DNA from: Nephrocerus scutellatus
Lineage: Eukaryota; Arthropoda; Insecta; Diptera; Pipunculidae
NCBI GenBank assembly: GCA_947095585.1
Contig: OX352761.1
Span: forward strand, 95,437,333 to 95,501,332
DNA: 64,000 bases
Reading direction: 5' to 3'
The notes under the pieces were generated by a model, which worked only from the letters and a program-made list of their open reading frames with translations, was not told the origin of the DNA and did no database searches. Numbering within the stretch: the stretch's first letter is position 1; each line of letters begins with the position of its first letter. A program made the position numbers and the translations under genes. This document shows positions 1 through 64,000 of the stretch, piece by piece.

Positions 1-478
1 GCGCCGAAGATATTTCCTGCATGGAAGAGGCAGCACGTGGCATTCGTCTTGCTGCCCGAATTGTTGATACGCCATGCAACGAAATGAACGTCAGTCATTT
101 CATAAAGGAGGCGGAGTTGATCGCCCGGGAACTCTCCATTGTGCCAAAAATAATTCGTGGCGAAGAGTTACAGCAGCTTGGATTTGGTGGAATCTATGGA
201 GTTGGCAAGGCAGCAGCAGTACCGCCAGCGCTCGTTGTACTCTCGCACCAGCCCAAGGGAGCCAGCGAAACAATTGCACTGGTGGGCAAAGGTATTGTCT
301 ACGACACTGGTGGCTTAAGCATCAAAGGGAAAACTTCAATGCCCGGTATGAAAAGGGACTGCGGTGGTGCTGCAGCTATTCTTGGAGCGTTTTATGCTGC
401 GGTTAAATGTGGATTTAAGGAGAACCTCCATGCGGTATTCTGCCTCGCAGAAAATTCTGTTGGACCGAATGCTACACG
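1..478 (+). CDS. grsm: NPEPL1-type leucyl aminopeptidase (M17), first visible exon
   Basis: This is a zinc/manganese aminopeptidase of the M17 family, which removes N-terminal residues from peptides in the cytosol. The frame is open from the window edge (codons from base 3), so the exon and about 170 N-terminal residues of an NPEPL1-length protein lie upstream. The exon encodes the start of the catalytic domain: ARIVDTPCNEMN, then VGKGIVYDTGGLSIK carrying the metal-binding Lys and Asp and the catalytic Lys, then MKRDCGGAA with the third ligand Asp. It ends ...ENSVGPNATR with the Arg codon split by the donor GTGAGT at 479. The strong match to animal NPEPL1 is from memory of the family. The Drosophila orthologue is, as I recall, granny smith. 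The gene spans <1-26299 in five visible exons, all joining in frame. Confidence 0.93.
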
Positions 479-548
479 GTGAGTGGGCCTAATTGAAAGT
501 GAGCCATGCTTGCAGCAACAATGGTACACACAACGGTTTTAATTATAA

Positions 549-1699
<1,151 letters not shown>

Positions 1700-1850
1700 T
1701 GAATCACAGTATATATTCAAAGCACAAGCTCATAGACATATCCTCTTTTTTTCCTCCTTTTCCTTAACGCCCATGGTGTGCGAAGCATATAGCCGAGCAT
1801 TATAAAACTTCTTTACGCGAGCGCAAATTATAAAAAAATATATATAGTTC
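1700..1850 (+). mobile_element. LINE 3' end fragment
   Basis: The segment around 1715-1845 resembles the 3' end of the LINE at 44610-44760. Shared words are ACACAAGCTCATA or close variants, TTACGCCCA-like, and GCATATAGCCGA, followed by a GCGxGCGCAAAT stretch and an A-rich tail. It is a short, severely 5'-truncated relic in intron 2. Confidence 0.6.
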
Positions 1851-1916
1851 TAGTACCCACGCTTTCAAGATATTGAAACCTTTCAACTCTTTCTCTAGAG
1901 TTCCTTGCTGGCAACA

Positions 1917-4487
1917 TTCATCATATTTAGCTCTAAAACCGGTGTCCGGTCCTGGCTTCCCACAAAAAAGCTCTCCACCGGTCTCGATTTCGAGCTGCTG
2001 TCATCCAATTTGGCATCCCTAAACTCTGAGCACCCTGGTCTACATCATCCTTCCAGCGTAGGCTTGGCCGCCCTCGCTGTCGTGTTCCATAAATCCTACC
2101 GCAAAGTACTTTCCGAGCAGGATCCTCTTCGGTAATGCGAGCTAGGTATCCTGCCCACCGGAGCCTACCAAGCTTAATTTTCTTCACGATGTCGACATCG
2201 CGGTAACGCTCGTAGACCTCATCATTATAAAGTCTCCGGAATCGTCCTTCCTCACTTACGGGGCCAACAATTCTCCGTAAGACTTTTTTGCTAAGCACCC
2301 AAGTCTCGAATCCATATGTAAGTCCATGCTGCTATCGGCTGCTACAATTGACCCAAGATATTTAAAGGATTGCACTACTTCAAATTCGTGCTCCACTATT
2401 TTCACTGCGGGACCAATCACCAATGTGGGATCTTCTACTCGCAGACGTGGCCACCATGTACATTGTTTTGCTCTCATTTTTGTGCAGCTCGACAATTCGT
2501 GCCGCCTGCTCGATCTGGATGTAAGCTTCCTGTACAGCTCTTCAGTTTCTACCAACGATGTTAATATCGTCTGCGTAAGCCAGTATCTGAATGGACTTAT
2601 AAAGGATTGTTCCTCTCGCCGTTACGTCAGATCGGATCACTTTCTCCAACGCCAGGTTGAAAGGGACTCAGTCCAGTACATCCTCTTGTCGGAGCCCGTT
2701 ATAGATGTTGAATGGCTTGATAGTGATCCGGATATTTTTACTTGGCTTATAACATTGGTCATGGTCAACATATATAGTCGTGTCAGTTTATTTGGAATGC
2801 CGAATTCTCTCATGGCTTTATAAAGTTCTACTCTAGCTATGCTATCATAGGCGGCTTTAAATACTATAAAAAGATGGTGTAGTGAGTTTTGAAACTCTAG
2901 ACATTGTTCCATCACCCTCTTTGTCTTTGCAGTATGTGCAACGCGGTGTATATTGCGTCATACCGCGGACTCTTTGGTAGAACTTCCGCGCCTGGTGCGG
3001 TCCTCGCTCTCTATACTGTTATAGTTCACGGACCAGATTCTTCTCCCAGGCTGCTTTCTTTCGCCGGTGAACTGTTATACCTTCTGAGCTCTTTATATTC
3101 ATCTTCGGTGCCCGCTGAGATTGTTGCATTGCTCGGTACGCAACTTTCTTACGTTCAGTCGCTAGCTTACATTCGTCATCGAATCGGTCCTTCCGATCTC
3201 TACTACTACTGCCTAAGATGGAGTCAGTATTCTTAAGGCGTGTCCATTTCTCTTCTACTCCCGGCAATTCAGCCTGCATTTAGGATGAGTCCTATCGCTT
3301 GACCGAAGGGCAGCTGTGTTGACTCGAATCTGATTCGCGGATGCTGTCTTTCTTGATGATAGAATCCTCGCTCTGAGCACCATAACAACAAGATAGTGGT
3401 CCGAGTCGACGTTGGCACCTCGGTACGTACGTACCGTCATCAGATTCGGGTTGTGGCGGCAGTCTATGAACACGTGGTCTATCTGGTTGCGAGTGGCTCC
3501 ATCAGGAGATACCCAGGTGGCTTTGTGGATATTTTTACGCGCAAACCTTGTACTCGCAACGACCAAGTTATTGCTTACTGCCATCTCTATGACTCGTTGT
3601 CCATTGTCGTTAGTGTTCTCGTGTAAGCTATGGGTGCCAATGTACTGCCTGAATACTGGCTCCCTACCTATTTTGGCATTCATATCCCCCAGAATGATTT
3701 TTACGTCATACGGATGACAGACATGGAGTTCTCGTTCGACTGATTCAAAGAATTCTTCTTTTTCATCATCTGGGGAATCCTCTGTAAGTGCGTGGACGTT
3801 TATGAGGCGTATGTTTTTAAATCTGCCCCGCGCGCGAAGGGTGCATAGCCGTTCATTTACTGCTTTAAAGCCGGTTACGGAACGGTGGGTTTCATTCTTT
3901 TGCTGACTAAAAACGCCACCCCGAGCACATGATGTCTTGCATGACAGCTATAGTATATACTTACACCTTCATAATTGATCGACAATTCCCAATAAAGTTT
4001 GCATGCTCGATCGTTTGTTAGTCACACAATTTTTTTTAATCCATTTTTTTTGTGTAGACTGCAGATGTCATATTCTGGTTTTTGTAAGACACTATTCCCC
4101 GTCCACCGCATCCCCTGAATTGCTGTTATGTCAGCATTATATTTGGACATGATATTAGTTAGCTGCTGTGCAACTTGAGTTCTATACAGTGAGCGTATGT
4201 TCCATGAGAAAATTCTTAAATCGCTTAGCCGTTTTCGTTGCCGTGGTCGTGTGATCAGTGTATCCGATTTTGGGTTCCGTAATATGGGCTTTTACGGGCG
4301 AGTTTATTGGCCTCGCGCCAACCTTACTTTGAAGGGACTAGCCCGATCATTTCGCTTTTTTTGACCTGGAGGAAAATTACCAGCGGCCACCACGTGGAGG
4401 TTTGATCGCACTTCCACCAGTCAGAGATATTAGCAGCCACATGCATTTCTGAAGCATTCTGTGTTATTCGCCCTACTCTGCTGATGG
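1917..4487 (-). mobile_element. RTE-like non-LTR retrotransposon, copy A (near full length, decayed)
   Basis: This is an antisense LINE inside intron 2. Read on the - strand, the 5' end (CCATCAGCAGAG) is at 4487. An APE-type endonuclease follows (about 3683-3255: DMNAKIG-like start, NQIDHVFIDCRHNP, SDHYLV), then a linker (3279-3019), reverse transcriptase pieces (2915-2637, FKAAYDSIARVELYKAMREF), and the C-terminal block YLARITEEDPARKVLCGRIY...RGRPSLRWKDDVD (2298-1933). The 3' end abuts CATCATATTTAGCTC. Frames are broken by stops and indels. The clade call (RTE/BovB-like) rests on domain order, the absence of RNase H and the TGA-repeat 3' tails of sister copies. Confidence 0.85.
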
Positions 4488-4534
4488 CTTACCGCCTTCG
4501 CAACCATGCTCACTTTAAAAACCCTCCCATAAAA

Positions 4535-4660
4535 TTAAAAGATTTCATTTAAATTCTTTAATTGAATATAGATAGATATGTGTGCAAAGTTTGAATAAAA
4601 TCGGGTTATATTTATATGGAAGCCCCTCGCTGCCCTGTCGTATAAGCTCCAGTGTATGGT
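4535..4660 (+). repeat. ACATGTG dispersed repeat, partial copy
   Basis: This contains the family core: an ATATGTGTGCAAAGTTTG-like word, AATAAAATCGGG and ATGGAAGCCCC, in the order seen in copies at 14.3, 34.4, 50.1 and 56.9 kb. No coding potential is visible. Confidence 0.6.
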
Positions 4661-5945
4661 GTAATACTTTTGTTTTGCAAACTGGGAGAGGACGCAAAAA
4701 CGTGCATTTGTTACATTGGGCAGTTTCGTTTGAAATGGTTGCATAACGCTGGTGAACACACGTTGAGAAGTGCTCCCTCCATCTTCTTTACAACTTCCAT
4801 ATGCATATGCACAAAAAAATAAATAAAATAAAAATGCCAAAGACTATGTCTTTAATAACATGGCTGTTGAACTACGTACTTAAGTCAGAAGAGATATCTG
4901 TAACAACTGCCGCTCCTGATGCTTCTATATACATTATGTATGTGTACTCGTTAATCATTTTTCCTATTACATTAAATAAAATTGGAAAAGTTTTTTTCAA
5001 AACACGAGAGCAATTACGCTTATAAATTCTCATGCAGGTCGCGAATTTATGCGCGTCTTCCAGGGCACATACATGATTTACGTAAATTTCTTCTCTATTC
5101 TCATTTATCTAACGAGATAATTTAAAAACTGATTAAATGATTAAAGCAATTTTCTTGATCCTCGTACACCATCGACTGTGAACTGGTAATACCAGCAACA
5201 ACAACATCATAGAAATAACGTAAACCGATGATACAACGCAAACGTGCGAGTTTTCCTGTTTTACAAATTGGTTTCCCCTCGCTTGGAAATACTTTCCTTC
5301 GTATTATCGTGCTATATGATGTACTTCCTCTACCGTGTGTAACACACAACAAAATGAATTGCAGTGCATCACATCGTCGCTTGAAGAATAAGTTGTTTTA
5401 GTAAGGGTATCGGCTAAACAACCCGCATTCAAGTACTAAGAGTACAAGAGAAACACCCTATGAAGGACAACAAAACACGTTGCATTTGCTGGGCCCTTCT
5501 CAGTTGTTTCCCAACGTTTTTATCCTTATGATTATGTTGTACGTGCACGGAAACAACTAAGGAACCATTCAACCACTTGTCCTTATTGAATTCGTTCCTG
5601 CATAGAAACGGCACTTGTGTTGGTTGCCTTTGTGTTGCGTTGCCTTATGCACAATTTAATGGTTCAATAAATTAGCGATAATTTATTGCGATTTCACAAT
5701 TTATATTTTACTCACCTAGCTGGCGGCTACGTATATCTACAAAGCTAACTTGTCCGTTCTGCGAAACGGAGTGCCAGATTGCCACTACTATAGTCGTCGC
5801 CATCGCCATCGTCATCATCATTAACCTCGCCTTCCTTTCGCCGATATTGGTGCACTCCAATCCAACAACATTGCCATCACCGGCAATTTGAACATAAACT
5901 ACTGCTAACATTTTGTTTGTTTATTATTATTGTTTGTTTTCGCAG
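4661..5945. other. Intron 2, 3' part: no feature seen
   Basis: Unremarkable intronic sequence ending in the exon acceptor at 5945. Short open frames here are unrelated to any family I recognise. Confidence 0.5.
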
Positions 5946-6122
5946 GGAATAGCAACAGGCAAGTACCATGGCGCTGTACTGACGAACTCCGAGCTATGGG
6001 AGGAGAAATCACTTGAAGCTGGTCGCAAATCTGGCGATTTATTGGCGCCAATAATTTACTGTCCTGAATTGCATTTTTCTGAATTTGCATCGGCGATAGC
6101 TGACATGAAAAATTCCGTTGCC
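5946..6122 (+). CDS. grsm: NPEPL1-type aminopeptidase, third visible exon
   Basis: The acceptor TTTTCGCAG ends at 5945 and the donor GTAAGT starts at 6123. The 59 codons read GIATGKYHGAVLTNSELWEE and continue to YCPELHFSEFASAIADMKN..., typical of the NPEPL1 branch and distinct from classical LAP. Phase is 0 on both sides. The exon follows a 5.1-kb intron holding an RTE-like LINE and precedes a 17.1-kb intron full of repeats. Confidence 0.93.
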
Positions 6123-6782
6123 GTAAGTATATTTGTAGGTATATACATATACACCATCGTTCTTCCTGCTAAGCGATGTATAGAGGTATATTTCCATGTT
6201 GTTCGATTACATGTCGTGTTCTATGTCAAGTGTATGCTGCCGCCTGAGCAGGCGGCGTTTAGATAGTTTATAGACTTTCCCAACAAGTGAGGCGAAAACA
6301 CTTAGACAAAAACAAAAAATACAACGAGGTCAGCTAGTAGCTTGGACTAGCGCAAGCGATCGAGCGGCTCTTTGCATGTCAGTGAATGGTGGTCGTATTT
6401 TTTTCTTCGATTTTTTTCATCTTTTCGCTCACTTTGAACTTTATGGTGATATACGAGTATAGCAATGTTAGAGGATAGTACTTGTGACACCTCATAAGAT
6501 GATATGAGGGACGAACTGGACAGCATAGGACGGTAACCATAGGATAAAAGTTGTTTAGGGTGGTTACTCTTAAGCGTTAAAACTCGATGTTGGGGTACCA
6601 TTTTGATTGATTAGTGTGAGTGATTTACACGGGTGCGGCCACACTAACGCAGTGGTGGTAGTTCTTTGTTAGTCATTTATCATTCTTCGCGTTTGATCCA
6701 TGTGGGGAGACTATAAATCCCTATCCATGAAAATTAAACTCTGCGGGAACAGCATATGTGTTTTTTTTGTATCATGTTAAGT

Positions 6783-6816
6783 GATTAAACACGAACATAG
6801 GCATTCGTGTTTAATC
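6783..6816. repeat. Perfect 13-bp inverted repeat with 8-nt loop
   Basis: GATTAAACACGAA (6783-6795) and its exact complement TTCGTGTTTAATC (6804-6816) flank an 8-nt loop within intron 3. It could be a degenerate transposon tip or a transcribed hairpin. Confidence 0.7.
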
Positions 6817-6973
6817 CACGTCTGACTATGCGTTTAAGCGCAAATTTTTTTACGTAATTTAACCTTATCGCTCTATTGAATATTTAACATTTTTCAATAA
6901 ATTATTTTTAAGACCTCTTAGTATACGAATTTATATAATTGTTCTCATTATATATATTGTTCTCATTGTCTTA

Positions 6974-7044
6974 TCGAAAAACTAAGTTTTTTACATTTAC
7001 TTATTCATAATGCATAGGTAAATGTAAAAAACTCGGTTTTTCGA
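6974..7044. repeat. 71-nt hairpin with 27-bp arms in intron 3
   Basis: The arms 6974-7000 and 7018-7044 are complementary at 25 of 27 positions, around a 17-nt loop. One of the two mismatches becomes a G-U pair in RNA. The size resembles a pre-miRNA or a very short MITE. The A/T-rich arms make chance formation less remarkable than the length alone suggests. Confidence 0.7.
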
Positions 7045-7224
7045 CCAGAACATTTTATTTATACGTGTAAAAGTTGATTTGAAAGGACCTCAAAGAAGTT
7101 GAAATAGTAACAAAGAGACATTAAAGATTCATGTCAAGGTAAATAAGAGTTGGTAAAAAGAGTTCAAACAATTGAAAAACTATCTTAATATCTGGAACTG
7201 AAGTAGTTTGATCTTTGTATATTA

Positions 7225-9235
7225 ACTACATGCTCAAGACCCCCCTCAAGACTTCCCTCAAAATTCCATTAAAACCCTTTCCTCTTGAGACACCCTCAAG
7301 ACCGCCTCAAGAATTCCTTAAAACCCTCTTAAAAGCCCCTCAAGACCCCCGTAGAGACCGCTTCAAAACCCCCTAAAGACTCTACTCACAACCCTCTCAA
7401 AACCACCTTAAGCCCCACTTAAGACCACGTAAACACCCGTGGCTCAGTGGAAATGCATGTGGCTACTGAGCAGGAGGTTCGTGGTTCGAATCCCAGCAAC
7501 ACCAAAAGTATTTTTCACGGTGTCCCACCTCTCGCGAATGGGTGAATATACGTTCCGAGAGTAATAACATGTCACGGAAAGCTTCCAAATTCGCCGTTCG
7601 GCGCCAGCCTAAATTTGTAGGTCCCTTCCAATGCGCAACACAAATGGTCGCGAGAAGCTAGGCCTTGGGCCACAATGGTCTGTTTCGCCAAATATTATTT
7701 TTATTATTATTAAATACCCCCTCAAGACCACCTAAAGAATCCTCAAGAATCCCTCAAAATCCTCTGAAGAGCCCTTTCAGACCAAACTCAGGACTCTCTC
7801 AAAATAACCTCAAGACCCCCGTCGAGACTACTTAAAGAGACCTCAAGACCCCTCAATATTCCACTCACAGCTCTCTCAAAACCCCCTTAGCCCCTCAGCC
7901 CACCCTCAAGACCACCTAAAACCCCTCAAGAATATCTTAAAAACCACTCAAGACCCCCTTAAGATTCCACTCAGCACCTCAACCTCAACACCTCCTCAAA
8001 ACCCTCTTAAGACCCAAACAGACCCCTCTACCCCCCTTCAAACCTCATGCCCCCTTTAAACCCCCTTAAGCCTACTCTTGAAGTACCTCGTAAAACCACT
8101 TAAGACCCTCCAATTCGCGCTCAAACCCCACTTAAATCTACATAAATACCCCTTCAAGAGTCCACTAGAGATCCTCTCAAAACCCTCTCAAGACCCCACT
8201 AAAGTTTCTCTTTAAACCCTCTCGAGACCCCCGTCAAGACCTCCGTCAAAACTCCTTCAAGACTCCACTCACAATCCTCTCAAGAGTCCCTTAAATTCCA
8301 CTCAAAACCACCTGAACACCCCACTTAATACCACAAGTCCCCTCTCAAAACCTTATAGACTCCTCAAGAATCCCTTAAAACCGTCTTAAAAGCCCCACAA
8401 GACCGCATCAGGACCATCTAAAAATTCACTCTAGACTAGATCTTCTCAATATGCCACTAAATACACTTTCAAAACCCCCTCAATAATCCTCTCAATAACC
8501 CCTTAAGAACACCTCAACCTCCTCTAAAGATCTTCTCAATAACACTAAACACCCTATCAAAACCACCTCAAGAATCCCACTCAAGACCCTCCTAAAACCC
8601 CCTCCAAATCCATCCTCAAGACCCTCTTAACACTTTTTTAAGACCACCTAAAGATCAAGATCCCCTCAAGACCACCTCAAGACCCTCTTAAGACCACCAC
8701 AAAACCCCACGTAAAGATCCCTTCAAAACCACTTCAAGACCCTCCTTCAGACCCAACAAAGGACCCCAGAAGGCCCACTCAAACCCCTCTTAAGACTCCT
8801 TTAAAACCCCACTCAAACCCCCATAAAACAACGTCAGTACTCCCTCAAAGCTACGTCAGGACCTACCCAAGACCACCTCAAGAACCCATCAGGACTCCTC
8901 TCAGGACCCACTTAAATCTTCCAAGGATCCAACTCAAGACCCTCTCAAAACTACTCCAGACGCCATCAAACTCCCTCAAGGCCCCTTTAGAACCGATAAG
9001 GACCCCTTTAAGACCCGCCTCAAGATCCCACTCAAGATCCCTCTTAAGACCCCACTCAGTACCCCATTAAAACTAACTTAACATGCCGTTGAGACCGCCT
9101 TAAATCTCCTTCAAGACCCCACTGAAGACCCTGTTAAAACCAACTTAAGATCCCATCAAGAATCCCTGACCCCCACGACACTACCCTCAAGACCCCATTA
9201 GCACACCCCTCAAAACCCGCCTCCGAAAAGTCTTC
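7225..9235 (+). repeat. 2-kb CTCAAGACC-rich degenerate satellite-like array
   Basis: About 2 kb is built from variants of CCCTCAAGACC / CTCAAAACCC / CTTAAGACC. The spacing is irregular, roughly 10-16 bases, and the + strand is very poor in G. There is no open frame. The array is in intron 3 and is interrupted near its 5' end by a SINE (7437-7712). Diffuse unit length and sequence drift suggest an old, slippage-grown array. Confidence 0.8.
7437..7712 (+). mobile_element. tRNA-derived SINE
   Basis: The head holds RNA polymerase III promoter-like boxes: A box TGGCTCAGTGG and B box GGTTCGAATCC, as in a tRNA gene. The body is shared with the copy at 52226-52516 (GTCCCACCT, GGTGTCCC, CGCCGTTCGG, CACAAATGGTCGCGAGAAG). 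The 3' end is a TTATTATTATT-type tail. The element interrupts the CTCAAGACC array, so it inserted after the array formed. Confidence 0.85.
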
Positions 9236-9339
9236 CACAAAAATAGTACGAGACCGTCAACTCACAGCATTAGAATGAAAAAAGAATAACATATAAACCG
9301 ACAGAAAGACATAGGCAAGTTAATATAAAATAATAAATA

Positions 9340-9490
9340 ATATAAAAAATAAGTTTGTGTTGTTTTAGATAAAAGAAATAAAAATAAATTTAAAAAAATA
9401 AATAAAAAAATTAAAAAAAAATTGAATATGTATTTACTGAAGATCTCGGCACTGACCGTAAAAGAAATTCGTATTGTGCCCACACCTCAA
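9340..9490 (+). repeat. Partial copy of dispersed repeat family B
   Basis: AATAAAAATAAATT-rich sequence is followed by TATTTACTGAAGATCTCGGC, a GTAAAAGAAA..CGT-like word, TTGTGCCCACACCTC and a T run. The same order is found at 51780-51875 and 59750-59830. It is only the 3' third of the family. Confidence 0.6.
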
Positions 9491-12050
9491 TTTTTTTTTA
9501 AATCTCAAACACAAGCTTTTTATTTAAAAGACCAAAATATATGAAAAATCTATTGAAACTACAGATGCACAATTGCAACTGCAGTTGAGTATAACTTGTC
9601 AGCTTAATGGAAACCATCACCTTAAAAACGATCACAAATCTATAAACAGTATTTGAATGTAAGGTATTCAATGTACAACACATGTAAGTATTCCTAAGTA
9701 CACAATTTAGTCGTTTATTATGTATTTTTGTTTTTGACTAAATAAATTCAATTAAATTATACTTAGGTAATGGAATTTATGGAGCAATACGCTTATACAT
9801 AGAGTCCAGACTTGTTGCCAATTGTAGAGCTGTCGTATTTGCTGAATTATCGCATAGCAGATAAGGCTCAAAGAATTTATGTATTCTCTACTGCTGACTT
9901 GTTTCTCAAAACTTATATATAATTTTAAAAGAGTTCTGCCACTTTTAAGAGAAAATTTCATTCCGCACATCCTGAGCACAAGATTGAAGATTGAAATTGT
10001 TCAGAATGTAATGAAGATTAAATTAACGCCCAGTCAAAATAAACGATTTATATTTAAAAATTTACAAGAGTTACGCGTTCCCTAAATAATTCCTAAACCA
10101 ATGCTTTGCTTAATTTATGTTTATTTTATCACAATGTATGTGTAAGTGAAGACAATTATTTTTGGAAGCATTTCCAAAAGAAGTGGCATGGTACCCGTGC
10201 CAATTTGCAAAACGATAAAAAAAAAAAAACCTATATTTTAAAATTCCATAGCTTACGACTTACGACTCCTATATTTATTTAATTTCATTGTATCGTTCCT
10301 TTTAGCATGTGCCCTGTTTAATACGCAATATCCGTTAGGATTCTCCTGTTGTTAGCACGTGAGCGTACTCAATTTCAGTTTCCGGTTCCTTGTTAAACTT
10401 GTAAAATTTCAAAAAAAAACATTTCAACGATTACAATTACATTATGAAAACATTACAAACATCACTTACACACAGAGACGTTGTCGATAAAAGAACACCG
10501 CTATCGTTCTGCATCTGCATTTGAATTTCAATATTTCCTTTCCCTGAAGAAGTTTTATGAAAATCGCTTCCTGTTATTATTTTTCCTTCCTTCCTTCCTT
10601 CCTTCCTGCTGTGCGTTTTTCTTCTATGTCTATTGGTTTTACCTCGGTTATCACATCGTGCCACGCTGCCGCTACCTCTTTTCGTGGAATTGCACAAAGT
10701 CGTTGAAGTGAAACTTTAAATGAGGAAAAAGATGGCAAAAACATCTTGAACATTTTTAAGCGGAATAGTTGCTTTACTTGAACTGTATCAAACAATTGTG
10801 GCTGCAGGGCTCTTTGACCCTTGTCCGCTAAGTTTAAAGTTGTGATACAAATTTAAAATAAATAACAAAAAAGAAAAGATTTTTGAAAACAAGCTTTTAA
10901 TTAAATATACTAAAAAGGAGAAAATAAAAATAACTAATATTTAAATTATGTAATCCATTTACTTTCTTCCTTTTACAACATTTAAATAAAAGTTTCATTC
11001 AAAAAAACTTTTTTTTTCTAATTTATTTTTTTCATTTTAGTCATCTATTTTATATTACTTCTCATCCAATAAAAATTGGAGTTTAACAAGACCAGTTAAA
11101 CTAGATGCTACATGGTCAGAATAGCTCAGATCTTAGTGATCAAGGGTCATAACTCACAAACTATAACATTGTATGTAATAATACTCGATAATTCAGAATT
11201 GTTTAACGAAAAATTGATCAACCTAAACCCCTATCGAGTCTCACTCTGCTATCACAAGAGTCACATTCCAATCGACATAAAGAGTTAATTTTTGACTTAA
11301 CTTTGAAATTTCATTAATGCAAGCCAAAACCCATAATTAACTCAATCTTAATGATACGAGCTGGCACTGCTATCTTAATCATTCCTTGTGTGTTCATACT
11401 CGCAACGCACGAGCACTTGAAAAGCGGTTATTGACATCATATGGGAATCAAAACCACTTACAGGGCATTTCTAGCCACTAGATGTGAAGTGCCTATTTAT
11501 GTCGTATGTCCGATAAAAACCTAACCGATGTCTCGTGGTTAACTGTGACATCTGACATACGACATACTCATGTCACTTGACGCCTAGTGGAATCCAAGCG
11601 AATGATCGGAGGTGTATTTGATGCCTCTTTCGATTAATTAAAACCGTACCCGAAACCTTACCCACCAAAATGACATGGTTTTTGTGGTTATCGTGGTGAA
11701 TGATTTGCAAATAGAACGTCAAACCGAAACCAAATTTGAGAAGAACAACAAACTGAGAAATTTGTCTGCTTGAAATCTCTTCGCCATCTTGCTGAGTAAA
11801 CGAAACCTTACCCGTCGATTGTACCCCGGGTACAGTTTGCAAATAGAACGCCAAACCAAAACCACAAGAGAGAAATTTTAACTATACCATGCAAATCGAA
11901 AGAGCTATAAGTTATCAACGATTAAAGATTATTATATACTGATACGCTTGTTGTATTTACTTTTCTACGGCGCAGCATAACTGCAATAAAAGGCGGAACA
12001 ATAATCGAATCGATATCGGATTGATACTATTGGTCAATTTTTGTACCTAT
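9491..12050. other. Intron 3 stretch without recognised gene
   Basis: AT-rich sequence with a TTCC microsatellite (about 10585-10606). It also holds an imperfect local duplication: CGAAACCTTACCC recurs at 11651 and 11801, and TTTGCAAATAGAACG at 11704 and 11836. Open frames are short and unrecognised. Confidence 0.5.
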
Positions 12051-12059
12051 AGATATTAA

Positions 12060-12310
12060 ATCGATCCGATTGGTCAAACAAGTCCCATTTAACTTAGTTT
12101 GGGTATAAAAGAGAATGCTGTGTAGGAAGAAATGGAATCTTGAATCAAGACGCGGGCAAGCTAAAGAGAGCGGGATTGTCCGGAGGTCTAAGAAAAATTT
12201 AAAAGTCTTGTTCTCATTTTTGCCGTCTCGTCTTCTTCTCCGGAATAAAACTGAAAAACTGTTTGTGCATCGGAGCATCACGAATTAAGCGAAATCTACG
12301 ACAAAGTGCG
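12060..12310 (+). other. LTR-promoter-like segment (solo LTR?)
   Basis: GGGTATAAAAGAGAATGC near 12100 is followed about 140 bp later by GGAATAAAACTG, the spacing of a TATA box and poly(A) signal within an LTR. No matching second LTR, primer-binding site or terminal TG/CA pair could be fixed, so this is only a suggestion. Confidence 0.2.
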
Positions 12311-12499
12311 CCACCTTTATACGACGATCGGCTCTATGCAAGGAAAGGACTCCAGTGTTTCACACAGTGTTTCACTCAGCAATAGGTTTAACAGACCTGG
12401 AGCTGCTACAACAACGACTAGAACAACAACAAAGTCCGTAAAATCTGTCAAAAATGCTGCACGTGTCCGATAAAACATTCGACGATACTGAAAAACGAA

Positions 12500-13075
12500 G
12501 TTGAAGTTGAAGGTTTCCATTATACTTTGGACCTTGCCTCAGACTTCTGAGCCAGCCCTTGCTAGTTGATCTGCAGATTCGTTGCCTACAATTCCCTGAT
12601 GACCAGGTACCAAACCGAGTTTGATTTTTTTGTGTCTGGCAAGATATTGCAATTGCAATGCATCGTAACATTTTTTGACTGATATTGAGTATACTAGACG
12701 ACAGCGCTTTAAGTGCTGCCTGGCTATCTGAATAGATATATAGGTATATATATCTAGCGCCTTTAATTATTTTATTAAGGTTAATCCCGGCGCAGATCTC
12801 AATGGCATGTAGTTCCACCCGGAAAGCCGACGGACTTTTTCCCATTGGTATCGAGACTTTGGTGTTGGGCCCAAAGACACCAGCTCCAAATCCAGTTTCC
12901 ATCTTCGATCTGTGAACAAATCTGTGACGTGCATCCAGTGCAATGCGTCCAGTGTAGAAACACCATTGCACCAGTTTACCCGTCCCAATATTTCTACCTC
13001 AAATTTTCTTCCGAAACAGTGCTTCCTAACCACAATGTTGGGGATAGTGCAGAACATATATTTTTCAGGAATTTA
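12500..13075 (-). mobile_element. LINE RNase H fragment
   Basis: Minus-strand translation gives GAGVFGPNTKVSIPMGKSPS, then an ELHAIEICAGINLNK-like stretch, SDSQAALKALSS, and a broken remnant of GHQGIAGNESAD. This is the ribonuclease H domain of R1/LOA-type LINEs. Stops and frameshifts are frequent. Related pieces are at 24049-24270, 38860-39440 and 42400-42870. Confidence 0.8.
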
Positions 13076-13479
13076 TTCAGAATTTTCAGGTGATCCACAT
13101 AGTTAACCGGTTTGTATCCGTATTCTAGTTGCAGCTTAATAACACATCTAGCAGCTGGCAGGAGTGAAAGCCCTGACCCAGAAAACTATAGATTCGACAC
13201 TAATATCAACATAAAAAACCATTAAGACCCTCGAAATCCTTTTAAGCGTGCGTTAATTAAAAGAGATACTATACAACACCACACCCCGTCGACCCACCTC
13301 TTTCTTAGCTTTGAATGATGATGCAGCTGCGGACAGCGCAGAGACGGCAAATGCTTTTCAAGCCATCATCAAATCCTGATGTTACAGCTAACACGACATT
13401 CATGTTTTTCATTGCCTTACAAAGAGGACTGCCATATGTCAAAACTAATTTTTGATTTAACGACAGAATTAATAGCAGC

Positions 13480-14285
<806 letters not shown>

Positions 14286-14290
14286 TAAAA

Positions 14291-15452
14291 GGAAATAAAA
14301 ACTACCCATAAAAATACAATTTTTCATGTAAATTCTCTAATAGGAGATGGGTATGTGTTAAAATTCGAAGAAAACTGCGCTAATTTTTAAAAAATTTACA
14401 TGGACACCACACGGGGTCAGGGCCCGATCACTCCAACAAACTTACAAAAAGTTTTGTTCATCAGTGATACACATGTGTTTAAAATTTGAAGAAAATCGAG
14501 CTAATTTTAAAAAAATTTATTTGGGCACCAATCGGACCTCAGGGCCTCACTCCAAAAACTTTACAAAAAATGTTGTCCATCGGAGATACAGAGGTGTATA
14601 AAATTTGAAGAAAATCGGGTTAATTTTTTTGAAGAATTTTTATGGGCTCACGACCCCGACCACCAAAATTTTTGCAAAAAGTGTTGTCCATCGGAAATAC
14701 ACACGTATATAAAATTTAAAAAAAAATCGGGTTAATTTTTTTTAAAAAAAATTTGGGGCCCAATGACCCTGGGGCCCGGGGTCTCCAAAATTTTTACAAA
14801 AAGTGTTTTCCATCGGAGATACATACGTATATAAAATTTGAAGAAAATCGGGTTATTTTTTTTTTTTTAATTTTGGAGTCCCACGACCCCGTGGCCCGGG
14901 GTCACCAAATTTTTTACAAAAAGTGTTGTCTATCGGATATACACATGTGTATTAAATTAATTTAATTTTTTATTTTTTTTAAAAAAAAGTTATGGGGCCC
15001 CACGAACCCGGGCCCGGGGTCTCCAAATTTTTTACAAAAAGTGTTGTCTATCGGAGATACACATGTGTATTAAATTTGAAGAAAATCCGGTTCATTTTTT
15101 TAAAAAAAGTTATGGGGCCCCACGAACCCGGGCCCGGGGTCTCCAAAATTTTTACAAAAAGTGTTGTATATCAGAGATACACATGTGTATAAAATTTGAA
15201 GAAAATCGAGTAAAATTTTGTAAAATATTTGTAGGGGAGCCCCCCCGACCCCATAGCCTCAAATTTTAATAGAAAGTGTTGTCTCCGGAAATACACATGT
15301 GTGCAAAATTTCAATAAAATCGGGCTTTGGGAAGTGGGTTAAAAATTGATCGCAAGATTCCACGACAGACATACAGACGTCCGACAGCCGACCGATTTCC
15401 GACCGACATCCGTGCCACGTGAAAGTGAAGTTAATATAGAGAATTTAAAAAA
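14291..15452 (+). repeat. ACATGTG repeat copy with internal ~118-122-bp tandem units
   Basis: The copy starts ACCCATAAAAATACAATTTT and TAAATTCTCTAATAGGAGAT, and ends AGTTAATATAGAGAATTTAA. In between, the block (TTTTACAAAAAGTG, then TCGGAGATACACATGTG, then AAAATTTGAAGAAAATCGGG, then ATGGGGCCCCACGA) recurs about every 118-122 bp, at roughly 14443, 14563, 14674, 14796, 14916, 15034 and 15154. The 3' part has a GACAGACATACAGACGTCCG-type tract. Confidence 0.8.
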
Positions 15453-15462
15453 ACCACATTAG

Positions 15463-16150
15463 TACGAGGGTGGGTCGATAATTCCCTGAAAAATGAAATA
15501 ATACTCTTTTCGGCATAAAAACATTTTATTTTTCAACATAGTCTCCTAGCTCGATACACTTCATCCAACGTTTCTCCAATTTTTTGATGCCCTTCAAATA
15601 ATACGAATTCTCGAGCCCCTCAAAATAAACGTTTGTTTCAGCGATGACCTCTTCATTCGACCCAAATCTCTTAGCTCCAAGCCATTTCTTCATGTTTGGA
15701 AACAAGAAATAATCGCATGGGGTTAAATCTGGGGAATATGCTGGATGAGGCCAGGTGTTCGTAGCCTAACTCATGCAATTTTCCATTGCGACTGCGGACT
15801 TGTGCGCCGGTGCGTTTTCCTGGTGCTTGAATGACCGCACCGAAATTGAGTAAAGCAGTGGTGAATGGTTCCAATCGTTGGTGAAGAGTCCTCATAATAT
15901 TTGTCAAGCTTTTGTTTGGTTTGCGTGATAGTTTTTTTTTTCGCAAAAAATTGTGTTTTATGAGCACTTGAAATTCACTTTTTCCATTTTAACGAAAATG
16001 CTCGTAGGCGTCTATATAAAATGACTGCCACAACAAAACTATTTGACAAATCTGTCAAAAATTTGGGTGCGTTCTTGACAAAAAAATGATAAATTTAAGG
16101 TGACGACACAATTTGTGTTAATTTTCAGAGACTTATTAACCCACCCTTAT
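15463..16150 (-). mobile_element. mariner transposon, internally deleted
   Basis: The terminal inverted repeats CGAGGGTGGGTCGATAATTC (from 15465) and the complement of GGGTGGGTTAATAAGTCTCT (to about 16149) match in most positions, with TA at the edges. On the - strand the transposase starts near 15990 (MEKVNFKCxxKHNFLRKKKL), then jumps to the C-terminal part (QENAPAHKS-like, PHPAYSPDLTPCDYFLFPNM, KKWLGAKRFGSNEEV). The middle, including the first catalytic Asp, is missing and the frame is broken. At about 690 bp, roughly half a normal mariner, it is a non-autonomous deletion derivative. Confidence 0.87.
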
Positions 16151-17860
16151 GATTTGATGCCCACGTATATAGATGATATTTCGTGTGTTTGGCGCGTGTA
16201 AAATAAAATGAAAATACAATTTTCCAAACGATTTTAAGATTTTCTCCCAATTTTAAATTTGTATTCCACACTTCAGTTCACACAGATAATACAGCTCGTA
16301 CATTTGAAGACTTTGTCACTTAAAGTTAGCTGGGACCACAAATAATACCCTCAGCTGAATCAATCGAGCGCTATCGTCGTTTTGTTCGTAATCGTTCTCA
16401 TCGTGATATGGGATATTGCTATCAATATCACTATCTTCCCACTGGAAAAAACCGCTGTATAGAACACAACATTGCTCATCGTTCGACAACGGCTTCGGAT
16501 CAAGGAAATTGCTTCTCTTAAACACCGTCATAAAATGAAAATTATACCAACGCAGTGATATACATATACTATGTTGTTGCCATTATGTGCTAATGGTGGC
16601 GCTAGTTCGTTGCTAACGCCTCCTCGACTCCCTATTCTGTGCTCAATATCTTTTTCACAGCGGCAAGACAGCAGCTATGGCAAATCAACGCGCGTACTTG
16701 CTGCACGTTATACACGAATTTTATTACGTTAAATCGATTCTCTATCGTTTCCATCATCAAACCAGACACCACGCACCACTTTGGATGACTAACATATATG
16801 TTATTTCTTTAAATTATTTTCGAGAATACGCCAATGTACGTAGTGTGAAAATATCCGGTGCCTGGCGTTTCGTTTCTATAATTCGGTCTCAACCGATTTG
16901 GCAATTTAGTAGCTTCCGTCTTTTCATCGTTTTTCGTTAAAGTGGTTTAATGCAAACCCAGAAGCGTTACCAGTGGAACTTTAATTCCAAGAAAAGGTTT
17001 TATCTCTATTTAACTATTTTAATTGTGTTCTTTATGACCTTCATTTTATTTGTCAAAATATGTACCTACTTAAGGTTTCCAAACAATACTTGTAATAATG
17101 AAAACAAAGAAAAAGCCAGGTAATTGCACATGAAGGGAATAAAAAAAAAACGTTTCACACAGCTGATGCCAAACTGGTGACTTCTCCAAGGATTCCATTA
17201 CTATGTTCCTTTCGCTTTTGCCAATAACTTGGCACAGTTTAAGATCAATTCTCTTCTCTTTGAAGCAATCTTATAATTTCTGAAGTCTGGATACTTAGAC
17301 TTGCGACTATAGCCTAGAAACTATGCCAGTTTGCCAACATTAAACAAAACATACAGTCCGGTATGTTGTATTATTGTATTTTATTATTTAAAGGCTCCGA
17401 AGAATCTTTGTCCGGTCTTTCTTGGGATTTTGTTGTTTTTAGAACAAGAAACGCAGGTGAGAAATACACCCATATTTCCGAATTTGTTATTCAAAATATT
17501 CTTATTGCCGATTTCAAATAGAGAAACATCACAACTTCAAACTTTAATCAGGCATCCATTAAGCAACAAAAATCAATTTGTCGCCATTGCTTTAAAATAA
17601 CTTTGGGAATTCGTGCTTTGCTTAAATAGTAGGGCTTTGTGTGCATTAATAAAAATGTACATTACAGAATTTTATATTGCTCAGTTACTCCTTATATCGC
17701 CCCTGCGTCCATCAGCTTCTGCAGATATTTTTTTAACTACAAACGTTACTTACGCCCATACGCCCATACGAATAGAGTCACATTTTGTTTATATTAGTGT
17801 AATAGTATATTAGTTTAAATAAACTAAACATAGAGGCTGGATTCAATCGGAAAACGTGGC
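16151..17860. other. Intron 3 stretch without recognised feature
   Basis: AT-rich DNA; short open frames on both strands show no family resemblance that I can recognise. Confidence 0.5.
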
Positions 17861-17879
17861 TATTTTGCCATGGCCGCCC

Positions 17880-18300
17880 TTTTCATCATAGAATGCGTTT
17901 AGGCCCATCAATCTCGAAAAATTAATGAAGCTGGTAGACAATTTGAAAAGAAGGACGCCTTAATCGAAACTATAACTATATTGAAGTGAATAGCGTTGGT
18001 AAGACAGCTATAGGGTGATGGAATCGATAGCTGAGGGAGGGGACCGATATTAGTGCACAGTAATGGGATAGCTAAGGGAGGGGAGGAAGTGTCGATTCTA
18101 TAGTTTTCCGGGTCGCTAAGGTGAATAGTAATGGTACGACGGCTCTATGGGGATGGGGTCGATAGCTGAGTGGTAAGGGTGACCAATATTAGGGTCAATT
18201 CTATAGTTTTCGCTGAAGTTAATAGCAATGGTTAGACTACAACCGGATGGGTTTAGGGATGAGGACATTGTCGCTCCTACTTTAAATTGGAGAAGGTAAT
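17880..18300 (-). mobile_element. Helitron-derived fragment (non-coding part)
   Basis: The complement of this segment resembles the interior of the Helitron at 55366-56278. Shared features are CATCGACACTAATATCGGTC-like words, alternating CCCCTCCCTCAG / ATCGAC...ATCCCC blocks, and TACCATxxCxATTCA. It lacks both Helitron ends. Confidence 0.5.
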
Positions 18301-18412
18301 TAGTAGCCGTGTCTTAGTGCAATATAAGATTGACATCTGATTTTTGTAATTTGTCCCAGAGCTAATAAATTCTATTTATCCGTCTGTTTCTTAAAACTAT
18401 CTTATTTTAAAC

Positions 18413-18640
18413 TAGTTGCGAGAGAGGGCCATTCTTGCTGCTAAAAATAGAGACATCCGCGTAACAAACAATCAACTACTTGTCATGTTAATAGGCGTAG
18501 TCACTGCATATAAGTCTATCAATACCGCAGTAGATGCTGGTGAGGAAGTTTATCTAACAGAATTCATAAACTCACTTGGTTCGTCTGGATTGGTACCACA
18601 TCGTCTTTTACTTAAAGTGGGATCTCTAATTTTTTTTTAC
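18413..18640 (+). mobile_element. Helitron helicase (PIF1-like) fragment
   Basis: The + strand reads RERAILAAKNRDIRVTNNQL, then YKSINTAVDAGEEV, LTEFINSLGSSGL, PHRLLLKVGS. This is the C-terminal part of the PIF1-type helicase of Helitron Rep/Hel proteins. After KVGS the frame shifts, and a weaker remnant (RNLDLLK...) continues before the flanking repeat. No Rep domain is present, so the piece is dead. Confidence 0.8.
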
Positions 18641-18689
18641 TACGCAATCTCGACTTATTGAAAGTGCAATGCAATGTTATCCTGCAATT

Positions 18690-19245
18690 TGTTGATTTTG
18701 CCAAAACTTTGCAACGGCGCAACGTGTGCAACTTTGCACACGTGTGTATTTTCCATGACAACACATTTCTATTAAAATTAGGAACCCCTCGGGCCTCGCG
18801 GTAGGGGGGGCTTCCACACAAATTTTTACAAAACTTATCCGATTTTCTTCAAATTTTATACGCATGTGTATCTCGGATGGACAACACTTTTTGTAAAAAT
18901 TAAGAAGTGATCGGGCCTCGGTGTCGGAGGAACTGCAAATTGTGAATCCCCGGTTAGAGAATTTACACGGAGAATTTTAATTTTTATGGGTTGTTTTATT
19001 AATAATATTTTTCAACTGCCCTCAATTAAGTGATATTACTATTTCACCCATTTTAAATTCTCTATATGAACTTCACGTGCCGATGTGTTTGTTTGCTTGT
19101 TTGTTAGCTGGCTGACGGAACCTTGTGACCAATTTTTAATACGCTTCTAAAGCCAGATTTTATTCAAACTTTGCACAGATGTGTATCTCCAATGACAACA
19201 CTTTCTGAAAAAATTCGAAAGTGGCCGAGGGCCGAGCGTCCCATC
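18690..19245 (-). repeat. ACATGTG dispersed repeat, one or two antisense copies
   Basis: The complementary core words are present: TTGCACACGTGTGTAT, CCGATTTTCTTCAAATTTTA, CGCATGTGTATCTC and GTTAGAGAATTTAC, ending TTTTTATGGGTTGTTTT near 18993. A second partial copy starts TAAATTCTCTATATGAACTT (19055) and runs to about 19245 through TTGCACAGATGTGTATCTCC. Confidence 0.7.
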
Positions 19246-19254
19246 TTTTTAAAA

Positions 19255-19720
19255 ACTATTATTTAACTTTTAACCACCACCACCACCACACGACCTAGAA
19301 GCTGAAATTTTGTAAGTGATGTGTCGAATTTTATTTCGACTTCTTTGAGGTCCTTTTTTACCACCTTCAACACGACCTAGAGAGCTAAAATATTGTGAGT
19401 GTCTAAGTTCAAAAAAACATTTTTTATATTCCGGGTATGACGCATGCGGCGTGTCGCGTGTGATGTGTAGACATTTTTTTTCTCGACTTCTTTGAGGTCC
19501 TTTTTAACAACCTAACACACGACCTAGATAACAGAAATTTGTGAGTGTCTATGATGCGTGTCGCGTTTCGCGCGTGGCGCGTGTGATGGGTTGAAATCGC
19601 GCCATTTTCCCGTTTTTTTAAGGTCTGTTGTAACCATCTTTCGCACGAACTAGAGGGCTAAAATTTTGTGAGCAGCTCAATTTCAGGGACCCATGTTTAT
19701 ATCCCGCGTTTGCCACGTGT
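19255..19720 (+). repeat. Imperfect tandem array around CACGACCTAGA / CTTCTTTGAGGTCC
   Basis: Four diverged units contain GACTTCTTTGAGGTCCTTTT or a remnant, then ACACGACCTAGAGAGCTAAA-like text, then TTTTGTGAGTGTCT. Units are spaced about 85-145 bp apart. Between them lie GCGTGTCGCGTG-type stretches. The complement of the TTGAGGTCC word also occurs alone near 7083. Confidence 0.65.
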
Positions 19721-20640
19721 CGCGAGTATCGTGTGGCGAAAGAAAGATAATTCCGGTTTACAAATTTCCTAGAGGTATAAATCGCGAAAAACGGTTGCAA
19801 AAAATATGGCCTCAATCAAGTGATTGGGAGTTAGACAACCATATAAAATCTCTTCTTGAAATATTAAGAATAGTAGATAGTCCTACGAATTGATAATACT
19901 CGTTTTAAATGTAAAATGCCTACATTTTCGCTTAATATAAATTGTGAAAAACTAAAAGTCACATTCTTTTTTCCATTAACACACAACTACTTTTTAAGAT
20001 TTGGGAAGGCATAATGGAATGTAGCAAATATATTTCTACCTCTCATAATTATGTTCATCGAAACTAAAATCCTTCCGCGTCATTGTTATCGTTGTTTTAG
20101 CGGCGGCGAAAGGCGGTCGGACAGATGTATCACATGACCATGGTTTGTTGTCCTGTGTTATGTGCTCTGTGCTAAGTGTAATTTTTGTAAGGTCGTATTT
20201 CGCAATTCTCTCTGCATCTATCACCCCTCCTTGTATATGGGACACTTTTAAGATTGTCGATAGCTAATCTGAAACGTTGCTACATCATTCAAACCCATTA
20301 TCTTTAACCTTATCATCGTAGTGTAAACATCAACTGAAATGTGTTTTATGTTTGTTATGTGAAGTGTGATGCACGACGAACGCACCAAAACCAACTATTA
20401 TTGAGCGAAACGAGATTATTTGTTTGGTCAACAACTCGCTGGGAATTTAAGTTTAGTGAAACAATAGACAAAGTGCAGGGTGTGAACGATGTAATTGTAT
20501 CTGATAATGCTTCTGCTTGGCTGTATTTCATTTCATGATGTGATGCGATTCAGTCCGATTGAAATGTATATGCTGATTTCAAACCATTTTATATAAAAAG
20601 GTTGGTAATTTACTTAAGCAAGATAATATCCCTATTTTAT
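19721..20640. other. Intron 3 stretch without recognised feature
   Basis: No transposon domain or repeat was identified. Small open frames here are not recognised. Confidence 0.5.
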
Positions 20641-20647
20641 TTATTAC

Positions 20648-23176
20648 ATCATCATCATCATATTTGGCTCTACAACAGGTGTCCGGTCCTGGCCTCCCGC
20701 AAAAAATCTCTCCACCGGTCCCGATTTCGAGCCGATGTCATTCAGTTTGGCATCCCTTAATTCTGGGCGTCCTAGTCTACGCCATCCTTCCAGCATAGGC
20801 TTGGCCGGCCTCGCTATCGTGTTCCATAAATCCTACCGCAAATGACTTTCCGAGCAGCATCCTCTTCGCTCATGCGAGCTAGGTATCCTGCCCACCGGAG
20901 CCTACCGAGCTTAATTTTCTTCACGATGTCGCGGTAACGCTCGTAGACCTCATCATTATAAAGTCTCCGGAATCGTCCTTCCTCACATACGGGGCCAACA
21001 ATTCTCCGTAAGACTTTTCTCTCGAACGCGGCTAAGAGGTCAGAATGCTTTATGCTAAGCACCCAAGTCTTGGATCCATATGTAAGTAGCGTATGACCAT
21101 TGTCTTATATACCAGCAGCTTGGATGTTATGGTTAAATTCCTGGATTTGAAGAGTCTTGACGGACTATAGTAGTCTTTGTTGGCTTTAAGCACCCGTGCG
21201 CGTATTTTTGGTTTCATGCCCTTATCGGCTGCTACAGTTGACCCGAGATAGTTAAAGGATTGCACTACTTTAAATTCACGCTCCACTATTTAAATTGAGA
21301 GACCAATGTTGGATCTTCTACTCGCAGACGTGGCCACCATGTACTTTGTTTTGCTCTCATTTATGTGCAGTCCCAGATTTCGTGCCGCCCGCTCGATCAC
21401 TTTCTCCAACGCCAGGTTGAAGAGGACGCAGGCCAGTCCATCCCCTTGCCGGAGCCCGTTATAGATGTTGAATGGGCTTGATAGTGGTCCGGATATTTTT
21501 ACTTGGCTTATGACATTGGTCATGTCATTGGTCAACCTACATAGTCGTGTCAGTTTATTTGGTATGCCGAATTCTCTCATGGCTTTATAAAGTTCTACTC
21601 TGGCTATGCTACCTTAGGCGGCTTTAAAGTCTATAAAAAGACATTTTTCTATCACCTGCCTTAGGGTGTAAATCTGATCAGTTGTTGATTTGCCTGGGAT
21701 GAAGCCACGCTGGTATGGACCAATGATGACTGTAGCGTATGGGGCTATCCTGTTTTGAAGGATAGAGGAGAAAATCTTATACGTGGTACTCAACAACGTT
21801 ATACCACGATAATTGCTGCAGGTTGTGATATCTCCTTTCTTGTGTATGGGGCACAGGATGCCTCTTCGCCAGTCTCCTGGCATCGCTTCTTCCTCCCATA
21901 CTTGCACTATTAGTTCATGAATTGCTTCCTGTTTTAATTAGCTCCGCTGGGATACCATCAGATCTTATTATTTTTGAGCCGATTTATATTCATTTTCGCG
22001 TGCCCGCGTTCTATGTTCGATTGTTCGATGAGATTGTCATCGAACCAGTCGTTCCGATCTCTACGACTACTGCCAAAGATGGAGTCAGCAGCACTAATGA
22101 CAGTATTCTTAAGGCGTGTCCATTTCTCTTCTACGCCCGGCATCTCAGCCCCAGGACTGACTCTTCATGCATTTAGGGCAAGTCCTATCGCTTGACCGTA
22201 GTTGTTTCTGGTCTCTTCGTTGCGAAGGGCAGCCATGTTGACTCGAATCTGATTCGCGGATGCTGTCTTTCTTGATGATGCAATCCGCGCTCGGAGCACC
22301 ATACCAACAAGATAGTGGTCCGAGTCGACGTTGGCACCTCGGTACGTTCGTACCGTCATCAGATTCGGGTTGTGGCGGCAGTCTATGAACACGTGGTCTA
22401 TCTGGTTGCGAGTGGCTCCATCAGGAGATACCCAGGTGGCTTTGTGGATATTTTTACGCGCAAACCTTGTACTCGCAACGACCAAATTATTGCTTGCTGC
22501 CAACGCTATGACTCGTCCATTGTCATAAGTGTTCTCGTGTAAGCTATGGGTGCCAATGTACTGCCTGAATACTGGCTCCCTACCTATTTTAGCATTCATA
22601 TCCCCCAGAATGATTTTTACATCATACTGAGGGCAGGCATGGAGTTCCCGTTCGACTGATTCAATTAATCCTGTTTTTTCATCATCTGGGGAATCCTCTG
22701 TAGGTGCGTGAGCGTTTATGAGGCTTATGTTTTTAAAATTGCCCCGCACGCGAAGGGTACATAGCCGTTCATTTACTGCATTAAAGCCGATAACGTTGGG
22801 TTTCATTCTTATGCTGACTAGAAACCCCCCGAGCACATGATGTCTTCCATGACAGCTGTAATAAATGTCATGTTCTGATTTTTGTAACACACCATTCCCT
22901 GTCCACCGCATCTCCAGAATTGCTGTTAACTCAGCATTATATTTGGACAGGGTATCGGCTAGCTGTTTTGCAGCTCGAGATCTATACAATGAGCGCACGT
23001 TCCATGAGAAAATTTATAAATCGTTTAGCCGTTTTCGTTGCCGTGGTCGTCATCGTTCATCAGTGTATCCGAGGCTGATTTTGGGTTCCGTTATATGTTG
23101 TTTTTTACTGGCGAGGTTATTGGCCTCGCGCCAACCTTACTTTTAAGGGACTAGCCCGGTCATTTTGCTTTTCCTG
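20648..23176 (-). mobile_element. RTE-like non-LTR retrotransposon, copy B
   Basis: This antisense LINE fills the 3' end of intron 3. The 3' tail is a TGATGATGATGA run (complement at 20648-20661). From 5' to 3' on the - strand there is a complete endonuclease (22998-22165), reverse transcriptase motifs 0-2 (21907-21614, GILCPIHKKGDITTCSNYRG), the NGLRQGDGLACVLFNLALEK block (within 21580-21290) and the C-terminal RGRPSLRWKD block near 20700-20815. The catalytic YADD segment is deleted between LEKVI and ERAARNLGLHINES. The 5' end is truncated compared with copies A and D. Confidence 0.88.
22165..22998 (-). pseudogene. APE-type endonuclease domain of RTE copy B (277-codon open frame)
   Basis: This is the endonuclease that nicks target DNA to prime LINE reverse transcription. 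Motifs in order are ILEMRWTGNG with the metal-binding Glu, INAHAPTEDS, ILGDMNAKIG, HKATWVSPDGATRNQIDHVF, and VDSDHYLVGMV with the catalytic Asp-His pair. The frame is intact across the whole domain, the best-preserved endonuclease of the seven copies. The downstream reverse transcriptase is broken, so the element is not mobile by itself. Confidence 0.85.
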
Positions 23177-23222
23177 TACTTAAAATTTAAATTTGAACAA
23201 TATTTGTTGTTTTTGTTTTCAG

Positions 23223-23333
23223 GATCGCAGCAACGCTCAGTCATCTTGCGCAGGCCTATTTATTGCATCACATATTGGATTTGATTTTCCCGGAGTCTGG
23301 ATGCATGTGGATATGGCAACTCCAGTTCATTGT
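23223..23333 (+). CDS. grsm: NPEPL1-type aminopeptidase, fourth visible exon
   Basis: The acceptor TTTTCAG ends at 23222 and the donor GTAAGT starts at 23334. The 37 codons read DRSNAQSSCAGLFIASHIGF then DFPGVWMHVDMATPVHC, the conserved C-terminal part of the catalytic domain. The exon lies only about 50 bp downstream of the 5' edge of an antisense RTE-like LINE, so almost no ancestral intron separates the two. Phase is 0 on both sides. Confidence 0.92.
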
Positions 23334-23599
23334 GTAAGTCAATTTTATGTTCTTTCGTTTAAAAACATTAAAACAAAAACTAAACTCCATACAATTAACA
23401 AAGAACTATAAAAAATGATGTTTTTTTTTATAAATTACATCTTAAAGGTATTGAGTTCATATTTAATCATAATCAACTCTCACTTTTATCGTCACAGTAA
23501 CATATCCATCGATTTAATTCATGACTTGGCTTTGACATTCAATAATGCAAACGAAAATCTATAAATAACACGATTTATTTTTTAAGGATAAGCCCATAT

Positions 23600-26020
23600 G
23601 GCAGACACTGCGGCCTAAAAGAACAAAAAATTATTTCATACGGTGATTTTATTATAAGAGACTCACCATCTCCCTAGTGAAGGATAGTATGTCCTTAGTA
23701 GGAGAATTCCTCAACTCCGCTTTCGAGCATATTTCCTTTTGAAAAATACGTCTCATTAACCAAATTATTGCTGGGCATTCTCAGAGAATGTGCTCAGATG
23801 ACTCAACATCTTCCCAGCATTACCAATTAATTAAGGTAATATCGCAAGCCACAATGACCTGTTAGGAAACTTACCAGCTTCCTAATGCTGTCCCTATTTA
23901 GATTAAGGACTTCCTTGTAGGAAAAGAGTCTGATCAATTGTTTGGATTGCCTCAGCCCCGGGACGTTATCCCAGTGAGCCAGTTTGTGTTCCCAACAATT
24001 TATCAGTGCTGTGGAGGCAGCCCAGTTGACACCATAGTAGGGTTCAAGTCATATGAACGCAGACTCTAAGCCAGATCTACCTAGTTCGTCTGCAGATTCG
24101 TTGCCTGCAATTCCCTGATGACCAGGGACCGAACCGAGTTTCACTCTGTTGCGTCTGGCAAGAGATGGCATTGCATCGTAGCAGTCCTTGACTGATAACG
24201 ACTCCATTAAATTGGACGACAGCGCTTTAAGTGCTGCCGGGCGTCCAGTGCCGGAACACCATTGCACCATTGATGGCCGCGTAAGTGATATTAGGTCTAA
24301 CCTTCATTGTATACATCTAATGTATCATTTTAGGATTTAGCTCCCAAGTTCTGCCGTAGGGGCGTCTACTGGCCCACAAGGCCCTAGTGGCGCGTTCTAT
24401 GGTGGACTTGATTGGGAGAAAACACTTTTCCTTGGGGAACATCCATTAACTGCAAGATAGTAAAGGACACCTTCTGTGCTTTTGCCTTTACTGTACGCAT
24501 ACTGACTTGAGTGCAGAGGGTTAGACAATTCAAACCGGCCCTTAATATGAACATCAATGAGTCTCTCTCTCCATGGTTTGTGACTGGCCAATATTTTATC
24601 TGGACTGAAGATATCTTTTATTACCCTATTAGTAATACAGACCCTTTGGTCAGATGTGTTCGGGTACCTCTATGGTGCACGAGTAGACGAAACTGGGAAA
24701 TGAACCTGGAGTAGAGTTCTGATTGTATCCTCACTGTTCGACGTGTAGGTGCCATCGGCCTTTTTTTTAATAACCTTTTTTTTTTGTTTGTTTGTCTGAT
24801 CCTTAACTAATGCGTTGTGAATTCGTGCCACTACTGGCATTTCAACAATGTTTTTGCAGCATTTCCTCCATGTGTCACGTTTGGATCGTCTTAATTCAGA
24901 GTTGTACTCTGTAAGGGCGTACCTATATTCGTCCCAACTCTTCGTGCGTTTAGCAGCGTTCAAGAGTTTCTTAGCTCTCTTCCTAAGCTTTGCCAGATGG
25001 TCATTATAGGAAGTGAGTAACACATCATTTAATTGGTACGCGCCTCATCAAGATCCCATGTTGACTCTATAGACATGACAAGCATATCCAATTTAGAGAG
25101 GACAAGCTCCCGATACAGATTCCAGTCCGTAGACTTAGGGTCGTTTCTAGAAGAAGCATGTGTTAGTTTGCCGGGAATGTCAAACCTGATGTGCCGATGG
25201 TCTGACAGCGAGGCTTCGTCAGATACATTCTAGTTTTCAACAATGTTTGAGATTAATGGACTGGCGAGTGTGAGGTCAAGTACCTCTTCGCAGATTGCAT
25301 TTATAAAGGTAGGTATATAGCCCTTATTTAGGATTTCTACATTATTACTAATAAGATATCATCCCTTTTATTGATGGCCCTGCTGCTTTAGAACTCATGA
25401 TGTGCATTGGCATCGCAACCTATGAGGTACTGGAGGCTTCTGCTCTGACAGTGCTCTATTAGCTCCTGCACCTTTGTTGGCGGAATGTTGTCGCCGTCGC
25501 CGGGGAAGTATGCCGCACGATATTATGGTTCTCCTCTTGGTCGGAACTTCCACTTGCAGGGCCACCAGGTCCTTTGTTATAAATTCTGGAATTGGATAAA
25601 AGTTAATTCTCGTGCTGATCAGCATGCCCTTCGGCACTGGTGATCGAAGAGAATGTTTTTACAACCCGTTTAGCGGTGGATTTACCGGAACTGCTGGGAC
25701 TGGCATGCCCAGTGGCACTGCTTGTCGAGCTAGCGACTTCCTCTTTGTCAGAGTTACAACGGCCATACCTTGAGACCTTATCGGTGCTCTTAAGGATCAA
25801 CTTAACCTGGCCAAAATGGTTGTTTACAATACCTTTGCAGGTATTTAGCCTTACCATGGAGGCGTCATCTATCGCCAGTACGAGTTGAAGGAGCGCACCT
25901 TCCTTCTTCCTCTGCACTATCTTCCATGAATTGGCTTGCAAATTGGCAATAGTTTTCTTTCCCCGTTGTGTCCTCTTCTCTGCCTTAATAACGGAAAGCA
26001 TGGGATTTCGACGTTAACAA
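23600..26020 (-). mobile_element. R1/LOA-like LINE relic filling intron 4
   Basis: Read on the - strand, the order is: end of ORF1 (26001-25603, NHFGQVKLILKSTDKVSRYG), endonuclease piece (25637-25395, TKDLVALQVEVPTKRRTIIS), the linker before the RT (25023-24670, YNSELRRSKRDTWRKCCKNI, KKADGTYTSNSEDT), an RT scrap (24591-24397, SQYAYSKGKSTEGVLYYLAV), RNase H (24270-24049, SVPGHQGIAGNESADELG) and 3' UTR to about 23600. The order matches an ORF1-EN-RT-RH element, but large blocks of RT are deleted. Confidence 0.82.
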
Positions 26021-26167
26021 AGGGCATAGCGTGGGGTTAGGAAATTAAAGAGAGAAAAATATGAGATGTGTACGCACCTGGGTCTTCTATGTGTTGTTTA
26101 TTGTTAGGTTTTAGTTGTCTTTATGTTTTCACAGCGCGTTTTTATTTAATTTTGTGTTTCTTTACAG

Positions 26168-26299
26168 GGCGAACGTGCTACTGGTTATGGGGTAGCTCTG
26201 CTCTTGGCACTCTTTGGAAACCACACCAATTGCTCGATGTTGCAGTCGATCGCTCCATGCGAATCGGAGCCACCATCGAAACGAATCTGCCGCGATTAA
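26168..26299 (+). CDS. grsm: NPEPL1-type aminopeptidase, last exon and stop
   Basis: The acceptor TTTACAG ends at 26167. The exon reads GERATGYGVALLLALFG, the conserved C-terminal helix, followed by a less conserved tail ending ...KRICRD and TAA at 26297-26299. This gives 43 residues. The tail after LALFG is rich in Ser, Pro and Cys and is expected to vary between species. The visible exons add up to about 350 residues with no internal stop or frameshift, so the gene appears functional despite its repeat-filled introns. Confidence 0.92.
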   Translation, partial: GERATGYGVALLLALFGNHTNCSMLQSIAPCESEPPSKRICRD

Positions 26300-27600
26300 T
26301 CATTTATTAATTCATTTTATCATTTGTATGATTAACTTTTTTATTTTTTTATAAAATTTATTTTGTTTTCTAAAAACCAGTGCGCGAGCATTCGTACTTA
26401 CTTGCCAGTGTGGTTATTTCTGAATTACTCTCGAGCTTTTACCACCCTTATATAAAAATTCAATTAATATCCTTATAAAATGAATTACTGTCCTATAGTC
26501 ATTTATGCAGTCCAGAGATTATTAAAAATTATTCTGAATTATTATAACAATATAATTATTTGCATTTCATTTCTTAAATTTTATCATGTCATTGTGTCCT
26601 TCAATCTGTCATCAATTGGACTCTCCATCAGGTGCTGTTACTAGGAACAAATTAAAACTATCACGTGCTATATATAAAAATATATAAGAACGTAATTGCG
26701 AAACAATATTGCAAGGACACTACAGCTCCAATCGAATGAAAATCATCCGCGTTTAGCAGATTGAGATTTAGACGAATGTATTATTTTATCCAGTGGATAC
26801 TGCAATGCACACTCTGGAGTCTGGATCACCATCAATTCCAACCACCACTTGCACGCTAAAACAAATTTTTATAGCGACTCCCAGTTTTAAACATTGCATC
26901 CTGCAGAGATGAGGAAGGAATGCGCTCGTGCTTGTCATCTTCGTTTAATTAAGTTTTTTTTTTTTTATAAAAACATACATATATCGCTGTACTCGTATAT
27001 CTTTTATGTTGTCTGTGTTCAGGGAGATCCGGTTGGGATAAAAAATAAATTAAATCGAATAAAGTGAATAAAATTTGACATGCAAGTTGTTTTTCTTCTT
27101 TCTTTCACTTCAGCTGGAGGGTGTCTTTCCCTTTGGAATGAATTGCATTCTTTTAATTGTCTATCAGCAGGATATATGTATTGGCTTTAATTTTTCGTGT
27201 TTGCTTTTTGCAAACAAAAAAAAAACTCCAATTTCCTGTTTCCTACTTCATTGTTTAACACTCCACAGCAATTGGAACTGTGAATTGACAGACACAGGCT
27301 TGGGAGTTTATTTGTTTTTGAAGGCATTGCAAATTATAATTGAAAAGTGTATTCTGAACCCGGTAAGAGCTCTCGATTCCGTAATTATCACCCGTGGTGG
27401 CATTAAATCAACTACTTATAAGCTAAATGGTTTAGGGCTTAATAGGGCCATTATAAGAGGACAAGCATTTTTTTTTTTCAGATAAGTAAACTTATATTAG
27501 CTCTTTTAGGAAGTATTATGAAAATGTCTGCAAAGATTGCACATCAAGATTTTTAATGTCGAAATTTGGTTACGACTTTTCAAAGAAAATTTTTCATAAA
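26300..27600 (+). other. 3' flank of the aminopeptidase gene with clustered poly(A) signals
   Basis: This is an AT-rich stretch with no recognised gene. Three AATAAA hexamers fall within 30 bp (27044-27049, 27058-27063, 27067-27072), about 760 bp after the stop codon, and could end the transcript. No closer canonical AATAAA was seen. Open frames after 27075 are not recognised and are probably not coding. Confidence 0.35.
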
Positions 27601-27613
27601 AATTTCCTGGACT

Positions 27614-28808
27614 CCCCGGTCCCGATTTCGAGCCGTTGTCATCCAGTTTGGCATTCCTAAACTCTGGGCGTCCTGGTCTACGCCATCCTTCCAGCGTAGG
27701 CTTGGCCGGCCTCGCTGTCGTGTTCCATAAAACCTACCGCAAGATTCTTTTCGATCATGCGAGCTTGATGCCCTGACCACCGGAGCTTACCGAGCTTAAT
27801 TTTCTTCACGATGTCGACATCGCGGTAACGCTCGTGGATCTCATCATTATAGAGTCTCCGGAATCATACCTCCTCACATATGGGGCCAACAATTCTCCGT
27901 AAGACTTTTCTCTCGAACGCGGCTAAGAGGACAGAATGCTTTTTGCTAAGCACCCAAATCTCGGATCCATATGTAAGTACTGGTATGACCATTGTCTTAT
28001 ATACCAGCAGCTTAGATGTTATGGTTAAGTTCCTGGATTTGAAGAGTCTTGACTCTCATTTATGTGCAGCCCCAAATTTCGTGCCGCCTGCTCTATCTGG
28101 ATGAAAGCTTCAAATACAGATCTTCGGTTTCTACCAACGATGTCACTATCGTCTAGGTAAGCCAGTATCTGAATGGACTTATAGAGGACTGTTCCTCTCG
28201 CCGTTACGTCAGAGTCTCGGATCACTTTCTCCAACGCCAGGTTGAAGAGGACGCAGGCCAGTCAATCCCCTTGTCGGAGCCCGTTATAGATGTTGAATGG
28301 GATTGATAGTGATCCGGATATCTTTACTTGGCTTATAACATTGGTCAAGGTCAACCTACATAGTCGTGTCAGTTTATTTGGGTTGCCGAATTCTCTTATG
28401 GGTTTATAAAGTTCTATTCTGGCTATACTATCATTTCATATAAGGGGCTTTAAAGTCACTAAAAATATGGTGTAGTGAGTTTTGAAACTCTAGACATTTT
28501 TCCATCACCTGCATAAGGGTGTACATCTGATCAATTTTTGATTTGGCTGGAATGAAGCCACACTGGTATGGACCAATGATGACTAGCGTATGGTGCTATC
28601 CTGTCTTGAAGGATAGAGGGGAAAATCTTTACCGCGGTAATGTGGGGCCTACTATTTTTATCAGTTTCGCTGGGATCCCATCAGGTACCGGGGCCTTATT
28701 ATGTTTGAGCCGATTTATCGCTCTGCTAACTTCGTCTATGCTTGGTGTGGCGGTAGCATAGTATGGTCTTCAGTCATTGGTGGAGCCTCCAATTCCTCAG
28801 TTAACGGT
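27614..28808 (-). mobile_element. RTE-like LINE, copy C (truncated at both ends)
   Basis: The C-terminal RGRPSLRWKDGVDQDAQSLG is encoded near 27640-27710. LEKVIRDSDVTARGTVLYKS and the segment that normally holds YADD (here AYLDDSDIVGRN) lie within 28234-28025. Upstream RT blocks follow to 28808. The 3' TGA tail is missing. It shares with copy E the indel TCATTTCATATA near 28433, so the two belong to one subfamily. Confidence 0.83.
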
Positions 28809-28937
28809 TAATAATTAACTGGCCATTCAGCCCAATGCTGAGGAACCCAGCAATGTAAGCGGTTATAAACAAGAAGATAGAGCAGCTACTCGCTGAATAG
28901 AGCCTTCTAATAGCACGTATAGGTCTCCGATAGTAGT

Positions 28938-29640
28938 AGTAAGAAAAAACAGGGTACGTGAAGGTTGTGCGAGGATTATCGACAGCTGAACTATCAATCA
29001 AGGAGGCCTACCCTCCTCCGCAGATTGATCACACCCTAGATAAGCTAAAAGGAGCACGGTACATATCAATGATCGACTTGAAACAAGGGTACTGGCAGAT
29101 TCCACTAAAACCGATCAGTCGGCCATATACCGCCTTTACCGTCCCGGGCCGAGGCTAATTTCATTCGGATTGCAATCCGCACCAGCCACGCTTCAACGTT
29201 TGCTCGACCGAATTATAAACAAGACCGCCCTAGCCTATAAAATCAATCCGGAGAAATGTGAATTCAGCCGATCCGAAATGAGATATCTGGGACACATGGT
29301 ATACAAACGTTTCGACTATAGCCGCGCCACCAACAAAGCTGTTGAAAAAAAAATGCATTCCAAGGGCTGAAAGGAAAACTAACCGAAGTCCCGATCCTCG
29401 CATGCCCCGAGTTTTCCAAACCATTTTTGCTTCATACGGATGCCAGCGCCGACGGGCTTGGAGCGGTATTATCTCAGGCAATTGAAAACCAAAAACGGTT
29501 GATTGCATATGTTAGCCGTACACTTACCGATACCGAACGGAATTACTCGGGATATGCTCAAGATCGTCAAGGCGTAGGACGAATTTCTCCAACACAAAAA
29601 TTACAACATAAGAAATATTTCATAATCCACATTTAAATAA
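28938..29640 (+). mobile_element. Gypsy-type LTR retrotransposon: RT and RNase H remnant
   Basis: The + strand reads LSTAELSIKEAYPPPQIDHT, then KLKGARYISMIDLKQGYWQI with RT motif A. After a frameshift comes FGLQSAPATLQRLLDRIINK, then a jump to KINPEKCEFSRSEMRYLGHM, so the catalytic YxDD block has been deleted. LLHTDASADGLGAVLSQAIE and KRLIAYVSRTLTDTERNYSG follow, which is the RNase H start. The frame then decays. The element cannot encode an active polymerase. Confidence 0.88.
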
Positions 29641-30357
29641 AATGCCGTCGGCATTTTTTATACTTTCAAATCCCTCCATCTAGAGCGAAGAACAGAAAAC
29701 GTAATGACTCGAAACTCACCACAGCGACTAAGTCCCGCCCACCACGGCGAAAAACTGCATCATAGAGCAAATAGAGTTCAGCAGGCAAACCTGCACAAAG
29801 ATGACCAACGAACCCACACAGCTGGAGAATGTCGATCGCTCTCCCCTCCTAACGAATACTGTAGGGATTAACCCTACGCAACAAAAACAAGTACAAATCT
29901 GCAAAACAACAACAAGAACGCAAGAGGCTCGGCAACATATGAGCATACAAATAATACACAATAAGTGAAAACCAACAAACAACAACTAAATTAAGAGGCC
30001 CGACAGAACAGGAGTGCACAATCAATGCAAATCGACAAAACACCAACACAACTAGGGATTCGTCGATGCATGAGCACCCACATAGTATAGAACTAATGCA
30101 GATCAGTTAGCAACAACAAAAAACAAATGCTCACGCACCAACAACAATACAGGAGTAGAAAAAATCACATGCAAAGACAAAATACCGTATAACAATAACG
30201 GATACAACGGCATTCTGGACAAATCGTGGGCAAAGCAAGCTTAGGGTTCTCACGATTCCTACAATTTCCGAACCGATTCAAATCATATAAAAGGAAGCAG
30301 AAACCATGCAAGCAGTCTCTTCCTTTTTGGACTACAGACCGACAAAGACTAACTCCT
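29641..30357 (+). other. A-rich non-coding segment with TATA-like promoter motif before the 62-bp array
   Basis: It starts with a 9-bp hairpin, AAAATGCCG T CGGCATTTT (about 29639-29657), then CAACAA-rich text. CATATAAAAGGAAGCAG lies near 30283-30300, about 60-70 bp before the tandem array. This could be the promoter part of a retroelement LTR or leader. No paired LTR was identified. Confidence 0.35.
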
Positions 30358-32609
30358 CGGAAACGTGATCTGCGAAGTATCCTTTTCACTGGTTCAGGCA
30401 CTTGGACACACAGACTCCTCTGAAACGTGATCTGCGAAGTATCCTCTTCACTGGTTCAGGCACTTGGACACACAGACTCCTCTGAAACGTGATCTGCGAA
30501 GTATCCTCTTCACTAGTTCAGACACTTGGACATACAGACTCCTCTGAACGGGATATAGCGAAGTATCCTCTTCACTGGTTCAGACACTTGGACACACAGA
30601 CTCCTCTGAAACGTGATCTGCGAAGTATCCTCTTCACTGGTTCAGGCACTTGGACACATAGACTCCTCTGAAACGTGATCTGCGAAGTATCCTCTTCACT
30701 AGTTCAGACACTTGGACGTACAGACTCCTCTGAACGGGATATAGCGAAGTATCCTCTTCACTGGTTCAGACACTTGGACACACAGACTCCTCTGAAACGT
30801 GATCTGCGAAGTATCCTCTTCACTGGTTCAGGCACTTGGACACACAGACTCCTCTGAAACGTGATCTCCGAAGTATCCTCTTCACTAGTTCAGACACTTG
30901 GACATACAGACTCCTCTGAACGGGATATAGCGAAGTATCCTCTTCACTGGTTCAGACACTTGGACACACAGACTCCTCTGAAACGTGATCTGCGAAGTAT
31001 CCTTTTCACTGGTTCAGGCACTTGGACACACAGACTCCTCTGAAACGTGATCTGCGAAGTATCCTCTTCACTGGTTCAGGCACTTGGACACACAGACTCC
31101 TCTGAAACGTGATCTGCGAAGTATCCTCTTCACTGGTTCAGGCACTTGGACACATAGACTCCTCTGAAACGTGATCTGCGAAGTATCCTCTTCACTAGTT
31201 CAGACACTTGGACGTACAGACTCCTCTGAACGGGATATAGCGAAGTATCCTCTTCACTGGTTCAGACACTTGGACACACAGACTCCTCTGAAACGTGATC
31301 TGCGAAGTATCCTCTTCACTGGTTCAGGCACTTGGACACACAGACTCCTCTGAAACGTGATCTGCGAAGTATCCTCTTCACTAGTTCAGACACTTGGACA
31401 TACAGACTCCTCTGAACGGGATATAGCGAAGTATCCTCTTCACTGGTTCAGACACTTGGACACACAGACTCCTCTGAAACGTGATCTGCGAAGTATCCTT
31501 TTCACTGGTTCAGGCACTTGGACACACAGACTCCTCTGAAACGTGATCTGCGAAGTATCCTTTTCACTGGTTCAGGCACTTGGACACACAGACTCCTCTG
31601 AAACGTGATCTGCGAAGTATCCTCTTCACTGGTTCAGGCACTTGGACACACAGACTCCTCTGAAACGTGATCTGCGAAGTATCCTCTTCACTGGTTCAGG
31701 CACTTGGACACATAGACTCCTCTGAAACGTGATCTGCGAAGTATCCTCTTCACTAGTTCAGACACTTGGACGTACAGACTCCTCTGAACGGGATATAGCG
31801 AAGTATCCTCTTCACTGGTTCAGACACTTGGACACACAGACTCCTCTGAAACGTGATCTGCGAAGTATCCTCTTCACTGGTTCAGGCACTTGGACACACA
31901 GACTCCTCTGAAACGTGATCTGCGAAGTATCCTCTTCACTAGTTCAGACACTTGGACATACAGACTCCTCTGAACGGGATATAGCGAAGTATCCTCTTCA
32001 CTGGTTCAGACACTTGGACACACAGACTCCTCTGAAACGTGATCTGCGAAGTATCCTTTTCACTGGTTCAGGCACTTGGACACACAGACTCCTCTGAAAC
32101 GTGATCTGCGAAGTATCCTCTTCACTGGTTCAGGCACTTGGACACACAGACTCCTCTGAAACGTGATCTGCGAAGTATCCTCTTCACTAGTTCAGACACT
32201 TGGACATACAGACTCCTCTGAACGGGATATAGCGAAGTATCCTCTTCACTGGTTCAGACACTTGGACACACAGACTCCTCTGAAACGTGATCTGCGAAGT
32301 ATCCTCTTCACTGGTTCAGGCACTTGGACACATAGACTCCTCTGAAACGTGATCTGCGAAGTATCCTCTTCACTAGTTCAGACACTTGGACGTACAGACT
32401 CCTCTGAACGGGATATAGCGAAGTATCCTCTTCACTGGTTCAGACACTTGGACACACAGACTCCTCTGAAACGTGATCTGCGAAGTATCCTCTTCACTGG
32501 TTCAGGCACTTGGACACACAGACTCCTCTGAAACGTGATCTGCGAAGTATCCTCTTCACTAGTTCAGACACTTGGACGTACAGACTCCTCTGAACGGGAT
32601 ATAGCGAAG
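30358..32609 (+). repeat. 62-bp tandem array, about 36 copies, with higher-order repeats
   Basis: The unit runs from CGAAGTATCC through TTCACTGGTTCAG, CACTTGGACACACAG and ACTCCTCTGAA. Every unit I checked is exactly 62 bp. Three main variants recur: a GGTTCAGGCACTTGG type, an AGTTCAGACACTTGGACATA/GTA type, and a GAACGGGATATAGCGAAG type. A triplet (186 bp) is the basic higher-order unit. The marker GGACGTAC recurs at exact multiples of 62 (496, 558, 620, 186 bp). The 60-codon frames seen here are a by-product of the period. Confidence 0.95.
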
Positions 32610-32879
32610 TACCTTTTTTTTATAACACCAAGAATACACAATTTATCAACTTAAACATAAGTCATATTTAAGCTAATCTTAACATAAACATCTTAATTTT
32701 AAAGAAAAGAATAAAGAGCTAATAAATCCCTGAAACAAATAAATTTTATTGTAACGCCATTTACCCCGGCTGGTAAAAACCTCGTTACAACTGGTAAAAA
32801 TAAAAACCAGAAGAAAATACCGAATATCAGATCACCGGTGACACTCTCTGCCGGTATATTTACAATCCAACCATGCATC

Positions 32880-33540
32880 ATCCGCATGGATAGTCTGTGT
32901 GCCAAAACCACTACGCCAACAGATGCTACCTGAGAATCATGCCGATATAACCGCCGGTCACGTGGGGATCGCAAAAACCATCGCCCGAATTGCCCAAACA
33001 TACTACTGGCCCGAGTTATTTCGAGATGTCGTCCGCTTAATCAAAGACGTCACACTTGTATACAATACAAGGTTCACGCCACCAAACCAGCCGGACAGAT
33101 GCACATGACCACCGCAAATCACCCCTGGGAAGTGGTCAGCTCTGACTTTATCGGACCACTGCCGTGGTCAACCAAGGAAAACATAATGACCCTAGTGTTC
33201 TATGATAAATTCACGAATGGACGAATGGAATGGATTTTATGGCACTGCGAGACGCGACGACACCCGCACTAATCAAAGGATTCCGTGAGAGGATGGTAAG
33301 CTGCTATGGATGTCTCAGAAACCTTATCACCAACAATGGGACGTAGTACCGCAGCAGGCTGTTTCAAAAGCTACTGGCCGAGATACAGATAGAACAAATT
33401 AATGTTGGCTATCAACACCAGCCGCCATGAAACCACTGCATACTCCACTGCGTATCTCAACTATGGCAGAGAGCTCTGCCTACCAACCCCAAAGTACCTA
33501 TCTTTGAATACCGAACCAAACCGACAAGACCGAGATAATA
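32880..33540 (+). mobile_element. Gypsy-type integrase remnant
   Basis: ENHADITAGHVGIAKTIARI and AQTYYWPELFRDVVRLIKDV correspond to the N-terminal zinc-binding part, but the Cys pair is lost (VTLVYNT instead of CxxC). ANHPWEVVSSDFIGPLPW holds the first core Asp. LITNNGT near 33325-33350 has Asn in place of the second catalytic Asp. The integrase is therefore dead. It continues the Gypsy element whose RT lies upstream of the 62-bp array. Confidence 0.85.
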
Positions 33541-33694
33541 GAAAATAATAATAGGCGTTACTATCAATAGAGATAATTTCCTTTAAGATAAATAAGTCAC
33601 CGCATTATTTTAATTACGTTTATCACTTAGATAAAAAAAACGACAACCAGACCGACACAAAATCCCTCATTTCTTTTTTTAACACCCCACTCGA

Positions 33695-34227
33695 AGTAGG
33701 AGGGGAATGTAACGAAGTGTTTTGGTAAACTTTTTTAAGGGTAAATGCATAAAAATGGTAAAATAAAACCAACGATTCAGAGCACTGATTGATATAGAGC
33801 ACAATGGTTGCATGCATAAGAACACCGACTACAGTCGGAACATCCATCCGAGGGTGGGTTCAAATCATCCACTAGAGAATTTGTTTTTGGCAATAAAACA
33901 CCATTCGACGTGCAGTAGAAATAGGAATTACAATTGTTTGGAACTGAACAGCAACAACGATGGTGGAAAATATAATTTTTCCAAAATGCCACAAATGTAA
34001 TTCCCAAACAGGTTCTTCCGGCAGACACTAATAATGCTCGACAAATAAGCTCGGCTACAGTAGTCAATACACTAAGGACGACACTACTCTACTCTACTCC
34101 GCACCTGATAACCCGACCTATCGACAGACCGACCGACCTTTACTTAGCGTAATATTCTCATTATATAATTATTATTATTATCAATAAAAATTAAAAAAAA
34201 AAAAACTCATCTTATTAATTTGTAACA
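33695..34227 (+). mobile_element. Polypurine tract and probable 3' LTR of the Gypsy element
   Basis: AGTAGGAGGGGAA (33695-33707) is a purine tract directly before TGTAACGAAG (33708), the expected start of a 3' LTR. The segment ends ...TTTGTAACA at 34227, after an AATAAA at 34183-34188, giving about 520 bp. No intact 5' LTR was found for comparison, so the boundaries rest on TG/CA ends and the tract. Confidence 0.6.
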
Positions 34228-34423
34228 CCACCGCGAAACGAACCCTGGGTCCGACGAGCGTCACCAAGTCAGAATTTAACGTGCTTAACATACGAAGATG
34301 TTTGACTTCCACATGAGAAGTGGAGGGACGTTCCTCAAACTTATATGATAAGCTGAGATTGCTGTCGTCAGCGAAAGAGTGAATTGGATTATAAGTCACA
34401 GATAAGAGATCATCAATAAAAAA
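34228..34423 (-). mobile_element. CR1/Jockey-like LINE, RT piece downstream of an insertion
   Basis: The - strand reads IDDLLSVTYNPIHSFADDSN then LSLSYKFEERPSTSHVEVKH, the RT motif C (FADD) block. It continues the RT that breaks off at SVLSPTLFLIF near 35490; about 1.07 kb of ACATGTG repeat separates the two halves. At its other end the LINE stops at the presumed Gypsy LTR end. Confidence 0.82.
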
Positions 34424-35489
34424 ACAACCCATAAAAATTTTTCATCTAAATTCTCTAATCGCAGAAATTGATATGGGATCATCGAAAGAGACATTTGACA
34501 TCAGATGTTAAAATTGAAAATGCTCAGATCATTTTATTCTGAGCACTTAGAGCACGCTCATACTCTGAGCAAATAAGAAACACGAGCATTTTTCTTGAGA
34601 ACTCTTTGACTGCTCTGAACTAATTTATGAAATCGCGAAATGACAGAATATTGCGAAAACTTGTTGTTCTATCTGTAAGTTGAAATCGACAACAAAAAAA
34701 CGACATCAATAAAAATACAATTCAGTAAATAAGTAAGTCTGTTGAGTTAAGCATAAAACATTTATGTCTCGTTTCATTTTCTGGATTCATTTGTGCGTGA
34801 GCTAAGATTTCTCTCTCTCTCAACCACCAAAACCATGCAGCGTAGCCGACTGCGCAGCACACACCGCACACAGTCCATAAAGTGCGGCGAATATCTGATG
34901 CCAGATATTTAATAAAAATTTATAAGGGCCTTGCGGCCGAACCCGGGGCCCGATCACTACCAAATTTTAGAAAAAGTATTTTTTATTGGGTATACACAAG
35001 TGTGTAAAATTTGAAAAAAATCGGGTAATTTTTATTTTAAATTGGTGTGGGAGCCCCACGAACCCGGGGCCCGATAACTTCCAAATTTTAATTGAAAGTA
35101 TTGTCACTGTAAATACACATGTGTACAAAATTTCAGCAAAATCGGGCTTTAGGAAGTGCGTTAAAAATTGATAATTAAAAAAAAAATTGTATGGGAGTCC
35201 CCCGACCCCGGGGCCCGATCGCTTCGTTTTGTCCATCGGAGATACACATGCGTATAAAATTTGAAGAAAATCGGGTAAATTTTGTAAAATATTTGTATGG
35301 GAGCCCCCCGACCCCGTGGCCCGAGGGGCGTCAACATTTAATAGAAAGTGTTGTCTCCGAAAATACACATTTCAATAAAATCGAGCCATGCGAAGTGGGT
35401 TAAATATTGATCGCAAGATTCCACGACGACCGACAGAATTCCGACAGACGTCCGACATCCGTGACACGGGCAAGTGAAGTTAATATAGA
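34424..35489 (+). repeat. ACATGTG repeat inserted into a LINE RT frame
   Basis: It starts AACAACCCATAAAAATTTTT then TAAATTCTCTAATCG, and ends GTTAATATAGAGAACTT. It contains GATACACATGCGTATAAAAT, AAAATCGGGTAAATTTTG, ATGGGAGCCCCCCGACC and a GACCGACAG tract. LINE codons resume on both sides (SPTLFLIF / IDDLLS), with AAAAA at both edges. This gives the cleanest ends of this family in the window. Confidence 0.8.
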
Positions 35490-36715
35490 GAACTTAAAAA
35501 TGAGAAATAGTGTTGGGGATAGAACAGAGCCATGGGGAACGCCAGCATTTATTTGGTGTATTTCAGACTTGAAACCGTCCAAAACAACTTGAATTGAGCG
35601 GTCCAAAAGATAGCTTCTAATCCAATGAAGCAGTTTTTCATCGACTTTTGCTTGATGCCAAACTCTGTCAAATGCTTTGGAAATATCGAGTACAATAGCT
35701 TTGCTTTCACCAAATTGATACAAAGACCGGTTCCACTGTACGGTGAGATATACCATGAAATCACCAGTGGAACGATGCCCACGAAATCCGTTCTGCCGGT
35801 CACTAAGAATTTCATTGGTTTCAAAAGCTGAAAATTGATCAGCGTTTCCATGACCTTGGCAAGAATGTAAGTGCTATGGGTCGGTACGAAGAAGGAGACG
35901 ACGGCTCGCCTTTTTGGGGTATGTTTTCCAATTTCTCGGGAAGAGTCCAGAAGAATAGGATAGATGGAAAAGCTTACGCAATGGTAATGCGTGGCTTATT
36001 AACGAGAAATTAGCTGATACAACACAATGGTCCGACGAGCCTAGAGGCGATAATACATTGACGGAGTAATTATCAGGACGAGAGGTAAGGAACAAGTCAA
36101 GGGTGCTTGCGGAATGATTTGCAATGTCAGGTATTCTTATAGGCTCATTTACAAGCTGAGTAAGGTGATTAAACTCAGCGAATTACTCAACATCCCTTCC
36201 TACGGGTGTTGTCTGGCCAAAATCACGAAGTCACCCAGAGTTGTGTATATTGAAATCGCCCGCAATAATGATTTCAGTGTTATCATCATTTGTGACAATT
36301 CTTGCCATTGAATCAGACAGTGCATCAAACTTGTGAAGAGTTTGAAACTCTGTCTAAGATGGGGCTTCTATAAAGAAAGCAGTGGATGTTGCGCCCTTGT
36401 ACCATTACTCTCAGCCATATGAAATTAAATTCCGCATTGGAACATTGCCTTGATTGAGGCAAAAGTTTAAACGCAACATCGCTACGGACATAAATTGCGA
36501 GCCCACGTCGGGGAAATATAATGGCACTAAGCTATACTCAGGCAGATTCAGATCAGAATTCTCAAATACTTGAGTTTCGCTCAGTGCCAGAATTGCTGGA
36601 CTTTGGACATGTACATATGAAAACAAAGCGAAAAAATTCGTTCTCAGCCCACGTATGTAGCTAAGATCCACTCTGAAACTACACATAACTTTTAACCGAA
36701 TTGAGAAGAATATGT
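35490..36715 (-). mobile_element. CR1/Jockey-like LINE: endonuclease and RT, decayed
   Basis: Minus-strand pieces in order are SYIRGLRTNFFALFSYVHVQ and SPAILALSETQVFENSDLNL (endonuclease N-terminus, 36686-36411), NVLSPLGSSDHCVVSANFSL (endonuclease C-terminus, near 36050), and AIVLDISKAFDRVWHQAKVD with NAGVPHGSVLSPTLFLIF (RT motifs A and B, 35756-35490). Deletions and frameshifts separate them. It is the same family as the intact frame at 63224-64000. Confidence 0.85.
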
Positions 36716-37054
36716 CTCAAAATGGATTATTAACACAATTTGTCGCCAGTGTTATGCCTTCACGACAAAATGAGTTAATTCACCAGAAAAACAAACCCTC
36801 ACAATCCCTTATTCTAATTGTTAAAGAATTAGATCATAAACAAACGGCCGAATGCATAACATACGACAGCTATGTCTCACTAAGTTCTTTAGCTGCGCTG
36901 TTGAGAATGGGGTAGGCGGACACACACACTGCACTTTGCACTTGATGAACAGCCGATCAACGCGAACCGTTTGCTAGCATTTATTGTAATTGTTTTGTTT
37001 TTTTTTGTGCGCAAACACACAACACGACACATTTTGGTTTTTTTCGCGTGTGCT
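36716..37054. other. No recognised feature
   Basis: A short open frame on the + strand (36712-36915) is not recognised. It may be the 5' leader of the antisense LINE. Confidence 0.4.
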
Positions 37055-37570
37055 GTAGTCCAGACGTTGACTATGACCAATATTACAAGCCAAGAAAAAA
37101 TTATGCGGATCACTATCAAGTCTATCAAGCCTATCTACAACGGGCTCCGACAAGAGGATGGACTGGCCTGTGTCCTCTTCAACCTGTCGTTGGAGAAAGT
37201 GATCAGAGAGAGAGAGAGAGAGGAACAATCCTCTATAAGTACATTCAGATACTGGCTTACGCAGATGACATCGACATCGTTGGTAGAAACCAAAGAGCTG
37301 TACAGCAAGCTTTCATTTAGATCGAGTGGGCAATGGTCAATGGTCCTTCAATTAAAACAGTGGAGCGCGAATTTGAAGTAGTGCAGCAGCCAATAACAGC
37401 ATGGACCCAGTAACACATGCACGGCTGTTCAAAGCCAGAACAGCCTACTTTAGACTGGTAAGACTCTTCAAATTCACGAATTTAACCATAACCTCCAAGC
37501 TGCTTGTGCATAAGACAATGGTCATGTTTATATTTTATGTACTTCTCGAGCTGCCTGACGGCTCCCTACC
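37055..37570 (+). mobile_element. RTE-like LINE, copy G (only + strand copy)
   Basis: The + strand reads MTNITSQEKIMRIT then YNGLRQEDGLACVLFNLSLE and, after a frameshift, IQILAYADDIDIVGRNQRAV, so the RT motif YADD is preserved. It ends with FKARTAYFRLVRLFKFTNLT and KLLVHKTMVM. A GA microsatellite (37206-37222) interrupts the frame. Both ends are truncated. Confidence 0.82.
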
Positions 37571-38183
37571 ACATCGGCCGTTCTTCGCGTCGATGCAACC
37601 AGCAGCCTGAAAAACCCCGGTACTCATTACCGGTGTACGAGTCGGTAGAGACCTCTACCTTCGTTTAGCGCAAACAGTGATAAAAAAGTTAAAATAATTT
37701 AATATTCATCGGCCGGCTAAGCTACACACAATGACTAATTGTCAGTTATGAGAAACCATAGTTCAACTGACTTTTATCTATTTCCAGTGTTTATACATTT
37801 CTTATCACCGATCGGCCAAAGCAATAAAAAAACATACACTTTTAAAATTGAGCTCATTTATTGGAATTATCTCAAAGTTCTCAGAAATCGCCTAATCGAC
37901 TCATGTCTCACTTACGTGTATAAAAATAATTACGTGGTACGGAGATGGTTAAACTGTAAATAATGTAATTACTATTTTTTTTTTTTTCAACTTTAACTCC
38001 AAACTCACAATTTAAATTTCTCTTCCATTTGTGTGCAAAAATTTAACACACATAACACGATTGGTCGCCGAGAAGCTAGGTCCTGGACCACACCCTCATC
38101 CCACGCGTTCGATGGTCTGTTTCAACATCTTACACATCGTATTAACGTTGTTAATAGCGATACTCTCAAGCCCATCTTCTGAC
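37571..38183. other. Mostly unrecognised, with a SINE scrap
   Basis: Around 38020-38125 there is SINE-like text (TTTGTGTGCAAAAATTTAAC, TTGGTCGCCGAGAAGCTAGG, GATGGTCTGTTTC) resembling the 3' part of the SINEs at 7437 and 52226. The rest shows nothing recognisable. Confidence 0.5.
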
Positions 38184-39439
38184 CAACTGTTAAATATTAT
38201 TTTATAAGCTGTGTAAAGCTGCAGCTTGAATACAGGTACAAAACAGGTTACCATAAGGGACGCCTAAAAATACCTGACTCAATTTCCGAAAGAGACATGT
38301 CTTGCACTGTCCCTGACTGGACGCTAAAGGTCAAGTCTAGTTCTCAGATAGATTGAAGTTGGAATCGGGAGTTGGAGCTGGTGTCTTTGGACGCAACACC
38401 AAAGTCTCGGTATCAATGGTAATTAGTACCGGGGTTTTCCAGGCTGAATATTTTTTATAATTAGCGCACGCTAGGGATTTGCACCCATATACTGCCTATG
38501 CATAGCGTGGACTTGGAAATATTTTGAATAGAAGAAGGAAAGTGTTGTGGTTGGTGGAGTTCAGTTCACACCCAAGCACCCACAAACTAGTATACTGTGC
38601 TTATAAACCCACATTGATGGCTCTAGATTACTTCATACATCAACTCAACCGTACATGTGAATACGCAGTATACGGCAACTGAATATAGTATGTACAGCAT
38701 CGCATCATGTGTACTTGTAATCTAGAAGATCAGTGCCGTGAGTAAAATTAATGCGTTTTTTGGACGCTCCGGGAATCAAACCCGGTGTCCTTTGAGTGGG
38801 AGCCAATAGTTCTAACCACTGCACCACCGAACTTATAACTTTATGCCATCGAGACCTGCGCTAGGATAAACCTCAGCAAAGGCATTAGAGGCGCGAGAAT
38901 ATATATTGATTCAGATAGCCAAGCAGCACTTAAAGCGCTGTCGTCCAACTGAATGGATTCTTTATCAGTTCAAAGCTGATACGATGCCCTCTCTTGCCAG
39001 ACATAACAAAATGAAAACCGATTGGGTCCCTGGCTCATCAAGGAATTGCAGGCAACGAGTCTGCAGAAGAACTATCTAAGGCTGGCTCAGAGTCTGCGTT
39101 CATAGGACTTGAACCCTACTGTGGTGTCAACTGGGCTGCCGCCACAGCGCTGATTAATAATTGGGTGCACAAACTTTGACAAACTTTGAGACAATCCAAA
39201 CGATTTATCAGGCCGTACACCTATAAAGAGATCATTAACCTAGACAAGGACAGCATTATAAAGCTGGTGGGTGAGTTTTCTCCCAGGTCACTGTGGCTTG
39301 CGGTATCAACTTAACAAAATGAATCTAGGCTCAGAAACGGAATGTAGGTTCTGCTCGGGAGATGGCGTATTTTCCATAAGGTAATATGTTCGTCAGCTGA
39401 GTTAAGAAACTCTGCCACTAACGACATACTATCCTTCAT
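38184..39439 (+). repeat. Left copy of a recent segmental duplication flanking the antigen-5 gene
   Basis: It is nearly identical to 41840-42911. Across the first 540 bp I count only about eight differences, roughly 98% identity. Homology ends sharply at ATACTATCCTTCAT on both sides (39439 and 42911). This copy contains about 170 bp (near 38765-38940) that the right copy lacks, including a tRNA-like SINE head. Confidence 0.9.
38757..38835 (-). repeat. tRNA-derived sequence (SINE head-like)
   Basis: The - strand reads GTTCGGTGGTGCAGTGG, an A-box-like start, and ends ACCGGGTTTGATTCCCGG, a T-arm with a perfect 5-bp stem and B-box character. The acceptor stem does not pair, so it is not a working tRNA gene. 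Confidence 0.55.
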
Positions 39440-39520
39440 TTGGGAGGTAGTTTGTCTCTTACACTAGTCACACCCTATGATACAATAGATCTTTTAGGTC
39501 GCATTATCATCCATATGGGC
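38860..39520 (+). mobile_element. LINE RNase H and 3' end fragment
   Basis: The + strand has SDSQAALKALSS-type text (near 38910), PGSSRNCRQR in place of GHQGIAGNES, then a C-terminal block with CGVNWAAATALINNWVHKL-like and GRTYTYKEIINLDKDSI-like text. It is full of stops and lies partly within the left segmental copy. Confidence 0.7.
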
Positions 39521-39936
39521 TAAGGTATAAATACACAAAAAAACGCCTTGTAATGCAATGCCTTTCATACATCTTAACCATATTAAAAAAAATAGATTTA
39601 AATGGATCGGAGGCACAGACGATAAAAGCTCCCAATTTCGCACCTGCACCAACAGAATATAATATAAATACATGTGTATACAATTGGTAACCCTTTGGGA
39701 GCAACAATGAAAAAAAGTGTGATAACCCATACAATGGTTATTGTTTTACACGGAACATGGTGTGTAGTTATTATTCAATTGTATTTTAACTGCTACTGCC
39801 ATTATTTATAAATTATTCTCGTCTCACTGATAAGAAAAATCACCTGTTGTCTGCATTAAAATCGAACCTATTTAATGGGAACTTTTGCGACTTCTCATTT
39901 AATTCGAATAAGACAGCGATCTGGTAAACGCGTATA

Positions 39937-40068
39937 ATGAAGTGTGTCGCTATTTTAAGTCTGGCTCTGGCGATTTCGTTCGCTACCGATACTCTGGCAC
40001 AAACTGGTGACTATTGTGCACGTTCCTTGTGCAATGGAGCACCTCACATCGCTTGCAGGAATAATGGA
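39937..40068 (+). CDS. Antigen-5-related secreted CAP protein, exon 1
   Basis: The gene encodes a secreted protein of the CAP superfamily (antigen 5/SCP). The insect members are abundant in saliva, venom and reproductive tissues, and their molecular role is mostly unknown. Exon 1 gives MKCVAILSLALAISFATDTL, a signal peptide with likely cleavage after LA (residue 21), then QTGDYCARSLCN and HIACRNNG, the Cys-rich N-terminus typical of fly Ag5r proteins. Donor GTAAGA is at 40069; the first intron is 63 bp. The whole gene is 39937-40838 (exons 39937-40068, 40132-40523, 40589-40838), 257 aa, all joins in frame. It lies between two direct repeats of about 1.1-1.2 kb. Confidence 0.93.
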
Positions 40069-40131
40069 GTAAGAATGAATACGATGATTTATTATCTATG
40101 TATAAATTCTTTCTGTGATGTAAACTTTTAG

Positions 40132-40523
40132 GCTTTCGGTACAGCTTGTCCAAGGGGCGTGGCACAGGTCAATATGAATCCCCTTAAAGCAAGAATTGTT
40201 GGCGCTCATAATTTGCACCGTAACAGAGTGGCAGGGGGTGGATTACCGCGTTTTAGACCTGCAGTACGCATGGCTACAATGCAATGGGACACGGAGTTGG
40301 AAAATTTAGCGTGTCTTAATGTGAAGCGTTGTGTCTTCGGTCATGATCAATGCCGCAACACGAATCGATTCCATTTCTCGGGACAAAATCTGGCGACTAA
40401 TAGCTGGTCAGGCATGAGAAGGTCTGACGCATCCGTTATTATTGGGCAAATCGAGAGGTGGTTTGCGGAAAATGTTGATGCTTCCATGGCGCAAATTAAT
40501 AGCTACAGCAATCCAACTAATGG
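40132..40523 (+). CDS. Antigen-5-related protein, exon 2 (CAP domain)
   Basis: The acceptor TTTTAG ends at 40131 and the donor GTAAGT starts at 40524. The exon completes NNG-AFGTACPRGV and encodes most of the CAP fold: IVGAHNLHRNRVAGG with the conserved His, ATMQWDTELENLACLNVKRC, and FSGQNLA, where a Gln stands in the place of Glu found in many CAP proteins (GENLA). It ends IERWFAENVD...SNPTNG. Phase is 2 at the donor. Confidence 0.93.
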
Positions 40524-40588
40524 GTAAGTTTAATACTTAACTAATAAACAATATTCGTATTTATTTTCTTCTTTTCTGGTTTTGGCAG

Positions 40589-40838
40589 AAGACAAATTGG
40601 TCACTTTACGGTTATGGTGGCTGCTAAGAATACTCGTCTCGGCTGTTGCTCTGTGAAATACCTTCGAAATCGCAGTACCAATTTGCTAACGGCTTGCAAC
40701 TATGCGATGACAAATGTTCTGAACAGGCCTATTTACGTGTCAGGAGCAAGAGCGGCAACTCAGTGTACAACCGGCACGAATCGCAATTACAGGAACTTAT
40801 GTTCCATACGGGAAGCGATTGATGTAAACAATCCTTAA
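40589..40838 (+). CDS. Antigen-5-related protein, exon 3 and stop
   Basis: The acceptor TTTTGGCAG ends at 40588. The exon reads RQIGHFTVMVAAKNTRLGCC, the CAP1 signature with its His, then NLLTACNYAMTNVLNRPIYV, the CAP2-like motif, and a Cys-containing tail ending IREAIDVNNP with TAA at 40836-40838. The frame is intact throughout and the second intron is 65 bp. The protein length, 257 aa, is normal for fly Ag5r. Confidence 0.93.
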
Positions 40839-40900
40839 CTCGGCGTCTTCAAGCCTATACCCTTGTGCATGATTTTATAGAACAGTAAAATAACATCGTT

Positions 40901-40906
40901 AATAAA
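40901..40906 (+). other. Poly(A) signal of the antigen-5 gene
   Basis: AATAAA 63 bp after the stop codon, with a T-rich stretch about 10 bp further on. Confidence 0.75.
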
Positions 40907-41429
40907 ATTAATTTTCTTTCAAAGTTTAAATTCATGATTGGTTTATATAAAGATTAAACGTCAACTTTAGCTACATCAGTTGTATACTCGTAGCTAGATT
41001 AACAAGCTGTACTTTATTGGAGATCTTCGAGTAAATTACTCGTATGAGCCATCTCATCTCTCCAAGATCAAGATGAGTTGTACCATAATATTGCTAATAT
41101 AGTCATTTTAATGATTTTAGAATTTCAGAGTCTGTCTTAAAACCCAAAGACAGATCTAATATTGATATTTATTTAGGTCTACGGAAGCATCTGGTAAATG
41201 TAAAATTCTTTGACGATTAGGTTATTCCAATATTTAGATTTTTGCAGATCACGTCAACTAGTGGTTAGTGAAGTTGTAAAGTTATACCAATTATGGAAGT
41301 TGAGCTTTCAATGTAGTTATTAGTCATGTGGTTGTGAGGTTGTGCTTAAACAAGTGCGAATTCTTTAATAAAGATAATACTACAAAAAATAAATTTTGAG
41401 TCGACTGGAATTTAGATAATGAAACGATC
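40907..41429. other. No recognised feature
   Basis: AT-rich 3' flank of the antigen-5 gene. No repeat or domain was seen. Confidence 0.5.
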
Positions 41430-41845
41430 TAGCTCTATCGGATATCAAAAAATAATTCTAGCGGCTGACAATAGAAATTTACAGTGGCTGTTGCAGAACA
41501 CTTAGGCTGATGACGGTCTGTATTGCTACCACGGTTGTTACATATTTCGGAGCTTTTTATATAGAGTAAAAAATCTAGCTTTGCTGTTTTCAAGATCGGA
41601 GAGTTTATCCAATATGTATTTTTCCAAGTGTTTGTGCCTTCGGTATTCGAATGCCGTATGAGAAACTTAGCTAAAGTTTCCTCTTCATCCACACCTTTAG
41701 AGCCTCTACAGAAGTCATAAGATGCTAGACGCAATATTCTCGCATGTTTCTCAAAAAGTCAGTGTCCTGTTAGTATCCCTACGACCGTTTTTACCTCTCG
41801 TTTTTGCAGGCAAATTGCCCAACTGTTAGTTAGATATTCTTTTAC
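41430..41845 (-). mobile_element. LINE C-terminal fragment
   Basis: The - strand reads ILRLASYDFCRGSKGVDEEE then TLAKFLIRHS, the C-terminal Cys/His motif that follows RNase H in many insect LINEs, preceded by VVGILTGH-like text. It is truncated on both sides and directly abuts the right segmental copy. Confidence 0.7.
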
Positions 41846-42911
41846 GTGTAAAACTGCAGCTTGAATACAAGTACAAAACAGGTTACCATGAGGGACGCCT
41901 AAAAATACCTGACTCAATTTCCGAAAGAGACATGTCTTGCACTGTCCCTGACTGGACGCTAAAGGTCAAGTCTAGTTCTCAGATAGATTGAAGTTGGAAT
42001 CGGGAGTTGGAGCTGGTGTCTTTGGACGCAACACCAAAGTCTCGGTATCAATGGTAATTAGTACCGGGGTTTTCCAGGCTGAATATTTTTTATAATTAGC
42101 GCACGCTAGGGATTTGCACCCATATACTGCCTATGCATAGCGTGGACTTGGAAATATTTTGAATAGAAGAAGGAAAGTGTTGTGGTTGGTGGAGTTCAGT
42201 TCACACCCAAGCACCCACAAACTAGTATACTGTGCTTATAAACCCACATTGATGGCTCTAGATTACTTCATACATCAACTCAACCGTACATGTGAATACG
42301 CAGTATACGGCAACTGAATATAATATGTACAGCATCGCATTATGTGTACTTGTAATCTAGAAGATCAGTGTGGTGAATAAAATTAATGCGTTTTTTGGAC
42401 GTGCTGTCGTCCAACTGAATGGATTCCTTATCAGTGGAAAGCTGCTACGATGCACTCTCTTGCCAGACATAACAAAATTAAAACCGATTGGGTCCCTGGC
42501 TCATCAAGGAATTGCAGGCAACGAGTCTGCAGAAAAACTATCTAAGGCTGGCTCAGACACTTGAACCCTACTGTGGTGTCAACTGGGCTGCCGCCACAGC
42601 GCTGATTAATAATTGGGTGCACAAACTTTATCTGGTCCATTGGGAAAATGTCTCAGGGCTGAGGCAATCCAAACGATTTATCAGGCCGTACACCTATAAA
42701 GGGATCATTAACCTAGACAAGGATAGCATTAGAAAGCTGGTGGGTGAGTTTTCTCCCAGGTCACTGTGGCTTGCGGTATCAACTTTACAAAATGAATCTA
42801 GGCCAGAAACGGAATGTAGGTTCTGCTCGGAAGATGGCGTATTTCCCATAAGGTAATATGTTCGTCAGCTGAGTTAAGAAACTCTGCCACTAACGACATA
42901 CTATCCTTCAT
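41840..42911 (+). repeat. Right copy of the segmental duplication flanking the antigen-5 gene
   Basis: This is the direct-orientation partner of 38184-39439. It lacks about 170 bp present on the left, joined at TTTTTTGGAC followed by GTGCTGTCGTCC. It contains a + strand LINE piece: GIAGNESAEKLSKAGSDT, then CGVNWAAATALINNWVHKLY and YTYKGIINLDKDSIRKLVGE, the RNase H end and C-terminus. Confidence 0.9.
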
Positions 42912-43029
42912 GGCACGCATTTTTGGCCAAATTTTCTGACATGCTGTTCTAAGTGAAAATGCTTGTTGTTGGAAATTGAAGTTAAAGATTTGATCTGAGC
43001 TCGTGCAAAACGCTAGGCTCTAGTATGAT

Positions 43030-43400
43030 AGTATGGGTGTCGTGGATCAGTGTGTTGGACTACAGAGTGGGAGGTGTTCGCCTAATCTGCGGTATAGTGG
43101 TCAAGGGGGTAGCCTTCCCATCACTTGATAAGAATAATTGGTGGGGGGGGGGGAGGGGTGTGAAGAATCTGATCAAGATTGACAAAAAGATCTAAAAAGA
43201 AGGTTTATTTATTACTATCTCGCGAAGTCTGACAAACGTCCGAGAGTAATAGCTCGTCACGGAAAGCTTCTCAATTCACCGTTCGGATACAGCATTAAAT
43301 TGAAGGTCCCTTCCATTTGTGTAAAACAATATACATGCACAACACAAATGGTTGCGACCACAACGGTCTGTCGCGCCGAATACTATTATTATTTATTCCT
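43030..43400 (+). mobile_element. SINE copy, degenerate
   Basis: The head GTCGTGGATCAGTGTGTTGG resembles a decayed tRNA-like start. The body 43205-43395 shares CCGAGAGTAATA, GTCACGGAAAGCTT, CACCGTTCGG, GGTCCCTTCCA and CACAAATGGTTGCGA with the other SINEs, and ends in a TATTATTATT tail. A G-rich stretch with a ten-base G run (about 43143-43152) separates head and body. Confidence 0.65.
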
Positions 43401-44059
43401 TTTTTATTTATTGTGGTATAAGCTGCAGGAGCATGAATAGCTAGAAACCTTATTTTAGTCTCTAATATTGATTTTGATTCGGGTCTGTGTGTAAATTAAA
43501 GCAACATCATGATTTTAAAAGATGATTTAATTATGTCAACATTGGTTCTACAACAAGGAAGTCAACAAAGACTAAGGCAGAGCATGTCTCCAGATTATAA
43601 ACAGATTCTTCTCAGATTTCTTCATACCTGTATAGTAGGCGTGTTTGGGGATGAAAAACATTTTTCCTTGTTGTTGTGCGATCTTGATATACAGGACGTT
43701 TAGTATTTTCGTACTGTGTAATCTGGGTCGATAAAGTTTAAAATAGAAAATCGTTAATGATGGCTTAAACTATAAACTGTATTGACAGCAATGTTCTATG
43801 TACTATGATAGCATACGGATGTTTAGCGGAGTCAGCTTTTCTTAATTATGCTATTTGCAATTCTAACGGAATTCCTAATTCACAAGCATGCGCTTTTGAC
43901 TTTTTTCTTAATGTCGTATTCAATACCCCATGAAAAGTTTTCAGTCTTTTTTGAGAATATTAATAGAGTAATTATTAAGTTAGCACCTCTAGGGACGACA
44001 ATGCCGAACAACTGAGACAACAATCTCCCCAAATTTGCCTATTGATTTTGATTCTTTTC
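43401..44059. other. No recognised feature
   Basis: AT-rich DNA with an unrecognised 64-codon frame (43509-43703). Nothing else was seen. Confidence 0.45.
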
Positions 44060-44760
44060 ACGAATGACCAAATATGTTTACTACCTTTGGGACATTGTTG
44101 TATTTTTTGCCTCAGTTTTTGTTCATTCGCTTCATATTTACCGTCACAAAAATGCTGCGAAAAGTTTAGGTTTTCTTACCTTGCGCAAAAAATATTTCAC
44201 TCCCTCTGATCTATATATATTTACAAGGCTTTTATTCGCCCTAAACTTGAGTACAATTGTAATATTTGGTCTGGTGCGCTTAAAACCACCTTGCATCAGC
44301 TAGAGAGAATACAAAACCGTGCGATAAAACTTATCGGTGAAGAAAATATTGCGAAATCAATTGATCCTCTGCTTCTCCTGCTTGTCACTCTTTTATCGCT
44401 TCTTCCACGAGCGGTGCTCAAGAGAAATAGCCAGTTGCATGCCACCTCTCCTTGAATTCAACCGCAATACTCGTGGCGCTCTAAATGCTCATCAGTTTAC
44501 CCTTAAGCCCATCTACGGACGTACAGTTAAGTTCAGGGATTCGTTCTTCAGCCGTACAAAACCTATGTGGAATGCTCTGCCAAGCTCTGTCTTTCCACAT
44601 CACTCTGATCCACAGGCATTCAAAACACAAGCTCATATACATCTCCTCTTTTCTTCTTATTTTCATTTACGCCCACGCTGTGCCAAGCATATAGCCGAAC
44701 ATAAAAAGGGGACGAACCCCTTTTCGCGTGCGCAAATAAAAAAAAACAGCGCTCAACTGC
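44060..44760 (+). mobile_element. CR1/Jockey-like LINE 3' portion with tail
   Basis: The + strand gives FIRPKLEYNCNIWSGALKTT, HQLERIQNRAIKLIGEEN and, in another frame, NTRGALNAHQFTLKPIYGRT, FRDSFFSRTKPMWNALPSSV, DPQAFKTQAHIHLL. This is the post-RT C-terminal region of the LINE family also seen at 35.5 kb and 63.2 kb. The 3' UTR carries an 8-bp perfect hairpin (AAAAGGGG-ACGAA-CCCCTTTT, 44704-44724) and an A-rich tail. Confidence 0.8.
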
Positions 44761-45935
44761 CCAATTCTAAGCAATGAGCTCTTCGTACTCCCATTCAAGA
44801 CTATAGAATTAGAGGATTTATTGCTACAAGAAAAAACGTGTACGTGATCGTTAACACAAAGATTCCATTCCAAAATGTGACGTGTTCGGATTAAATTGTT
44901 GGGATTGATTAAATTAAGTGGTGCCTGTAAAAGCGCTTTTGTGATATTTTTTAAATCTAAATATGAGCATGTTTGGTATACCGACATCAGCGCCACCTAT
45001 GGAATGTTTTGATAGCATAATTTACGTGTATTGAAGATATGATCGGAGAATATCAAGAAGATTGGTTGAGCCATTTAAAAGTTATTGACTTACAGACTCA
45101 CCAAGGATTATATATATATATAATTATAAATAAAGTTTAACAATAGAATTGAAAAATGTTCTATTACTTAAGGTAATAAGTATCTCATTTGCATAACATG
45201 TTTAAACCGCAAGCCTCATGTTCTATGACCTAGTAGATGAAGTCAATAGACTGTAGGCAAAACATAAAAGTAACACAAACTCTTACGCAATTCTGAAGTT
45301 TATTACAAAAACGTATCCGTCCCTTGAATCAGTCTTTGGCAACTGTACTGCTAAAGGAAATGTTTATCAAGCATATAGTGTAATTTATTTCTATCAATTT
45401 CAAAGTTATGCAAGTCTTAGCGGCTTAATATATCAGATTACCACTGTATAGGCGCACATCCGCCTCAGTAGTGGTTGTTTAATTTTTTGGTCGCTAAAAT
45501 CAATAGGCTGTAGTAGAGAGAGTGTCCCATGAAGGTACGTTGCACAGCTTACACTTTTTGTTGTATATATAGTATATACTAGTTCTTATTCTTAGACCTT
45601 TGTCAGAGTGGGAAACCCCAACTAACAATTTGATTGCGCTTTAAAGTGTGCTATTTGCTATGAACGAAATGGGAATCTTTAAATTGTTGCGCTTGTATTA
45701 TTTGAGAACAGTATATACTGTGGGTTTTCTGCAGTTAATAAAATTTAAAAACGACATCAGTTTACGAGTGAAGGAAATCTATACGTTAACGAGTGATCGA
45801 GTATTTACATTGGGATGATCACTACTCGTCACTCGTTCCCGTAAGCGATCATGTCAAACCAACGTTATTCAGTCACATATTATTCAGTCACGTATGTAGT
45901 AATTCGACCCCTGTTTTTTTAACTCTCTATGTTAA
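44761..45935. other. No recognised feature
   Basis: AT-rich DNA. I see no conserved domain or repeat family member. Confidence 0.45.
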
Positions 45936-46090
45936 CATCGCGTACGGATGTGTGTGTTTGTTTGTTTGTAGCCAAATCTTCTTATTAATTTTTAACCCCC
46001 TTCTAAAGTCCGATTTTATTCAAACTTTACACATATGTGGATCTCCAATGAAAACACTTTCTAAAAAAATTTGTGTTGGGTTGTTTTTTT
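45936..46090 (-). repeat. ACATGTG repeat, partial antisense copy next to RTE copy D
   Basis: CCGATTTTATTCAAACTTTA, CACATATGTGGATCTCC and GTGTTGGGTTGTTTTTTT are family words in reverse. The final TTGTTTTTT (46081-46089) is duplicated on the far side of RTE copy D. Confidence 0.65.
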
Positions 46091-48652
46091 CATCATCATC
46101 ATATTTGGCTCTACAACCGGGGTCCGGTTCTGGCCTCCCGCAAAAAGTCGCTCCACCGGTCCCGATTTCGAGCCGATGTCATCCAGTTTGGCATCCCTAA
46201 ACTCTGGGCGTCCTGGTCTACGCCATCCTTCCAGCGTAGGCTTGGCCGGCCTCGCTGTCGTGTTCTATAAATCCTACCGCAAAGGACTTTCCGAGCAGGA
46301 TCCTCTTCGCTCATGCGAGCTAGGTGTCCTGCCCACCGGAGCCTACCGAGCTTAATTTTCTTCACGATATCGACATCGCGGTAACGCTCGTAGATCTAAT
46401 TAATATAGAGTCTCCGGAATCGTCCTTCCTCACATACGGGGCCAACAATTCTCCGTAAGACTTTTCTCTCGAACGCGGCTAAGACGTCAGAATGCTTTTT
46501 GCTAAGCACCCAAGTCTTGGATCCATATGTAAGTACTGGTATGACCATTGTTTTATATATCAGCAGCTTGGATGCTATGGTTAAGTTCCTGGATTTGAAG
46601 AGTCTTGAGATGGCTATAGTAGGATTTGTTGGCTTTAAGCAACCGTGCGCGTATTTCTGGTTCCATGTTGTTATCGGCTGCTATAGTTGACCCGAGATAG
46701 TTAAAGGATTCGCGCTCCACTATCTGAATTGAGGGACCAATGTTGGATCTTCTACTCGCAGACGTGGCCACCATGTACTTTGTTTTGCTCTCATTTATGT
46801 GCAGCCCCAGATTTCGTGCCGCCTGCTCTATCTGGATGAAAGCTTCCTGCACAGCTCTTTGGTTTCTACCAACGATGTCAATATCGTCTGTATCTGAATG
46901 GACTTAAAGAGAATTGTTCCTCTCGCCGTTACGTCGGAGTCTCGGATCACTTTCTCCAACGCCAGGTTGAAGAGGACGCAGGCCAGTCCATTCCCTTGTC
47001 GGAGCCCCTTATAGATGTACAATGGGCTTGATAGTGATCCGGATATTTTTACTTGGCTTATAACATTGGTTATGATCAACCTACATAGTCGTGTCAGTTT
47101 ATTCGGGGTTCCGAATTCTCTCATGGCTTTATAAAGTTCTACTCTGGCTATGCTATCATAGGCGGCTTTAAAGTCTATAAAAAGATGTTGTAGTGAGTTT
47201 TGAAACTCTAGACATTTTTCCATCACCTGCCTTAGGGTGTAAATCTGATCAGTTGTTGATTTGCATGGGATGAAGCCACACTGGTATGGACCAATGAAGA
47301 CTTTATCGTATGGGGCTATCCTGTCTTGAAGGATAGAGGAGAAAATCTTATACACGGTACTCAACAACGTTATACCACGATAATTGCTGCATTTTGTGAT
47401 ATCTCCCTTCTTATGTATGGCGCACAGGATGCCTCTTAGCCAGTCTTCTGGCATAACTTCTTCTTCCCATACTTGCACTATTATTTCATTTTTGAACCGA
47501 TTTATCGCTCTGCTAACTTCGACTATGCTTGGTGGCGGCAGCATAGTATGATCTTCGGTCATACCTCAGTTAGCTGGCCATTTAGCAACTCATGAAAGTG
47601 CACTTCCCATCACTCTTAGATGCCTTTAAGATCGGCGATCAGATTACCCTCTTTGTCCTTGCAGTATGTGCAACGCGGCGTATATTGCGAATACTGCGGA
47701 CTCTTTGGTAGAACTTCCGCGCCTGGTGCGGTCCTTGCTCTCTGTACTGTTCTAGTTCACAGACGAGATTCTTCTCCAAGGCTGCCTTGTTTCTTCGGTG
47801 AACTGTTTTTTCATATCTTCTGAGCTCTTTATATTCATCTTCGCGTGCCCGCGTTCTATAAGATTGTTGCATTGCTCGGTACGCAACATTCTTACGTTCA
47901 GTCGCTAGCTTACATTCGTCATCGAACCAGTCGTTCCCATCTCTACGATTACTGCCTAAGATGGAGTCACCAGTACTAATGACAGTATTCTTAAGGCATG
48001 TTCATTTCTTTTCTACGCCCGACATCTCAGCCCCAGGACTTACTCTCCCTGCATTTAGGGCTTGCTTGGTTGGCTTGGTTGCGAGTGGCTCCATCGGGAA
48101 CGTGCGTGAACGTTTATGAGGCTTATGTTTTTAAATTTGCCCCGCACGCGAAGGGTGCATAGCCGTTCATTTACTGCATTAAAGCCGATAAGGGTGGGTT
48201 TCATTCTTTTGCTGACTGGAAACCCCACCCCGAGCACATGATGTCTTGCATGACAGCTGTAATAAATGTCATATTCTGATTTTTGTAAGACACCATTCCC
48301 TGTCCACCGCGTCTCTTGAATTGCTGTTAAGTCAGCATTATATTTGGACAGGGTATCGGCTAGCTGCTGTGCAGCTCGAGCTCTCTATTCCTTGCCGTGG
48401 TCGTCGTCTTCATCAGTGTATCCAAGGCTGATTTTGGGTTCCGTAATAATAATTTTTTACAGGCGAGGTTATTGGCCTCGCGCCAACCTTACTTTGAAGG
48501 GACTAGCCAGATCATTCAGCTTTTCCTGCATTGGAGGAAAATTACCAGCGGCCACCACGTGGAGGTTTGATCGCACTTCCACCAGTCAGAGATAGTTACG
48601 GCCACATGCAATCTAGAGCATTCTGTGTTATTCCCCCTATTTCTGCTGATGG
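46091..48652 (-). mobile_element. RTE-like LINE, copy D, end-to-end with target-site duplication
   Basis: It has a TGATGATGATG tail at its 3' end (complement from 46091) and 5' start CCATCAGCAGAA at 48652. Flanking TTGTTTTTT is at 46081-46089 and 48653-48661. The minus-strand frame 47562-46828 (244 aa) gives RT: GILCAIHKKGDITKCSNYRG, IYTLRQVMEKCLEFQNSLQH, FKAAYDSIARVELYKAMREF, YKGLRQGNGLACVLFNLALE. The YADD segment is lost by a frameshifting deletion near 46890. The C-terminal block lies in 46365-46111 and the linker in 47872-47639. The endonuclease is mostly deleted around 48060-48120. Confidence 0.9.
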
Positions 48653-48989
48653 TTGTTTTTTAATTTTTTTAAGTGATGGGTGAATGTGCTTTGCTGCTTC
48701 GATTCAGATTTTGCAGCAGCCCATTTTACATAAGAAAATTCCTTTACTTTCTTTTGTGGCGTTACACACACGTGTTAACAAAACCGCTATATTGCCAGAC
48801 GGCGCATGTTGAAGATTATTTATTTGTATGCTACACAGCAGCAATTTTCGCTATTGTTCTCGTTATAAAGAACTACAAATACAAATATGTACTTACAAGT
48901 TGTTGTTTTCCTGATAAGTAAAACATATGTTGATTTCATTGAAATGGAACTTTTTTAATACGAATTTTCGTTAGTAGTAATCGCGAACA

Positions 48990-49060
48990 ATGAAATGTAC
49001 CGCTATTTTAGTTCTGACTCTGTCTATTTGTAGTACTACCATAACTACAGGGGCTTACTA
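48990..49060 (+). pseudogene. Truncated antigen-5 signal-peptide exon
   Basis: ATG at 48990 opens MKCTAILVLTLSICSTTITT then GAYY, closely parallel to MKCVAILSLALAISF at 39937. The nucleotides AATGxxATGTxxCGCTATTTTA match and the upstream AATGGAACTTTT resembles AATGGGAACTTTT of the intact gene. The Cys-rich exon end, donor site and CAP domain are absent. It is a relic of a second gene copy about 9 kb downstream. Confidence 0.65.
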
Positions 49061-49184
49061 CATTTCAATTCAATTTATTAGGGTCATTTCTAGTTTTATG
49101 ACTCTTCATTTCAAGTTACTTTTTTTTCGCGGTTGTTACATTTTATATCGCATGATAATAGATTGACTTAGACAGAAGTGTAGC

Positions 49185-49460
49185 TGTGGGATGTTTGAGC
49201 TTGGTTATTACGTAAGCATGCGTGGGCAACACGATATGTTAATCAGGATGGTGCCTGAGCCTGGACGATTCGTGAGCTTGGACTGTTCGTGAGCTTGGAC
49301 AATGCGTAAGCTTAGGCGAGCGTAAGCCTGGACGATGCTTTACTTAAGCGATGCGTAGAATAGGGATCTGAAAGATGTATAAGTCGAATTATACATAAGC
49401 GAAACGTGGCCTAGCTTGGACGATTCGCAAGCTTTGACGAGCGTGAGCTTGATAGTACGT
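49185..49460 (+). repeat. Short minisatellite around CGTGAGCTTGGACGATT
   Basis: Degenerate units of about 17-20 bp (GTGAGCTTGGAC, GTAAGCCTGGACGA, GTGAGCTTGATAG) recur some 8-10 times. There is no coding sense. Confidence 0.7.
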
Positions 49461-50130
49461 GACACCACGATATGAGGTAGCAGTAGCTTACTCAATAGAC
49501 TCGTTTAAGCGGGAAGTGCAGTCAGCAGAGAAAGAAAGAAATGTAATAAATTTAGTAGGCAACGATCGCCATCTTAAAAAAGTAAGAGACAAGGGTCGCC
49601 ATGTAATGAATTTTGTGTGAAAGCAGGATCGCCATGTAAAATGTTTCAGTAGAGTAGGGCTACAAAAATATCTTGCTATCGAATGTTGCATCAAAAAGAA
49701 AAACAGAAGGACTCTGATTTCAAAATTTGGACCTGCAGTAAACTGCAACCGATCATTTTCTTTGTTTGGACATGCAGTAAACTGCTTCGAAACCAATTCT
49801 TTTCTGCTTATTTTCGCTTTCGGCAAAAGTATAGATTGGAGGAGAAACAATAGAGTTGGAAATCTGATTAAATCCCAATTTATTTGTTGATCGGTCTCGC
49901 TTTATAGTTCGACCTAAAGTTTTCAATACAACATTTTTAAATACACGTAATCTGTGCCTATGTGTTACATAAAGTTAGTCCTATGTACGAATATCTGTTA
50001 CATCTAGATCTCTATGGTTTCTTGTAGGTATCAAAGATTTTTTTATAAAACAAAAGGTACGTAGAGTTCTCCATCTTATTGTGCCATAATAGCACAGTCC
50101 CATGCGCTGGGTAACTCGTTCATAAAGTAA
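49461..50130. other. Short direct repeats, no gene recognised
   Basis: GGATCGCCATGTAA-type words recur three times (near 49565, 49595 and 49627). TTTGGACCTGCAGTAAACTGC-like text occurs twice about 40 bp apart (near 49727 and 49767). Otherwise unremarkable. Confidence 0.5.
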
Positions 50131-50134
50131 TAAA

Positions 50135-51145
50135 ACAACCCATAAAAATTAAAATTTTTCGGGGATACACAATGTGCAAAGTTTGAATAAAATCGGGCAA
50201 CACGTGTATAAAATATAAAGTAAAGTCCGGTTAATTTTTTTTAAAAAAATTTGTATTGCGCCACACAACCCCGGGGCCCGGGGTCTCCAAAATTTTTTAC
50301 AAAAAGTGTTGTCCATCGGAGATAAGAGCGTATATAAAATTTGAAGATCATCGAGTTAATTTTTTTTTCTGGGTTAATTTTTAAAATTTTTATATTGGCA
50401 CCCTGAGGCCCGGGGAGCCCCAAATTTTAATAGAAAGTTTTGTCTCTGGAAATACACATGTGTGCAAAATTTCAATAAAATCGGGCTTTGGAAAATGGGT
50501 TAAAAATTGAACGCAATATTCCACGACAAACAGACCGACCGACCGACAGACAGACGTGCCACGGGCAAGCGATATAAAAATTGAAATTTTTCTTGTAAAT
50601 TTTCTAATCGGAGATTCGATTTTGTGGTGAAATTCCCCATTTTGTGATGAAAACATAGCAGCCACAGCGCATGGTTGGTGCGACGAACACATAACGACGT
50701 ACGAAGTACCACTAAAATTTTTTCTTTTAAGTTTAGTTAAGCTGTAAAGCAGTGTGAGTGCGTAACCAGTTCTTCATATAATCGTAATATTGTACAACCA
50801 CAAATTAAGAATGCACTCACACAACTGAGTGTAGAACACATTTTAATTGCGGAACCATTCAGTTTTGTATAAAAATATTGGTTCCACTTCCTCTTGATAG
50901 TTCTATACTCTCTGCTGCAACACTGCTTACAGCGCATCAGCTCATCAGCACACACAGAGCACAGTCATTTTAGTATGATATGATCTAATGCCGTTAAATG
51001 GAAAAATTTGTATGGAAGCCCCCCGATCCCCCCGATCCCCCCGATCCAACCGATGAAATTTTAATAGAAAGTATTGTCACCGGAAATAAACATGTGTGCA
51101 AAATTTCTGACTAGCCAACCAGCCAGCCACAGGCACGCGAAGTTA
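50135..51145 (+). repeat. ACATGTG repeat, composite of two or three copies
   Basis: AAAACAACCCATAAAAATTAAA starts at about 50132. Tandem core blocks and a GACCGACCGACAGACAGACG tract follow, ending near 50575. A second start (GAAATTTTTCTTGTAAATTT, TCTAATCGGAGAT) is at 50581. The CACAGAGCACAG...GATCTAATGCCGTTAAATGG block and ATGGAAGCCCCCCGATCC with ACATGTGTGCAAAATTT follow, ending AGTTAATATAGAGAATTTAT at 51141. Confidence 0.75.
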
Positions 51146-51436
51146 ATATAGAGAATTTATAAAAAAGGATCACACGGCATGCTCGCTAAGGGAGTCAGTT
51201 TGGTCAGTGAGCCCTGTTGCTTGGAACTTCGTTGCCATTGACAAGTTCGGTCGGCTGATGTTCTTTTCCGCCGTTTATGCTTTTGATTTTTGTATGCTTT
51301 GGTACACGGTGCACAGTATACTACGTGTATTCGGTTTTTGTGGTCAAACTATGTTCCTCACAGTAGACAAGGAAGTGGTTGATAGCAACTACTCTTAAAT
51401 CATTGTCTTTCAGTCACTTATAGGTTTACTTTTACA
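51146..51436. other. No recognised feature
   Basis: A 63-codon frame (51207-51398) is not recognised. No repeat motif was seen. Confidence 0.4.
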
Positions 51437-51875
51437 GGAACTTTATTTTTTTTACATAGTAAAAGGAAGTATAGTAATCATAAAATTTTTCGAACTCGGT
51501 ATTTTTGCAGATTAATCCATTACTGTCTCTCCTGAGTCAGAAAAAGGGAAAATAAAAAAAATCTTTGTCTGGCTGTGTATCTGTCTGTGCCCACTCTATA
51601 GCCCAGATGTCTGAACTCAGCGGGATGAAAATTCATATATAAGCTTTTTACATAAATTGTGATAACCGGAACTGATAGTTTACTTAGATAGTTTTTCGAG
51701 TTTTTGCAAATAACTAAAAAAGTATAGGACTTATGAGAAAGCTGTTAAGTGCAAAAGAAATTTAAAAAATAAAATAAAAAAAAATAAAAAAAATTTAATA
51801 TACATTTACTGAAGATTCTGGCCGGCCACGTACGTATAAGAAAGTCGTGTTGTGCCCAGACCTCCATTATTTTTT
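51437..51875 (+). repeat. Dispersed repeat family B, full-length-like copy
   Basis: It begins ACATAGTAAAAGGAAGTATA then GTAATCATAAAATTTTTCGA. GAGTCAGAAAAAGxGxAAA, CTGTCTGTGCCCACTCTATA, TTCATATATAAGCTTTTTAC and CAGTTTTTCGAG-like text follow. It ends with an A/AATAAA-rich block, ATACATTTACTGAAG and GTCGTGTTGTGCCCAGACCT. The same order with 80-90% apparent identity is at 59422-59830. Confidence 0.75.
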
Positions 51876-52211
51876 GTTTCCTATAAAACGTAACTTTTAA
51901 TATTGTTATTGAACCTCAAAGAAACGCAGTTCCGTTTAGGGGAGGTATTCCATAATTAACTGTTTTCTCATCTTTGAAAGATATAAAGTAGATATATAGG
52001 TATCGAGTTTTTTGTAATTTTTTCTGGAGGCGAAATTGTGGCGAGGTTATGTCAACTTTTTTTTGTTCCACAAGTTTTCGTTTAGCACCAGCACTATTAT
52101 TTTTACTACGAACATCTGACCGATAAAAAGATGTTCGCAGTAATTACTACTCCGATATTACTTTTGATAACATACGACTAATAATGTATTATTTAATACC
52201 TTAGCATTTTG

Positions 52212-52530
52212 AGTTCATATCATAATAATAATATTCGGCGCGACAGATCGGTCCAAGGCCTTACTTCTCGCGACCATTTGTGCTGCGCATGTTAATTAAT
52301 ATTTGGACACACACAACTGGAAGGGACATACAATTTAGGGCCGGATCCGAACGGCGAATTGAGAAGCTTTTTCGTAACAAGGTATTTTACTCTCGGAAGG
52401 TTGTCACCCATTCGCGATAGGTGGGACACCGTGAAAAATACTTTTGATGTTGCTGGGATTCGAACCTGAACCTCCTGCTCAGCAGCCATGTGCACTTCCA
52501 CTGAGCCACATGGCTCAGTTCATATCATAA
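52212..52530 (-). mobile_element. tRNA-derived SINE with perfect 14-bp target duplication
   Basis: AGTTCATATCATAA occurs at 52212-52225 and 52517-52530, flanking the element (52226-52516). On the - strand the head is GAGCCATGTGGCTCAGTGG (A box) and GGTTCGAATCCCAGCAACAT (B box). The body carries GTGTCCCACCTATCGCGAAT, and the 3' tail is TATTATTATTATG. It is the best-preserved SINE here and shows LINE-type target-primed insertion. Confidence 0.93.
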
Positions 52531-54229
52531 AAATATCATATTATTCCAATCCGATAATTACACAGAATAATTTAAAAATCGTTTTCCGTATGGAAATAAA
52601 ATTATTGTTGCTAAATATCATTAAGCATAAGTAGATAAGCAATTTATTATGCTGGTGTACGTTTCTCTATGTAGTATTTCTTAAATTAAGTTGAATTACG
52701 TATACTCGTCTTTAGAATGAAGTCCAAATAAATATTGTGGCAATGTGTCGACGGACGACAAGGCACCAAACGAGCTATATTCTCAATAAGAATCATACTC
52801 ATACACTAACACTTATATACTACGTATATTACAATAGTTATCCTATGCAGCAAAAGCTCAAACAATTATTGTAAAAGCGATACATATATGTTAAAGTGAT
52901 GGAGCCCCAATAAACATTTGCTCGTTGCTTTGAATAGATAACGTGTAGAATGTAGACCATAGACCATCCTGACAACGAGCTCTTCAAAAGTGAAAAGCAT
53001 AGCACCGGTACACTGAACAACAAATCAATGGTCTGCACTAGTGGTACAGACTTTTGAAATATCTACAAAAAAATTAGTTTAAAAGTCAACCTTGTAGGCG
53101 AAAACTGTCAAGTTTTGTCCTTCCTGCACCATTCGACAACGATGACTACGTTGACATTGTTATACGACAACAACGGTGAGGTAGCCAATTGCCCCCCTGG
53201 GACAATTGAGAACACGCAGTCTCCTGTAAAACATAAAAATCTTCGTAGGAAACATTTATAAGACATCGTTTATGCGTTCTTTTGTCGTCCTTTTTCAGCA
53301 CACTTAACCCCAATACACAATTTAATCTTAACTTTATTCCCCAAGAAGCTAAGTTTTGGTGCTCTTTCCTGTAAGTAGCCAAAAGGTGGTGCAGAGAAAA
53401 ATACTTGCAAGCGTGTTTACTATTCCCCAATCGTCGATTCGAAAGCACAGGGTAGCCAGATTTGTTAATAATTTGTGTACTTTTTCATCGCTTCTCGTGT
53501 TTCTCTAGCATTTGCCTAATCCAAGTATTTTTCATTTGCTTTTGACACTTAAATATTTGCTCTAACAGGTACATCTTTAACCGTCCATCTTCAAGCAATA
53601 TGTGTGACACGCCGAATCGATGCTATGAACATACTGATTTGTCATTAATCTTCTCCATCCACAACTATACATGCGTATCACACATTATTTTAAAACGTAT
53701 TTTTGTTGTGAAAGGTTCTATATTATTTTGTAAAATTGTAGTAATTACCCAAAATGCTGGCATATCTCTGGATAAATTGATGAAATCCACCCCAAAACTT
53801 TGATGTCTACCAACGATAGAGGACATTTCGTTCGCACAAATTAATTGATTGTAGGTCTTAGTCTCGAAGCATTTCGATAACAAATGAATTATGACACGCA
53901 GCTTGAATACTATAAGATGTTTTGGTTGAATTTGCATTTATTTTATTGTTATATTATTTTTATATTTCAGTTTAAGAGAGCGTACCTTGTTAATATCTTT
54001 ATGTTTTAACCAGTAACTCAGATCTTTCCTTAAAATTCGAGTGCTGGTACAGTAACACATATTAAGTTGGTTATTTTTAAAAACTCTTTATATTAATTTT
54101 GCGCCCGAATGTGTTTTTTTAGGTGGAGGTTAAAAATCTTCTAAAGGACTTCCCATGTGCACCATTAGCATTCACATCACATTAGCGAGCGAGTATTAGA
54201 TTATTATTGACTAAAACCAACCCCCATAT
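52531..54229. other. No recognised feature
   Basis: AT-rich DNA. Frames at 53448-53146 and 53937-53665 (both - strand) are 90-100 codons long but match no family I know. They lack splice or promoter context that would support a gene. Confidence 0.4.
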
Positions 54230-55325
54230 CTGCTGGCCTGTTAACTCACTGCGGTACCACCAATTAAGGCATTTCTTCGCAGGCCAGGTTTATTTCTTCC
54301 TTAGCTAAATAAACTCTCTGCTTCTTGCAGCATGTTCATCTCGGCGAAGTTGCTGCATCACGCTGGCTATGAGTTCGTTGACTATTGGCATTCTTTATAG
54401 CTTGTTCTTGTCCATATTTCATAGTTCATTGCTGCAATCTCTCTCCCTAGGTTAATTTTATATTCATCCTTTTGGTTGTGGTTCCATTTTAATCTAGGCA
54501 ATGCGTTGATAATGATTTCTGTACTACTCGACTCTTGTGAAGAGAATTCGAACGAGGTTACAATTGGTAGGTTATTTGAAAAATTCTGCAATTGTACTTC
54601 AAATTTCTTGATTAGATTGTTCCATTTTCCACCGAACATATCAGTTGGTAATTGACCTCTCCATATTTTCTCGCATCCCATACTTGGATGTCTGCCATCA
54701 ACGTTTGTGTCCACCAATCCCATCTACGCTGCCATTCCATTTAGCTACGATTTCGTATAATTTCTCGTACGCTTAACTCCGCTTGATTGTTGGTTGGTGA
54801 GGTCTCTCACTGCCGCTGCTTCTATTGCATTAACATCGAGCAAGGGTCGAGCTAGCAGTTTTCTTATCGGCGTTTAGGCCCACCGATATTGGGTATAATC
54901 CTAGCTGTACTGTCCACTGTACGCGATGCCTAGCGCCCAGCAGGACTGCGAAGTATTTTATATGCGGGATCGATGTTATGATATGTTCGCCAACAAGGAT
55001 TGTCATTCTTTTCACCTCTTTTCTGCTACTTATCAGTACAGCTTCGCTTTTGTGATCCACTTGCACTAACCCGGCTTCATGCAGCCAATCTCTGACATAC
55101 CAGATCATTTTATCACATTTTTGCGTTACCTCCACAATCGTCTTAGCATCAACCACCATTACTATGTCATCGACATATCCGACGATTTCTACTCGTCTAA
55201 TTGTAATTTCTGATCGTCTAATTGTAAGAATGCCGCCATACATCGCGTTCCATAGTAGTGGTCCAACTACCGAGCCCTGTGGTATTCCTCCGGTAACTTT
55301 GAATTGCTTGGGGCCCTCCTAAGTG
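54230..55325 (-). mobile_element. R1-type LINE fragment (RT with YVDD)
   Basis: The - strand reads VTGGIPQGSVVGPLLWNAMY, then VEIVGYVDDIVMVVDAKTIV (RT motif C), IWYVRDWLHEAGLVQVDHKS and EAVLISSRKEVKRMTI, all typical of R1-clade RT. Further down a frameshifted EWQRRWDWWTQ...IQVWDARKYGEVNYQL corresponds to the R1 C-terminal domain. The remaining frame to 54382 (LPRLKWNHNQKDEYKINLGR) may be LINE-derived but is not identified. Confidence 0.75.
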
Positions 55326-55365
55326 TTGTACAGACTTCTTCGATCTCCGACATTTTCTATAATAA

Positions 55366-56278
55366 CTAGCTGATTACCCGGCGTTGCCCGGGTATTTATT
55401 CATCCCAATCTTCTATTAGGCAGGGGTAGAGAATGATATCTATCTATAATGTAAAATTGCAGTTTTTATTAAAAAAAAATTAGTTAAAAAAATATATTTT
55501 AAATTAAAGCTATAGTATTCAAATTATAAAATAAAATGAAATAAACATACATAAACTTAATTTAAAACAAAACTTAGTTGTATACAATGTTTTTAGTTTC
55601 ACCTTCAAGAATAAATCAAACTGTCCGTGGGAAAAACATGACGATCTCAAATCTATACTCCGCAGTACTTAATAAACTGTCCGACTTATTGATCGTCATC
55701 GAAAACGCAAGTTTTAACGGAAATTGCAATCTCTTAAATTTAAAAGGTAGATCCATCGAAATAAGTGCTATCCGGATAAGAACTGTTTCGCACTGTCCCT
55801 TTTACGCACAGTCGTGTGCCGTTGCAAAGTTTTGCCGAGTCGAGAATCCGTAGTAAAATAATTGGAGATCAAATCACCGTTCAACTCATCGACACTAATA
55901 TCGGTCACCCCCCCCTCCCTCAGTTATCGACCTCATCCCCCTACAGCTGTCTTACCATCACCATTCAACTCAGCGACCCCGAAAACCATATAATCAACAC
56001 TAATATCGATTAAGTCACCCCCTGCGTGAATAGGAGTGTATTACCAGCACTATTCGTCTCGGCGATACCGAAAACCGTGGGTCCGACACTAAAAACGCCT
56101 GCCACGCCTCCCCCAGCCAAAAAACCTGCTTCCACCCACCACCTATATTTGATTCCAGATAGGAACTAATATGTATACCAAGTTTGGTTGAAATTGGTCA
56201 AGGTGTTCCAGAGCTAGATAGGCACAAACAAATATACAAATATACAAACAAATAAATTCTCTATATTATATATATAGA
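55366..56278 (-). mobile_element. Non-autonomous Helitron with both termini
   Basis: Read on the - strand it starts TCTATATATATAATATAG (56278) after an A. It ends with the hairpin ACCCGG-GCAACG-CCGGGT (55393-55376) followed five bases later by CTAG (55369-55366) and a T. This is the Helitron signature: 5' TC, subterminal 3' hairpin, CTRR and insertion between A and T. There is no coding frame. The interior holds the widespread insect motif CCAAGTTTGGTTGAAATTGG (complement orientation). Confidence 0.9.
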
Positions 56279-56280
56279 TT

Positions 56281-56402
56281 TGGTCCCAAGAGTCGAGGGG
56301 CACCCACATAAATTTCTTTAGAATTAAGCAGTTTCTATTTAAAGTTTGCACACGTGTGTATCTCCGATTATAGAATTTACATGAAAATTTTTATGGGTTG
56401 GT
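56281..56402 (-). repeat. ACATGTG repeat, short antisense copy abutting the Helitron
   Basis: TTGCACACGTGTGTATCTCC, GATTATAGAATTTACATG and TTTTTATGGGTTGGTTT are the 5' end of the family in reverse. Its inner edge coincides with the Helitron 5' end, so the Helitron may have inserted into it. Confidence 0.65.
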
Positions 56403-56854
56403 TTGTACTGTGTCGACTCCATGATTCTTTGTTCCTTTATCGTTGTAGGTTGTTATCCTTTTTAGCTTAAGTTTTAAGAATATTATTGTTCTACAAGAAA
56501 ACTTTAGTGTTTTGCTCAATTCACATTGCCACGTGACGACGAGAGCTAGATGCGTGATGCAATTCTCAAAATCCACGCGGTGAGACGACGTGAGAGTGTA
56601 CTTTTATGACATGATAATTTAGAATTGACATTCGTCGTCCGCTTCCCGATGGATGTCTTAAATGTGAATACCCGGCGAGAGCGAGACTGGGACCTTTTAT
56701 TGCGGGAGGTATTTGATTCATTCTATCAGCCACCACCTCAGAAAGATATCAGTTTCCCCTATGCAATAAAATATTGTAAAAATTCAGATTCGAAGAATGG
56801 TTTTTTCAAGACTTTATATGGTGCACACTTTCAGAAGATGAACATTTAAAAAAA
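56403..56854. other. No recognised feature
   Basis: A 74-codon frame (56625-56849: FPMDVLNVNTRRERDWDLLL) is not recognised. Confidence 0.4.
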
Positions 56855-57127
56855 AACCAACCCATAAAAATTATAATTTTTCATGTAAATTCTTTAATCG
56901 GAGGTACATATGTGTGCAAAGTTTTAATAAAATCCGGTTAATTTTGAAAAAAAATTATATGGGAGCCAAGTTGCCCGATCACTTTCAAATTTTTATAGAA
57001 AGTGTTTTCATTCGAGATATAAATACATGTGTGCATAGTATGAAAAGAATCGGATTATAGGAAGTGAAATACATATAAATTGATCACAAGATTTGCCTAC
57101 AAACACACGCGAACGCAAAGTTAATAT
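56855..57127 (+). repeat. ACATGTG repeat, split by RTE copy E
   Basis: It starts AACCAACCCATAAAAATTAT and runs through ACATATGTGTGCAAAGTTTT and ATGGGAGCCAAG to GCAAAGTTAATAT at 57127. There the RTE tail begins. The missing end ATAGAGAATTTA is found at 59029-59040, on the other side of the RTE. Confidence 0.85.
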
Positions 57128-59028
57128 CATCATCATCATCATATTTGGCTCTACAACCTGGGTACGGTCATGGCCTCCCGCAAAAAGTCTCTCCATCGGT
57201 CCCGTCCCGATTTCAAGCCAGTTTGGCATCCCTAAACCCTGGGCGTCCTGGTCTACGCCATCCTTCCAGCGTAGGTTTGGCCGGCCTCGCTGTCGTGTTC
57301 CATAAATCCTACCGCAAAGGACTTTCCGAGCAGGAGCCTCTGCGCTCATGCGAGCTAGGTGTCCTGCCCATCGGAGCCTACCGAGCCTAATTTTCTTCAC
57401 GATGTCGACACCGCGTTAAAATTCGTAGATCTCATCACTATAGAGTCTCCGGAATCATCCTTCCTCACATACGGGGCCAACAATTCTCCGTAAGACTTTT
57501 CTCTCGAACGCGATTAAGCGGTCAGAATGCTTTTTACTAAGCACCCATATGTAAGTACTGGTATGACCATTGTCTTATATATTAGCAGCTTGTGACTATA
57601 GTAGGTTTTGTTGGCTTTAAGCAATCGTCCGTTTCTTTCTGGTTCCATGCTGTTATCGGATGCTACAGTTGACCCGAGATAGTTAAAGGTTTGCACTACT
57701 TCTTATTCTACTAGCAAACGTGGCCACCATGTACTTTGTTTTGCTCTCATTTATGTGCAGCCCCAGATTTCATGCCGCCTGCTCGATCTGGATGAAATCT
57801 TCCTGTACAGCTCTTCGGATGTTAATATCGTCTGCGTAAGACATTATCTGAATGGACTTATACGCCAGGTTGAAGAGGACGCAGGCCAGTCCATTCCCTT
57901 GCCGGAGCCCGTTATAGATGTTGAATGGGCTTGATAGTGATCCGGATATTTTTACTTGGCTGATAACATTGGTCATGGTCAACCTACATAGTCGTGTCAG
58001 TTTATTTGGGTTGCCGAATTCTCTTATGGGTTTATAAAGTTCTATTCTGGCTGTATTATCATTTCATATAGGGGGCTTTAAAGTCACTAAAAAGATGGTG
58101 TAGTGAGTTTTGAAACTCTAGACATTTTTCCATCACCTGCATAAGGGTGTACATCTGATCAATTTTTGATTTGGCTGGGATGAAGCCACACTGGTATGGA
58201 CCAATGATGACTAGCGTATGGTGCTATCCTGTCTTGAAGGATAGAGGAGAAAATATTTACCGCAGTAATGTGGGGCCTCATATTTTTATCAGTTTCGCTG
58301 GGATCCCATCAGATCCCGGGGCCTTATTATGTTTGAGCCGATTTATCGCTCTGCTAACTTCGTCTATGCTTGGTGGCGGCAGTATGGTATGGTCTTCGGT
58401 CATTGGTGGAGCCTCCAATTCCTCAGTTAACGGTTGCTTTTCCCATCACTCTTAGATGCCTTTAAGATCGGCGATCAGATTACCCTCTTTGTCCTTGCAG
58501 TATGTGCAACGCGGCGTATATTGCGAATACTGCGGACTCTTTGGTAGAACTTCCGCGCCTGGTGCGGTCCTTGCTCTCTGTACTGTTCTAGTTCACAGAC
58601 GAGATTCTTCTCCAAGGCTGCCTTGTTTCTTCGGTGAACTGTTTTTTCATATCTTCTGAGCTCTTTATATTCATCTTCGCGTGCCCGCGTTCTATGAGAT
58701 TGTTGCATTGCTCGGTACGCAACATTCTTACGTTCAGTCGCTCGCTTACATTTGCATAAGATTGAGTCAGCAGTACTATTGACAGTATTTTTCAGGCGTG
58801 TCCATTTCTCTTGTACGCCTGATATCTCAGCCCCAGGACTTACTCTCCCATCATTTAGGGCGAGTCCTATCGCTTGACCCTTGTTGTTTCTGGTCTCTTC
58901 GTTGCGAAGGGCAGCCGTGTTGCCTCGAATCTGATTCGCGGATGTTGTCTTTCTTTATGATGTAATCAGCGCTCGGAGCACCATACCAACAAGATTGCTT
59001 TAAAGCGTCTCCTGGATTGATGCGGTGG
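57128..59028 (-). mobile_element. RTE-like LINE, copy E, 5'-truncated insertion into an ACATGTG repeat
   Basis: The TGATGATGATGATG 3' tail is at 57128. The C-terminal block HLARMSAEAPARKVLCGRIY...RGRPNLRWKDGVDQDA lies within 57400-57008 and preserved SYADDINIRRAVQEDFIQIE within 57982-57770. The linker (58708-58475, EDEYKELRRYEKTVHRRNKA) is nearly identical to copy D. The 5' end is truncated at 59028. It shares the TCATTTCATATA indel with copy C. Several stops and small deletions are present. Confidence 0.88.
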
Positions 59029-59040
59029 ATAGAGAATTTA

Positions 59041-59421
59041 AAAAAAATAAACATTCGGTTTAAGCTTAATACTCGAATTATATTCATTCTTTTTTCAGAT
59101 TCAGACTTACTTTGGGTTTTCCGTATATTTGGTTTAATTTCTCTTCTTCAAAATATGCTAACTATTCGAATGGTTTTCAATTTAATATGTTATAGAAAAT
59201 AATATCGAATTCTTTCGGGACTAAAAGAGCAAAAAGAGATGCCCTAAATGTCATTTCATGTTCTTTCGGGACGTGAAAAATTTTTATTTTGCTTTAGATG
59301 ATTTTAAAAACTCTCGAGTTTTTGCTAGAGTTGATACATTTTTACACATACATGGAAATAACGCGTTCGAACAAAAATAAACTGTCGGCTAACATAAAAT
59401 GTAATCAAAAACAACACGTTT
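59041..59421. other. No recognised feature
   Basis: AT-rich. A CTTTCGGGACTxAAAxA motif appears twice (59211 and 59265). Nothing else was seen. Confidence 0.4.
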
Positions 59422-59830
59422 TACTTTCTTTTACATATTAAAAGAAAGTGTAGTAATCATAAAAATTTTCGAACTAGGGATTTTTGCAAATTTACCCATC
59501 ACACCTGAATCAGAAAAAGCGGAAAAAATGTCTGTCTGTCTGTGTCCACTCTACAGCCGAGACGGCAGAGCTTATGTGAATAAAAATTCATATTTAAGCT
59601 TTTTACATAAATTGTGAGGTGTCAGTTGATTTTGACGGAAATCTGACAACCGGAAGTGACAGTTCACTTGGGCAGTTTTTCGAGTATTTGGAAATAACTT
59701 AAAAAGTACAGCTCTTATGAGACATCTTTTAAGTGAAAAAAATAGAAAGAAAAATAAATAAAAAATAAATATACATTTACTAGAGTCCGTTAAAGAAAGT
59801 CGTGTTATGACCACACCTCCATTTTTATTT
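59422..59830 (+). repeat. Dispersed repeat family B, second long copy
   Basis: This is colinear with 51437-51875: TAGTAATCATAAAAATTTTC, GAATCAGAAAAAGCGGAAAA, TGTCTGTCTGTCTGTGTCCA, CTTTTTACATAAATTGTGA, then the A-rich block and AAAGAAAGTCGTGTTATGAC. It has about 40 bp (GGTGTCAGTTGATTTTGACG...) that the other copy lacks. Confidence 0.75.
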
Positions 59831-60480
59831 TAAAAAAAAACAGCTACAAACAAACACAAGCGTCTTATCATGTTCCTTGGAACAGAATAGAAGTGCTAGT
59901 TCTGTGGAAATCCTAAAAAATACGACATAAGATTGCCTTATTTGAAGTTAATTCCAAGAAAAACTATCGCTTGGCTACTCTGACTTGACCAACGCACAAT
60001 GATCTGTTTATAGAATTCATTTCTTTTTATTAAATTTTGTACGGTAAATTCCCAATTTCAGTGACTAGTGACGAGTATTTCCCGATAATAATGACCCTTA
60101 GGTTGTCGGTTCGTCACGTCGCGAAGTGGGAAATCGTATTGTGCTAATGAATAAAACGCCAACAATAACAAACAACGCAACGATCCTTTCAATAAATTCT
60201 TATATTCTTAGGAAAAAATAATTAACGAAGATGTTGAATAGTGTAAGACAAAAGTGCAACAGAATCAACAACGACATTTTCCAATGCACTATTTAGTCAT
60301 TTGAAAGTTATAAATTTGAAAAAAATGTTTTTTATTGTGCGCTAAAAACACCAAAAAAACTTCTTGGGGAAATAGCTGCCAATGATCCTGACCATGCTTC
60401 AGCCATCGAATGTAACCAAGGATGGAACTTTTTGAACTCTTTGGCTTTGTGTGTGTAAAGTTTACTCTGGAGATACGCAA
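59831..60480. other. No recognised feature
   Basis: AT-rich DNA with no recognised motif. A 63-codon - strand frame (60480-60289) is unrecognised. Confidence 0.4.
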
Positions 60481-60530
60481 AAGTTAAAAGTCAAAACTTC
60501 TGAAACACCGGAACTTTTGGGTGTATAAAA

Positions 60531-60788
60531 ATGAAAATCGCTGGTTATATTGGTATATTAGCATTTACAGTGCTTGTATATATTCGTTCTGGGTATACCC
60601 TGGATGGGAAATTTTCTGACGAAGTGTAATATAAATACAACATTTATTATGGTGTAGTCCCAATACACAAATGGTGTGAAAGTAACTATAAGCGTACTTA
60701 TTTTTTCTGTTGTTGTTTTATTTTTTAGGAGAAAAAATCTTCAAGCTATCTTTTGGTTAAAAATAAGCCAATAATTACAAGCGTCTAG
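60531..60788 (+). CDS. Possible two-exon gene for a small secreted peptide
   Basis: ATG at 60531, preceded by TATAAAA, opens MKIAGYIGILAFTVLVYIRS then GYTLDGKFSDE, a convincing signal peptide with a hydrophobic core. A donor-like GTGTAA (60624) and a pyrimidine-rich acceptor ending TTTTTTAG (60728) would join 60531-60623 to 60729-60788. The extension is EKKSSSYLLVKNKPIITSV and stop, giving 50 aa. Unspliced, the frame stops after 32 codons. No family is recognised. The donor is weak, and the support is only the signal-peptide pattern and splice-like sites, so this is tentative. Confidence 0.3.
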
Positions 60789-61026
60789 GTACTAATGTGT
60801 TCTTCGATGTAGTGTCTGATAAGCGAAATAGAACTTTTATACTCATTTTTTTTTGACTGGATTTTCAGCTTGGACATAAAGAAGATTTGCCTTGGCCAAG
60901 AGGTCGATAGGTAAAACTCTCGAGATTACCAAAATACCTGGCTTGTGAAGTTGTGGGACAGCAAAAGTCTTTACTGTCTGAACAATGGACTCCAGTAAGC
61001 AGTGGGTGACATTTTTTTTTAGGAAC

Positions 61027-61239
61027 TGTTATGGAGCGAGGTCCCACTAGGGGTTCTGCCACTGGCACGCTCGCGGTTGCTCGGCTAAGCTCGCCAGGCC
61101 AGACGGGTGTCACTTACCATGAACAAAAAAAATTTTTGTCGTGTCGACTTATAAAAAGGTGAATAAAAAAAGGGACAGGAAAAGGGAAGGATATCCTCTC
61201 AGTCCAGTTGCAGTCAGGTCGTTCCTTCCTTTCATAACA
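61027..61239 (-). mobile_element. LTR (213 bp) of a small retroelement
   Basis: TGTTATG at 61027 and CATAACA at 61239 form perfect 7-bp inverted ends in the TG...CA style of LTRs. The first ~80 bp recur at 62731-62826 (GGAGCGAGGTCCCACTAGGG, CTCGCGGTTGCTCGGCTAAG). The orientation is set to - because the partner LTR is followed by a primer-binding site on that strand. No strong polypurine tract was found beside it. Confidence 0.7.
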
Positions 61240-61465
61240 TTAAACCTGTGACTAAACTACTCTATATTAACCTATATTAAAACTTTTAAGAAAATATTTC
61301 ATTTCCTTAAATAATTTACTTATCTACTACCTAATTCTATTCTAGGAGGAATGACCTGGTTGCATCTGCACCGAGGCATCGCAAAACCGTCAAAGAAAGG
61401 GTCGACTTTACTAAGTCCATCTGTTCGTAGTCCGTCGAGTCATATCTGAAAAGCGCCGAGAGAAC

Positions 61466-61816
61466 TCACCGTGGGATCAACAACCCCAGCCACACACCTT
61501 CAGCCCATTGATCACTACCTAGTAAACTATCTACTCCTTCCTTGTCTCGACTACTATCTAGGTTCATATTATTTAGCACTTGATCAAAGCGTTCTTCTCT
61601 ACCTTTTTTTGAATGGCTACTTTCTACATTAGAGACACTCGACTTTGATTTATTAATGCCGAAGTCTACTGATGTGGAACCAGCATTACTTTGTCCTCTA
61701 ATTTTAATTAAGGCTCCTCCTGAAGCTTTTCTCTGGCTTTGCCTCGTCTGAACCCTCGATCTCTCGTTGGGGCAGACTTTAGGGACAGCACCAGTCTTTT
61801 TATTATGACTGCTCAT
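61466..61816 (-). CDS. 116-codon basic, Ser-rich frame inside the LTR element
   Basis: This is the only sizeable frame between the primer-binding site and the 3' LTR. It reads MSSHNKKTGAVPKVCPNERS, then RVQTRQSQRKASGGALIKIR and SSVSNVESSHSKKGREERFD. It is basic at the N-terminus and Ser/Lys-rich, with no zinc knuckle or enzyme motif. Its position suggests a Gag-like remnant, but that is inference only. The element has no polymerase frame and would depend on another retroelement. Confidence 0.35.
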   Translation of the reverse strand: MSSHNKKTGAVPKVCPNERSRVQTRQSQRKASGGALIKIRGQSNAGSTSVDFGINKSKSSVSNVESSHSKKGREERFDQVLNNMNLDSSRDKEGVDSLLGSDQWAEGVWLGLLIPR

Positions 61817-61839
61817 AATTGTTTTATAAAGGTTATATC

Positions 61840-62539
61840 CTCAGGACAAAAAAATAAGGAAATTCCTCTCTTCAAAAAAAAACTAAACCGTTAAAGCGGA
61901 TTTTTCTTTCCTTCTTCAAAAAAATATAAAAGATTTTATGAAAATGTTAGTAAACAAACAAAAATTCAAAGATTGAGTTTATTGATTTGATATTATAATT
62001 TTAAATCAGATGGGCTGATGTGTGGCTGGGTCAGTTCTCCCATGATCGTTCTCAAAGCTCAGAAATTGTAGTCTATCCTAGTCTTGTAAGTCCAGTCGTA
62101 GTCGGTTTCCTTGACGATTTTGCGGAAAGTCGTCCTAAGTCAGTAGAGGCTTCGTCTCATCCCGGCGAATCGCAACTCAAAGCACTGGCGAGTAGCACAA
62201 AATTCAGGATTTATTAAAATCCTTGAATCGGAATTGTTAACTCGTTCGGAGAGTAGTCGACGTCCAAATTGTCATGTCTAGTCTTCTGTAAAAAGGTAGT
62301 TTGGAATGAGAATTATGGGAATTAAAATGGGAATAAGGGAAGTTTTGGAAATGTAAGTTAAAAAGGTTATTTCTTAAAAGGGAATTTATCAAAAAAAGTA
62401 AAAGAAAATGATTAAACTTATGTAAGCTACGTTAAAAAAAAAGGAATTAAAAAGAAAGATGCTATACTACCATCGTTTGTCGAAAGCCAGTTACTTCTTT
62501 TCGGAAATTCCTGTCCTTCAAGAAACGATGGGTAAAGCC
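61840..62539. other. Interior of the LTR element, no feature recognised
   Basis: AT-rich sequence between the putative Gag-like frame and the inverted LTR piece. Frames here are not recognised. Confidence 0.4.
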
Positions 62540-62652
62540 GGACATCCTTCCCTTTTCCTACCTACCCTGTCCTTTTTTTATTCACCTTTTTATAAGTCAA
62601 CAATTTTTTTTGTTCATGGCGAGGTGTCACTGGTAAGTGACAAGGACCACCC
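62540..62652 (+). repeat. Inverted copy of the LTR interior next to the tRNA sequence
   Basis: Its complement reads GTGGTCCTTGTCACTTACCA, then ATGAACAAAAAAAATTGTTG, ACTTATAAAAAGGTGAATAA and AAAAGGGAAGGATGTCC. This is colinear with + strand 61090-61190 of the LTR. It is thus in opposite orientation to both LTR copies. The 10-bp word AAGGACCACC here pairs with GGTGGTCCTT at 62819-62829, on the far side of the tRNA and LTR end. Confidence 0.75.
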
Positions 62653-62728
62653 GCCCGGCTAGCTCAGTCGGTAGAGCATGAGACTCTTAATCTCAGGGTC
62701 GTGGGTTCGTGCCCCACGTTGGGCGCCA
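62653..62728 (+). tRNA. Complete tRNA-Lys(CUU) sequence with CCA, probably a copied primer
   Basis: A full cloverleaf is present: 7-bp acceptor stem (GCCCGGC with GTTGGGC, two G-U pairs), D arm GCTC...GAGC, anticodon stem TGAGA/TCTCA with anticodon CTT at 62686-62688, and T arm GTGGG-TTCGTGC-CCCAC. Position 58 (62710) is T rather than the universal A; the rest matches fly tRNA-Lys-CUU as I remember it. CCA is encoded at 62726-62728, which eukaryotic tRNA genes do not do, and no T4 terminator follows. Two bases later the LTR end begins. It therefore reads as the complement of an extended primer-binding site rather than a normal gene. Confidence 0.85.
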
Positions 62729-62730
62729 TT

Positions 62731-62826
62731 TGTTATGGAGCGAGGTCCCACTAGGGGTTCTGCTACTGGCAAGGACGTCGCGACACGCTCGCGGTTGCTC
62801 GGCTAAGCACGCCGGACGGGTGGTCC
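62731..62826 (-). mobile_element. Truncated 5' LTR of the same element
   Basis: The - strand reads ...CCTCGCTCCATAACA, ending at 62731, then two A's and the 18-nt primer-binding site (62728-62711). Compared with 61027 it has an extra AAGGACGTCGCGAC and the variant GGGTGGTCCTT. The rest of the LTR is cut off by RTE copy F at about 62827. Confidence 0.75.
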
Positions 62827-63223
62827 TTTTTGCTTGCACCCAAGTCTCGGATACATATGTAAGTATTGGTATGACCATTATCTTATATATCAGCAGCTTA
62901 GATGTTATGGTTAAGTTCCTGGATTTGATGAGTCTTGAGTAGGCTTTGTTGGCTTTAAGCAACCTTACGCGTATTTCTGGTTCCATGCTGTTATCGGCTG
63001 CTACAGATGACCCGAGATAGTTAATGGATTGCACTACTTTAAATTCGCGCTCCAATATTTGAATTGAGGGACAAATCTTCTAGTCGCAGACTTGGCCACC
63101 ATGTACTTTGTTTTGCTCTCATTTATGTGCAGCCCCAGATTTCGTGCCACCTGCTCTATCTGTATGAAAGCTTCCTGTGGAACTCTTCGGCTTCTACCAA
63201 CTATGTCAATATCGTCTGCGTAA
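62827..63223 (-). mobile_element. RTE-like LINE, copy F (short)
   Basis: This is the internal part only. The - strand includes LGLHINESKTKY-type text near 63120-63140, YLGSSVAADNSMEPEIRVRL, RNLTITSKLLIYKIMVIPIL and the TWVQA junction. It breaks off at the remnant of YADD (complement of GTCTGCGTAAG) near 63223, where another LINE begins. Confidence 0.8.
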
Positions 63224-64000
63224 GCGACTGGCCCCGACGGTATTCCGCCATTAGTATTGAAAAGTTGTCATCTTACTTTGGCAAAACCGCTTAGCAAATT
63301 GTTTCATCTCTCAATGAAGACAGGTGTTTTTCCGTCAATTTGGAAAATAGCTAATATTCAACCCGTCCCGAAAAAAGGTGATAAATCGGCACCTACGAAC
63401 TACCGACCTATTGCTTTGTTGTCGGTTCTATCGAAGGTAATGGAATCTATCGTTAATTTCAGACTAATGAATTATCTGAATTCGAAAGTTCTTTTATCCG
63501 ATGTGCAGTATGGAGTTCGTAAAAATCGATCTTCAGGCGAACTAATGACGTGCATGACTCATTGTTTGGAGCGAAGCATTGAAAACCTAGGTGAATCAAG
63601 CGTTGTTTCCTTAGATATTGCTAAAGCTTTTGATAGAGTATGGCATGATTGTCTTATTAATAAGATTCGTGCGCTGAACTTACACTACTCTCTCATTAAA
63701 TGGATTGAGAATTATTTATGGAACCGTAAAATAAAAGTTGTATTAAATGGTATATCTTCAGATTCTCATGGGATCAATGCTGGCGTGCCTCAAGGATCAT
63801 CCTTGTCGCCCAAGCTCTTCTTGATATATATCAACGACCTGTTGTCTTCTACAACCTGTGATATTCATTCATTTGCTGATGATACAACTCTATCGGCCTC
63901 CATTGAGTTTGACAATCAAAAAGAATGCAATTCTCGCTTGAATGGTTCTCGTGAATTAATGAATTTGACTATTATGTCTAATATTCAAATCATTCTTGAT
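63224..64000 (+). mobile_element. CR1/Jockey-like LINE with intact RT frame, running off the window
   Basis: The frame is open from 63224 to the last base with no stop. The reverse transcriptase motifs follow in order: FPSIWKIANIQPVPKKGDKS, NYRPIALLSVLSKVMESIVN, VSLDIAKAFDRVWHDCLINK (motif A Asp), NAGVPQGSSLSPKLFLIYIN (motif B), IHSFADDTTLSASIEF (motif C, FADD). It is the sense-oriented, best-preserved member of the family seen at 34.2-36.7 and 44.1-44.8 kb. It is 5'-truncated at the junction with RTE copy F, so it begins within the segment before RT (GPDGIPPLVLKSCHLTLAKP). Confidence 0.93.

Follow-up and report, generated by a model that had tools for sequence, protein, structure and literature searches.

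The window, that is, the whole stretch of 64,000 nucleotides of Nephrocerus scutellatus DNA analyzed here, contains at 62653-62728 on the plus strand a complete copy of tRNA-Lys(CUU), including the CCA end. ARAGORN found this copy as the only tRNA in the whole window, Lys(CTT), and it matches Rfam RF00005 with 61.3 bits (E 7.9e-11). When we compared it with human tRNA-Lys(CUU), using the sequence given in a passage of PMC8216282, 72 of the 73 gene-encoded bases were equal. The single difference is a T instead of an A at tRNA position 58, which corresponds to window position 62710. After the tRNA body the plus strand continues with CCA, TT and then TGTTATGG.., which is the end of an LTR on the minus strand. 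Read on the minus strand, the order is ..CCATAACA-AA-TGGCGCCCAACGTGGGGC-A-CGAACCC.., corresponding to the LTR end, an AA spacer (62729-62730), a canonical 18-nt primer-binding site that is the exact complement of tRNA positions 59-76 (62711-62728), the base opposite position 58 and the remaining tRNA. The 18-nt site matches the window only once with up to three mismatches allowed, as compared to a mean of 0.02 in shuffled sequences. The arrangement ..CCATAACA-AA-TGGCGCCC.. is that of an LTR retrotransposon primed by tRNA-Lys and is present in the window as well as in other loci of the family; the AA after the LTR end also occurs in the family loci matched, where the pattern of our script required it. 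The earlier note on this DNA had claimed a full tRNA-Lys(CUU) with CCA two bases from an LTR end, an exact 18-base tRNA 3' end, and a T for A at 62710 in an otherwise normal cloverleaf, and our analysis agrees with it on each of these points.

We rejected an ordinary tRNA gene at this position: CCA is present, we read GGTTCGTGCC, and the first TTTT lies 98 bases downstream. A Pol III terminator, which had been described as absent, is indeed missing at the usual close distance, but TTTTT does occur 98 bases downstream (62827). CCA in the DNA is what a reverse-transcribed primer tRNA leaves behind, and we found it in the window and at other loci of the host genome. In addition, the only changed base falls where the RNA would carry a methyl group on its Watson-Crick face, if m1A58 is presumed for this species.

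To the right of the tRNA lies the R-U5 end of an LTR (62731-62795, minus strand), which was recognized by alignment to a second LTR of the window and ends with CCATAACA. Its R region probably starts at ACCGCGAGCG, as judged from the junctions of three other loci (L004, L007 and L008), two of which (L007 and L008) begin there; a start at AAGGACC was dropped, as all three loci point to ACCGCGAGCG. Upstream of R is a remnant of U3 (62796-62826, minus strand), also found in other LTRs, which is broken at the junction with a LINE, where by eye the two share a 3-base overlap, AAG. The LTR end beside the tRNA that the earlier note had described is therefore there, but it is not a whole LTR, as only R-U5 and this short remnant (62731-62826) are left. 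The interrupted element (62827-63190, minus strand), which we take to be of the non-LTR type from its reverse transcriptase motifs, continues past the break in its other copies within the window. We rejected a simple insertion of an LTR element into this LINE, since no LINE match is found to the left of the break (59500-61030).

Beyond the 5' end of the tRNA, which is intact, the sequence is not the leader of the element but an LTR in the opposite orientation (62006-62652, plus strand), identified by alignment. It extends from near its start, which is approximately at TGTGTGG or slightly before, to U3 close to R, and is joined directly to tRNA base 1. The locus has hence been rearranged. The family has a second LTR in the window, at 61027-61512 on the minus strand, again in the opposite orientation to that at 62006-62652. 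The left and right LTRs of the window differ by many indels, with 280 of 309 aligned bases of the LTR at 62006-62652 equal to the left LTR, so that the locus as a whole is not accounted for by a single, simple round of reverse transcription. The LTR left of the tRNA ends with AAGGACCACCC (62642-62652, plus strand) directly before tRNA base 1, and the same AAGGACCACCC begins the right-hand piece (62818-62828), sharing its first letters with the LINE. The tRNA/R-U5 unit is thus flanked by a perfect inverted pair. Perfect 11-mer inverted pairs within 260 bp number 66 in the window; only four of them have at least six G/C, and two of these four are the AAGGACCACCC pair in overlapping frames. We also looked for the marks of an insertion made by integrase: the right end of the locus lies inside the LTR, and by eye no target duplication is seen. 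Open frames and Pfam revealed no gag-pol reverse transcriptase, RNase H or integrase at the window locus. A short open frame between the LTRs (61466-61837, minus strand) has no Pfam family and no homologue at E <= 1.

Some further features of the window and of the searches deserve mention. A perfect 7-bp hairpin (TGTCACT-GGTA-AGTGACA, 62625-62642) lies in U3 beside the arm of the inverted repeat, and a long simple repeat of the CA/TG type (13469-13993) reads as an open frame. The tRNA and LTR patterns had no match in viral contigs, the archaeal and bacterial collections returned nothing useful, and two matches of the 18-mer LTR end in bacterial genomes were judged to be due to chance.

The LTR resembles the tRNA 5' end at the junction

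The right-hand piece continues after AAGGACCACCC with GTCCGGCGTGCTTAGCC, and the tRNA starts with GCCCGGCTAGCTCAGTC. This continuation of the LTR shares 11 of 15 and 13 of 18 bases with the tRNA 5' end. In the sequence outside 61000-63000, a match of this quality is found at 6 of 123,970 positions (11 of 15) and at 1 of 123,964 positions (13 of 18). Given the base composition of the LTR, its chance at one position is 4.1e-4 for 15 bases and 1.4e-4 for 18 bases. Other lengths are less striking, with 222 of 123,984 positions for 6 of 8, 24 of 123,976 for 9 of 12, and 11 of 123,960 for 13 of 20. The corresponding site in the other LTR equals the tRNA 5' end at 12 of 15 bases, and the likeness is therefore older than the junction. 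At the junction itself, base 2 is the letter of the tRNA, as would be expected if the finished tRNA copy had served as primer and the LTR as template.

Ordinary loci of the family and genes for tRNA-Lys

We searched the host assembly (613 Mb in 9 contigs, including the window) with positions 62653-62830, which returned 46 matches listed (best 40 of 769 candidates scored), and fetched 20 loci. Fourteen of these (L009-L022) are ordinary loci of the family without a long tRNA; several lie close together, and their counts are not independent. Twelve of the 14 have primer-binding sites of 12-13 or 18 nt: 12 nt in five, 13 nt in two, exactly 18 nt in three and 18 nt with one mismatch in two, the other two being unmatched by the site-finding script. 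The full tRNA is therefore not a module inherited by the whole family, which is what a comparison of primer-binding sites in other LTRs, proposed in the earlier note, was meant to distinguish.

The same note had asked whether genes for tRNA-Lys in this genome carry T58 and CCA. Scanning the assembly for tRNA positions 42-73 with up to two mismatches, we found at least 13 places, 12 of which are CCA-bearing copies (with a mutated CCA in one, L063). The only CCA-less, gene-like place has A58 and two mismatches, and the scan detected neither an ordinary tRNA gene with T58 nor an intact ordinary tRNA-Lys(CUU) gene within two mismatches. The ordinary gene may be unassembled or may have been missed. 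The scan thus shows one damaged gene-like copy, at C4:40714679. In addition, 13 loci (L040, L042-L050 and L052-L054) host a multi-copy tRNA-Lys-like repeat that lacks CCA and has a deleted T-arm, and that is probably a SINE.

Position 58 is altered in several copies of the primer tRNA

A search of the assembly with the tRNA returned 42 matches (best 40 of 87 candidates scored), and a query with A58 gave nearly the same set. We examined 31 of the 42 (30 and L063); the other 11 look SINE-like from their match ranges. Full or nearly full copies have T58 in the window and in L039 (from tRNA base 12), and G58 in L026 and its copy L027, in L038 and in L051 (from base 5). A58 is found in L028 and its copy L029, L030, L036 and its copy L037 (from base 12), L031 (from base 5), L032 and its copy L035, L034, L041 (from base 3) and L063 (from base 12, with the mutated CCA). 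One further copy, L033, is gene-like and CCA-less. By eye, the CCA-bearing copies adjoin an LTR-like end, except L031, where the LTR end is unclear.

For the count of changes we left out L027, L029, L035 and L037, which duplicate other loci, as well as L030 and L036, which may share their origin with L028; single-base gaps (L032 and L038) were not scored as substitutions. In the resulting 11 collapsed loci, base 58 is changed five times (T, T, G, G, G), as compared to 27 changes at 793 other sites (P-value 1.8e-5) and 3 changes at 130 other A sites (P-value 2.7e-6). When the window is left out, base 58 is still changed in four of ten loci (P-value 3.5e-4). Keeping L030 and L036 apart and omitting L063 gives 5 of 12 against 26 of 868. 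At least four changes in ten loci at any position, again with the window left out, were reached in 555 of 20,000 permutations. Position 58 had been named beforehand by the earlier note, which justifies the specific test; had it not been, the excess there would be moderate. The changes are always to T or G, never to C, in the 11 loci. Two copies, in the window (T) and in L026 (G), have no substitution other than at position 58, and a third copy free of other substitutions (L028) has A58. Overall, six of the 11 collapsed copies keep A58, hence read-through need not leave a change. The earlier note had supposed a single event; with 11 collapsed loci and widespread 23-nt sites (see below), read-through has to be seen as recurrent.

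Other positions of the tRNA copies also show recurrent features. A is replaced by T at position 37, presumably t6A as in known tRNA-Lys, in two copies (L039 and L051). The copies in L036/L037, L039 and L063 stop or jump at position 12, which is a possible second pause site. Finally, position 73 is A rather than G in L034 and L038 (site TGGTGCCC), which would fit an origin of this base in the RNA of the element itself or in another isodecoder.

Junctions of the tRNA copies

The sequence beyond the tRNA differs from locus to locus. It is a reversed LTR in the window, the start of R in L004, L007 and L008 and, by eye, in L061 within a related LTR. In a second LTR family it is pol, namely in L026, which lies within L055 together with integrase domains, and in L041, which lies within L056 together with RT_RNaseH. 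The remaining copies are joined to other or unassigned sequence.

The L055 locus (C5:50608757-50619764) is an array with the order LTR-tRNA(G58)-pol-LTR-tRNA(G58)-pol-LTR. It starts with TGTGACGG, ends with CATTACA and has CCTA on both sides in the printed flanks, an agreement of 4 bp with a probability by chance of 1 in 256. LTR termini at both ends and a duplicated target are the marks of insertion by integrase, and to judge from its sequence L055 appears to be what is expected of an integrase-made insertion of cDNA with the whole primer. Integration of the tRNA-bearing product, as claimed earlier, is indicated for L055, with its CCTA repeats, but not for the locus in the window, which ends inside the LTR. 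The first two LTRs of the array are identical over their last 400 bases, and the array contains 101-bp tandem repeats. Another unusual arrangement is found in L023, a concatemer of R-U5, antisense tRNA, R-U5, a 15-nt site, sense tRNA (from base 12) and reversed LTR. It is present twice (C3:83302.4-83302.8k and 83307.0-83307.4k), within a 3.4-kb duplication of 98.9% identity.

Widespread sites reaching tRNA position 54

The pattern TTCGNGCCCCACGTTGGGCGCCA occurs with up to two mismatches at 646 places of the host assembly, and the reversed pattern used as a control at none. Among the 100 places listed of the 646, which are all exact and all on contig C1, a hand count gave G at base 58 in 83, A in 12, T in 5 (one of them the window itself) and C in none; many G58 sites lie in arrays, so that the 100 are not independent. 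We fetched 20 stretches, chosen to include the A and T types, with 21 occurrences (11 G, 7 A and 3 T). Agreement with the tRNA ends after position 54 in 20 of the 21 and after position 53 in one, and TTACA lies within approximately 12 bases upstream in 19, which look LTR-like by eye. Bases complementary to tRNA positions 58-54 therefore follow the 18-nt site, as in an over-extended primer site, with base 58 itself often being non-complementary.

With 12 further stretches we obtained 33 occurrences in all, enriched on purpose for A and T. They form 34 pairs at least 88% alike over at least 150 nt, and 16 of these pairs differ at base 58. In particular, L083 (T) has a single mismatch, base 58, to each of L086, L087 and L092 (G) in 169 aligned bases of 220, the other 51 being unaligned. 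Since the latter three are nearly identical to one another, the comparison counts as one observation. Inheritance, rather than a new change each time, may account for most of the G58 seen in the 23-nt sites.

A proposed mechanism and its alternatives

We consider it probable that the observations above have one explanation, namely that synthesis overran the primer tRNA past m1A58, was re-primed on the LTR and at the window entered the chromosome by an irregular route, with other jumps, one integration and the 23-nt sites elsewhere. In the window, the reverse transcriptase of the element itself would have copied its mature primer tRNA into DNA. The plus strand would be extended across U5 and on into the tRNA, at that stage not yet removed from the minus strand, would pass the presumably methylated A58 by inserting an A (T58 on the tRNA strand) and would run off at tRNA base 1. 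The overrun 3' end would then be unable to pair with the normal 12-18 nt site and would instead snap back onto the LTR sequence that resembles the tRNA 5' end, so that U3 would be copied backwards. At other loci, the same overrun product would have switched to the R start, pol or some other sequence, and normal integration seems to have taken place at L055. A milder overrun that stops at T54 would produce the widespread 23-nt site, variable opposite m1A58. The alteration of position 58 far above other sites supports the proposal of the earlier note that reverse transcriptase misread m1A58 and copied the entire primer tRNA.

A broader reading of the same data, towards which we lean only slightly, is that the base opposite m1A58 in the primer-binding sites of this genome's LTR retrotransposons is hypervariable and renews itself. 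With every round of reverse transcription the methylated base would be read again, G, A or T would be written and synthesis would often stop at T54, so that chromosomes would record both tRNA methylation and the error of reverse transcriptase. The elements would have evolved a tolerant 23-nt site, and complete overrun to base 1 would be an accident that keeps recurring and gives rise to inverted, tandem and internally deleted elements. This reading is weakened by the fact that the three one-mismatch pairs share one element.

The alternative that survives best, which we nevertheless regard as unlikely, is that minus-strand strong-stop cDNA, with the tRNA still on it, was taken up at a break in the chromosome, where a host polymerase copied the tRNA. 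It implies the same tRNA copy and the same reading of m1A58 as the overrun mechanism and differs only in the route of entry. It would account for the structure of the unit at 62653-62826, which is a tRNA with an antisense LTR end, and for a right junction with a 3-base overlap and no LTR terminus. Moreover, passages of PMC10802722 describe the capture of Ty1 cDNA intermediates at breaks in yeast. On the other hand, it leaves the tRNA-like sequence at the left junction unexplained, and the CCTA on both sides of L055 makes the tRNA copy there seem part of an integrase-competent cDNA.

A primer transcribed from a variant tRNA gene with U58, which could not be methylated and would be read through without error, is very improbable in our opinion. 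Passages of PMC3832253 and PMC13191261 report that A58U tRNA-Lys3 disturbs HIV reverse transcription. Yet the assembly searched yielded no CCA-less T58 copy within two mismatches, and the G58 copies would require a second variant gene. Faithful copying of the tRNA, followed by a chance mutation of base 58, is more improbable still. A single base is changed in the window copy, A58 persists in the six collapsed copies mentioned above, and the permutations for any position reach four of ten in 555 cases. Against this, the sole change in 76 bases falls on position 58, which is changed, to T and G only, in four of the ten other loci (P-value 3.5e-4).

Hardly credible, finally, is a tRNA-derived promoter module or a tRNA-type SINE: Helenus elements exist in Hymenoptera and other animals (passages of PMC10886601) and 13 of the 30 loci examined in the host genome contain tRNA-Lys-like repeats, but the tRNA of the window lies outside the LTR as a primer-binding site, antisense to the element and with CCA, the ordinary family loci examined have no full tRNA, and the SINE-like repeats lack the T-arm bases and CCA. 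A Helenus-type LTR was rejected for the same position of the tRNA, beyond the LTR end and not inside the LTR.

Comparison with known systems

Primer read-through and over-extended sites are already known in retroviruses. According to passages of PMC13191261, plus-strand strong-stop DNA of HIV terminates at m1A58; a tRNA lacking the modification is copied in vitro as far as its 5' end; positions 55, 54 and 37 are minor stops; and lentiviruses and spumaviruses carry a 'primer over-extension sequence'. As in those viruses, m1A58 would have been passed here, minor stops would fall at 55/54, and complementary bases beyond the 18-nt site are found in the genome. The differences from what these passages describe are that here the elements are LTR retrotransposons fixed in chromosomes, and that the base opposite m1A58 is mostly mismatched (G58/T58) among the places listed and is variable between near-identical copies. 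Bypass of m1A misincorporates in a manner that depends on the 3' neighbour, and m1A-G gives a low C signal (passages of PMC4787781). The 3' neighbour of position 58 in the window tRNA is G59, and we count the changes to T or G and never to C as support, given the low C signal in the published m1A-G contexts.

Reverse-transcribed tRNA joined to LTR ends has also been seen before. Passages of PMC12220202 describe tRNA-Gly between the LTRs of a circular MMLV clone and beside an HIV provirus, with CCA in the HIV case; those copies are non-cognate and lack 4-5 bases at the 5' end, whereas here the primer is cognate, the copy is complete to base 1 in several loci, the event is recurrent and one locus has target-like repeats. 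Copying of the primer tRNA covers 12 nt in yeast Ty elements, similar to the 12-13 nt sites found in some members of our family, but the genomic site of the Ty elements is reported as not derived from tRNA (passages of PMC5371799), while the tRNA-derived bases appear inherited here. The capture of Ty1 cDNA at double-strand breaks is alike in that intermediates of reverse transcription are joined by end joining; no tRNA copy with a change at base 58 is noted in the passages of PMC10802722. Helenus and TRIMp3 share with our loci a tRNA-like sequence in an LTR retrotransposon, but in the passages of PMC10886601 it lies inside the LTR as a Pol III-type promoter, and not beyond the LTR end. A literature search covering titles, abstract openings and passages returned no report of base-58 variation in the primer sites of transposons, which is not proof of absence.

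What the passages of PMC13191261 say on the stop at m1A58 and on the later fate of overrun products comes from HIV, studied in vitro and in cell culture. The host genome appears to keep a natural record, with candidate sites by the hundred, the spectrum of bases at a single RNA modification and a series of rescue junctions. This record points to the inheritance of primer tRNA sequence by an LTR retrotransposon, reported not to happen in yeast Ty (passages of PMC5371799), and to the possible integration of a cDNA together with its entire primer. If this is true, past tRNA methylation and the errors of reverse transcriptase would be readable from genome sequence alone.
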